A stretch of 43,912 bases of DNA from Campylobacterales bacterium (GTDB taxonomy: Bacteria > Campylobacterota > Campylobacteria > Campylobacterales > Nitratiruptoraceae): NCBI GenBank assembly GCA_027065825.1, contig JAMONM010000036.1:1-43912 (forward strand), read 5' to 3'. Below, in pieces: positions 1 to 43,912 of the stretch. The position numbers and the translations under genes are program-made. Numbering within the stretch: the first letter of the stretch is position 1; each line of letters begins with the position of its first letter. The notes beneath the pieces were generated by a model. That model was not told the DNA's origin, did no database searches, and worked only from the letters and a program-made list of their open reading frames with translations.

Positions 1-1323
1 TTTGACTTTATAGTAGTTAGGTTCGGTATTTTGAAATATCTCCGTACATAAGTTGGAGCTTCTTATAATACCGAAATGGCCGTTTGGATTGCATCTGTTC
101 GCGTTATCTTTGAAGCATAAAAACGGGCTGCCGGTTTCGAAATAGCTAAGCAAAATCTTCTTCCAGAGCTCTTTTGCCTTGATCTTCTCCTTGATAACCG
201 TTTCGTCCTGCTCATACTCGAGATATCTCTTTTCAAACTCCTCGCCCCACAAGTCGGTGAGGTCCTGCGTCTCATAAGGATCAAAAAGCGTCCATATACC
301 GTCCTCTTCCACGCGTCTCATGAAAAGATCGTTTATCCATAGAGCGGGAAATAGATCGTGAGCCCGTCTCCTCTCCTCTCCGCTGTTCTTTTTCAGATCC
401 AGAAAATCCAAAACATCGATATGCCAGGGCTCTATATATACCGAAATGGCCCCTTTTCTCGTCCCGAGCTGATCCACGGCTATGGCTATGTCGTTGGTAA
501 TCTTCAAAAACGGAACGATTCCCCCGGCGGCGTTTCTGTGCCCGTCTATAAAACTCCCCATACCTCTTACCTTGGTCCAGTCCCATCCTATCCCGCCGCC
601 GTATTTGCTCAGCAGAGCCATCTCCTTGTAGCCGTCGAAAATACCCTCGATATTATCGGGAGTACTACCGATATAGCAGCTACTGAGCTGATGTCTGGGC
701 GTTCTAGCGTTGGACAGCGTCGGCGTGGCGGCCATAACCTCAAATCTGGAGAGTATATCGTAAAACTTTTTGGCCCAACTCTGCGAATCCAGTTCGTTTT
801 GCGCCAAAAACATCGCCACGGCCATGAATAGATGTTGCGGAAGCTCTATCGGCCTTCCCTCTTTGTCTTTCAAAAGATATCTGTCATATAAGGTTTTGAT
901 TCCCAAATAGGTAAACTGAAGATCTCGCTGCGGATCGATATAGTCGTTAAGATCGTCCAAGTCGTATTTATCCTTTAGACCGGGAACGATTCTTCCCTCT
1001 TTCTCGCCTTTTTCAAAATATTCTCTAAGATGAATATAACCGGTAAATCCGCTAACTTTGTGATACAGGTCGTACAAAAAGAGCCTGGCCGCCACAAAAG
1101 TCCAGTTCGGCCTATCCACGTCTATTTTGTCCACTGCCGTTCTGATTAGCGTCTGCTGGATCTCTTCGGTAGTTATTCCGTCTCTAAACTGGATCCTCGC
1201 GTCAACCTCCAACTCGCTCTGACTAACTCCCTCCAGTCCGGCTACGGCGGCCGAGGTATATTTTTGGATTTTGGAGATATCCAGCGGCTCTATACGTCCG
1301 TTTCTTTTGATTACCTTTAACAT
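1..1323 (-). CDS. nrdA: ribonucleoside-diphosphate reductase class I, alpha subunit (3' part missing)
   Basis: Large subunit of class I ribonucleotide reductase, which makes dNDPs from NDPs with a radical-generating beta subunit. The window holds codons 1-441; the gene runs off the left edge. The first ~90 residues look like an ATP-cone (KVIKRNGRIEPLDISKI). The substrate cysteine is C216 in SSCYIG, and the active-site triad N424/C426/E428 lies in SNLCTEI with the spacing of E. coli N437/C439/E441. The C-terminal cysteine pair and radical-transfer tyrosines would lie outside the window. The ATG start is 8 bases after the purB stop, so purB and nrdA probably share a transcript, linking purine synthesis and dNTP supply. 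No beta subunit is visible here. The family call is firm. Confidence 0.95.
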   Translation of the reverse strand, partial: MLKVIKRNGRIEPLDISKIQKYTSAAVAGLEGVSQSELEVDARIQFRDGITTEEIQQTLIRTAVDKIDVDRPNWTFVAARLFLYDLYHKVSGFTGYIHLREYFEKGEKEGRIVPGLKDKYDLDDLNDYIDPQRDLQFTYLGIKTLYDRYLLKDKEGRPIELPQHLFMAVAMFLAQNELDSQSWAKKFYDILSRFEVMAATPTLSNARTPRHQLSSCYIGSTPDNIEGIFDGYKEMALLSKYGGGIGWDWTKVRGMGSFIDGHRNAAGGIVPFLKITNDIAIAVDQLGTRKGAISVYIEPWHIDVLDFLDLKKNSGEERRRAHDLFPALWINDLFMRRVEEDGIWTLFDPYETQDLTDLWGEEFEKRYLEYEQDETVIKEKIKAKELWKKILLSYFETGSPFLCFKDNANRCNPNGHFGIIRSSNLCTEIFQNTEPNYYKVK

Positions 1324-1331
1324 CTTGCCCC

Positions 1332-2660
1332 CTATTTGAAAACCCTCTGAAATATCTTGTCCACATTTTTCGTATAGTAAGAATAATCAAAACAGTCTCT
1401 GATCTCTTCTTCGCTCATCTTCTTGGTAAGATCTTCGTCTTGGAGCAGATACTCCAAAAACAGGCTCTCCCCTTTTTCGTTTATCGGGGATTTGCCCTCT
1501 TGAATCTCCTCCCAAACCTTCATGGCGTTTCTTTGAACGATTTTATACGCCTCTTCGCGACTCAAACCTTTTTTCGGCAACTCCAGCAAGACCCTCTGGC
1601 TAAAGACCAATCCTCCGGTCAAATTCAGATTTTTAAGCATATTTTTGGGATAGACCACCAAATTGACCAAAACGTTATTTAACCTGTTCAAGGCGAAATC
1701 CAGCGTTATGAATCCGTCCGGCAGAATAAATCTCTCCACGCTGGAGTGGCTGATATCTCTTTCGTGCCACAGCGCTACGTTCTCCAGGGCGGGAACCACC
1801 ATACTCCTTATCTGCCTGGCCAGTCCCGTCAAATTTTCGCTCAGAACCGGATTACGTTTATGGGGCATGGCCGAAGACCCCTTTTGGCCTTTGCTGAAAA
1901 ACTCCTCGGCTTCATACACTTCGGTTCTTTGGAAATGTCTGATATTTACGGCGATCTTCTCGATTGTGGAGGCTATCAGAGCCATAGTGGTAAAGAGTCT
2001 GGCGTATCTGTCTCTTTGAACCACCTGATTGGAAACGGGGGCCGGTTTTAGACCCAACTCCTCGCAGACCAGCTCCTCCAGTTCCATGGGAGCGTGGGCG
2101 AAATTTCCCATGGCTCCGCTAACCTTCCCTACGCTTATAACGTCGAGAGTCTCTTTGAGATTTTTCAGATGTCTCGCAAACTCGTCGTACCATATGGCCA
2201 AAACGAGTCCAAATGTGATCGGTTCTCCGTGAATTCCGTGGCTTCTGCCCACCATAAGCGTCATTTTGTGTTCGAAGGCTCTCCTTTTGATAGTCTCCAT
2301 AACCTTTTCGACGTCTTCGATTATGATCTTTAGAGAATCTCTCATCTGAAGGGCGACCGCCGTATCAATGGTGTCCGAACTGGTCATTCCGTAATGAACC
2401 CATCTGCTCTCCTCGCCGAGAGTTTCGGCTACGCTGGTTAAAAACGCTATAACGTCGTGCTTTGTCTCTTTTTCGATCTCTTCGATTCTATCTATATCGA
2501 AACCGGCGTTGTTTACGATCTTTTCCATATCCTCCCTGGGAACCAGTCCCAGCTTGTGCCACGCTTTGACCGCGGCTATTTCCACATCCAGCCATGCCTG
2601 ATATTTGGCCTGCATCGTCCATTTTTCGGCCATCTCTTTGCGCGCATATCTCTCTACCAT
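1332..2660 (-). CDS. purB: adenylosuccinate lyase
   Basis: Cytosolic lyase of the fumarase/aspartase superfamily. It cleaves SAICAR to AICAR and adenylosuccinate to AMP, each releasing fumarate. At 442 residues it has the usual length. Visible signatures are TSSDTIDT (93-100), the catalytic-His region SHGIHGEPIT (from 140) and the mobile signature loop GSSAMPHKRNP (261-271) with the catalytic serine. The ATG start has an AAAGGG Shine-Dalgarno-like sequence a few bases upstream. It is first in a minus-strand pair with nrdA and divergent from the pseudouridine synthase gene across a 133-base AT-rich gap. Confidence 0.97.
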   Translation of the reverse strand: MVERYARKEMAEKWTMQAKYQAWLDVEIAAVKAWHKLGLVPREDMEKIVNNAGFDIDRIEEIEKETKHDVIAFLTSVAETLGEESRWVHYGMTSSDTIDTAVALQMRDSLKIIIEDVEKVMETIKRRAFEHKMTLMVGRSHGIHGEPITFGLVLAIWYDEFARHLKNLKETLDVISVGKVSGAMGNFAHAPMELEELVCEELGLKPAPVSNQVVQRDRYARLFTTMALIASTIEKIAVNIRHFQRTEVYEAEEFFSKGQKGSSAMPHKRNPVLSENLTGLARQIRSMVVPALENVALWHERDISHSSVERFILPDGFITLDFALNRLNNVLVNLVVYPKNMLKNLNLTGGLVFSQRVLLELPKKGLSREEAYKIVQRNAMKVWEEIQEGKSPINEKGESLFLEYLLQDEDLTKKMSEEEIRDCFDYSYYTKNVDKIFQRVFK

Positions 2661-2793
2661 CTGAACCCTTTGTCTTTGATATAATTTCGGCTTGACCTTT
2701 TATGTAATATAGTTGTGATATATTATCAAACCCAACTGAAAACGGACCTTAAATTCCAGGCCATGATATAAATTTTTCTTATAAAGGATTCGG
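2661..2793. promoter_or_regulatory. divergent promoter region between purB and the pseudouridine synthase gene
   Basis: This gap is much more AT-rich than its flanks and must carry both divergent promoters. On the plus strand there is a perfect TATAAT at 2679-2684 and a closer TATAAA-like box near 2765-2770, before AAAGGA (2783-2788) and the GTG start at 2794. A short inverted repeat, TGATA-TAT-TATCA (2716-2728), lies in the middle. I cannot tell which box serves which gene, and see no small ORF here. Confidence 0.4.
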
Positions 2794-3690
2794 GTGGGCT
2801 TCGTTAAAAAGAGGTTTTTTGCAAAAGAGAGAATCAAACTGTTTCTTTTTCTCATGAGAAGGCTCAAAGTCTCGCAGATCGAGGCTCAAAGGCTTATCGA
2901 CAGAGGAAGGGTCTTCGTAAAGGGCGAGACTCTTACCGATAAAGCCGCCTATATCGAAGGTGAGATAGAGGTGATGCTGTTTGAACCGAATCCAAAAGGA
3001 GTATTGCCGCTCTTCGAAACGGCGGATTTTGCGATCTTTGAAAAACCCAGCGGAACGATGGTCCATCCCAATACGAGACGGACACCCTACTCTCTACTGG
3101 ACGAGGCCAGACACCTCTTCGGCGATGAAGCCAATTCGGTCCACAGAATCGATAAGGAAACAAGCGGCCTGGTGCTCTTTTCAAAAAACAAACGGAGCGA
3201 AAAATCGCTTAAAACAGAGTTTGAAAAAAAATCGATATACAAAGAGTATCTGGCTCTGGTTAGAGGAGAGTTGTCTTCGCCGCTCCATATAGAGGCCCCG
3301 ATAATGAAAAACAGCGATTTTTCCAAAATCAGACTAAAAGTCCTGGTGGACGATAGGGGGAAATTCGCTAAAACCTATGTGGAGCCGATAAAATATTTGC
3401 CGGATATCGACGCCACTTTAATCAAAGCGATTCCTCTCACCGGCAGACAGCACCAGATCAGAGCTCACCTGTTTCACGTGAAACATCCCATTATAGGAGA
3501 TCCTATTTACGGTCCCGAAACAGCCGTTTCCATAAAATATCTGGAAAAACAGCTATCGATCGCGGAGAGAATCAAATATACCGGCCACGCCCGATTGATG
3601 CTGCATGCCAATAGGCTCAGATTCAATTACGAAGATACCACTTACGACGTAGTTTCAAAATACGATTTTTTGTCCGAAATCTATCTTTAG
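2794..3690 (+). CDS. RluA/RluD-family 23S rRNA pseudouridine synthase
   Basis: Isomerises specific uridines of rRNA (possibly tRNA) to pseudouridine. The first ~50 residues form an S4 RNA-binding domain (SQIEAQRLIDRGRVFVKG). The catalytic domain carries HRIDKETSGLVLFSK with the catalytic Asp, and TGRQHQIRAHL, both diagnostic of the RluA class. It starts with GTG at 2794, with AAAGGA 6 bases upstream; a later ATG would cut the S4 domain, so the GTG is preferred. 298 residues fits the family. The exact target cannot be read from sequence. The gene converges on the small membrane ORF at 3692 with a one-base gap. Confidence 0.9.
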   Translation: MGFVKKRFFAKERIKLFLFLMRRLKVSQIEAQRLIDRGRVFVKGETLTDKAAYIEGEIEVMLFEPNPKGVLPLFETADFAIFEKPSGTMVHPNTRRTPYSLLDEARHLFGDEANSVHRIDKETSGLVLFSKNKRSEKSLKTEFEKKSIYKEYLALVRGELSSPLHIEAPIMKNSDFSKIRLKVLVDDRGKFAKTYVEPIKYLPDIDATLIKAIPLTGRQHQIRAHLFHVKHPIIGDPIYGPETAVSIKYLEKQLSIAERIKYTGHARLMLHANRLRFNYEDTTYDVVSKYDFLSEIYL

Positions 3691-3691
3691 G

Positions 3692-3787
3692 CTATTTTTT
3701 GAAAAAGATAACGTAGATAAATCCCCCCAAACCTACCAAAAAAGTTAAAACAATGATAAAAAGCATCACGTTATCGAGTAGGCTCAT
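3692..3787 (-). CDS. tiny single-pass membrane peptide (31 aa), unknown
   Basis: A 31-codon frame beginning [10 protein letters not shown] and ending VIFFKK. Almost the whole peptide is one hydrophobic helix (about residues 8-28) with a lysine pair at the C-terminus, a positive-inside arrangement. Its ATG overlaps the TGA of the preceding tiny ORF (ATGA junction), and a very strong GAGGAGG-type ribosome site lies just upstream. It ends one base from the convergent pseudouridine synthase stop. I do not recognise the family; very short membrane peptides of oxidase or transporter complexes look similar. Coupling and the clean membrane helix argue for a real gene, but length limits certainty. Confidence 0.5.
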   Translation of the reverse strand: MSLLDNVMLFIIVLTFLVGLGGFIYVIFFKK

Positions 3788-3903
3788 TCTTTCTCCTCCT
3801 CCCCCTCGAGAGTCACTTTGACAAAAGCCACAACCATAAAAATTACGGATATTATCAGAACGAGCATCATAATAAGCTCATAGTTTTTAAACGGAATATC
3901 CAT
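3784..3903 (-). CDS. tiny single-pass membrane peptide (39 aa), unknown
   Basis: A 39-codon frame starting [10 protein letters not shown], with one strongly hydrophobic segment (about residues 10-28) and an acidic tail (EGEEEKE). It overlaps the last codons of rlmN in another frame. GAGGAGAG lies just before a doublet of ATG codons; the second (3903) has the better spacing. Its TGA overlaps the ATG of the next peptide. The opposite tail charges of the two peptides suggest they could pair in the membrane, which is inference. Family unknown. Confidence 0.5.
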
Positions 3904-4963
3904 CATCTCTCCTCTTTTCCCTCAATTGACCGCAAGCAGCGCTAATATCAAGACCCTTCGACTCTCTAACGGTGCAAAGAAGCCCTTTGGAGAGCAAAAA
4001 CTTCTGAAATCTCTCTACCCTTTCCGCTTCGGGACGCTCAAAAGGTGAACCGGGATAGGGATTAAAGAGAATCAGATTAACTTTCGCCTTTATTCCGTTT
4101 AACAGTTTAACAAGTTTTTTTGCAGAATCTAACGAATCGTTAAGATTTCTTATCATTAAGTACTCAAACATTACCCTTTTTCTCTGATCGATGGGAAACC
4201 TTTTTACGGCCTCTATAATATCGGCTATATTATAGGCCTTGTTTATGGGCATAAGTTTTTCTCTAAGCTCATCGTCTACGGCGTGCAGAGAGATAGCCAA
4301 CAAAACTCCGGTGTTCATCTTGCCCAGCTTTTCGATCTTGGGCGCCAGTCCGCTGGTTGAGACCGTCTGTCTCCTGGCTCCGATGGAGAGTCCGTTTTCG
4401 TCGGCGAAAATCTCTATCGCTTTGGACAGATTGTCCAAATTGTCCAACGGCTCTCCCATACCCATATATACCACGTTCACCCTACGGTTAGAAGCGATAT
4501 TGTTGGCGGCCTTTATAGACAATACCTGGGACACTATTTCGCCAGATGTCAAATTTCGTACAAAACCCCCTTTGGCGGTAAGACAGAAAGAGCATCCTAC
4601 TTTGCACCCAACTTGCGTGGAAACGCAAACCGTATATCTCGCCTCTTTCAACAGATTGCCACGTTCGTCTCTTTGCTCGCTTCTCATCGGCAAAAGCACT
4701 GACTCTACCGTATGACCGTCTTCGAGTTCAAAGAGATACTTTACGCTTCCGTCGCGACTCTTTTCGGTCGAAACTATTTTAGGCAGATATATTCTGAAAC
4801 TCTCTTTTAACTCTGATCTTAACTTTTTAGGGAGATTGTTCATCAAATCGAAATCGAAAACATACTTTTGATAGATCCATTGATATATCTGTTTAGCCCT
4901 AAAAGGGGGATTGAGTCTTAGGCTCAGCTCTTTTCGCGTCAGATCCAAAACGTTCGTTTTCAA
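3887..4963 (-). CDS. rlmN: dual-specificity 23S rRNA/tRNA adenine-C2 methyltransferase (radical SAM)
   Basis: Radical-SAM enzyme that methylates C2 of A2503 in 23S rRNA and A37 of some tRNAs. The CxxxCxxC cluster motif is C120-C124-C127 ([10 protein letters not shown]), and the methyl-carrying cysteine is C344 (ISAACGQL). GMGEPLDN and the SLHA segment also fit RlmN. At 358 residues it is full length. The start overlaps the end of the upstream phosphorylase-like gene by 4 bases, so the run hisF to rlmN is translationally coupled. It has the cysteine arrangement of RlmN, not a Cfr resistance gene context. Confidence 0.95.
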
Positions 4964-5502
4964 CTCTTTTCCCTCAAAAACCTATCTTTAATATATTTTC
5001 GCAACCGCTCCATTGCCTCGGAAATATTTTTTCTATACTGTTCATGCGCGTTTTCGTCGCAAAAATTTGTTATTACGAACACGCCGGCGGCAGGGATGTT
5101 AAACTCTCTTGCTACGCTCAAAACGGAAAAAAACTCCATATTCTCGATCCCCACGTTAACCGATCTAAACTTTTTCCAGCTTTTTTTATCGGTCGTAATG
5201 TAATTGCTGGAGTTGACCAATGTTTCATGTGAAACATTGAACCCCTCGCTAACTATAGCGTTATCCAGAGGAGTATAGGACCTGCCCTCAAAAAATGAGA
5301 GCTCTATATTCACCGCACCTTTACTGGTTACTATATCGAAAGGAGCATAGTCGCCGTAGCTTCCCGCACTACCGATAAAGAGCAGAAACTCCGGTCTGTC
5401 GAAAAGAGCCAACCTGGTCAAATTGATCGTAGACTCTACTAAACCTACGCCTATAGGATAAGCAAAATCGAAACTCTCTCCCCTGCCTGCGGAAACGATC
5501 AT
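4960..5502 (-). CDS. short nucleoside phosphorylase / MTA-SAH nucleosidase-like protein
   Basis: A 180-residue member of the PNP/MtnN superfamily. Visible are [11 protein letters not shown] (phosphate/ribose loop region), [10 protein letters not shown], which matches the superfamily's substrate-binding Glu-Met-Glu-type motif, and a C-terminal [11 protein letters not shown] resembling the SDxAD region. It is shorter than typical 230-residue enzymes, missing some of the N-terminus, but matches short forms I remember from Campylobacterota. The substrate (purine nucleoside or MTA/SAH) cannot be decided. ATGA overlaps join it to hisF upstream and rlmN downstream. Salvage of products from SAM-using reactions would suit its neighbour, but that is inference. 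Confidence 0.75.
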
Positions 5503-6263
5503 AATCTTACCGCCACGCCGTTTTCTTTCAAAAACCGTTTTAAATCCATTATATCTATCTCCCTATAATGAAAAATACTGGCCGCCAAAGCGGCGTCCGC
5601 CCTCCCTTTGGTAAAGGCATCGAGTATGTGCTCCATTTTACCTGCTCCGCCGCTGGCAATCACGGGTATGTCCACTACGGAACTGATCCTTGAAGTCAAT
5701 TCAAGATCGTATCCCTCTTTTGTACCGTCTGCGTCCATAGAAGTTAGCAGAATCTCGCCGGCGCCTCTTGCATAGACCTCCTTGGCCCACTCTATGGCGT
5801 CGATCTCGGTATCTATCCTGCCGCCGGCCACGAACACGTTCCAACCGTCGCCTACCCGTTTGGCGTCGATAGCCACAACTATACATTGGCTACCGAATCT
5901 TTTAGCGCTCTCGTCGATAAAGTCGGGTCTTTTGACCGCGGCGGAATTGATACTGACCTTATCGCAGCCCACGTCCAAAAGGGCGTATATATCATCCAGC
6001 TTCCTTATGCCTCCGCCTACGGTAAGGGGTATAAATACCTCCTTGGCGACTCTTTTTACGATATCCACCATGGTATCGCGATTTTCGTGCGTGGCCGTAA
6101 TATCGAGAAATGTTATCTCGTCGGCTCCCTCTTCGTTGTATCTTTTGGCCACTTCGACCGGATCGCCGGCGTCTTTTAAACCCACAAAATTGACGCCTTT
6201 GACCACTCTGCCGTCTTTTACGTCCAGACATGGTATTATTCTTTTGGCGAAATACTCACGCAT
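5499..6263 (-). CDS. hisF: imidazole glycerol phosphate synthase cyclase subunit
   Basis: TIM-barrel cyclase that, with HisH, converts PRFAR to imidazole glycerol phosphate and AICAR in histidine synthesis. The catalytic aspartates are D14 ([14 protein letters not shown]) and D133 ([10 protein letters not shown]). The phosphate-binding TVGGGIR and ASGGAGK segments are intact. 254 residues is standard. GGAG stands a few bases before the ATG. No other his gene is in the window, so the pathway is dispersed, as in other Campylobacterota. Its AICAR product also feeds purine synthesis. Confidence 0.97.
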
Positions 6264-6289
6264 TAATTTCTCCCTCTTTCGTTGGGAAA

Positions 6290-6297
6290 ATTATACT
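6290..6297. promoter_or_regulatory. overlapping divergent -10 boxes for hisF and nth
   Basis: In the 55-base gap between hisF and nth the minus strand reads TATAAT (6295 to 6290) and the plus strand TATACT (6292-6297). The two -10 hexamers share four base pairs, so polymerase could hardly occupy both. The nth ATG would sit only about 14 bases downstream of the predicted start and has no clear Shine-Dalgarno sequence. Assignment by eye. Confidence 0.45.
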
Positions 6298-6318
6298 ATT
6301 TTTGTTAATATTTTATCT

Positions 6319-6972
6319 ATGGACGAAAAGAGCTTCGAAAAGGCCATAAAGATTTTAAAAGGCGAATATAAAAACTGGAACGCCCCGGCGACGATTCTCT
6401 CGCAAAACTACGACTACGAAAGAACGCCTTATACTATTTTGATTTCGACTCTTTTGAGCTTTAGAACAAAAGACGAACAGACGGTAGCGGCTTCCAGCAG
6501 GCTCTTTAGAGTCGCTTCAACGCCAAAGGAGATGGTAAAACTAAGCTCGGAGGAGATAGCAAAAATCATATATCCGGTAGGTTTTTACAGAAAAAAGGCT
6601 AAAAGTATCCTGGAAGTCAGTAAAATTCTGATAGACAGATTCGACTCAAAAGTACCTGATAGCCTCGATCAACTAACATCTATCAAAGGAGTGGGCCCGA
6701 AAACGGCGAAAATAGTTTTAGAAAAAGGGTTCGACAAAGACGTAATGGCCGTAGATACCCACGTTCACAGAATTTTGAACCTGTGGGGTTTTATACACAC
6801 CTCCTCTCCCGAAGAGAGCGACAAAATACTGGAAAAAAAGATAAGAAAAAACAGAAAAGGGCTAAACAAAATTCTAGTCTCCTTCGGTCAGAGCATCTGC
6901 CGACCCGTTTCGCCAAAATGCGATGCGTGTCCTGTAGCGAATATGGTAAAATGCGGTTCGAAAAGCTATTGA
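6319..6972 (+). CDS. nth: endonuclease III (DNA glycosylase/AP lyase)
   Basis: Base-excision repair enzyme removing oxidised pyrimidines. It is 217 residues, the usual length. The helix-hairpin-helix [13 protein letters not shown] carries the catalytic Lys, and VDTHVHRI the catalytic Asp (equivalents of K120 and D138 in E. coli). The C-terminal cluster cysteines are spaced C-x6-C-x2-C-x7-C; the last gap is longer than the x5 of the E. coli enzyme. The frame is open upstream into antisense hisF, but the family alignment begins at the ATG at 6319 ([10 protein letters not shown]). Divergent from hisF. Confidence 0.93.
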
Positions 6973-6988
6973 CTTTTTTTTGAAAAAT

Positions 6989-7012
6989 GATAACATAGTG
7001 ACATACGTTATC
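6989..7012. promoter_or_regulatory. inverted repeat upstream of ksgA, candidate operator
   Basis: GATAAC at 6989-6994 and GTTATC at 7007-7012 form an inverted repeat; counting the inner bases, 8 of 9 positions per arm match around a 6-base centre. It lies 39 bases before the ksgA start and follows a T8 run just after the nth stop. It has the size and symmetry of a dimeric repressor site. No T-run follows the second arm, so a terminator is unlikely. The regulator is unknown. Confidence 0.35.
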
Positions 7013-7050
7013 TTGCTGTAAGTTATTTTAGTGTATTATGAAAGGGTTCT

Positions 7051-7884
7051 TTGAAGAGAATAAGAGCGAAAAAGAGGTATGGCCAAAATTTTTTAAAAAA
7101 CGGGGCCGTTATAGAAAAAATCATCCAATCGATGCCCGCGACGGAAAATGTTGTCGTTGAAATCGGGCCTGGATTAGGTGATTTGACTAAAAAACTGCTA
7201 CACAAGAAGGATGTGATAGCTTTTGAGATTGATGAGGAGCTCTGCGACGTCCTGCGCAGTCAGTTCAAAGATGAGCTTACGGACGGATCGCTCTCTCTGC
7301 ACTGCGGAGACGTCCTGGAGTCCTGGAACGGAAATTTGGTTGACGAACCCTACGATCTGGTAGCCAACCTGCCTTATTACATAGCGACCGGTATTGTATT
7401 AAGAGCGCTCCGCGACAGAGAGTGCAAAAACATATTGGTAATGCTTCAAAAGGAGGTGGCCCAAAAGTTCGCGGCGAAAGAGGGAGAAAGAGAGTTTTCG
7501 GCACTCTCGGTGCTCGCACAAAGCTGTGGAGAGAGCAAGAGGCTGTTCGACATATCGCCAGACTCGTTCGATCCGCCTCCCAAGGTAACCTCCTCGGTGC
7601 TTTTGATAAAAAAAGAGCGCTCACTGGAGGAGAGAGAGTTCGAAGAGTTTTTAAAAAGGGCCTTTTCCGCGCCCAGAAAAAGGCTTTTGAAAAACCTCTC
7701 TTCCCGTTACGAGAAACAGCGGCTACTCGAGATATTCGCTCAACTGAACGTTCCTGAAAACATCAGACCTCACGAAGCTACCACATCCATCTATCACCGG
7801 CTTTACGAAATATTGGAACAAAGGAAGATAGATGGAAAAAAATCAACAGAACCAGCAATCGCAAAAACCGCAAAAAAGTCCTAA
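7051..7884 (+). CDS. ksgA: 16S rRNA (adenine1518/1519-N6)-dimethyltransferase
   Basis: Dimethylates two adjacent adenines in helix 45 of 16S rRNA, a late step of 30S assembly. N-terminal KKRYGQNFL, SAM motif EIGPGLG (37-43) and catalytic NLPYYI (106-111) are all intact. The TTG start at 7051 gives MKRIRAKKRYGQNFL and has AAAGGG four bases upstream; the nearby ATG at 7038 is in the wrong frame. The C-terminus is an extra Lys/Thr-rich tail overlapping rnj by 53 bases. First gene of a six-gene plus-strand run (ksgA to rarA). Confidence 0.95.
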   Translation: MKRIRAKKRYGQNFLKNGAVIEKIIQSMPATENVVVEIGPGLGDLTKKLLHKKDVIAFEIDEELCDVLRSQFKDELTDGSLSLHCGDVLESWNGNLVDEPYDLVANLPYYIATGIVLRALRDRECKNILVMLQKEVAQKFAAKEGEREFSALSVLAQSCGESKRLFDISPDSFDPPPKVTSSVLLIKKERSLEEREFEEFLKRAFSAPRKRLLKNLSSRYEKQRLLEIFAQLNVPENIRPHEATTSIYHRLYEILEQRKIDGKKSTEPAIAKTAKKS

Positions 7885-9649
7885 AAAAAGAGGCTCCGGA
7901 TGGCACAGAGACATAAAAAAGGCCATCGAGGCGAATGAAAAGATACAAAAAAACAGACTCAATCCGGACAACAGATTAAACTTTCAAAACAGATCCAGAG
8001 TCAGAATAACGCCCCTTGGCGGTCTGGGAGAGATAGGGGGCAATATAACCGTCATAGAGACCGAAAAGAGCGCCATAGTTATAGACGTGGGAATGAGTTT
8101 CCCCACCGAAGATATGCACGGTGTGGACATACTGGTTCCAGACTTTAGCTATCTCAGAGAGATAAAGGAGAAAATAGACGGTATCGTGATTACGCACGCC
8201 CACGAGGACCATATCGGCGCCGTACCATATCTCTTCAAGGAGATGCAGTTTCCCATATACGGTACGCCTTTGCCGCTGGGAATGATAGCCAATAAATTCG
8301 ACGAACACAATATGAGAAGCTATAAAAGCCTCTTTAGATACGTTGAAAAGCGAAAACCGATTAAAATCGGCGAATTCGAGGTAGAGTGGATACATATCAC
8401 CCACTCCATCATAGACGCCTCAGCCCTTGCGATAACCTGCGAGGCGGGAACCATATTCCATACGGGAGATTTCAAAATCGACCACACCCCTATCGACGGC
8501 TATCCTACCGACATTCACAGAATCGCGCATTACGGCGAACGAGGGGTTTTGGCTCTGCTAAGCGATTCTACCAACTCCCACAATCCTGGAATCACCAAGT
8601 CTGAAGCCAGCGTGGGACCAACCTTTGATCTGCTCTTTTCAAAGGCAAAAGGCAGAGTGATCATGAGCACGTTCTCTTCAAACATTCACAGGGTATACCA
8701 GGCGATAGATCACGCCATGAAATACAATCGTAAAGTTTGCGTTATCGGCAGGTCGATGGAGAGAAACCTGGAAACAGCCATGCAGCTGGGATATATCAAA
8801 CTGCCCCAGTCTATATTTATAGAGGCGCACGAACTGGGACGCTACAGCGACAACGAGATACTGATAGTTACCACGGGCAGCCAGGGAGAGACGATGAGCG
8901 CGCTTTACAGAATGGCCTCTAACGAACATCGACACGTAAAGATCAAACCTTCGGACACTATCATCATCTCGGCGAAAGCTATCCCGGGTAACGAAAGAAG
9001 CGTATCGAGCGTCATTAATCTGCTTCAAAAATGCGGAGCTACGGTAGCTTATCAGGATTTTAGCGAGATACACGTCTCGGGTCATGCGGCCCAGGAGGAG
9101 CAAAAACTGATGCTCAGACTCACCAAGCCCAAATTTTTTCTTCCCGTACACGGCGAATACAATCACCTCATGAAACACAAAGAGACCGCTATGAAATGCG
9201 GAATACCGGAAAAGAACATATTTTTGATGAGCGACGGCGACCAGATCGAGCTGACGCCGAAATATATCAAAAAGGTCAAAAGCGTAAGAACGGGCAAAGC
9301 CTACATAGACAACCAACTCAACGAAGAGATAGAGAGCGACGTGGTAATAGACAGGCAGAAAATGGCGACCGAAGGTATCGTTATGATCGTCGCTCAGATA
9401 TCCTCCAGCGAAAGAAAACTCATAGACAGACCAAAAGTCTCCAGTTTCGGCCTCGTAGCCGACAAATACGACAAAAAATTTGCACAGGAGATTCAAGAGA
9501 TAATCGAAAACTATCTAACCAATATGAAGCCGGAACTGGTCAACACTCCAAAAAGGATTGAAAACGAACTGAGACAAGCCATTAGAAAACACATTTTCAG
9601 AAAAATGAAAAAATATCCCACGATCGTTCCAACCGTTTTCGTAATGTAG
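7832..9649 (+). CDS. rnj: ribonuclease J
   Basis: Metallo-beta-lactamase/beta-CASP ribonuclease with endo- and 5'-3' exonuclease activity, the main mRNA-decay nuclease in Helicobacter-type bacteria. The zinc motif is HAHEDH (122-127), preceded by PLGGLGEIGGN; the beta-CASP domain and a C-terminal domain follow (605 residues). The first ~55 residues are an extension rich in Gln, Asn and Lys, absent from Bacillus RNase J but recalled for the H. pylori enzyme, where it helps form the degradosome with RhpA. The ATG has AAGGAAG upstream and lies 53 bases inside ksgA, so translation of the two is linked. Confidence 0.95.
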   Translation: MEKNQQNQQSQKPQKSPKKRGSGWHRDIKKAIEANEKIQKNRLNPDNRLNFQNRSRVRITPLGGLGEIGGNITVIETEKSAIVIDVGMSFPTEDMHGVDILVPDFSYLREIKEKIDGIVITHAHEDHIGAVPYLFKEMQFPIYGTPLPLGMIANKFDEHNMRSYKSLFRYVEKRKPIKIGEFEVEWIHITHSIIDASALAITCEAGTIFHTGDFKIDHTPIDGYPTDIHRIAHYGERGVLALLSDSTNSHNPGITKSEASVGPTFDLLFSKAKGRVIMSTFSSNIHRVYQAIDHAMKYNRKVCVIGRSMERNLETAMQLGYIKLPQSIFIEAHELGRYSDNEILIVTTGSQGETMSALYRMASNEHRHVKIKPSDTIIISAKAIPGNERSVSSVINLLQKCGATVAYQDFSEIHVSGHAAQEEQKLMLRLTKPKFFLPVHGEYNHLMKHKETAMKCGIPEKNIFLMSDGDQIELTPKYIKKVKSVRTGKAYIDNQLNEEIESDVVIDRQKMATEGIVMIVAQISSSERKLIDRPKVSSFGLVADKYDKKFAQEIQEIIENYLTNMKPELVNTPKRIENELRQAIRKHIFRKMKKYPTIVPTVFVM

Positions 9650-9657
9650 GACGAATC

Positions 9658-10617
9658 ATGTACGCGAAAATAGCTAAAGAGGTTTTAAAAACCGAAGCAC
9701 AGGCGCTCCTCGACGCCGCTCAAAGAGTCGGCGAAGAGATAGACGCCGCAACGAAAACCATTGTCTCCATAAAAGGCAAACTGATCGTGACCGGCGTAGG
9801 CAAAAGCGGACTAGTAGGCGCCAAAATAGCCGCCACTTTGGCCAGCACGGGAACTCCCAGCTTCTTTATACATCCTACCGAGGCGATGCACGGAGATTTG
9901 GGAATGATCGGAAAAGATGACGCCGTGTTGGCCATCAGCTACTCCGGAGAGAGCGAAGAGCTGATAAAAATTCTGCCTCACATCAAGAGATTCGATATTC
10001 CCCTAATAGGCATGAGTGCAGATAAAAGCTCCACGCTGGGACGATACAGCGATATCTTTATCTCTATAAAGGTACAAAAGGAGGCCTGCCCTCTCCAGGC
10101 CGCCCCAACCTCATCAACCACGTTGACGATGGCTATCGGAGACGCGCTGGCGGTTTGCCTAATGAATAAACGCGGATTTAAAAAGGAGGACTTTGCGTCC
10201 TTTCATCCCGGAGGAGCTCTAGGAAAAAGGCTGTTCGTCAAGATATCCGATCTGATGCGCACCGACAATCTTCCTATAATCGACGAAGAGACCAGGCTGA
10301 AAGAGGCCATCGTTGAAATGACCAGAGGTAAACTGGGAAACGTCATAATCAGCGACAAAGAGGGCAGACTCAAAGCCGTATTAAGCGACGGAGATCTCAG
10401 AAGGGCGCTGATGAAAGAGGAGTTTTCTCTCCAAAAACGGGCAATCGAATTTGCCTCCAAAAATCCCAAAAAATGTTCCGACACTCAGATGTTGGCCAGC
10501 GACGCCCTAAAAATGATAGAGGACCATAAAATCCAGCTTTTGGTAATCGTCGACGAAAATGATAAAATAGTGGGAGCGCTCCATATTCACGATCTGGTAG
10601 AAGCGGGGATAAAATAG
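9658..10617 (+). CDS. kdsD: arabinose-5-phosphate isomerase (KpsF/KdsD family)
   Basis: Interconverts ribulose-5-phosphate and arabinose-5-phosphate, first step toward Kdo for lipopolysaccharide. An N-terminal SIS domain (about 30-170; GVGKSGLVGAKIAATLASTG, then SYSGESEEL) is followed by two CBS domains (about 200-319). 319 residues is standard. It follows rnj by 8 bases with AGGA before the ATG. Position after rnj matches Helicobacter order. KpsF and KdsD cannot be separated by sequence alone; no capsule genes are nearby, so the Kdo role is more likely. Confidence 0.93.
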   Translation: MYAKIAKEVLKTEAQALLDAAQRVGEEIDAATKTIVSIKGKLIVTGVGKSGLVGAKIAATLASTGTPSFFIHPTEAMHGDLGMIGKDDAVLAISYSGESEELIKILPHIKRFDIPLIGMSADKSSTLGRYSDIFISIKVQKEACPLQAAPTSSTTLTMAIGDALAVCLMNKRGFKKEDFASFHPGGALGKRLFVKISDLMRTDNLPIIDEETRLKEAIVEMTRGKLGNVIISDKEGRLKAVLSDGDLRRALMKEEFSLQKRAIEFASKNPKKCSDTQMLASDALKMIEDHKIQLLVIVDENDKIVGALHIHDLVEAGIK

Positions 10618-10620
10618 AGT

Positions 10621-11427
10621 ATGAGACTGAACAAATTTATTTCCCACAACAGCGCCTATTCCAGAAGAGAGGCGGAAACCCTGATAAAAAACGGGGCGGT
10701 CAAAGTGGGCAACAAAACGGTAAAAGAACCCTTTTACGAGGTTAAAGACAACGATAGAGTCTACATAAACGGCAAACCCCTCAAAAAAAAGAGAACGTTT
10801 ACCGTTATCGTCTATAACAAACCCAAAGGGGAGCTGGTAACAAAAAAAGACGACAGAGGCAGAAGGACGATCTACCACACTCTTCCGCAAAAATTCAGAC
10901 ACTTCATCCCTATAGGCAGACTCGATTTCGCTACGGAAGGTCTTCTTCTGCTGACCGATTCGCCCAAAGTGGCAAAAGCTCTTATGGAGAGCGACTTAGA
11001 GAGAGTCTACAACGTCAAAATAAAAGGACCGGTGACCCCGAAAATGGAACGCGCAATGTCGGAAGGAATGGAGCTGTCCGACGCTAGAGCCGGAGGCCAT
11101 GAAAAGAGCGAAATAGAATCTATGGTATTTGCTCCGTTTTTCGCGTACAAAATAGTCAAAAACTCGCCGGGCTACTCGAAACTCAAAATCGCCCTGACCG
11201 AAGGCAAAAATCGCGAAATCAGGAGGTTTTTCGCCCATTTCGGAGCTCAGGTTCTGGATCTAAAGAGAGTCGAGTTCGGGGGGGTCGCTCTAAACGCTCT
11301 GCCTACGGGCAAAACGAGATATCTGACAAAAAAGGAGTACTCCGATCTAAAGGAGTTTCTCAAAGAGACGGAAAAAAAAGAAAGAGAGGTAAAAGATGCA
11401 GATAATCGAAATAAAAACAAACCATAA
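10621..11427 (+). CDS. rluB: RsuA/RluB/E/F-family pseudouridine synthase
   Basis: Introduces pseudouridine into rRNA. Residues 1-50 are an S4 domain (MRLNKFISHNSAYSRREAE). The catalytic motif GRLDFATEGLLLLTD places the catalytic Asp at 102, and NREIRRFFAHFG is the C-terminal family signature. 268 residues; the last ~20 are very rich in Lys and Glu. It begins 3 bases after the kdsD stop and overlaps the YjbQ gene by 32 bases. RluB is the best guess, but RsuA-like specificity cannot be excluded. Confidence 0.88.
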   Translation: MRLNKFISHNSAYSRREAETLIKNGAVKVGNKTVKEPFYEVKDNDRVYINGKPLKKKRTFTVIVYNKPKGELVTKKDDRGRRTIYHTLPQKFRHFIPIGRLDFATEGLLLLTDSPKVAKALMESDLERVYNVKIKGPVTPKMERAMSEGMELSDARAGGHEKSEIESMVFAPFFAYKIVKNSPGYSKLKIALTEGKNREIRRFFAHFGAQVLDLKRVEFGGVALNALPTGKTRYLTKKEYSDLKEFLKETEKKEREVKDADNRNKNKP

Positions 11428-11788
11428 ATCGGAAATGATCGATATCAGCGAAACGGTAAAAGAGGCTGTAATCAAATCGGGAATCAAAAACGGTCTGTGC
11501 AACGTTTTTACTCCCCATACCACGGCCGGCGTTATTCTGTTCGAAAACGTAGATCCGAATCTGCAAAGAGACTATCTGGGACACCTGCACAAGCTGGTAC
11601 CGCAAAACGCCAATTTCGCCCACGGCTCAAACGCCGACGCCCATATAAAATCCGGTATAGTCGGCAGTAGCGTAACGGTTCCGGTAGTCGACGCCCGGAT
11701 TCAGCTGGGAGAGTGGCAGGGAATATTTTACTGCGAATTCGACGGACCCAGAGAGCGAAAGATATATATAAAAGTCATCAATGAATAA
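11396..11788 (+). CDS. YjbQ/UPF0047 family protein
   Basis: Small (130-residue) conserved protein of the UPF0047 family. Visible are the conserved FTPHTTAGVILFEN, the NFAHG-SNADAHIKSG region with likely metal-binding histidines, and LGEWQGIFYCEFDGPRER. Some family members have weak thiamine-phosphate synthase activity; the true role is unsettled. It overlaps the pseudouridine synthase gene by 32 bases and rarA by 8, so it is part of the ksgA-rarA unit. Confidence 0.88.
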   Translation: MQIIEIKTNHKSEMIDISETVKEAVIKSGIKNGLCNVFTPHTTAGVILFENVDPNLQRDYLGHLHKLVPQNANFAHGSNADAHIKSGIVGSSVTVPVVDARIQLGEWQGIFYCEFDGPRERKIYIKVINE

Positions 11789-12965
11789 TCTGGCGACTCT
11801 GCTCAGACCGGATAGTCTGGAGCAGTTTGTGGGCCAAAAGGCTCTTTTGTCAAAAGAGGGAATACTTTTTAAACTAATAAACTCGAAAAAGATTCCGCAT
11901 TCGATCTTTTGGGGACCTCCCGGTACGGGCAAAACCACTCTGGCTCTAATAGTTTCCAAAAATCTGCAAAGCCCTTTTTACTCTCTGGACGCCACATCTT
12001 TAAAAATCGAACAGATTAGAAAAATAGTCCAAAAATATCGAGAGTCTCTCATAAAACCCACAATATTTATAGACGAAATCCACAGACTCTCCAAGACTCA
12101 GCAGGAAACCCTGTTGCCTATTATGGAAAAAAACGAGGCTCTTGTTCTGGGCGCCTCGACCGAAAATCCCCTGTTTTATCTTACCTCGGCGTTTAGATCG
12201 AGAGCTTTTGTTTTCGAATTTGAACCTCTCTCGAAAGAGGATCTAAGAACTATTCTTCAAAGAGCGAAAAAGAGGCTCGATTTCGAAATAGACGAAAAAG
12301 CCGAAGAGCTTCTTCTAAATCTTAGCGGAAACGACGCCAGAAGCATGCTAAATACTCTGGAACTTCTAGTGGCGATCGATAAAAAAATAGATGAAAAAAG
12401 CATCTTGGCGCTAAAAAAAAGCACGTTTTTGCACGGCACCTCTTCAAAAGAGGAGCACTACAAGCTCGCCAGCGCCCTGATAAAGAGCATAAGAGGCAGC
12501 GATCCCGACGCGGCGCTTTACTATCTGGCCAGAATGGTCGCCGAAGGGGAGCCTCCCGAATTCATAGCCCGAAGACTGGTTATTCTAGCCAGCGAAGATA
12601 TAGGGAACGCAAACCCTAACGCCCTCTCGATAGCGGTTAACGCCATGGAGGCGGTAAAAAACATCGGATACCCCGAAGCAAAAATAATCCTCTCCCAGTG
12701 CGTGATATATCTTTGTTGCTCGCCAAAATCGAACAGCGCGTATCTGGCGATCAAAAAGGCTCTCGAATACGTAAAAACCTCCGAACCGCTGCCTATCCCC
12801 GGCCATCTCGATCCAAACGACGGGAAAAAGTATCTTTATCCTCACGACTTCGGCGGATTCGTAAAACAGGACTACCTTGCAAAGCCTCTAAAGTTTTATG
12901 AAACTAAAGAGATAGGGTTTGAAAAGAGACTCTCCGAGTGGTTGCAAAAAATAAGAGGCTCCTAA
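11781..12965 (+). CDS. rarA: replication-associated recombination protein A, AAA+ ATPase
   Basis: Clamp-loader-like ATPase acting at stalled replication forks. Walker A GPPGTGKTT (45-53), Walker B TIFIDEIHRL (94-103), sensor region GASTENPLF, then the C-terminal tetramerisation domain (ARRLVILASEDIGNANP). At 394 residues it is slightly shorter than E. coli RarA (447). Last gene of the ksgA unit; its TAA overlaps the stop of the convergent gene at 12962. Confidence 0.94.
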   Translation: MNNLATLLRPDSLEQFVGQKALLSKEGILFKLINSKKIPHSIFWGPPGTGKTTLALIVSKNLQSPFYSLDATSLKIEQIRKIVQKYRESLIKPTIFIDEIHRLSKTQQETLLPIMEKNEALVLGASTENPLFYLTSAFRSRAFVFEFEPLSKEDLRTILQRAKKRLDFEIDEKAEELLLNLSGNDARSMLNTLELLVAIDKKIDEKSILALKKSTFLHGTSSKEEHYKLASALIKSIRGSDPDAALYYLARMVAEGEPPEFIARRLVILASEDIGNANPNALSIAVNAMEAVKNIGYPEAKIILSQCVIYLCCSPKSNSAYLAIKKALEYVKTSEPLPIPGHLDPNDGKKYLYPHDFGGFVKQDYLAKPLKFYETKEIGFEKRLSEWLQKIRGS

Positions 12966-13447
12966 ACCTTTTCCCATCCGTGCAGCTTTTTGGCCGTAAT
13001 CAATACCCTATCTCCCTCCAATTCGGTATCGTTGATCGCCACATAGTTCCACTCGATCATACTCTCTATCACCCGCTCTTTGTCTCTTTTATCCACCGGC
13101 ATAACCAGATTTCCCGCGTTTTTCATGATTCTGTATACCTTTCTGATGAACATAACGAAATCATCCAGCTTAGATATATCCATATCCACAAATATCGTAT
13201 CGTACTGTAGTTGACGCTGATTGTAACGCTCTTTGCCCTCATCGATCGCCCTGACTCTGGCTCTTTCTCCGGCAATCTCCTTTAAGGGCTCCAGCAACTC
13301 CTCTTCAAAGGTAACTATCTCCAGTTCGAAATCTCGCTCCAGCGCAAACTCCAAAAGCCTCCTGGCGGCTTCCAAATTATCAGTAAACTCAAACACCCTT
13401 ACTCCGGGTAGTTTTGGAATAACGTTATAAAACTCCTCCACCCTCAT
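12962..13447 (-). CDS. conserved hypothetical protein (161 aa), degenerate methyltransferase-like fold
   Basis: I do not recognise a named family. The ATG at 13447 is preferred over upstream in-frame codons because AAGGAG stands 5 bases before it and it forms an ATGA overlap with pgeF. The alternating beta/alpha pattern (LPGVRVFEFTDNLEAARRLL, then FELEIVTFEEEL, then YDTIFVDMD followed by IMKNAGNLVMPV) resembles a Rossmann-type SAM methyltransferase lacking the glycine-rich SAM loop. Such degenerate proteins may bind RNA or protein. It closes the dtd-pgeF operon. Confidence 0.65.
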   Translation of the reverse strand: MRVEEFYNVIPKLPGVRVFEFTDNLEAARRLLEFALERDFELEIVTFEEELLEPLKEIAGERARVRAIDEGKERYNQRQLQYDTIFVDMDISKLDDFVMFIRKVYRIMKNAGNLVMPVDKRDKERVIESMIEWNYVAINDTELEGDRVLITAKKLHGWEKV

Positions 13448-14127
13448 CTTATCTCCTTGTAGATTACTCCGGCAAATCTTCCTGTGACTCCTTCTCTTCT
13501 GTAGGAAAAATATCTCTCGTTGCAACAGCTGCACTCTTTGCTTATTCGGATTTTATCACTTTTGAGGCCAAATTGGACCAAAGATTCTCTCAGCATTAGC
13601 GAAATATCCAAAAATCTTCCCCTCTTTACACACTCCTTAGAGAAAATAGCCGCGGCCTCCCTGGCGATTTTTGAGGAGACTTCGTAGCAGCAGCTTCTAA
13701 TGTGAGGACCCATTACGGCCTCTATATTTTTCGGATCGCAACCGAATCTTTCGCACATATATGCGGCCGTTTTCTTGGCTATTAATTTAAAAGCCCCCGC
13801 CCTACCCGCATGAACGGCGGCAATGACGCCGGCGTGTCGATCGAACATCAAAAGAGGAACGCAATCGGCCACCATAACCGCCAGCGCCAAATCATCTCTA
13901 TCGCTAACGATCGCGTCGCATTCGCATAAATTATCTGAAGCCGAAATTATCTTATCGGAATGGATCTGATTCATAAACAGCACTCTCTTTTTAACTTTAC
14001 GCTCCAGTATTGCTCTATTCTTTCTGACCGCCTCGGCATCATCGCCCACGTGAAAGGCCAAATTGAAGCTCCTATAAGGACCTTCGCTGACACCGCCTCT
14101 TTTATCGGTAAAAAAGTATCTAATCAC
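13444..14127 (-). CDS. pgeF: purine nucleoside phosphorylase / laccase-domain protein (YfiH, DUF152)
   Basis: Family once called polyphenol oxidase, now known to act on purine nucleosides (LACC1/FAMIN-like) and tied to peptidoglycan editing in E. coli. The zinc ligands are visible: H56 in NQIHSDKI, C89 in MVADCVPLL and H106 in VHAGRAGA, with MGPHIRSCCYEV downstream. 227 residues is typical. It lies 9 bases after dtd and is coupled to the next gene by an ATGA overlap. Confidence 0.9.
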   Translation of the reverse strand: MIRYFFTDKRGGVSEGPYRSFNLAFHVGDDAEAVRKNRAILERKVKKRVLFMNQIHSDKIISASDNLCECDAIVSDRDDLALAVMVADCVPLLMFDRHAGVIAAVHAGRAGAFKLIAKKTAAYMCERFGCDPKNIEAVMGPHIRSCCYEVSSKIAREAAAIFSKECVKRGRFLDISLMLRESLVQFGLKSDKIRISKECSCCNERYFSYRREGVTGRFAGVIYKEIR

Positions 14128-14136
14128 CCCTCTCTC

Positions 14137-14580
14137 CTAAAAGCTTTTGCTATCCAGTATCAGCGTAACAGGACCGTCGCCTACGATCTCCACCTCCATG
14201 TACGCTCCGAAAACCCCTTTTTGCACCTCTATATATTTTGAGAGCTCTTTGCAAAACTCCTCGTACAAAATCTCGGCCCTCTCCGGATTCATAGCGTAAC
14301 CGAAATCCGGTCTGCGCCCATTTTTGATTCTGGCCGCCAAAGTAAACTGAGAAACGACAAGAGCAGGCAGTCCCAATTCCGCAGCGCTTAGAGACAATTT
14401 CCCCCTGTCGTCGGAAAATATTCTTAAATTAGCCGCCTTCGCGGCAAGTTTCTCTATATCTTTTTCCGTATCGTCTCTGACCACTCCCAGTAATATATTC
14501 AGCCCCCGCTCTATAGAGGCAACCTTTTTGGACTCTACGACAACGGCGCTCTTTTTTACCCTCTGTAGCAAAGCGACCAT
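14137..14580 (-). CDS. dtd: D-aminoacyl-tRNA deacylase
   Basis: Removes D-amino acids (and glycine from tRNA-Ala) mischarged to tRNA. SQFTLA (77-82) and the Gly-Pro motif in GDGPVTL (135-140) that screens chirality are both present. GRRPDF replaces the more usual GNRPSF. 147 residues, full length. First gene of a three-gene minus-strand operon. Confidence 0.95.
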   Translation of the reverse strand: MVALLQRVKKSAVVVESKKVASIERGLNILLGVVRDDTEKDIEKLAAKAANLRIFSDDRGKLSLSAAELGLPALVVSQFTLAARIKNGRRPDFGYAMNPERAEILYEEFCKELSKYIEVQKGVFGAYMEVEIVGDGPVTLILDSKSF

Positions 14581-14589
14581 ATATGCTCC

Positions 14590-14620
14590 TTGACACCCTT
14601 TAATCTTTTGACTATATTAT
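14590..14620 (+). promoter_or_regulatory. sigma70-type promoter for the phosphoribosyltransferase gene
   Basis: TTGACA at 14590-14595, a 17-base spacer, and TATATT at 14613-14618 (overlapping TATTAT 14615-14620). This is one of few promoters in the window with a consensus -35 box. AAAAGGAG precedes the ATG at 14648. Confidence 0.6.
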
Positions 14621-14647
14621 ATAACAAGGCCAATAAAAGGAGCCTCG

Positions 14648-15271
14648 ATGATCTACACGGACAGATTCGAAGCCGGAGAAAGACTGGCCGAAAAACTCAA
14701 AGATATAGCCGACGAGAACACTCTAATCGTCGCACTGCCAAGAGGAGGAGTTCCGCTGGCCTACGTAATATCTCGAAAACTCTCGATTCCTATGGACATC
14801 TATTTCGTCAAAAAGATCCCCTCTCCCTATAATCCGGAAGCGGCAATCGGCGCGATCAGCGAAGATAATCATATCTTCGTCAACGAAAGAGCCAGACTTA
14901 TGCTAAACGTCGCTCGTGAATATATCGAAGAAATAGGCCTAAAAAAGCTGGAAGAGATGAGAAAAAAAAGAGCCTTTTATAAAAAGGACCGCATAGATCC
15001 CAGAGGAAAAAGAGTAATTATCGTAGACGACGGTATAGCCACCGGCTCAAGTATGCTGGTAGCGGCGCAGGCTCTTAAAAACGAGGGCGCAAAAGAGGTG
15101 ATTATCGCGGCTCCGGTTGCGCCTCCGGAAGTGGCCGCCAAACTGAAAGATGTGGCCGATCAAGTAGTTTTGCTCCAGACGCCATACGACTTTATGGCCG
15201 TTGGACAATACTACAAAGATTTTCATCAGCTAGAGGATGAAGAGGTTAAAGAGCTACTTGAGTCTAATTAG
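14648..15271 (+). CDS. phosphoribosyltransferase-domain protein
   Basis: A 207-residue type I PRTase. The PRPP-binding loop is VIIVDDGIATGSSM (about 123-136); an early PRGGVPLAY and KKIPSPYNPEAAIGAI match a stand-alone group with long inserts. The substrate base is not evident; members are often called 'putative phosphoribosyl transferase' and can occur beside dienelactone hydrolase or erythromycin-esterase domains, absent here. It has its own promoter, and its 3' end overlaps the convergent DUF218 gene by 18 bases. Confidence 0.85.
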   Translation: MIYTDRFEAGERLAEKLKDIADENTLIVALPRGGVPLAYVISRKLSIPMDIYFVKKIPSPYNPEAAIGAISEDNHIFVNERARLMLNVAREYIEEIGLKKLEEMRKKRAFYKKDRIDPRGKRVIIVDDGIATGSSMLVAAQALKNEGAKEVIIAAPVAPPEVAAKLKDVADQVVLLQTPYDFMAVGQYYKDFHQLEDEEVKELLESN

Positions 15272-15970
15272 GGAGTAAACTATTCCGATATATTCGTGAA
15301 GAGCCGTATAAGAGGCTCTAAAAGCGCTCATTTTAGGCAAAAAAGAGGAAAAACCCCTAATCGGAACGGAGGTTTTAAAGTCGCTTTTTACAGGCAGAAC
15401 CTCAAATCCGAATCCTTCAAACAGCAGTACCGATCTGGGCATATGGTAGGCCGAAGTTACCAGGACGACTCTTTTTGGCCAACCCATTCTATCGAACATT
15501 TCGGCACAGTATTTCGCGTTTTGATAGGTGTTTAGACTTCTTTTTTCGTAAAGGATTTCCGAAGGCTTCTTGCAAAAACCTCTATCGAGCCATTCTAGCT
15601 CCCTTTTGGCCTTTTCCCACTCAAAACCGCTATATACCAAGGGCAACCTCAACCGCACGGCCGCATCCCACGCGGCCAACACTCTCTCCGTCGCGCCTGC
15701 CGCGAGGGGAAACAGAACGCCTTCGTCCTCTCCTCCGCCCAAAACCACAACCGCTACGGGATCGACTCCTTGTTGGTTAAACTCCCTCTTTTCCAAGACT
15801 CCTATCAAAGCGTTCGCCGCCAGATCGGTAGATATAACCCATACAAAAAGCGCGGTAAGCGCCGCATAGGCAAAACCTCGCCTATAAATAAACGCTCCAA
15901 AAAGCAAAACGGTAACTATCAATCCGGGAGGAAGCAAAAAATAGGTAAAAAGTTTCGCCGCTATATCCAT
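15254..15970 (-). CDS. YdcF/ElyC-family (DUF218) membrane protein
   Basis: Two N-terminal membrane helices (about residues 8-25 and 30-50), then a periplasmic DUF218 domain with the conserved VVLGGGEDEG, an NTYQNA segment and VLVTSAYHMPRS. ElyC of E. coli affects envelope integrity and lipid-carrier use at low temperature; SanA is related. 238 residues matches ElyC-size members. It begins 2 bases after purM, so it is co-transcribed. Function in this lineage is inference. Confidence 0.85.
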   Translation of the reverse strand: MDIAAKLFTYFLLPPGLIVTVLLFGAFIYRRGFAYAALTALFVWVISTDLAANALIGVLEKREFNQQGVDPVAVVVLGGGEDEGVLFPLAAGATERVLAAWDAAVRLRLPLVYSGFEWEKAKRELEWLDRGFCKKPSEILYEKRSLNTYQNAKYCAEMFDRMGWPKRVVLVTSAYHMPRSVLLFEGFGFEVLPVKSDFKTSVPIRGFSSFLPKMSAFRASYTALHEYIGIVYSLIRLK

Positions 15971-15972
15971 GA

Positions 15973-16965
15973 TTAAACTATCTCGACTCCCCTATCCCCT
16001 TTTACTATCTCCCCAATAACGTATCCGTTAGCGACTTTGGCCACCTCTTCGGCATTCTCCTTTGAGACCACCATAATCATACCAACACCCATATTGAAAG
16101 TTCTAAACATCTCATCTTCCTCAACGTACCGAGAGAGAAGATCGAATATGGGCTGGGGCTTTATGCGATTTTTCTCTATAATGGCTTTGCAGCCTTGCGG
16201 CAACGATCTTGGTAGATTCTCAACAATACCGCCTCCGGTTATATGCGCTAAAGCCTTGATCTTTTCTCTGACCTTTTTAAAGGTTTTTACGTATATTTTG
16301 GTAGGTTCTAGCAAAACCTCGATCAGCGCTCTGCCTCCCACCTCATATTCGAATCCTAAATTTTGCTTTTCAAAGAGCACTTTTCTCACCAGGGAATATC
16401 CGTTTGAGTGTATTCCGCTCGACTCCAGCGCAACAAGCAGATCGCCAGCTTTTACCTCGGACTCCCTTAACAGCTCCTCCTTTTCCGCTATACCAACGGC
16501 GAATCCAGCCAAATCGAAATCGTTTCCGCTATACATTCCGGGCATTTCGGCCGTCTCTCCCCCGATCAGGGCACATTCGGCCTCTTTGCATCCTCTAGCA
16601 ATACCCTTTATCACCTCTCCGGCCTCTTGTACATTCAATCTGCCGGTTGCGTAATAATCGAGAAAAAAGAGCGGCTCGGCGAATGAGCATATCAGATCGT
16701 TAACGCACATGGCCACCAGATCGACGCCTACCGTATCTAATCTTTTGGCCTCTATCGCCAGTTTCAGCTTTGTGCCCACTCCGTCGGTAGCTCCCAAAAG
16801 CACCGGTCTTTTATACCCCTGGGGCAACTCGTAGGCCCCGGCGAATCCCCCTATGCCTCCGATCACTCTGGAATCGAAAGTCTCTTTTACGAAAGGTTTG
16901 ATTCTCTCGACCAGTTTCGCTCCCGCCTCGATATCGACCCCGCTCTCTTTATAACTGGTTTTCAT
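15973..16965 (-). CDS. purM: phosphoribosylformylglycinamidine cyclo-ligase (AIR synthetase)
   Basis: ATP-dependent ring closure of FGAM to AIR, step five of purine synthesis. The start reads YKESGVDIEAGAKLVERIKP; GATDGVGTKLKLA, GGETAEMPGMY and HITGGGIVENLPR are clear PurM signatures. 330 residues is full length. GGAGAG lies two bases before the ATG, an unusually close spacing. It sits between a small membrane protein and a DUF218 gene. Confidence 0.96.
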   Translation of the reverse strand: MKTSYKESGVDIEAGAKLVERIKPFVKETFDSRVIGGIGGFAGAYELPQGYKRPVLLGATDGVGTKLKLAIEAKRLDTVGVDLVAMCVNDLICSFAEPLFFLDYYATGRLNVQEAGEVIKGIARGCKEAECALIGGETAEMPGMYSGNDFDLAGFAVGIAEKEELLRESEVKAGDLLVALESSGIHSNGYSLVRKVLFEKQNLGFEYEVGGRALIEVLLEPTKIYVKTFKKVREKIKALAHITGGGIVENLPRSLPQGCKAIIEKNRIKPQPIFDLLSRYVEEDEMFRTFNMGVGMIMVVSKENAEEVAKVANGYVIGEIVKGDRGVEIV

Positions 16966-16977
16966 AACTCTCCTTCG

Positions 16978-17205
16978 CTACTCTTTCTTGTCCCAGTCGC
17001 ACTTTCCGAATATCTTGTTGAAAAACCACAGACTAGGACAGAAATTGGTAAATGCGAAAATCAAAAGCATGATTATTATAAAGGTCTGAAGAACCACGGC
17101 GATTTTAAACATCGCAGCGTCACCCTGACACCCCATCGCGAAGAGATACATAATAAATCCCAGCATAATCGCCATCAAAATCCTCTGCGCTTTGTCCCCG
17201 CACAT
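16978..17205 (-). CDS. small two-helix membrane protein, DUF2892-like
   Basis: 75 residues with two hydrophobic helices (about 9-27 and 33-53) and a C-terminal CPSLWFFNKIFGKCDWDKKE. Two membrane helices followed by a Cys-Pro and a second Cys ten residues later resemble DUF2892 proteins (the YgaP membrane part), but I am not sure. AAGGAGG lies 6 bases before the ATG. First gene of the unit leading into purM, with a palindrome at its predicted transcription start. Confidence 0.6.
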   Translation of the reverse strand: MCGDKAQRILMAIMLGFIMYLFAMGCQGDAAMFKIAVVLQTFIIIMLLIFAFTNFCPSLWFFNKIFGKCDWDKKE

Positions 17206-17242
17206 ATACTCCTCCTTGAAATAGCGTAAAACAGGCGTTTTC

Positions 17243-17258
17243 CTTCCGATTTCGGAAG
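17243..17258. promoter_or_regulatory. palindrome at the start of the small membrane protein transcript
   Basis: CTTCCGA at 17243-17249 and TCGGAAG at 17252-17258 are perfect 7-base arms around two bases. On the minus strand an extended -10, TGATATAAT, has its hexamer at 17268 to 17263, placing +1 close to the palindrome. It could be an operator overlapping +1 or a 6-bp hairpin in the 5' leader. Confidence 0.4.
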
Positions 17259-17352
17259 ATAAATTATATCATCTAAGGCCTTAACTTTTTGTTTATTTAA
17301 TAATCTTGTGATAAAATCAGACAAAAATTATCTAAAATAAAACGGAGAGAGT

Positions 17353-18192
17353 ATGTGGTTCGAAGAGACTCATAACGACTTTTTCAAGCAGGCGATAAAA
17401 GTCAACAAAAAAATCGAGAGCGTCAAAAGCCGTTATCAACATATCGAAGTGTACGACTCCGATGAGTTTGGAAAAATTCTGGTTATCGACGGGCACGGAA
17501 TGCTGTGCGAAAAGGACGAGTTTATCTATCACGAAATGATGGCCCACGTCGCCGCATGCACCCACAAAGATCCCAAAAAGGTGCTCCTAGTGGGAGGAGG
17601 GGACGGAGGAGTGGCAAAAGAGCTTTTACGCCATCCCCAAATTGAGGTCGATATGGTGGAGATCGATGAAGAGGTGGTAAACATTTCAAAAAAATATTTT
17701 CCAAAAATAGGGGACTGGAACAATCCCAGACTCAATCTCGTTATAAAGGACGCAATCGAATTTATAGCCCAAGCCCCTTCGAAGAGTTACGATATGGTCT
17801 TGGTGGACTCAACGGACCCGGAAGGCCCGGCTACCGGTCTTTTCGGAAAGGATTTCTACGCACATGTGGACAGAGTTTTAAAAGATGATGGCCTGGTGGT
17901 TGCCCAGGGCGAGAGCTGGTGGATAGATTTCAACCTTCACAAGGAGATTATGAAAACCATCGGGAATTTCTTCAAAATAGTTATGCCCTATAGGTTCGAA
18001 ATGTATGTATATCCAGGCTGTAACTGGAATTTCATAATGGGGAGCAAACATTATCACCCCACGGCGGACCTGGTTTTACAAAGAGCCGATCTGATCGACG
18101 GGCTTAAATATTACAATTCAGATATCCACAGAGCCTCCTTCGTCCTCCCCAACTATGTAAAAAAGGAGCTCGGCGATCTATACAAATGGTAA
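17353..18192 (+). CDS. speE: spermidine synthase-family aminopropyltransferase
   Basis: Rossmann-fold aminopropyltransferase. YHEMMAH (59-65), the nucleotide loop LLVGGGDGGVAKE (from 78) and LVDSTDPEGPA (150-160, with the two catalytic-region aspartates) are typical SpeE motifs. 279 residues matches E. coli SpeE (288). It follows a TGATAAAAT-type -10 near 17311-17318 and starts a four-gene run with coaE, dapF and a glucosaminidase. No decarboxylase gene (speD, nspC) is in the window, so actual polyamine output is unknown. Confidence 0.92.
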   Translation: MWFEETHNDFFKQAIKVNKKIESVKSRYQHIEVYDSDEFGKILVIDGHGMLCEKDEFIYHEMMAHVAACTHKDPKKVLLVGGGDGGVAKELLRHPQIEVDMVEIDEEVVNISKKYFPKIGDWNNPRLNLVIKDAIEFIAQAPSKSYDMVLVDSTDPEGPATGLFGKDFYAHVDRVLKDDGLVVAQGESWWIDFNLHKEIMKTIGNFFKIVMPYRFEMYVYPGCNWNFIMGSKHYHPTADLVLQRADLIDGLKYYNSDIHRASFVLPNYVKKELGDLYKW

Positions 18193-18196
18193 AAAG

Positions 18197-18811
18197 ATGA
18201 GAGCCGAACGCCAACCCTTCGAACACGCCGTCGCTCTAACCGGCGGCATAGCCACTGGGAAAAGCACCGTGTGCAACATTCTGAAACTCTACGGTTTTTC
18301 GGTTATAGACGCCGATAAAATCGCACATGAGATTTTGGATCAAAAAAGCTCTGAAATAGAGAAAATCTTCGGCAAAGAGTACGTTAAAGAGGGTAGGGTG
18401 GACAGAAAATCGCTGGGAAGGGCTGTCTTTGCGGATCAATCGATGAAAAAGAGGCTCGAGGAGCTTTTACACCCCCTCATAAGAAAAGAGATAGAGCGAA
18501 GATCTCTGGATCTGGAAAGATACGGGGTACCGTATATCGTGGATATACCGCTCTTTTTTGAAACCTCCGCCTATCCGATTAAAAGAGTGGCCGTAGTTTA
18601 CGCTCCAAAAGAGCAGCAGATAGAGAGATTGATGAAAAAAGAGGGGTTCGATCCCATAGAGGCGGCAAAAAGAGTGGAGTCGCAGATCGATATCGAAAAG
18701 AAAAAAAAATTGGCAAACTATTTGATAGACAACTCAAAAGATCTAAAGCATCTGCAAAAAGAGATAGAAAAATTCACTGAAAGGTTAAAAGATGAATTTG
18801 GCCAAATATAG
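18197..18811 (+). CDS. coaE: dephospho-CoA kinase
   Basis: Last step of coenzyme A synthesis: phosphorylates the ribose 3'-OH. The P-loop is GGIATGKST (16-24), DADKIAHE follows at the base-binding region, and HPLIRKEI and VVYAPKEQQIERLMKKEG fit CoaE. 204 residues, full length. It begins 4 bases after speE and overlaps dapF by 20 bases. Confidence 0.95.
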   Translation: MRAERQPFEHAVALTGGIATGKSTVCNILKLYGFSVIDADKIAHEILDQKSSEIEKIFGKEYVKEGRVDRKSLGRAVFADQSMKKRLEELLHPLIRKEIERRSLDLERYGVPYIVDIPLFFETSAYPIKRVAVVYAPKEQQIERLMKKEGFDPIEAAKRVESQIDIEKKKKLANYLIDNSKDLKHLQKEIEKFTERLKDEFGQI

Positions 18812-19541
18812 CGCCAGCGGAAACGACTTTTTGATTTTTCACACATTCAAGGAGGCCGACCGCTCTGAGCTGGCCAAAAGAGTTTGCGACAGGCATCGAG
18901 GGGTTGGCGCGGACGGACTGATCGTCCTGCTTCCTTTCGAAGGAGCCGACTTTAAATGGGAGTTCTACAACTCCGACGGAAGCGAGGCGAAAATGTGCGG
19001 AAACGGCAGTAGGGCCGCGGCCCACTACGCCTTTTCAAACGGCCTGGCGAAAGAGCGGATGAGCTTTTTAACCGGAGCTGGTCTCATTAATGCCACCGTG
19101 GACGAGGATACGGTCGAAAGCGAACTAACGGACGCCAAGATCGTAACCAAGGATCTAAAAGAGTTCGGCAAGGAGTGGTGGCTGATAGATACGGGAGTTC
19201 CGCACCTTGTCGCGTTCGTAAATTCGCTAGAGAGCTTCGACGAAATTGAAGCGAAGGAGCTTAGAAAAACTTACGATTCCAATGTAAACTATGCGCAAGT
19301 CAAAGATGGTATAATATATATAAGAACATACGAAAGAGGCGTAGAGGGCGAGACTCTCGCCTGCGGCACCGGTATGGCCGCAGCTTTTTACAGAGCGCTG
19401 CAAGAAGGTATGGTACAAGATAGTTCCACGCTCATACCAAAAAGCGGAGAAAAACTGGTGTTGAGCTATAAAGAGGGCTCTTTGTATCTAAAGGGCCGCG
19501 TTAAAAAGATTTTTGAAACCGTTATAGAGGAGGTTCGTTGA
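18792..19541 (+). CDS. dapF: diaminopimelate epimerase
   Basis: Converts LL- to meso-diaminopimelate for lysine and peptidoglycan. The two catalytic cysteines are C69 (AKMCGNGSRA) and C191 (LACGTGMAA), forming the thiol acid-base pair. 249 residues. It overlaps coaE and is followed by a cell-wall hydrolase-like gene through a TTGA overlap, so two wall-related genes are coupled. Confidence 0.96.
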   Translation: MNLAKYSASGNDFLIFHTFKEADRSELAKRVCDRHRGVGADGLIVLLPFEGADFKWEFYNSDGSEAKMCGNGSRAAAHYAFSNGLAKERMSFLTGAGLINATVDEDTVESELTDAKIVTKDLKEFGKEWWLIDTGVPHLVAFVNSLESFDEIEAKELRKTYDSNVNYAQVKDGIIYIRTYERGVEGETLACGTGMAAAFYRALQEGMVQDSSTLIPKSGEKLVLSYKEGSLYLKGRVKKIFETVIEEVR

Positions 19542-20254
19542 AAAGATTGCTGTTGACATTCGGAGGATTGGTAATGGCTTCGGCCCTATGGGCGGCCGAA
19601 CTCAAAAGTTTTCCCAAATGGTATTACGAAATAAAAGATATATCCGAGCAAAAAAGCCGCTTTTTCGAGATTCTCAGACCTTTGGTAAAAGAGGCCAACG
19701 AAAATATTTTAAAAGAACGGAAATTCGTAATCTCCTTTTTCGAAGACTACTACAAAGAGGGAGTGGCCGACGCCGAGAAATTGAAAAAACTGGTCAAGCT
19801 GGCGAAAAAATATAGAATCTCGTCAATATTTGATAAAAACGCCTATCTAAAGAAGATCGACACTATCCCCGAATCCCTGGTCCTGGCTCAGGCCGCACTG
19901 GAGAGCGGTTGGGGAAAAAGCAGATTCGCCAAAGAGGCCAATAACCTATTCGGAGAGTGGACCTTCGGCAAAAGAGGTCTAATTCCAAAAAACAGGGAAG
20001 AGGGCAAAAAGCATAAAATCAGAATATTCGACTCTATAAACGACTCTATAGCCTCGTATATGCTAAATCTAAACAGACACCTGGCCTACAAAGAGTTCCG
20101 CCAGGCCCGTTTTCTGGCCAGAAAAAAAGGAGAGCGTTTCAGCGGCCTAAAGGCGGCTATGACTATGCAGCGCTACTCTCAGATCGGTCACAGATACAAC
20201 AGTCTCGTAACCTCTATAATAAAAAAGAACGATCTTCACAAAAACGACGGCTAA
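19538..20254 (+). CDS. exported Bax-like glucosaminidase-domain protein
   Basis: 238 residues beginning with a signal peptide (MKRLLLTFGGLVMASALWAA, cleavage near 20). The rest matches the Bax / mannosyl-glycoprotein endo-N-acetylglucosaminidase-like family: PESLVLAQAALESGWGKSRFA holds the presumed catalytic E122, followed by NNLFGEWTF and an RYSQIG segment. It probably trims peptidoglycan in the periplasm. The start is TTG, sharing bases with the dapF TGA; no better start is available because the signal peptide begins here. Confidence 0.87.
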   Translation: MKRLLLTFGGLVMASALWAAELKSFPKWYYEIKDISEQKSRFFEILRPLVKEANENILKERKFVISFFEDYYKEGVADAEKLKKLVKLAKKYRISSIFDKNAYLKKIDTIPESLVLAQAALESGWGKSRFAKEANNLFGEWTFGKRGLIPKNREEGKKHKIRIFDSINDSIASYMLNLNRHLAYKEFRQARFLARKKGERFSGLKAAMTMQRYSQIGHRYNSLVTSIIKKNDLHKNDG

Positions 20255-20255
20255 A

Positions 20256-21323
20256 TCAAAGACCGGCCTCTTTTATCTTTTCGGCCCTTTCATGGGCTAT
20301 TAGAGGCTCTATCACCTGATCGAAATCGCCGTTTTGCATAACCTCTTCGAGTTTATACAGAGTCAGACCGATTCTGTGGTCGGTGATTCGGTTCTGGGGA
20401 TAGTTGTAGGTTCTGATCCTTTCGCTTCTGTCACCGCTGCCTACCTGCTCTTTTCTATCTTTTGCCAGAGCCTCCTGCTGCTCTCTCATCATCTTTTCGT
20501 AAATTCTGGCCTTTAATACCTTCATAGCCTTTTCACGGTTCTTGTGCTGGCTCTTTTCGTCCTGCATGGAAACCACTATTCCGGTAGGAAGATGGGTAAT
20601 TCTAACTGCGCTGTCCGTAGTGTTGACGGACTGCCCCCCGCATCCGCTGGATCGGTATACGTCTATTTTCAGATCGGAGGGATTTATCTGAACGTCAACG
20701 TCGTCCACCTCCGGCATTACCGCAACCGTTACGGCCGAAGTGTGTATCCTCCCCTGAGATTCGGTGGCCGGAACTCGCTGCACTCTATGAGTTCCGGCCT
20801 CGTATTTTAGACGGCTGTAGACCCCTTCGCCTTTAATTTTCGCGATAATCTCCTTGTAGCCTCCCGTATCGCTCTCGCTGGAGCTCACTATCTCTACGCG
20901 CCATCCGCGCAGATCAGCGTACCTGGCGTAGGCTCTAAAGAGATCCGCCGCGAATAGCGCGGCCTCTTCGCCTCCGGTTCCGGCCCGTATCTCCAGATAT
21001 ATATTTTTGTCGTCGTTCGGGTCTTTGGGCACCAGCAGCGTTTTGATCTCCTCTTCGAGGTTCTCTTTTTTGGGTTCGAGCTCTTTTAACTCCTCTTTTG
21101 CCAGCTCGGCCAGCTCCGGATCGTCTAAAAGCTCGCGATTTTCCGCGATCGACTCGCAAACCTCGAAATACTCTCTGGCCTTTTCCACGATAGGCTCAAG
21201 CTCGGACTGCTCCTTGCTGAGCTTGGTCATCTTGTCGATATCGGAAGTTATTTCGGGAGAACTTAAAAGCTTGTTGATCTCTTCGTATTTTTCTATAAAG
21301 GGCTGAAGTTTCTCTTTGAGCAT
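20256..21323 (-). CDS. prfA: peptide chain release factor 1
   Basis: Reads UAA/UAG and triggers peptide release. The tripeptide anticodon PAT is at 185-187 ([10 protein letters not shown]) and the catalytic GGQ at 229-231 ([15 protein letters not shown]). 355 residues is standard. It follows rpsT by 19 bases; rpsT-prfA is the order I remember in Helicobacter. Confidence 0.97.
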
Positions 21324-21342
21324 ATTCTAAAAGACGAAAGCC

Positions 21343-21615
21343 TTATGCGGCTTCCGTCATGGAGTTTACGAGTTTATGAAGTCTGGAGACCTTTCTGGCC
21401 GCCGTATTTTTCTTGAGAACGCCTTTGCTGACGTATTTATGAAACTCTCTATTGGCTATCTTGAGAGCCTCTACGGCCTTCTCTCTGTCTCCGGCCGCCA
21501 CGGCCTCTCTGACGGCTTTTGTTATATTTTTTATTCTGGTTCTGTAAAATCTGTTTCTTATCGTTCTTTTGGCCGTCTGTCTGATTCTCTTCAAAGCGGA
21601 TTTGTGGTGTGCCAT
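21343..21615 (-). CDS. rpsT: 30S ribosomal protein S20
   Basis: 90-residue basic protein binding 16S rRNA early in 30S assembly ([17 protein letters not shown]). The ATG at 21615 is chosen over an in-frame TTG nine bases upstream because AAGGA is correctly spaced for it and the family begins MA. An extended -10, TGgTATTAA, lies on the minus strand with its hexamer at 21673 to 21668. Confidence 0.97.
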
Positions 21616-21790
21616 ATTTAACAATCCTTTTGTTTTGTTTTAGGAGTGAATTTTACTCAACAAAACTTTAATACCAGCTTAATTTAAATAGTTTTTAAGC
21701 TTTGTTTCCTCTGGTACGATCTTTTTTGTTGATCTACCTTTGTCACGATTTATAGTAAAATTATCCAAACGTTTTGCAAAAGGGTTGCAG

Positions 21791-23131
21791 ATGAAACTGT
21801 TCGGAACCGACGGAGTCAGGGGAGAAGCGGGGAAAAAACTCAGCGCTCCGCTCTCTATGAAACTGGGAATGAGCGCCGGAATATACTTTAGAAAACACTC
21901 GGTAACAAACAAGATTTTAGTAGGCAAAGACACCAGAAGAAGCGGCTATATGATAGAAAACGCACTGGTAAGCGGTTTGACGGCCGTTGGATACGACGTA
22001 ATACAGATAGGACCCATGCCTACGCCGGCCGTCTCCTTTTTAACCGAGGATATGAGATGCGACGCCGGAATAATGATTAGTGCTAGCCACAATCCATACT
22101 ACGACAACGGCATAAAATTTTTCGACAATCTGGGAAACAAACTCCAAGAGAGGGACGAAAAAGCCATAGAAGAGATATTTTTCGACGAAGAGACTATCGA
22201 AGAGAACCAAAAAACCAAAAGAGAGATCGGCTCATCAAAAAGGATAGACGACGTAATCGGCAGATATATAGTCCATATCAAAAACTCCTTTCCCAAGCAT
22301 CTGACTCTAAGAGGCATGAGAATCGTGGTAGACACCGCCAACGGAGCGGCATACAAAGTGGCCCCTACTATATTTAACGAGCTCGGAGCGGAAACGATAG
22401 TGATCAACGACTCGCCCAACGGATTTAACATAAACCATAAATGCGGAGCGATGCACCCAGAAGATCTGGCCAACGTGGTCAAAAAGTTCAGAGCCGACAT
22501 CGGGTTCGCGCTAGACGGCGACGCGGACAGGCTGGTCGTGGTGGACGAAAAGGGCGAAATAGTAGACGGCGATAAACTCATAGGGGCCCTCGCCCTCTTT
22601 TTCAAAAAAGAGAAAATTTTGAAAAAAAGCGCCGTGGTGGCCACCATCATGAGTAACAAGGCTCTCGAGGATTTTCTAAAATCCCACTCCATAGATCTGT
22701 ACAGGTGCAACGTGGGAGACAAATACGTCCTCGAAGAGCTGAGAAAAAGGGGACTCAATTTCGGCGGCGAAAGCAGCGGACATATTATTCTCACGGACTA
22801 CGGAAAGACCGGAGACGGTCTTGTAAGCGCCCTGCAGACTCTGGCCTTGATGATCACTTCGCAAAAAAGAGCCAGCGAAGTTCTAAACCCATTCGAAACG
22901 TATCCGAGCGTACTGAAAAACATCCCCGTCAAAGAGAAACCGCCTCTCGAGACTATCGAGGGTCTAGACAAAATGATCGAGAATCTTCAAAAAAAGGGGC
23001 TTAGAGTTCTGATTAGATACTCCGGAACCGAAAACAAACTCAGAGTCCTCATAGAGGGCAAAAACAGTAAAACCGTCGAGAGGGAGATAGAAAACCTCAC
23101 GCAGTTTCTATCCTCCAAGCTGAGCTCATGA
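21791..23131 (+). CDS. glmM: phosphoglucosamine mutase
   Basis: Converts glucosamine-6-P to glucosamine-1-P for UDP-GlcNAc. [11 protein letters not shown] is the exact family start, so the ATG at 21791 is used although the frame is open further upstream. The phosphoserine is S99 in [14 protein letters not shown] binds Mg; the C-terminal phosphate loop is [10 protein letters not shown]. 446 residues. Coupled to lspA by an ATGA overlap. Confidence 0.97.
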
Positions 23132-23562
23132 GACGCTCTTACGCAATTTTCCTTCTGGCGGCGGCAGGCGTATTTTTGATAGATCAGAGCCTAAAAGAGC
23201 TGTTCGTCAGCGGATTTTACTGGGAGAGCGACTGTCTGACGCTGGGTTTTACCCTAAACAGAGGAGTGGCGTTTTCCATGCTGGAGTTTCTGGGAGGATG
23301 GCTAAAGTGGATATTGGCGATACTGATCGCCGCAGGAACGTTGTACGCCTTTGCGAAAGGTTACATCAAAACCCATCCTCTGCTGCTGGGAACTCTCTTG
23401 GGCGCCGCGGGCGGCAATCTGTGGGATAGATTTCTCCACGGCGGCGTAGTCGATTACGTTTATTGGCACTGCGGTTTTGAATTTGCCGTCTTCAACTTCG
23501 CCGACGTAATGATCGACGTTTCGGTAGTAGGCCTTTTAGTGGCCTCTTTTAAGAAAAAATAA
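23128..23562 (+). CDS. lspA: lipoprotein signal peptidase (signal peptidase II)
   Basis: Inner-membrane aspartyl protease that cleaves prolipoproteins. Catalytic aspartates are D109 (GGVVDYVYW) and D126 (FNFADVMID); NRGVAFSML and GGNLWDRF are the other signatures. 144 residues with four membrane helices. A short hairpin, AGGCC/GGCCT at 23529-23545, followed by CTTTT lies in the last codons, and a T10 run follows the stop; together these could terminate weakly. Confidence 0.95.
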
Positions 23563-23571
23563 ATTTTTTTT

Positions 23572-23580
23572 TGCTAAAAT
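23572..23580 (+). promoter_or_regulatory. extended -10 promoter for tRNA-Val
   Basis: TGcTAAAAT with its hexamer at 23575-23580, preceded by a long T-run, the usual form of Campylobacterota sigma70 promoters. The tRNA begins 22 bases later. Confidence 0.5.
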
Positions 23581-23602
23581 CCGTTACTGCTTGTCCTCCA
23601 TA

Positions 23603-23677
23603 GGTCGCGTAGCTCAGGGGTAGAGCACTACGTTGACATCGTAGTGGTCAGAGGTTCGAATCCTCTCGCGACCACCA
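23603..23677 (+). tRNA. tRNA-Val (anticodon GAC)
   Basis: A 75-base cloverleaf: acceptor GGTCGCG/CGCGACC, D-stem GCTC/GAGC, anticodon stem CTACG/CGTAG with loop TTGACAT (GAC), variable loop TGGTC, T-stem AGAGG/CCTCT with loop TTCGAAT, discriminator A and an encoded CCA. All stems pair fully. It lies between lspA and thrS. Confidence 0.97.
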
Positions 23678-23706
23678 TTTAGGTTTCCCCTTTTATCATT
23701 TTTTGT

Positions 23707-23712
23707 TATACT
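23707..23712 (+). promoter_or_regulatory. -10 box of the thrS leader promoter
   Basis: TATACT behind a T-rich tract (TTTTTTGT), predicting a start near 23719 and a leader of about 66 bases before the thrS start. No good -35 box is seen, which is normal in this group. Confidence 0.45.
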
Positions 23713-23729
23713 TTATTGTCCGAAATGAA

Positions 23730-23763
23730 CAAAGATCAGGAGTCTGAGGACTTTTTATCTTTG
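23730..23763 (+). promoter_or_regulatory. long hairpin in the thrS 5' leader
   Basis: CAAAGAT (23730-23736) pairs with ATCTTTG (23757-23763). After one C/T mismatch, AGGAGTC (23738-23744) pairs with GACTTTT (23749-23755) using two G-U pairs, closed by the loop TGAG (23745-23748). That makes 14 pairs in 34 bases, ending 22 bases before the thrS start. It could be an operator for ThrRS autocontrol, as known for E. coli thrS, or a processing site. The loop shows no obvious threonine anticodon. Confidence 0.5.
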
Positions 23764-23785
23764 ACCATTTGACTAAAGGATTTTA

Positions 23786-25621
23786 TTGGAACCTATAGCT
23801 TTCAAAATAGACGAGCAGATTATAGATACGCAAACTGCCGAGCAAAAAAATATAGATCTCGAGGGGGCAAAAAAGATTTTTGCCGACAACTCCCCGGACG
23901 CTCTCGAAGTGATACGGCATTCTACGGCCCACCTGATGGCCCAGGCTATCAAAGAGCTCTATCCGGAAGCCAAGTTTTTCGTGGGACCGGTAGTGGAAGA
24001 GGGTTTTTACTATGACTTTAGGGTCTCACAAAAAATCGGCGAAGAGGATCTAAAACGCATAGAAGAGAAAATGGCCGAAATCGCCAACAGAAAACTTCCG
24101 ATAGAGCGCTACGAAATCCCAAAAACCGAGGCTCTAAAAAAGTTCGCCGAGGACGATCTCAAACAGGAAGTGCTAAAAAGAATCGACTCGGAAACGGTCT
24201 CGATATACAAACAGGGCGATTTCGAGGATCTCTGCAGAGGTCCGCACGTACCCAACACCAAAGTGTTGAAACATTTCAAACTAACCAGAATAGCCGGCGC
24301 ATATCTCGGAGGGGACGAAACCAAAGAGATGCTCACCAGAATCTACGGCATCGCCTTTGCGGACAAAAAGAGCCTCAAAGAGTATCTTAATATGATCGAA
24401 GAGGCCAAAAAACGCGATCATAGACGCCTGGGCACGGAGCTGGAACTTTTCATGTTCAACGAGGAGGTGGGAGCCGGATTGCCGATCTGGCTGCCAAAAG
24501 GCGCGAGACTCAGGGGGAAACTCGAATCGTTACTCTACGCCGCACATAGAAAAAGAGGTTACGAGCCGGTCAGAGGTCCGGAAATTCTAAAGTCCGATCT
24601 CTGGATCAAGAGCGGACACTACCAAAACTATAAAGAGAACATGTATTTTACGCAGATCTGCGACGACGAGGATAAAGATTGCGTAGAGTACGGAATAAAA
24701 CCGATGAACTGCGTAGGCCATATTATGATCTACTCCCATAAAAAAAGAAGCTATAAAGAGCTGCCTATAAAGATGTTCGAATACGGAGTGGTCCACAGGC
24801 ACGAAAAGAGCGGAGTGCTTCACGGTCTCTTCAGAGTCAGAGAGTTTACGCAAGATGACGCCCACATATTTTGCAGACCCGATCAGATAAAAGAGATCGT
24901 TCAGGAGGTTCTCGGTTTTGTAGACGAAATTATGAAGAGTTTCGATTTCCATTACGAAATGGAGATCTCCACAAAACCCTCAAAAGCCATAGGAGAGGAG
25001 GAGATTTGGGAAAAAGCCACCAAAGCTCTCGAAGAGGCTCTCCAAGAACAGGGACATCGGTACGGAATAGACGAGGGTGGAGGCGCCTTTTACGGTCCGA
25101 AAATAGATATTAAAATCACCGACGCGATTGGAAGAAAATGGCAGTGCGGAACGATCCAGGTAGATTTCAACCTGCCCGAGAGGTTTGAACTGGAGTATAC
25201 CGACAGCGACAATCTCCCAAAAAGGCCGGTCATGATCCACAGGGCCATTTTGGGCTCTTTTGAAAGATTTATAGGGATATTGACTGAACACTACGCCGGA
25301 GAGTTTCCATTCTTTATCGCCCCTACCCAGATCATCTTTATACCCATAGCGCAAGATCACTTAAAATATTGCGAAACTCTCGCCAAAAAGGCGGCGGCGA
25401 TGGGCGTAGACTGCGAAATCTACGATAAAAACGAAAGCTTAAACAAAAGAATTAGAAACGCGGAAAAACAGAAAGTCCCCCTTATCGCCGTTATCGGGGA
25501 CAAGGAGGTATCCACCTCTTCGGTAGCCGTAAGGGACAGAAGAGAAAGAATACAGTATAATATACCCGAAAACCAATTTTTCGATAAAATTAAGGAGAAA
25601 TTAAGTGAGGTACGCTTTTGA
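23786..25621 (+). CDS. thrS: threonyl-tRNA synthetase
   Basis: Class II synthetase charging tRNA-Thr, with editing of serine. Only ~38 residues precede the editing-domain HxxxH (H45-H49 in [11 protein letters not shown]), so the usual ~60-residue TGS domain is reduced, as I recall for Helicobacter. The editing domain also has [11 protein letters not shown]. The catalytic core (motif 2 [13 protein letters not shown]; motif 3 [13 protein letters not shown]) and the anticodon domain follow, 611 residues in all. Start is TTG with AAAGGA upstream. The stop overlaps the infC TTG. Confidence 0.96.
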
Positions 25622-26151
25622 GTAGAAAAAAAGATGATGTGCTCCTAAACGAGAACATAAGAGCACCGCAGGTTAGATGTATAGGCGAAGACGGTACCCA
25701 ATACGGTATTATCTCCAGGGACGAAGCTCTGGATATTGCCGAAGAGAAAGGGCTGGATCTGGTGCTGATAGCGCCCAACGCGAACCCTCCCGTCTGTAAA
25801 ATCATGGACTTCGGCAAATTCAAATACCAACAGGAAAAAAAGAAGAAAGAGGCGAAAAAGAAACAGACCAAAATAGAGGTCAAGGAGATCAAGCTCTCCG
25901 TAAAAATCGCCCAAAACGACATCGACTACAAAGTCAAACACGCCCGGGAGTTTCTAGAAAAAGGAAAACACGTCAAATTCAGAGTCTTCCTCAGAGGAAG
26001 GGAAATGGCCCATCCCGAAGCCGGAGTCGAGGTGCTAAATCGCGTCATTCCGATGATAGAAGATATAGGAACAGTCGAAAAGAAACCGCACGTAGAGGGA
26101 AGATACGTAAATATGATGGTGGTTCCGAAAAAAGACGAAAAGAAAAAGTAG
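25618..26151 (+). CDS. infC: translation initiation factor IF-3
   Basis: Binds the 30S subunit and proofreads start codons. N-domain [20 protein letters not shown], signature [20 protein letters not shown], Lys-rich linker, and C-domain [25 protein letters not shown] split over the rest; 177 residues. The start is TTG, overlapping the thrS TGA. Non-canonical IF3 starts (AUU in E. coli) allow autocontrol, because IF3 discriminates against them, so the TTG may matter here. The C-terminus is a Lys-rich tail. Confidence 0.96.
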
Positions 26152-26180
26152 TTTTTAATCTCCCATTTATTTTAATTGGG

Positions 26181-26186
26181 TATAAT
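26181..26186 (+). promoter_or_regulatory. -10 box of the rpmI-rplT promoter
   Basis: A consensus TATAAT preceded by TTGGG in the 65-base infC-rpmI gap, predicting a start near 26193 and AAAGGAG before rpmI. It would let L35-L20 be made independently of infC. Confidence 0.55.
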
Positions 26187-26216
26187 TTTCGCCTTAAATT
26201 CTGTAAAGGAGAAGTG

Positions 26217-26411
26217 ATGCCAAAGATGAAGACTCATCGCGGCGCTGCCAAAAGATTCAGAAAAACGAAAAACAGAATCAAAAGAGGAAGCGCGTTTAGA
26301 AGCCATATTCTGACAAAAAAATCGCCTAAAACGAAGCGTTCTCTTAGAGCTCCGCACTACGTGAGCAAAGCGGACGAAGCAAGAGTGGTCGAACTGATAG
26401 CCACATACTGA
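26217..26411 (+). CDS. rpmI: 50S ribosomal protein L35
   Basis: 64-residue basic protein ([19 protein letters not shown]) with the family's C-terminal VSKADEARV segment. The ATG at 26217 is used; the overlapping GTG three bases earlier would only add one residue and lacks better spacing from AAAGGAG. Second of the infC-rpmI-rplT set. Confidence 0.96.
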
Positions 26412-26421
26412 CAAAGTAAAT

Positions 26422-26464
26422 AGGCTCCGCCCTCAAAAGGGCCAAGTCCGCATCGGCGGCACCT
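26422..26464 (+). promoter_or_regulatory. structured rpmI-rplT intergenic RNA, candidate L20 control site
   Basis: Two alternative foldings share bases. GCCCT (26429-26433) pairs with AGGGC (26438-26442) around CAAA. Alternatively AGG-CT-CCGCC (26422-26431) pairs with GGCGG-CA-CCT (26455-26464) as a stem with one internal loop. A third small stem, CCGC/GCGG (26448-26451 with 26456-26459), competes too. E. coli L20 represses this operon by binding an rRNA-like fold near rpmI; this could be the local equivalent, by analogy only. Confidence 0.35.
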
Positions 26465-26495
26465 AAAAAATAAAGAAAGGTAAAGGGAGAAACTG

Positions 26496-26846
26496 ATGAG
26501 AGTAAAAACCGGAACGGTAAGAAGAAGAAGACACAAAAAGATTCTAAAACAGGCAAAAGGTTTCTACAGCGGTAGAAGGAAACATTTCAGAAAAGCCAAA
26601 GAGCAGCTCGAAAGAAGTCTCGTTTACGCGTACAGAGACAGGAGACAGAAAAAGAGAGATTTTAGAAAACTCTGGATAACGAGAATCAACGCGGCTTGCA
26701 GACTAAACGATATAAACTACTCCAGATTTATTTACGGCCTCTCCAAAGCCGGTATTGAGCTGGACAGAAAAATATTGGCGGATATGGCTATGAACGAACC
26801 TCAAAGCTTCGCCACTTTGGTGGAAAAAGCGAAAGCGGCTCTTTGA
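26496..26846 (+). CDS. rplT: 50S ribosomal protein L20
   Basis: 116 residues, starting [20 protein letters not shown], with the conserved [14 protein letters not shown] and [11 protein letters not shown] segments. It binds 23S rRNA early in 50S assembly and is the likely autoregulator of this operon. AAAGGGAG stands before the ATG. tRNA-Pro follows after 23 bases. Confidence 0.97.
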
Positions 26847-26869
26847 TCGAGCCCTTCGCTTCTCCTTGT

Positions 26870-26947
26870 CGGGGTGTAGCGCAGCCTGGTTAGCGCACTA
26901 CCTTGGGGTGGTAGAGGTCGCGGGTTCAAATCCCGCCACTCCGACCA
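26870..26947 (+). tRNA. tRNA-Pro (anticodon GGG)
   Basis: A 78-base cloverleaf: acceptor CGGGGTG/CACTCCG (one G-T pair), D-stem GCGC/GCGC, anticodon stem CTACC/GGTAG with loop TTGGGGT (GGG, then G37 as in proline tRNAs), T-stem GCGGG/CCCGC with loop TTCAAAT, and an encoded CCA. It marks the boundary between ribosomal genes and the accessory stress unit. Confidence 0.97.
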
Positions 26948-27002
26948 TTTTGTTCTACCCTCATAACGTTTGAGACTCCAAACTACCTTTTTAAAACAAA
27001 AT
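26947..27002 (+). terminator. possible terminator after tRNA-Pro
   Basis: A small stem GTTTG (26968-26972) / CAAAC (26979-26983) precedes a T5 run at 26988-26992. Outside it ATTTTGTT (26947-26954) can pair with AACAAAAT (26995-27002). It is weak as an intrinsic terminator but is the only candidate between the tRNA gene and the stress unit. Confidence 0.3.
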
Positions 27003-27020
27003 CCCTTTTTGCTACTAAAG

Positions 27021-27047
27021 TTGCTGTAAGATTTTAAAAGATATACT
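27021..27047 (+). promoter_or_regulatory. promoter of the stress gene unit (yfdX)
   Basis: TATACT at 27042-27047 with a TTGCTG at 27021-27026 (15-base spacer). Predicted start near 27054, then AAGGAGG a few bases before the yfdX ATG. Being the only clear promoter before 29868, it probably drives the first four genes. Confidence 0.45.
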
Positions 27048-27084
27048 AAACTTATCTCCATGAAAATTTATCAAGGAGGTTGAT

Positions 27085-27963
27085 ATGAAAAAACTAATGG
27101 TTTCTGCCGTTGCGGCGCTTATGCTACTATCCGGTTCCGCAATAGCCAGCGATGCCAGCAAGGCCGCCTCAAATCAGGCGCTAAGCCAGGCAAAAATAGA
27201 GGCTAAAAAACAGCAAAAAGAGGTAAAGATAATCCAAGAGGCCGTCGATGCCGTTGCCTTGACTCATCAGGTGCTGGTGGCTCTGGATAAGAAAAAAGAG
27301 GAGGAGGCTCTAAAAAAGCTGGAAAAAGCGATAGGAAAGTTGGAAGTTGTTATGGCCGCCCCTAACGCTCCGGCGCTAATTCCAATCGATACCTCGGTAG
27401 AAGTGGTAGAGTTTCCTGGCAGCGTAAAGGATATAGAGATAGCTCTAATTACAGTAAAAGCTCTGCTTAAAGAGAACAAGATCCAAGAGGCAAGAAAACT
27501 GTTAGATACGCTAAGAAGCGAAATAGTTATCAAAACGGTGAATCTGCCTTTGGCTTCATATCCTGCGGCGTTGAAACTGGCGGCCAAATTTCTGCACGAA
27601 AACAGAATAGATGAGGCGAAAAACATTTTGAACCAAGCTCTATCTACGTTCGTGGAGGTGGACATAGTCACTCCGATTCCTCTGCTCAAAGCCCAGTTCC
27701 TCGTAGAAGAGGCCAAAAGGATAGCCAAAAAAGAGAAAAAGAAGGCTCTAGATTACCTAAAAGAGGCGAAATCTGAACTGAAAAAGGCCGAGTATCTCGG
27801 ATATACCAGCGAATCTGACACTACGTACGAATCTTTGAAAGAGGCGATCGAGAAAATAGAAAAAGAGGTCAAAGGTAAAAACAGCGCGGAAAAACTCTTT
27901 GATGAACTGATTCAAAAACTCAAAGAGTTCAAAGAGAAAGCGATCAAAAGATTTAGCAAATAA
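27085..27963 (+). CDS. exported YfdX-family protein
   Basis: 292 residues. A signal peptide (MKKLMVSAVAALMLLSGSAIA) ends near 21, so it acts in the periplasm. The mature part is alpha-helical, Lys/Glu-rich and resembles YfdX: VAALTHQ-type helix, a P-x-D hinge (APALIPIDTSVEVVEFPGS), then helical pairs like NKIQEARKLLDTL and NRIDEAKNILNQAL that look TPR-like. YfdX in enterobacteria is induced by EvgA and tied to acid and drug tolerance; the biochemical role is not known. It leads a tight unit with DUF1931, HdeD and Prx genes (gaps of 9-12 bases). Confidence 0.8.
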   Translation: MKKLMVSAVAALMLLSGSAIASDASKAASNQALSQAKIEAKKQQKEVKIIQEAVDAVALTHQVLVALDKKKEEEALKKLEKAIGKLEVVMAAPNAPALIPIDTSVEVVEFPGSVKDIEIALITVKALLKENKIQEARKLLDTLRSEIVIKTVNLPLASYPAALKLAAKFLHENRIDEAKNILNQALSTFVEVDIVTPIPLLKAQFLVEEAKRIAKKEKKKALDYLKEAKSELKKAEYLGYTSESDTTYESLKEAIEKIEKEVKGKNSAEKLFDELIQKLKEFKEKAIKRFSK

Positions 27964-27974
27964 AAGGAGAGATT

Positions 27975-28421
27975 ATGGCTGTAATGGGTTTTCACCATCT
28001 TGAGGAGCTTTTTAGAAGATCCGCCGGTCTCGATATAAAAAAAGGACACGCCAAAGAGATAACGGACATCGTAGAGCAAAAGCTCTACGATATTCTCTTG
28101 ATGGGACAAAAAAGCGCTAAATACAACGGCAGGGACGTAATATGGAAAAGCGATCTGCCGATCACCAAGGGAATGGAGGAGAGTATAGCCCGATTCAAAA
28201 AACTCGAGCAAGATCTTCCGGTAAAGGATATTCTCGAAAGACTGGCCACATACCCGCCTCTTATCGAACTGGAGGTTGAGCTGGAAGAGTCGCTACCCGA
28301 GATCGTGGGAGGATTGACGCTGGTTTTGGCCAACATAATAAAAGAGGCGGATCAAAACAGCAGAACCGTAAATCACGAATCGATAGAGAGAGCCCACAAA
28401 ATTATGAATCTGACCATGTAA
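27975..28421 (+). CDS. DUF1931 double-histone-fold protein
   Basis: 148 residues. MAVMGFHHLEELFRRSAGLDI, split as in the family, then GRDVIWKSDLPITKGMEESI and a second half ending ESLPEIVGGLTLVLANI match DUF1931, known from Aquifex (aq_328) and Thermus structures as two histone folds in one chain. The first fold spans about 5-70 and the second about 80-145. Such pseudodimers resemble archaeal histones, but whether they wrap DNA is not settled. A strong AAAGGAGAG site precedes the ATG. Its place between YfdX and HdeD suggests a role under stress; that is inference. Confidence 0.85.
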   Translation: MAVMGFHHLEELFRRSAGLDIKKGHAKEITDIVEQKLYDILLMGQKSAKYNGRDVIWKSDLPITKGMEESIARFKKLEQDLPVKDILERLATYPPLIELEVELEESLPEIVGGLTLVLANIIKEADQNSRTVNHESIERAHKIMNLTM

Positions 28422-28430
28422 GGATCGGCA

Positions 28431-28979
28431 ATGTTGAACTATCCCAAAAACAGCGATTTTCTAAAGGAGTTTAGCAAAAACTCCAAAATCGCCGGAGTTA
28501 TCTTTTTGATACTCGGTTTGGCCGGAATACTCTTTCCGGCGCTGATGTCGGTGGCGACCGCCTATTTGGTGGCGTGGCTGTTGGTACTGAGCGCCTTTAT
28601 GGCCGCTTTTCACACATACAGGACCGACAAAAAGGATTGGCTAGGCTGGCTGAAGGCTTTTGTCTTCGGTATTACCGGAATCTTGATAGCTATAAATCCG
28701 ATTCCGGGAGTGGCGGCACTGGGAATCATACTGTCGATATTCTTTTTTATGGACGGTTTCGGTTCCATAGCGCTCGCATTTGAGATAAAACCGCAAAAGT
28801 GGTGGTGGCTTTCCCTGTTAAACGGAATCCTCTCTATCGTCTTGGCTATTATAGTTTTGGCCGGTTGGCCGTTTAGCTCCCTATGGATCGTCGGCTTTTT
28901 CGTCGGTATCAGCCTCTTTTTCGACGGCGTTGTACTGCTGAGTCTGGCCAGCTACGCCAATAAAATGGATAAAGAGTAA
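28431..28979 (+). CDS. HdeD-family (DUF308) membrane protein
   Basis: 182 residues with six hydrophobic helices in three pairs, typical of HdeD: helices start near 20, 43, 73, 95, 122 and 146. GIFFP-like (LAGILFPALM), NPIPGVAALGIILSIFF and LAGWPFSSLWIVGFFVGISL are the repeated HdeD motifs. In E. coli HdeD belongs to the acid fitness island and protects at high cell density; the mechanism is unknown. Preceded by AAGGAT and co-transcribed with its neighbours. Confidence 0.88.
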   Translation: MLNYPKNSDFLKEFSKNSKIAGVIFLILGLAGILFPALMSVATAYLVAWLLVLSAFMAAFHTYRTDKKDWLGWLKAFVFGITGILIAINPIPGVAALGIILSIFFFMDGFGSIALAFEIKPQKWWWLSLLNGILSIVLAIIVLAGWPFSSLWIVGFFVGISLFFDGVVLLSLASYANKMDKE

Positions 28980-28991
28980 AAGGAGGCAAAA

Positions 28992-29804
28992 ATGGGAGTC
29001 GCAGAAGATCTTAAAAAAAGAATCGACGAGATAGTGGATTCCAACAAAGATATGGCAAAAAAATTGGTCAATCTTTTCGAGGAACAAATAGAAGAGCTAA
29101 CCCGCAGACTGGGACCTAAAAAAAATGAGGATATTTTAGCCTCTTTGTTTGCCGGATGCGCGAAGGAGAGAGGAAAAATGCCGATGCTGGGAGAGGTTTT
29201 TCCGAAAATAGAGACGCAAACCACTCACGGGCCAATCTCGATTCCTGAGGATTTAAAGGGGAAATGGAGCGTTCTTTTTAGCCATCCGGCCGACTTTACG
29301 CCGGTATGCACCACCGAATTTGTAGCATTTCAAAAGAGAAAAGAGGAGTTTGACAGATTAAATACCCGCCTAATAGGACTGTCGATCGATCAGGTATTTT
29401 CCCATATCAAATGGATAGAGTGGATAAAGGAGAAACTCGATATCGAGATAGAGTTTCCTATCGTAGCCGCCACCGACACCATAGCGGCCGAACTCGGGAT
29501 GGTGCATCCAAAAAAGGGCACGAATACTGTAAGAGCCGTATTCATTCTGGATCCCGAAGCGGTAGTACGGACCATACTCTACTATCCGCAAGAAATCGGT
29601 CGTAATATCGACGAGATACTAAGAGCTTTAAAAGCTTTGCAAAAGAGCGACGAGGAGGGGGTAGCCACGCCTGCCAACTGGCCCAAAAACGAACTGATAG
29701 GCGATAGGGTAATCGTACCGCCTGCCGCCGATATCAAAACCGCCGACGAAAGAGTTAAAAAATATGAGTGTTTCGATTGGTGGTTTTGCCATAAAGAGGG
29801 GTGA
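28992..29804 (+). CDS. archaeal-type Prx6 peroxiredoxin with N-terminal extension
   Basis: Thiol peroxidase reducing H2O2 and organic peroxides. The peroxidatic cysteine is C106 in FTPVCTTEF, and FDWWFCH at the C-terminus gives C260 and C266, matching the two extra cysteines of archaeal Prx6 enzymes such as the Aeropyrum one. The Prx domain begins near residue 63. The first 62 residues are two amphipathic helices plus a lone C56 ([10 protein letters not shown]), which the family normally lacks. An internal ATG at 29178, with AAGGAG nine bases before it, would yield an ordinary 208-residue enzyme. AAAGGAGG precedes the main start. Confidence 0.9.
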
Positions 29805-29816
29805 TTTCCCCTCTTT
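29793..29816 (+). terminator. hairpin spanning the peroxiredoxin stop codon
   Basis: AAAGAGGGG (29793-29801) pairs perfectly with CCCCTCTTT (29808-29816); the loop TGATTT contains the stop codon. A T4 tract ends the stem. It may be a partial intrinsic terminator or protect the 3' end of the upstream mRNA. Confidence 0.5.
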
Positions 29817-29850
29817 TAGTTCAGAGCGGAGAGCCGCTTTGAGCTAAAAG
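29813..29850 (+). promoter_or_regulatory. 17-bp hairpin between peroxiredoxin and DUF505-like genes
   Basis: 29813-29829 pairs with 29834-29850 over 17 positions with two G-U pairs and the loop AGAG. The G-U pairs favour the plus-strand transcript, as expected if selection acts on RNA. No T-run follows, so it is not a standard terminator. It shares four bases with the preceding hairpin, and AAGGAGG for the next gene follows directly. Likely role: processing or stability control separating the four upstream genes from the last one. Confidence 0.55.
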
Positions 29851-29867
29851 ATAAAAAAGGAGGATCA

Positions 29868-31712
29868 ATGCTGATAAAAAAAGAGGAAGCTAAGATATTG
29901 ACTCATCTTTTAAACCGAAAAGATGAGACCGTAGATGTAAAAACTCTAAACGATAAAGGAGTCGAAATATTAAATCTGGGAGGACTCGTTCATTTTCCAA
30001 CCCCTTCGAAAATAGCACTCACATACGGTGGAGAGATGGTAGCCAAAATAGTCGATACCCTCTCTAATCGAATCGATCTGGAAAAGAAAAAAGAGGGTTT
30101 CAAACTAATAGGCAGCGAAACCGTAGCGATGATAGACTCCGCCGTCAAAGGAGGTTTTAAAGCCTCAAATTCCAGCGAAAATCATCTAAAAGAGCGGGGT
30201 CTGATAAACGAAAAAGGCGAGCTTACCCAAGAGGCCCTAGAGCTCTATGAAGCCTATAAAATATTGCGCCCCGAACTGGTTATAGACGCCAAATTCGCGG
30301 ATTTTCTGAGACACTCTCCTACCGGTCCCACAAACTCTCACTATCTTCCGGACGAGGAGAATCTAAAAGATATGGCCGAAGCCATGAGACTGATAGCCTA
30401 TAGCGTTCCCGACGGAGAGTATTACGCTTTTACGAGACTCGGCAAATGCGTAAAGGAGACCCTATCGCTCGGAATTTTCGCTCAAGAGGGCACCGTTATG
30501 GATATAGCCATCTTAAAAGAGATCGCGAATCTGGCAGATAGCGACGAGATAGAGACGGAGACGGCGGCAAAGCTGGAAGAGCTGGGATACGTAACCGCTC
30601 AAAACGAACTCTCCGCCGCCGGGGAAAAGGCTTTGGAGGTCTACAGAGTCTACAAGGATATGGAAGAAGCTCCTCTAAAGAGCTTTGCGATCGAAATAGA
30701 GGAGATAGAGACGCTAAAAGCGATCAAAAACATTCTCGAAGAGAAATTTCAAAACAACCCGGAGGAGTCTCCAACTTTCGAGGAGATCAAAAAAGAGCTC
30801 GTAGATAGAAAAGTGGCCCAATATAAAAAAGTTTTGCAAAAATATGGCAAACGTCTTGAGACCATGCCTAAAAAGAAAAGAGAGATCGCTCAAAAGTTTG
30901 CCGATACCAAAGATTACCAAAAGTGGTTCGAAGATAGTTTCGACCTCAGAGAGTATCTATACTCTCTCGAAGCTTTCGGCTTAATTACGGAAAGCGTGGA
31001 TAAAAAAGGCAGACCCGTATATCTTTTGACAAATAGAGGTCAAAGGGTTTTGCAAGATCAAAAGGACGAAAGAGCTATACACTCATGGAGCGTCAAAACC
31101 TTGACGATATCGGACAAATATATCAGCTCTCCAAAAAGAGAATGGGTGGAAGAGGCTCGAAAAGAGCGACTGCTCGGCACTTTCGAAGCGACCGTTTCCG
31201 GAGCCTTCTACGAAGAGCTGGCCAAAGCCGAAAAACTGCCCTTTATAACAAAATACGAGATGGAGATTTTCAAAAAAATTCCGCATAGCGGAGCGCAGAT
31301 AGAAGAGTTGCTCCAAGAGGAGGACTCCGCAAAAACTCTCGAGGCTCTGGACAAACTGGAAGCGAAAGGCTTCGTAGAGATTCTGCCTGATGGACATATC
31401 GTAGAGACGGAATACGGTAAAATGATGGACGACGCAATGAGCGGGGTTCCGAGCGGATTCGGGGCTCCGGTAAATCCTATAATCTACAGGGTGGTAAAGG
31501 CGATCGCCCAAACAGGCACTCTCTACGTAAAAGAGAAAAAAGTCAGAATTTTGCCCAAAAACATCGCCCAAGCCATCAAAAAAAGCGGCCTTAGCAAAGA
31601 TGCTTTCGAAAAAGCGTATACGGCCGCCAAAGAGGCGGGATATCTCGGTAAGAACAGCGTCAACGAAGCTGGACTTAAAATGTTAAAGGCGGTAGAGTCT
31701 CTAAATTCGTAA
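29868..31712 (+). CDS. DUF505-like protein with repeated winged-helix-type segments
   Basis: 614 residues, no signal peptide or membrane helix, so cytosolic. From memory it resembles DUF505/COG1542, described in archaea and Aquificae without known function. A pattern 'helix, G-[YLF]-[IV], short strand, G..L helix' recurs near residues 107-127 ([17 protein letters not shown]), 235-257 ([21 protein letters not shown]), 366-395 ([16 protein letters not shown]), 495-518 and 585-607, spaced ~90-130 residues. This looks like serial winged-helix domains, suggesting nucleic-acid or protein binding. Residues 280-350 are a charged helical linker. It ends one base before the convergent sufT stop. Confidence 0.65.
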
Positions 31713-31713
31713 A

Positions 31714-32028
31714 CTACAAAATTCCCAGCTGCAGTTTTGCTTCGTCGCTCATCTTCGATCTGTCCCACGGCGGATCGAAGACGAGCTCAACTTTCAGATC
31801 CTCGAGCTCCTCTATAGAGTTTTTAATATTTTCCACCAGTTTAACTATCGATTCGGCGGCCGGACAAAAAGCGCTGGTGAGAGTCATTACGATTTTGCAC
31901 TCGTACCCCTTTTTTGCCTTATTGCAGGATATATCGTATATTAGACCCAAATCGTAAATATTTACCGGAATCTCCGGATCGTAGATCTTTTTGAGCTCCC
32001 GTACTATCTTCTCTTTGATATCTCTCAT
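31714..32028 (-). CDS. sufT: SufT-type DUF59 (MIP18) iron-sulfur assembly factor
   Basis: 104 residues with DPEIPVNIYDLGLIYD and the reactive-cysteine segment TSAFCPAAES (C55), the hallmarks of DUF59. Such proteins help load or transfer Fe-S clusters to client enzymes. The ATG at 32028 is chosen over one 18 bases upstream because it forms an ATGA overlap with the sufE stop and has GAGGAGG before it. Last gene of the suf operon. Confidence 0.88.
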   Translation of the reverse strand: MRDIKEKIVRELKKIYDPEIPVNIYDLGLIYDISCNKAKKGYECKIVMTLTSAFCPAAESIVKLVENIKNSIEELEDLKVELVFDPPWDRSKMSDEAKLQLGIL

Positions 32029-32456
32029 CGCCCCTCCTCGCGACACTTTTTCGCAAAGGAGTAGATTCTGTTTAAAAAAGCCTCCATTCCCTGCAGTCTC
32101 GTAGGACTCAAAATTTTGTCGAATCCCAAGGAGTAAAGCTTATTGGGATCGAAACTGAGAATCTCTTCGGGGGTTCTATCGTTGAAAATTTTTAGCAACA
32201 GGGGTATCATTCCTTTGGCCATCGAAGAGCTTCCTTCAACCCTAAATCTAACCCTGCCGTCTTTGCACTCCTCTACCATCCAAGCCTCCGAAGCGCACCC
32301 TTTTATTCTGGTTTTCTCGTTTTTCTCCTCCTCTTTTAGTCGCATATCATTTCTGCGTCCTTGATCTAAAATATACTCTATAATCGCATCGGGATCCTGC
32401 AACAGTTCAAAATCTGATCGTATCTCTTCCAACGCCTCGTCCATGCTCTTTCTCAT
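32025..32456 (-). CDS. sufE: cysteine desulfuration protein SufE
   Basis: 143 residues. It accepts persulfide sulfur from a cysteine desulfurase on C54 (IKGCASEAWM, the SufE active loop) and passes it to SufBCD. LQDPDAIIEYILDQGR and SPTRLQGMEAFLNRI also fit. No sufS-type desulfurase lies in the operon, so SufE must work with one encoded elsewhere. GGAG is 6 bases before the ATG. Confidence 0.92.
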   Translation of the reverse strand: MRKSMDEALEEIRSDFELLQDPDAIIEYILDQGRRNDMRLKEEEKNEKTRIKGCASEAWMVEECKDGRVRFRVEGSSSMAKGMIPLLLKIFNDRTPEEILSFDPNKLYSLGFDKILSPTRLQGMEAFLNRIYSFAKKCREEGR

Positions 32457-32470
32457 CGCGATCTCCTTTG

Positions 32471-33631
32471 TTATTCCGTGGCGAAAAGCCTCTCAAAAGC
32501 GACACCGATCTCCTCGATACACTCTTTAGGGGCTTCCTGTATCAGTTCGTTTACGAAGCCGGTTATGATCAACTTCTTGGCCTTTAGCTCCTCTATTCCC
32601 CTGCTACGGATATAAAAAAGTTCTTGCGGATCTATCTGTCCCGTAGTCGAGCCGTGAGAGGCCTCCAGTTCGTCTATGTAGATCTCCAGTTGAGGCTTTG
32701 CGACCATATAGGCCCCGTCGTTTAGCAAAACGGTCCTGTTCTCCTGATGCACCGAAGCCCCCTCGGCATCTTTTTCGACTCTAACCAGAGCGTCGAATAC
32801 GGCCTGAGCCTTATCTTTGAGTACGTGTCTGGACTTTTGGCGTGTAGCGGCATCGCTCTTTTTGTGAACAATTTTAGTTATATTGGCTACCGAAGCCCTC
32901 TCCATAGCGAAAACCAGATGAGAAGCCTCACAACGACTACTCTTTTCCAGTTCGATCAAAGCTATATTAGCCACAGTCCCGCTACCCAAAGCGTAGCTCC
33001 TATATCCCGTAAAACTCTCTTTGTCGGCTCTGATATAGTGAGAGCCGACAAAAACGGCTCCTTCGCTTTTTGGTTCGCTTATAGTTACAAACTCCAACGA
33101 ACCCTCTTGTATATCCACATCCCATCCAAACAGTATCAGCGAACCCGATCCTTTCTCTCCTTCGAATCTCTCCTTTATCAAAACTTTCGCGCCGCTTTTT
33201 ATCCTCAAAGAGATCCTATACGCTCCCAGCGCCCCTTTGAGGGTATTTACATGCGAAACCTCCAACGTAACGTCCCTATCTATCTCCAAAGATACTCTTT
33301 CGCAAGATAGAAGATGAGAGAGCGGATAAACGGGATCGAAATGCTCTTGCGCTGAGAATCCGGATCGGGATATGAACTCCTTAGGAGCTTCTTTTAAATA
33401 TCCGTTTTCAAATACGAGCCTATTGGAATTTTCGGCCGATCGGGAACTTTTTTTGTCTATTAGATAGTAATTTTTGGACAAAAGATACTCCATATCGAAA
33501 TATCTGTAGTGCTCTACCTCCTTCGACGGCATTTTGAGGCTCTTTAGCATATCGACGAATTTTTCCTCTTTCGCGCCGCAAAAATCTCCCAGAGTCCCAG
33601 GATCGCTTTTTAGCAGCTCTATCTCTCTCAT
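32471..33631 (-). CDS. sufD: Fe-S cluster scaffold protein SufD
   Basis: 386 residues. The C-terminal beta-helix carries KPQLEIYIDELEASHGSTTGQ and ELFYIRSRGI, the SufBD signatures, including the His of SHG. The N-terminal part (1-110) is divergent, as usual for SufD. It forms the SufBC2D complex and helps iron entry. It overlaps sufC by 4 bases. Confidence 0.92.
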   Translation of the reverse strand: MREIELLKSDPGTLGDFCGAKEEKFVDMLKSLKMPSKEVEHYRYFDMEYLLSKNYYLIDKKSSRSAENSNRLVFENGYLKEAPKEFISRSGFSAQEHFDPVYPLSHLLSCERVSLEIDRDVTLEVSHVNTLKGALGAYRISLRIKSGAKVLIKERFEGEKGSGSLILFGWDVDIQEGSLEFVTISEPKSEGAVFVGSHYIRADKESFTGYRSYALGSGTVANIALIELEKSSRCEASHLVFAMERASVANITKIVHKKSDAATRQKSRHVLKDKAQAVFDALVRVEKDAEGASVHQENRTVLLNDGAYMVAKPQLEIYIDELEASHGSTTGQIDPQELFYIRSRGIEELKAKKLIITGFVNELIQEAPKECIEEIGVAFERLFATE

Positions 33632-34374
33632 AATCGCTCTCCGATCTCCGAATAGCCGCGCTCTTCTATATCCTTTACTATGGAGTAGTCGCCGGTTTTG
33701 GTAACACGTCCATCTTTTAGAATATGAACGTAATCCGGTTTTACGTATTCCAAAATCCTGGAATAGTGCGTAATTATCAAAAAGCTCCTGTCGGCGTTTC
33801 TTAATCTGTTTATTCCTTGGCTGACCGCTTTTAGGGCGTCTATATCCAAACCGGAATCTATTTCGTCCAAGATTATGAAATCGGGTTTTAGTATCAGCAT
33901 CTGCAAAATCTCGTTCCGCTTCTTTTCCCCGCCGCTAAATCCAACGTTCAGGCTTCTGTTTAGCATTTTCGGATCCATCCCCAAGATCTCGCAATACTCC
34001 CTGGCCATTCTGAGAAAATCGGCAGGATTTAACGGCTCTTTACCCTCAAACTCCATTTTGGCGTTTAGCGCCTCCCTCAAAAAATAGGCGTTTGTAACCC
34101 CTGGAACCTCAACGGGGTTTTGAAAACTCATAAAAATCCCTTTTAAAGCTCTTAGCTCCGGTTCCATCTTTGTAATGGACTCTCCCTTGTAGAGAATATC
34201 GCCTCCGGTAATCTCGACCTCGTAATGGCCCGTTATAGCCTTGGAGAGTGTGGACTTTCCGGCACCGTTTGGTCCCATTATCGCGTGAACTTTTCCCTTT
34301 TTTATCTCCAGATCCAACCCCTTTAGTATCTCCTTGCCGCCTATGGCGGCTTTTAAACTCTCTATCTTTATCAT
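33628..34374 (-). CDS. sufC: Fe-S assembly ATPase SufC
   Basis: 248-residue ABC-type ATPase. Walker [10 protein letters not shown] (34-42), signature [14 protein letters not shown], Walker [13 protein letters not shown]. Unlike transporters it has no membrane partner and powers the SufBC2D scaffold. It overlaps sufB and sufD by 4 bases each. Confidence 0.96.
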
Positions 34375-35810
34375 CCTACGCTTCCTTCGAGTGTTAAATT
34401 TAGCAGATCTTTCGCTTCGGCGGCAAACTCCATAGGCAAATTAGAAAGAACCTCCTTGCAAAAACCGTGAACGATCATACTGACGGCATCCTCCTCCTTT
34501 AGCCCTCGTTGCCTCAGATAAAATAGCTGTTCGTCGCTTATTTTGGAGGTGGTGGCTTCGTGTTCTATCGTAGCCGAGGCGTTTTTGCTCTCTAAATAGG
34601 GAAAGGTGTGCGCTCCGCATTTATCGCCTATCAACAGAGAATCGCATTCGCTGTAGTTTCTCGCCCCGGAGGCGCTAGCGTGGATTTTGACCTGCCCTCT
34701 GTAGCTGTTTTGTCCTCTCATCGCCGAAATTCCCTTGGATATTATCGTCGAGGAGCTGTTTTTCCCTATATGGATCATTTTCGTACCGGTGTCGGCCTGC
34801 TGGGCTCTTGTAGTAATGGCCACGGAATAGAACTCTCCCACCGACTCATCCCCTTTTAGTATACAGCTGGGATACTTCCACGTAATTGCCGAGCCGGTCT
34901 CCACCTGAGTCCACGAAATTTTGGATCTCTCTCCGGCGCAAAGGCCTCTTTTCGTTACGAAGTTGTATATTCCGCCCACCCCTTTTTCGTCTCCGGGATA
35001 CCAATTTTGGATAGTGGAATATTTGATATGGGCATCTTTGAGCGCGATCAGCTCCACTACAGCGGCGTGGAGCTGATTCTCGTCTCTCATAGGGGCCGAA
35101 CAACCCTCGTTGTAGCTCACGTAACTACCTTCGTCGGCGATGATCAGAGTTCTTTCGAACTGTCCCGTATTTTGAGCGTTTATCCTAAAATAGGTGGATA
35201 GTTCCAAAGGGCATTTGACCCCTTTTGGAACGTAGACGAACGTACCGTCGGTAAAGACGGCCGAATTTAGAGCCGCAAAAAAGTTGTCGCTCATAGGCAC
35301 TACGCTGAACATATATTTTTGTACCAAATCGGGATAGTCTCTAATCGCTTCGGAAATGGAGCAAAATATTATTCCGACCTCTTTTAATTTCTCCTTGAAG
35401 GTGGTGGCGACGCTGACCGAATCGAATACGGCGTCCACCGCAACTCCTGCCAACTGTTTTTGCTCCTCCAGAGGTATTCCCAGCTTTTCGTAAGCCCTTA
35501 AAATTTCAGGATCCACCTCCTCGAGAGTTTTCGGCCTCTTTTTCGGCGCCGCATAATAGCTGATCGACTGATAGTCGATAGGGTCGTACTTGATGTGGGC
35601 CCAATGCGGCTCTTTCATCTTTTTCCAGATTTTGTAGGCTTGTAATCTTTTTTTCAACATCCATTCCGGCTCGTTCTTCTTTTTAGAAAGATAGACGATT
35701 ATCTCCTCATTCAGACCCGCTGGCGCCTTCTCTTCCTCTATATCTACGCTAAATCCGAGATCGTAATCTTGAGTAACGGCTTTTTCGATTTTTTTTCTCT
35801 CGTCGCTCAC
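34371..35810 (-). CDS. sufB: Fe-S cluster scaffold protein SufB
   Basis: 479 residues, the main scaffold on which Fe-S clusters are built. [48 protein letters not shown] and [22 protein letters not shown] are strong SufB signatures. The start is GTG at 35810 with AAAGGAG upstream. First gene of sufBCDE-sufT. Campylobacterota pathogens mostly use NIF-type genes, so a full SUF set is a marker of the free-living branch. Confidence 0.96.
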
Positions 35811-35838
35811 GTGGACTCCTTTTGCCCTTGTTAAAACT

Positions 35839-35867
35839 AATATATCCCGATTAGGATAAAATTTATC
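35839..35867 (-). promoter_or_regulatory. sufB promoter with palindromic candidate operator
   Basis: On the minus strand TATATT (35844 to 35839) can serve as -10 about 30 bases before the sufB GTG. A perfect palindrome GATAAA-A-TTTATC (35855-35867) covers where the -35 box would be. Its form recalls AT-rich Fur-type sites (GATAAT repeats), but only one 13-base element is present. It may couple suf expression to iron or redox state. Confidence 0.4.
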
Positions 35868-35915
35868 TTAATTGTTATGGTAATATAACCTATACAAAAT
35901 AATTGGACGAAGAGT

Positions 35916-36557
35916 ATGAAAAAAGTTCTGGTTCTATGCACCGGCAACAGTTGCAGATCCATAATGGCGGAAGCGTTGATCAACGCATACCTATCGGGAG
36001 TAGAAGCCAAAAGCGCCGGCAGCTCTCCGAAAGAGAGAGTAAATCCTAAAACCGTGGAGATTCTAAAACAAGAGGGCATCTGGAAAGATGAGTACAGACC
36101 AAAAGCGATAGAAGAGATCAACGAGGATTTCGATCTGGTAATAACCGTATGCGACCGGGCAAAAGAGAGTTGCGTAGTTTACAAAAATGCTCTGCACATA
36201 CCTTTTGAAGACCCTGACGGCAAAGACACAGAGCGGTTCAAAAAGGTATTCAACAAGATCAAAGAGACCCTTTTACCGTTGGTAAAAAAAGAGCTGCTTA
36301 AAAGATCCGTCAAAACCTACGAAAAAGGAGTTTTCGTATCCTTTAACCAAATGATTGAAAAAGAGAAACTGGAACATATGGTATCAAACTGCAAAAATGG
36401 AGCGTGCGACTGCATGGAGGAAAAGACGAAAAAGAAGATAGAATCGATAAAAATAGAGAATAAAAACGGCTCTTTGGAACTGAAAATAGAAGGCGACATA
36501 GAAAAAGAAGAGATTCAAAACGCTCTGGAAAAATCGAAAATACTGAACGAAAGATGA
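35916..36557 (+). CDS. ArsC-type (LMW-phosphatase fold) reductase with extra C-terminal domain
   Basis: Residues 1-~128 form a low-molecular-weight phosphatase-like arsenate reductase: P-loop CTGNSCRS (C8, C13, R14), redox pair C79 and C86 (VCDRAKESC) with the same spacing as C82/C89 of S. aureus ArsC, and acid D99 in EDPDG. This suggests thioredoxin-coupled arsenate reduction. Residues 130-213 are an addition: a helical linker, then CKNGACDC (C159, C164, C166) and a small beta-alpha-beta segment (IESIKIENKNGSLELKIEG). No arsR, arsB or acr3 is adjacent, so the substrate is uncertain. An ATGA overlap links it to the next gene. Confidence 0.75.
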   Translation: MKKVLVLCTGNSCRSIMAEALINAYLSGVEAKSAGSSPKERVNPKTVEILKQEGIWKDEYRPKAIEEINEDFDLVITVCDRAKESCVVYKNALHIPFEDPDGKDTERFKKVFNKIKETLLPLVKKELLKRSVKTYEKGVFVSFNQMIEKEKLEHMVSNCKNGACDCMEEKTKKKIESIKIENKNGSLELKIEGDIEKEEIQNALEKSKILNER

Positions 36558-37411
36558 AAAGATCTCTAATTTTAGCGCTATTTTTAATCAATATCGCGGT
36601 TTCGGCCTCCTGGGACAATATGGCTCAGATCATCTTGAACAAACCGAGCGTGTTTTACGATATAGAAAACATTCCCGATCTGAGTTCTTTGGAAAAGAGA
36701 TTTAAATGCAAAATAGTCCTTTACGACAAAGAGGGCCATATAGCGATTCAATCCATTTTCGACTCGAAGAGATTCTTCAGATCCATAACCACCTCTTTGG
36801 ATATTAGGAGCAGCTTCTCAAACGGTTCCGCGGCCGGGGATTTTTGGGAGTGGAATAAAAGAAAAAAAGAGCTTTCGAAAAAAGATAAAAAACTTTTCGA
36901 ATCTATGCTCAAATTAACCGAGGAACTAAAATCGGACTTTGGCTCTTTTGCCTTTTATCTGGACGCCCCGGGACTGCTCAGAATCGAAGGTTCCTATCCC
37001 GATATAAAGTCTCTGAAAGAGGCCAAAAAAGAGATATCCAAAATGAACGAAACGGTAAAAAAATATTTTGCCAAAGCGTCTATCCCCCAAAGTTTAGAAG
37101 AGAGCCTAAAGGATCAGCCGTTTATAATAGAAGAGAGCGTAAAACCGGTGAATATAGACTATAAAAACCATTGCGTACTTCTTCTTGAAACCCTAAAGAG
37201 GTTCAAAACGCTCTACGGGCTCCAAAAGGGGGATATAGAGTCTGCATGCGGCATATACGAACCCTCCTATACCGTTTTCTATCTGCCCGGCAACTGTTCC
37301 ATATTTATGGATTTTATCGTCGAAAACGGCAAAGGTGGATGGAAGAGGATAAAAAACGGTTTTGAACTCCACTTCGAAAAGGGTTGTCCCGAAATAGAGG
37401 TATACCGATAA
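36554..37411 (+). CDS. exported protein of unknown function (285 aa)
   Basis: A signal peptide covers about residues 1-18 (MKRSLILALFLINIAVSA). The mature part is mixed alpha/beta: a strand-rich start (RFKCKIVLYDKEGHIAIQS), a Lys-rich helical middle (about 105-170) and a C-terminal domain with four cysteines (C210, C235, C252, C280 by my count), which could form disulfides in the periplasm. I recognise no family. It is translationally coupled to the ArsC-like gene and 11 bases before the next small gene. Confidence 0.7.
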   Translation: MKRSLILALFLINIAVSASWDNMAQIILNKPSVFYDIENIPDLSSLEKRFKCKIVLYDKEGHIAIQSIFDSKRFFRSITTSLDIRSSFSNGSAAGDFWEWNKRKKELSKKDKKLFESMLKLTEELKSDFGSFAFYLDAPGLLRIEGSYPDIKSLKEAKKEISKMNETVKKYFAKASIPQSLEESLKDQPFIIEESVKPVNIDYKNHCVLLLETLKRFKTLYGLQKGDIESACGIYEPSYTVFYLPGNCSIFMDFIVENGKGGWKRIKNGFELHFEKGCPEIEVYR

Positions 37412-37422
37412 AGGAGCCGATT

Positions 37423-37626
37423 ATGAAAAGGAAGATAGAGAAACTGCAAGAAGCGATAAAAAAGAGCGATCTGGACGAAAAAGAAAAGAGCGAGGCGCTA
37501 GAGCATATCAGACAGTGGTATATACAGGACAAAGCCGAGGGCATAATCGGCGAAGAGCTGAAAAAAAGACTGCTCGCCATTAGCGCTAAAATCGAACCTA
37601 TCCTGGCCGAACTCGGTTTTTTGTAA
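37423..37626 (+). CDS. small helical protein of unknown function (67 aa)
   Basis: Starts MKRKIEKLQEAIKKSDLDEKEK; the whole chain is predicted as two or three charged helices, possibly a short coiled coil. The ATG at 37423 is chosen over an in-frame one 39 bases upstream because AAAGGAG lies 7 bases before it and it clears the previous gene. A weak likeness to DUF4404 is noted but not trusted. Confidence 0.6.
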   Translation: MKRKIEKLQEAIKKSDLDEKEKSEALEHIRQWYIQDKAEGIIGEELKKRLLAISAKIEPILAELGFL

Positions 37627-37711
37627 TATCCTTATTGAAAAAATATAAATTCTCTTTACAGCTGGTCCAAAAACTATTTTCGCTAACATCCAAAGAAAAA
37701 AGGATCAAAAT

Positions 37712-38236
37712 ATGAAAAAGTTCGTTTTAGTTGTAGCCGGGTTGGCTCTTTTGGCGATAGGCCTCTTTATTTTTCTACAATCCAAGGACAATTACGATCC
37801 CACAAAATATTACGTAAAGATCGACTCTTTGGACAAAGGGGAGAAAATAGAGCTGAAACTGCCGGATCAATTCGGAAACAGCGTAGAACTCTCCGACAAA
37901 ACCGACAAACTGCTGGTGGTATTCGACAAAGAGGGGGCGCATAAGGTAATAGATTTTCTAAAAAACAAACCCAAAGGGTATTTAAACGACCATTCTGTTT
38001 TGTTTGTGGCGGATATTAGCAAAATGCCGGTTGTTATTAGAAACACATTCGCTCTGCCCGATCTGAGAAAGAGCGAGTTTCCGATAGTTCTTATATATGA
38101 AAAAGAGCTCTCCAAAAAACTCGACGGCGGAGTAAAGGAGGGGGAATTCGAGATTATCGTTCTTGACAACTCAAAAATAGAAGATATAATCGTAACGGAC
38201 GACACGGCGAAGATGCAAGAAATTCTCGAAAAGTGA
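37712..38236 (+). CDS. membrane-anchored thioredoxin-fold-like protein
   Basis: 174 residues: an N-terminal membrane anchor (about 4-23) and a domain facing the periplasm. KLPDQFGNSVEL, VLFVADISKMPVVIRNTFALPDLRKSEFP, read in parts, and LVVFDKEG resemble peroxiredoxin/thioredoxin-like proteins but without a CxxC, so it is unlikely to be an active redox enzyme. Homologues I recall in Sulfurimonas-like genomes carry a misleading 'FAD/FMN-containing dehydrogenase' label. Its stop overlaps the GTG of the sirtuin gene. Confidence 0.6.
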   Translation: MKKFVLVVAGLALLAIGLFIFLQSKDNYDPTKYYVKIDSLDKGEKIELKLPDQFGNSVELSDKTDKLLVVFDKEGAHKVIDFLKNKPKGYLNDHSVLFVADISKMPVVIRNTFALPDLRKSEFPIVLIYEKELSKKLDGGVKEGEFEIIVLDNSKIEDIIVTDDTAKMQEILEK

Positions 38237-38949
38237 AAAACCTCTATATCCTAACGGGCGCCGGCATCAGCGCTCCTAGCGGACTGGACACCTATATCGA
38301 CGAAGGAATATGGAACAGGATCGATCCCATCTCCATCTGCTCCTTGGAGGCGTGGGAGAAAGATCCTCAAAAAGTGTTGGAGTTTTTCGACGAAAGAAGA
38401 GCGGAACTAAAAAGAGCAAAACCGAATCCGGTTCATAAAATGTTCGCCCGCCTCGAAACGAGATACTCCCACAGAATATTCCATCTGACGCAAAACATAG
38501 ACGATCTTTTAGAAAGAGCCGGGTGCAAAAACATCATACATCTGCACGGAAAACTAAACGAGATCAGATGCGACAACTGCAAGGCCGTATTTGATATAGG
38601 ATACGAAAAGATTCCCAAAACCCCATGTCCCGAATGCGGCAAGAAAGCGCTCAGACACAACGTGGTAATGTTCAACGAAGTGGCTCCGCAGTATAGACAT
38701 CTATACACTGTCGCGAAAAAATGCGATATTTTTCTTTGCGTCGGAACCAGCGGCAGAGTGATAGACATAGCAGATCTAGCAAAAGAGTTCGAGCTCTCAA
38801 TTCTGGTCGATCCCGTGCGCAGAAAATATATAACCGTCTTTGGAGAACACGACAGATATATAGACAGCTTTTTTGACGTATTCATACAAAAAGAAGCCCA
38901 GGCCGCTCTGGAAGATATTGAAAATCTGATAGAGAGAGCGATGAATTAG
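38233..38949 (+). CDS. divergent Sir2-family NAD-dependent deacylase
   Basis: 238 residues. NAD loop LTGAGISAPSGL (7-18), TQNIDDL (86-92), catalytic H105 in HLHGKL, four zinc cysteines C113/C116/C132/C135 (CDNC, CPEC), and the GTSGRV ribose loop. The usual Phe-Arg after the glycine loop (SGIxTFR) is replaced by DTYIDEG, so an NAD-contact Arg is missing. It may deacylate lysines weakly or have another NAD-dependent role. Starts with GTG in a GTGA overlap. Confidence 0.85.
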   Translation: MKNLYILTGAGISAPSGLDTYIDEGIWNRIDPISICSLEAWEKDPQKVLEFFDERRAELKRAKPNPVHKMFARLETRYSHRIFHLTQNIDDLLERAGCKNIIHLHGKLNEIRCDNCKAVFDIGYEKIPKTPCPECGKKALRHNVVMFNEVAPQYRHLYTVAKKCDIFLCVGTSGRVIDIADLAKEFELSILVDPVRRKYITVFGEHDRYIDSFFDVFIQKEAQAALEDIENLIERAMN

Positions 38950-38950
38950 A

Positions 38951-38976
38951 TTGACAAAGGGTATTTAGGATATAAT
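38951..38976 (+). promoter_or_regulatory. promoter of nnrS
   Basis: Consensus TATAAT at 38971-38976; a TTGACA at 38951-38956 is present but at a short 14-base spacing, so probably the -10 acts with the T/A-rich stretch alone. AAGGAG precedes the nnrS ATG. No clear palindrome for an NO-sensing regulator is seen. Confidence 0.5.
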
Positions 38977-39003
38977 CACTCCAAACTTAGCCAAGGAGTT
39001 CCG

Positions 39004-40203
39004 ATGGAGTTTTCCGATACTCCCTTTAAAGAGCCAAAACTCTCTAAAAGAGACTATTTCTTTTCCCAACCGCATCAGCCTTTTTTCGTTCTAGGAATAA
39101 TAAACGCCGTTATATCGATGCTGCTTTTTATTCCACTATACAAGGGCATAGGATCCGTCGATCCTCTCTTTTTTCACGCGTATTCTATGATATTCGCCGT
39201 ATTTACCAATTTTTTCTACGGTTTTTTATATACCACCTTTCCGAGATTTTCCGGAACCTATCCGATAGATCCTAGAAAATATCTGATCGTGTTTACTTTC
39301 AACGTCGCCGCTACTTTGGCGCTGTACGGATCCATTCTGATCGAACCGGCTATTTATCTCTCCATACTCTTTAACGCGGCCTCATTCGGTATGACACTAA
39401 AGATTTTCTACGAAATATACAAAGAGTGCACCCTTCCCAAAAAGGACCAATATTGGCTAATAGTAGCCCTCGGAGCCGGCGCGATAGCCAACGTTATTTT
39501 CCTATTGGCGGCTATTCCGTGTAAATGCAACAATCAGATCTTTCTCGATACGGCCGTGAATTTCGGCGTATACCTCTATCTGATCTTTCTCGGTTTTGTT
39601 GTAGCCTTTAGGATGGTGCCTTTTTTTTCGCATATTATGAACTACAAAAAAAACGAATATCTCCATCTGCAGATATTCGTCCTTTTTTTGCTGCACTCTT
39701 TTTTGGGGGGAACATTCGCCAAACTTCAGTTTGTTCCCGATCTGATCGCGGCCGCCCTGATCGGATGGGAGATAAAAAAGATATCTTTCAAACCGACTAA
39801 AGAGCCTCTTTTGTGGATTTTGCACCTGGCGATGTACTGGCTCTTCGCGGCGCTGTTTATAGGGGCTTTTATAAACTTTTTCGAAAACTGGTTCGGCTTT
39901 TACAGTTTTCAGCTGCCGCTGCACCTACTGGTTCTGGGTTTTTTAACCACCATTTTGATAGGATTTGGAACGAGAGTTACGCTGGGACACTCTCAAAACC
40001 CGTTAATTACCGATAAAGTAACGGTATATATATTCTTTTTTACCCAGATCGTACTACTTTTTAGAATACTCTTTTCGGTCTCGGCACACTTTGGAAAAAT
40101 CACTCCATTTTTCGACATTAGCGCCACCTTATGGATCGTTCTATTTATCTGGTGGAGTTTCAAATATTTCAAAATTTTGGCTTTCGGAGAGAAGATAGGA
40201 TGA
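39004..40203 (+). CDS. nnrS: NnrS-family heme- and copper-containing membrane protein
   Basis: 399 residues with about 12 membrane helices. HAYSMIFAVFTNFFYGFLYT and PLHLLVLGFLTTILIGFGTRV (read in parts) carry the conserved histidines of NnrS. The family protects iron pools of nitrosatively stressed cells and often accompanies denitrification genes; none are in this window. Own promoter; overlaps the next gene by ATGA. Confidence 0.88.
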   Translation: MEFSDTPFKEPKLSKRDYFFSQPHQPFFVLGIINAVISMLLFIPLYKGIGSVDPLFFHAYSMIFAVFTNFFYGFLYTTFPRFSGTYPIDPRKYLIVFTFNVAATLALYGSILIEPAIYLSILFNAASFGMTLKIFYEIYKECTLPKKDQYWLIVALGAGAIANVIFLLAAIPCKCNNQIFLDTAVNFGVYLYLIFLGFVVAFRMVPFFSHIMNYKKNEYLHLQIFVLFLLHSFLGGTFAKLQFVPDLIAAALIGWEIKKISFKPTKEPLLWILHLAMYWLFAALFIGAFINFFENWFGFYSFQLPLHLLVLGFLTTILIGFGTRVTLGHSQNPLITDKVTVYIFFFTQIVLLFRILFSVSAHFGKITPFFDISATLWIVLFIWWSFKYFKILAFGEKIG

Positions 40204-41195
40204 ATATCTACCATATCGCCGCCGCATTCGTAATTATTTTGGCTCTGAAATATCTATCGGCCATTTTGGTCTATATGATTTTGGCCATATTTTTTACCAT
40301 TTTGCTAGCGCCGATATTCAGATTTTTCGATAGATACGGAATGCCGGCCATCGCCGCCTATTTTATAACTCTGGCCGGATTCGTTCTGATCTTTAGCGGA
40401 GTATTTTTAATAGTGGAGAGCTCCGCCAGAGAGTTTGGAACAAATCTTCCCTTTTACGAGGAGAGATTTTCAAATCTTCTCGAAGAGACTCAAAAGCTCC
40501 TACATCAATATCAGCTACAGCTGGATCTATCCATGCTAAAAAGCCTGGATCTAATGGGAATAGTAAAAAAATTTCTAGCCAACGCCGGCAATATCTTAAA
40601 AAGTTTTCTCATAGTCGTAATAGGGGTCAGTTTCTTGCTATTCGAATCTAAAGATTTCGGCAAAAAGATAACGGCCGTAACCGAAAATCCGGCATATTTC
40701 GAAGCCTTTTTCGCAAGTGTACAGAAATATTTCATAATAAAGACCCTTACTAGTTTTCTAACTGGAGTGCTGGTCGGTTCGATGCTCTCTTTTTTCGGAG
40801 TGCCTTATGCCTTCTTATTCGGATTTTTGGCCTTTTTGTTCAACTACATTCCGGTGGTTGGTTCGATAGTGGCGGCTATTCCCGGAATAGTTCTCGCGTT
40901 GATAACATACGGAATCGACACAGCGCTTTACGTAACGATCCTATATCTGATTATCAATATCTCTATCTCCAACGTTATAGAACCGAAAATCATGGGCGAA
41001 GGATTGAATCTGTCTCCGGCGGTAGTATTTTTCTCTTTGATATTTTGGGGATGGATGTTCGGAATAGTAGGAACGTTTTTCGCCGTTCCGCTGACCATGA
41101 CGCTTAAACTGGCTTTTGAGAGCTCCCCTAAAACGAGATGGATGGCGCAGATGCTGTCAAACTACAGCGATCCTAAAGATCGAAACAGGACTTGA
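40200..41195 (+). CDS. AI-2E/PerM-family transporter
   Basis: 331 residues, about eight membrane helices with a soluble stretch near 85-125 (FYEERFSNLLEETQKLL). The C-terminal half shows the family motifs GVPYAFLFGFLAFLFNYIPVVGS and SNVIEPKIMGEGLNLSP, in parts. Members export or gate diverse solutes (AI-2 in TqsA, Na+/H+ in others); substrate is unknown here. The ATG at 40200 forms an ATGA overlap with nnrS; frames further upstream are antisense to nothing and overlap nnrS. Its 3' end overlaps the convergent NYN gene by 23 bases. Confidence 0.88.
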   Translation: MNIYHIAAAFVIILALKYLSAILVYMILAIFFTILLAPIFRFFDRYGMPAIAAYFITLAGFVLIFSGVFLIVESSAREFGTNLPFYEERFSNLLEETQKLLHQYQLQLDLSMLKSLDLMGIVKKFLANAGNILKSFLIVVIGVSFLLFESKDFGKKITAVTENPAYFEAFFASVQKYFIIKTLTSFLTGVLVGSMLSFFGVPYAFLFGFLAFLFNYIPVVGSIVAAIPGIVLALITYGIDTALYVTILYLIINISISNVIEPKIMGEGLNLSPAVVFFSLIFWGWMFGIVGTFFAVPLTMTLKLAFESSPKTRWMAQMLSNYSDPKDRNRT

Positions 41196-41820
41196 GAATT
41201 ACTCTGTCGCAATGTTTTTTTATCTCCGAATTTATGGAGCTTCCCTCCTTAATGGCCGCAACCGCCGTCTGAAGCCCGTTGATTCTGGAAGTTTTTAGAG
41301 CCGGAATAATATCGGTATCTTTTGAAAAAACCAAAATCTTATCGCTCAGTTTTTCATAGGAAATGTGCGCTATATCGAGTCCCAACAGCATATCGACTCT
41401 CTTTTGAACCAAAATGGGACTTCCGTTGGCGTCGACCCCTCTGACTTTTAATATTCCTATTCTGTTAGCCACATACTCCATCTGGGCAAAGCTGTCGATA
41501 AAGGAACGGGAAACGGCGGAGATGTTTTGCCACTTTTCCCTGTTGGTTCTTCCCCGATTGTCAGCGCCGTTTAGGAACTCTTCAAAGGAGTTTCTATCTC
41601 TTTGAGATAGTTGAGCCTTTATCTGCTCGATATCGAGAGGATAAGCCGTGTAGAAAAAGATTCTATAAATCTCCTCTTTGTCCTCTAAAAATCTCAAAAT
41701 CAGACTGTATACGCTCGAGGGATCGTTATAATTAAACGACCATCCGGGCGAGGTTCGCTGAATTTTGGCTATATCGAGGCGGAAATTCTCCCAATCTATA
41801 AATATCGCCACTTTCTTCAC
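41173..41820 (-). CDS. NYN-domain (PIN-like) putative ribonuclease
   Basis: 215 residues with the NYN/LabA-type acidic residues: FIDWENF (D9), KRVDMLLGLDIAH and SKDTDIIPAL (metal-binding aspartates). Such proteins are predicted RNA nucleases; specificity unknown. The start is GTG at 41820. Directly before it the out-of-frame pair ATG-TGA forms a minimal start-stop. A GC-rich inverted repeat lies 15-55 bases upstream. Confidence 0.8.
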   Translation of the reverse strand: MKKVAIFIDWENFRLDIAKIQRTSPGWSFNYNDPSSVYSLILRFLEDKEEIYRIFFYTAYPLDIEQIKAQLSQRDRNSFEEFLNGADNRGRTNREKWQNISAVSRSFIDSFAQMEYVANRIGILKVRGVDANGSPILVQKRVDMLLGLDIAHISYEKLSDKILVFSKDTDIIPALKTSRINGLQTAVAAIKEGSSINSEIKKHCDRVILKSCFDL

Positions 41821-41835
41821 ATTTCGCTCTTTAGG

Positions 41836-41875
41836 GACCGATCGCGCCGAATTAACTCTGATTGCGCGGTCGGTC
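41836..41875. repeat. GC-rich inverted repeat between rsgA and the NYN gene
   Basis: GACCGATCGCGC (41836-41847) and GCGCGGTCGGTC (41864-41875) are complementary at 11 of 12 positions; in plus-strand RNA the twelfth is a G-U pair. The 16-base loop is AT-rich. Neither side has a T-run. It could be an operator, or an RNA hairpin ending rsgA transcripts. Confidence 0.5.
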
Positions 41876-41920
41876 GAGATTAATTTCGGTTAAAGTCAAA
41901 TCTTAACACAATCTTCTCCT

Positions 41921-42802
41921 TTATACAACAAGAGCGTTATCGCATAAAGAGGAGAGCTCCTCCCAGTAGAAATTCATTATTTTTAGATAGTTTTTGAATC
42001 TGCCGCAATGGATCTCTCCGTTTAACACCGCCTCTTTTACGGCGCAACCGGGTTCGTTGGTATGGGTACAGTCTACGAATCTGCACCTGTAGTTTCTAAA
42101 CTCCCTAAAATAGAGTCTTACCTCTCTTTTGTCCATAAAATAGGTGGCCTCTACGCGGCTAAAACCCGGAGTGTCCGCTATAAAACCATCCCTGAATCGA
42201 TACAGAGTTACGGCGGTGGTAGTGTGTCTGCCTCTTTTTAGTTTTTCGCTCACCTCGTTGGTCTTTATATCCAGACCCAGCAGGGAGGACAAAATTGAGC
42301 TTTTGCCGACGCCGCTGGGACCGCTGAGAATGGTGATATCGCTGTTTATAAAAGGCTCTATCTCTTCTACCCCTTTTTTTGCGCTGGTTTTCAAAATTTT
42401 GTATCCCAAATCCCTGTATATTTTTTCCGTAGCCGAAATTTTTCCCATATCTTCCAAAAGATCGATCTTGTTTATAACTATAACCGGATCTATTCCCAAA
42501 AACTCGTAAACGGCTAAAAAATTGTCCAGTAAAAAGGTGTCAAAATCCGGATTTTTGGCCGCCATAACGATCAAAACCGTATCAACGTTGGCAACAGGCG
42601 GCCTTTTTAGAAGATTTTTTCGCTTTGATATTTTTTCGATCACGAAACTGTCGTCTACTATTTCGCCCTCTACGAAATCGCCGGCGTAGAGTCCCTCCTT
42701 TTTGAGTCTTTTTCTCAAAACTCCGGGATAGATTTTGTCGTCCTTAGTGGTTATTCTACTTCCGGCCGCGCTCCTGTAGGTTACTATACCCTTAACACTC
42801 AT
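41921..42802 (-). CDS. rsgA: small ribosomal subunit biogenesis GTPase RsgA
   Basis: 293-residue circularly permuted GTPase. An N-terminal OB fold (1-70) is followed by G4 NKID (111-114), G1 GPSGVGKSS (161-169), G3 DTPG (210-213) and zinc ligands C240, C245, H247 and C253. It checks late 30S maturation. It overlaps the ilvD end by 11 bases, so they are co-transcribed. Confidence 0.96.
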
Positions 42803-43912
42803 TTTTTAGCACCGCGCCGTTAGCAGCGTTGGTAACTAACGCTCTATACTGTCCCAGCCATCTGCTCTTTATTGCTTTCATTTTCGGTTTGAAATTCTCT
42901 CTTCTTAGGTTTAACTCCTCTTCATCCACTTTCAGCTCCAAAGTATAAGTATCCACGTTGATATAGATCTCGTCTCCGTCTTCCACGAGAGCTATCACTC
43001 CTCCTTCGGCCGCTTCGGGACTGATATGCCCGATACTGGCTCCTCTCGTAGCGCCGCTAAATCTGCCGTCGGTTATCAGAGCCACTTTATCTCCCAGATT
43101 CATTCCGGCTATAAGACTGGTGGGAGAGAGCATCTCCTGCATTCCCGGCCCGCCTTTTGGCCCTTCGTATCGGATAACCACCACGTGACCAGGCTTGACC
43201 TTGCCCGCCAATATTCCGTCGATAGCCTCCTGCTGACTGTCAAAACAGATCGCTTTACCCGTAAATTCGCGCATACTCGGATCGATACCGGCCGTTTTTA
43301 CCACAGCGCCCTCCCGAGCTAGATTACCAAAAAGAATGGCCAAACCGCCAACTTCGCTGTAGGGATCGTCAACCGGATGTATAATCGAAGTGTCTACGAT
43401 CTCGGCATCTTCTATACGCTCGCCGATAGTACCGCCCTCGATGACAGGGTTATCCAGATAAAGAACCGTATCGCTCCGTTTGCTCGCCTCTTTCATCACG
43501 GCGCTGACTCCGCCCGCTCGGTGTATATCCTCCATATGTACCGTCTGAAGACTAGGGCTGATTTTGGCGATATGGGCTACATGTTTGCTGATCTCGTTGA
43601 GACGAGCCAGATCAAACTCGACCCCGGCCTCTTTGGCGATCGCCATCATATGAAGCACCGTATTGGTGCTGCCGCCCATAGCCATATCGACCACGAAAGC
43701 GTTGTGAACGGCCTTTTCGTTTAGGATGTTGCGGATTCTATACTTTTTGGTGAGTTCTAGGTCCTTAGCGATTTCGCATATACGGCGTGCGGCCTTTCTA
43801 AGAAGCTCTTCGCGCTCTGGTGTCAGCGCCAAAATCGTACCGTTACCGTTGAGCGCAATCCCCATCGCCTCCATCAAGGTATTCATCGAATTCGCAGTGA
43901 ACATACCGGAAC
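42792..43912 (-). CDS. ilvD: dihydroxy-acid dehydratase (5' part missing)
   Basis: Fe-S dehydratase of branched-chain amino acid synthesis. The window holds about the last 373 codons of ~560. The first visible residues [10 protein letters not shown] are the end of the cluster-cysteine motif, so that cysteine lies just beyond the right edge. [27 protein letters not shown], in parts, and [22 protein letters not shown], in parts, are diagnostic. It depends on an Fe-S cluster, a likely client of the suf system nearby. Confidence 0.96.

Follow-up and report, generated by a model that had tools for sequence, protein, structure and literature searches.

The window analysed here, a stretch of 43,912 nucleotides from a Campylobacterales genome, carries a series of five co-directional genes with a tRNA-Pro gene upstream of it. 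In order, the five encode a YfdX family protein, a DUF1931 protein, an HdeD-family protein, a peroxiredoxin and a DUF505 protein (Table 1). The genes are separated by gaps of 11, 9, 12 and 63 nt, and clear GGAG-type sites precede the starts of the DUF1931, peroxiredoxin and DUF505 genes, while the site before HdeD is less clear. The DUF1931 gene is probably co-transcribed with the other four. An earlier note on this DNA had placed DUF1931 in a stress operon with HdeD and peroxiredoxin, and this linkage held up: the genes are tightly packed in one direction, their order is conserved elsewhere, and the association extends to other phyla. The operon also gained two members that the earlier note did not have, YfdX upstream and DUF505 downstream.

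Table 1. Features of the operon and of the DUF1931 protein
Feature	Position	Strand	Basis
YfdX family protein of 292 aa; signal peptide of Sec type judged by eye; first operon gene	27085..27963	+	PF10938 E=6e-39, synteny
DUF1931 double-histone-fold (pseudodimeric) protein, 148 aa, ATG start	27975..28421	+	PF09123, 1WWI/1R4V, AF2, Foldseek
Histone fold 1, residues 6-76 (a1 6-17, a2 23-50, a3 65-76)	27990..28202	+	Model secondary structure, conservation, hhalign register to HMfB
L2 motif of fold 1, N51-G-R53-D54, with structural pair R53/D60	within 27990..28202	+	
Histone fold 2, residues 83-147 (a1' 83-90, a2' 101-125, a3' 134-147)	28221..28415	+	Model, charge count
HdeD-family (DUF308) inner-membrane protein, 182 aa	28431..28979	+	PF03729 E=7e-19; NF007577 E=1e-19, below equivalog cut-off
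1-Cys (Prx6-type) peroxiredoxin, 270 aa	28992..29804	+	PF00578, PF10417
DUF505 protein of 614 aa, perhaps with winged-helix units in tandem; last operon gene	29868..31712	+	PF04458 E=6e-210; low-confidence model

The window was also scanned for regulatory sites. No HrcA (CIRCE) or HspR (HAIR) operator was found in it, the sigma-70 promoter and terminator scans stayed at chance level, and so did a single near-match to an FNR-type site. The peroxiredoxin has a charged, probably helical N-terminal extension of about 60 amino acids (28992-29174), which is present in two relatives' loci (L021 and L024) and absent in a third (L018).

The DUF1931 profile PF09123 covers the whole product (profile positions 1-138 of 138, E=2e-51, 174 bits against a Pfam gathering cut-off of 21.8 bits), which adds the protein to this known family as a new member. 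It matches two proteins of known structure along their full length, TTHA1479 (1WWI, E=3e-33) and Aq_328 (1R4V, E=2.5e-17). An AlphaFold2 model built from 17 Campylobacterota sequences has a mean pLDDT of 90.8, and Foldseek aligned it to 1WWI with a TM score of 0.96, to 1R4V with 0.81 and to single-chain H2A-H2B dimers with about 0.6; chains of Sos1 and SAGA were weak matches. The earlier note had claimed a double histone fold and proposed a comparison with Aq_328, and the predicted structure bears it out: in the model two histone folds lie in one chain and pair with each other, an assignment that we consider secure. The same full-length Pfam match and double fold are found in TTHA1479, Aq_328 and the Thermococcus protein Q5JHD0, and the family shares with the window protein its acidity (TTHA1479 has a pI of 5.14) and the L2 motif NGRD...DLP. 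What differs from these known proteins is the setting, a YfdX-HdeD-peroxiredoxin-DUF505 operon in a Campylobacterota genome. Within the coding sequence there is an inverted repeat whose two 10-bp arms match perfectly around a 4-nt loop (28068-28091), but relatives keep only part of it and no perfect stem, and it is probably incidental.

Gene neighbourhoods in Campylobacterota and on plasmids

The core order YfdX-DUF1931-HdeD recurs in the genus and family of the window's genome and in metagenome-assembled genomes that we take to be Nitratifractor-like, often with DUF505 and peroxiredoxin, and because this order is conserved in other genomes the linkage is not a matter of chance. Two genomes of another family have a changed order, YfdX-HdeD-DUF1931-Prx. 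In one relative (L025) two Hsp20 genes and a thioredoxin gene are added upstream of the operon; apart from that Hsp20, no match to Hsp20, ClpB, DnaK or GroEL was found in the relatives' loci. Many family members have a Crp/Fnr-type regulator gene directly upstream of YfdX (for example L021:6288-6962), and two loci (L034 and L035) have one upstream of DUF1931 itself; there is none beside the window operon.

DUF1931 occurs in 20 of 298 Campylobacterota genomes. YfdX is present in all 20 (34/298 overall, p=2e-22), DUF505 in 16 of them and in 3 of the 278 others (19 overall, p=4e-20), and reverse gyrase above cut-off in 13 (14/298 overall, p=6e-17), p-values that ignore phylogeny and shared thermophile habitat; DUF1232, an arbitrary control family, gave p=0.012 in the same comparison, which points to some lineage bias. 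The YfdX link stays among genomes that lack reverse gyrase (7 of 7 DUF1931 genomes, p=3e-9, to be read in the same way), and in the genome that holds the window no reverse gyrase passes the cut-off. DUF505 co-occurs strongly with YfdX as well as with DUF1931 in Campylobacterota.

The pairing of YfdX and HdeD is known from the tLST island, or locus of heat resistance, where the two form a cell-envelope module (yfdX1-yfdX2-hdeD) that is required for resistance to heat and chlorine (PMC8290217). Both are together in the window too, with a redox protein near. Unlike tLST, the window operon lacks ClpK, FtsH, KefB and DegP and has DUF1931 inserted between YfdX and HdeD; the sHsp-ClpK proteostasis module of the tLST type is absent from the operon genes identified.

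One scan of genome contigs gave DUF1931 matches from Campylobacterota only. Beyond Campylobacterota, 72,556 plasmid records were surveyed for DUF1931 at E<=1e-3, which gave 21 plasmids. ClpB at 58% identity or more is carried by 19 of these 21 and by about 27 of the 72,556 plasmids, counted among the matches listed, ranked by coverage times identity; a p-value for this comparison treats near-identical plasmids as independent and should not be read at face value. When the plasmids are grouped into independent settings there are five of these, and in four of them chaperone genes lie near DUF1931.

The arrangements differ between the settings. In Rhodococcus and Nocardia a co-directional series runs from a general stress protein through DnaK, GrpE, a J-protein, CbpM, ClpB, thioredoxin, a UBP-type zinc finger and thioredoxin reductase to DUF1931, which is the last gene, 13 nt behind thioredoxin reductase. 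In Trichormus and Nostoc DUF1931 lies near GroES-GroEL, Hsp20 and thioredoxin, together with DnaK in Trichormus, and ClpB is 14-19 kb away. The plasmid of Streptomyces angustmyceticus has DnaK about 7 kb and ClpB about 11 kb from DUF1931, and the Aquicella plasmid has Hsp20-Hsp20-DUF1931 with GroESL-Hsp20 close by. The exception is the copy of Rhodococcus RHA1, near which no chaperone genes were found. Control sequence of 200 kb (50 kb from each of four of these plasmids) held no chaperone match other than on the margin of the Aquicella cluster. The annotation of the inspected plasmids shows no DUF505 next to DUF1931.

Two details of these loci were also recorded. At one of them (L068:8275-9990) the thioredoxin reductase is annotated with a cyclic-nucleotide-binding domain, and there too a UBP-type zinc-finger protein gene stands just before DUF1931. 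The Aquicella DUF1931, adjoining its two Hsp20 genes, appears split by a Tn3-family element (L062:2869-8324). Enterobacterial plasmids gave no DUF1931 match, and a phage histone was considered and set aside, as viral contigs and phage records held no DUF1931.

In Thermus, TTHA1479 (the 1WWI protein) is eight locus numbers from ClpB (TTHA1487), and TTHA1488, TTHA1489 and TTHA1491 are DafA, DnaJ and DnaK by published assignment; the proximity to this chaperone cluster is judged by locus number alone. The Thermus HB27 counterpart, TT_C1115, is listed with genes that tolerate transposon insertion less readily.

The link between DUF1931 and chaperone neighbourhoods is frequent and not obligatory. 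In genomes that are presumably Nautilia-type (L049-L054) DUF1931 stands behind accA-fabF or moeA, in most of them with a YfaZ-like gene, and not beside stress genes, and other copies adjoin enolase or SelO. One genome of the same genus as the window's (G053, locus L074) keeps YfdX-HdeD-Prx-DUF505 at the corresponding position, but DUF1931 is cleanly missing from between the first two genes, and none was found elsewhere in that genome, so DUF1931 is dispensable to this module. These varied contexts, the RHA1 copy and the G053 module would fit a protein whose thermophile housekeeping role has nothing to do with chaperones and which is simply carried along in these operons and mobile islands. We think this unlikely: chaperones lie beside DUF1931 on plasmids of three phyla, in differing arrangements, and in Thermus by locus number, and the ClpB association among plasmids is far above chance even allowing for relatedness.

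DNA-binding positions compared with archaeal histones

The earlier note had offered two hints about function, protection of DNA during stress or a histone fold reused as a protein scaffold. Of these the first is disfavoured by what was found, and reuse of the fold fits the chaperone contexts better. The window protein has a pI of 5.57 and a net charge of -5, compared with 9.59 and +3 for the archaeal histone HMfB, and the DUF1931 homologues examined have pI values of 4.8-5.6. An acidic surface had been named as a point against DNA binding, and the acidity seen is that of the overall charge only: residues 1-76 carry a net +3 and residues 77-148 a net -8.

Fold 1 was set against HMfB with hhalign, in an ungapped register that is consistent with the predicted helices and scores far below homology significance, and in it the HMfB DNA contacts R10, R19, K53 and T54 correspond to L12, I21, D54 and V55, the first two paired by counting from the shared A-G that ends the first helix. 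None of the four contacts is kept. All 40 homologues have hydrophobic residues at positions 12, 21 and 55 and Asp or Glu at 54, where HMfB has its contact lysine. The histone fold itself is shared with HMfB and with the DNA-binding bacterial histone HBb, and R53 and D60, invariant in 40/40 sequences, align with the R52/D59 pair of HMfB. The difference is that HMfB dimerises and wraps DNA, whereas DUF1931 is an acidic single chain with two folds, the first of them without the four contacts.

Some basic positions stay. K23, at the L1 end of fold 1, is Lys or Arg in all 40 homologues, and R130, in L2 of fold 2, in 38; R130 is the one basic contact position that fold 2 keeps, the remaining positions of that fold being uncertain. 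The two loops would lie next to each other in a histone pair, and judging from the sequence this one half-site could bind phosphate or, weakly, DNA.

A role in stress-time DNA protection would rest on this half-site: the pseudodimer would bind or bend DNA through it and compact or shield the nucleoid during heat or oxidative stress. Along with the fold and the net positive charge of the first half, the co-occurrence of DUF1931 with reverse gyrase, whose gene serves DNA topology in thermophiles, speaks for such a role, as does the high expression reported for Aquifex and Thermus (PMC10627809). Published surveys state that the family lacks DNA-binding residues, and the contact losses in fold 1 agree with that. 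Given the acidic pI, the replaced contacts and the HU protein encoded in the same genome, DNA packaging by the window protein is not favoured on its sequence, and protection of DNA is improbable.

A possible role in protein quality control

We put the probability at about 0.5 that the window protein, which is probably cytosolic, has had its histone fold put to a new use, as a protein-binding accessory in heat and oxidative proteostasis, and does not wrap DNA. The reading draws on heat and oxidative proteostasis as the thread common to the neighbourhoods in Campylobacterota, Actinomycetota, Cyanobacteriota, Pseudomonadota and Thermus, and gene neighbourhoods bear on function only indirectly. 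The operon would be expressed under stress, and the acidic pseudodimer would bind another protein, either a stress-damaged client or a chaperone or redox partner; conserved residues that surround L2 of fold 1 (N51-R53-D54, and K36 and D39 with them) may form the contact. It would then act as a holdase or adaptor in heat and oxidative protein quality control. YfdX is probably periplasmic, so a direct partnership of DUF1931 with it is unlikely.

DUF505 was also weighed as a partner. In this reading, the most doubtful of the alternatives, DUF1931 would be a regulatory or scaffold subunit that pairs with DUF505, and the resulting TAF-like complex would control the stress response through transcription or signalling. 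The co-occurrence of the two families, their joint presence in M. jannaschii and a DUF505 model with at least four helix-strand-strand-helix units resembling winged helices agree with this. Against it, the model (29868-31712) is of low confidence (pLDDT 65.9), DUF1931 occurs in Thermus composti in the absence of DUF505 and DUF505 in Thermotoga in the absence of DUF1931, and the two are not annotated side by side on the inspected plasmids.

Histone folds are also known outside chromatin. In TAFs, SPT3 and the Sos1 H domain the fold serves protein complexes, each time as a domain or subunit of an established assembly, whereas DUF1931 has no known partner.

Bacteria have two main families of histone-fold proteins, of which DUF1931 is one, and published surveys assign it no settled function. 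A limited search of excerpts from the DUF1931 literature returned no description of a link to chaperone clusters. We suggest, tentatively, that DUF1931 may belong, across phyla, to proteostasis clusters both mobile and chromosomal, as a histone fold turned into a heat and redox chaperone factor that works with DnaK-ClpB, Hsp20/GroEL or YfdX-HdeD systems. The recurrent chaperone neighbourhood is the finding of interest, and it gives DUF1931 a concrete, testable role. If that role is true, it would mark a route by which a histone fold could have passed from DNA packaging to protein quality control.
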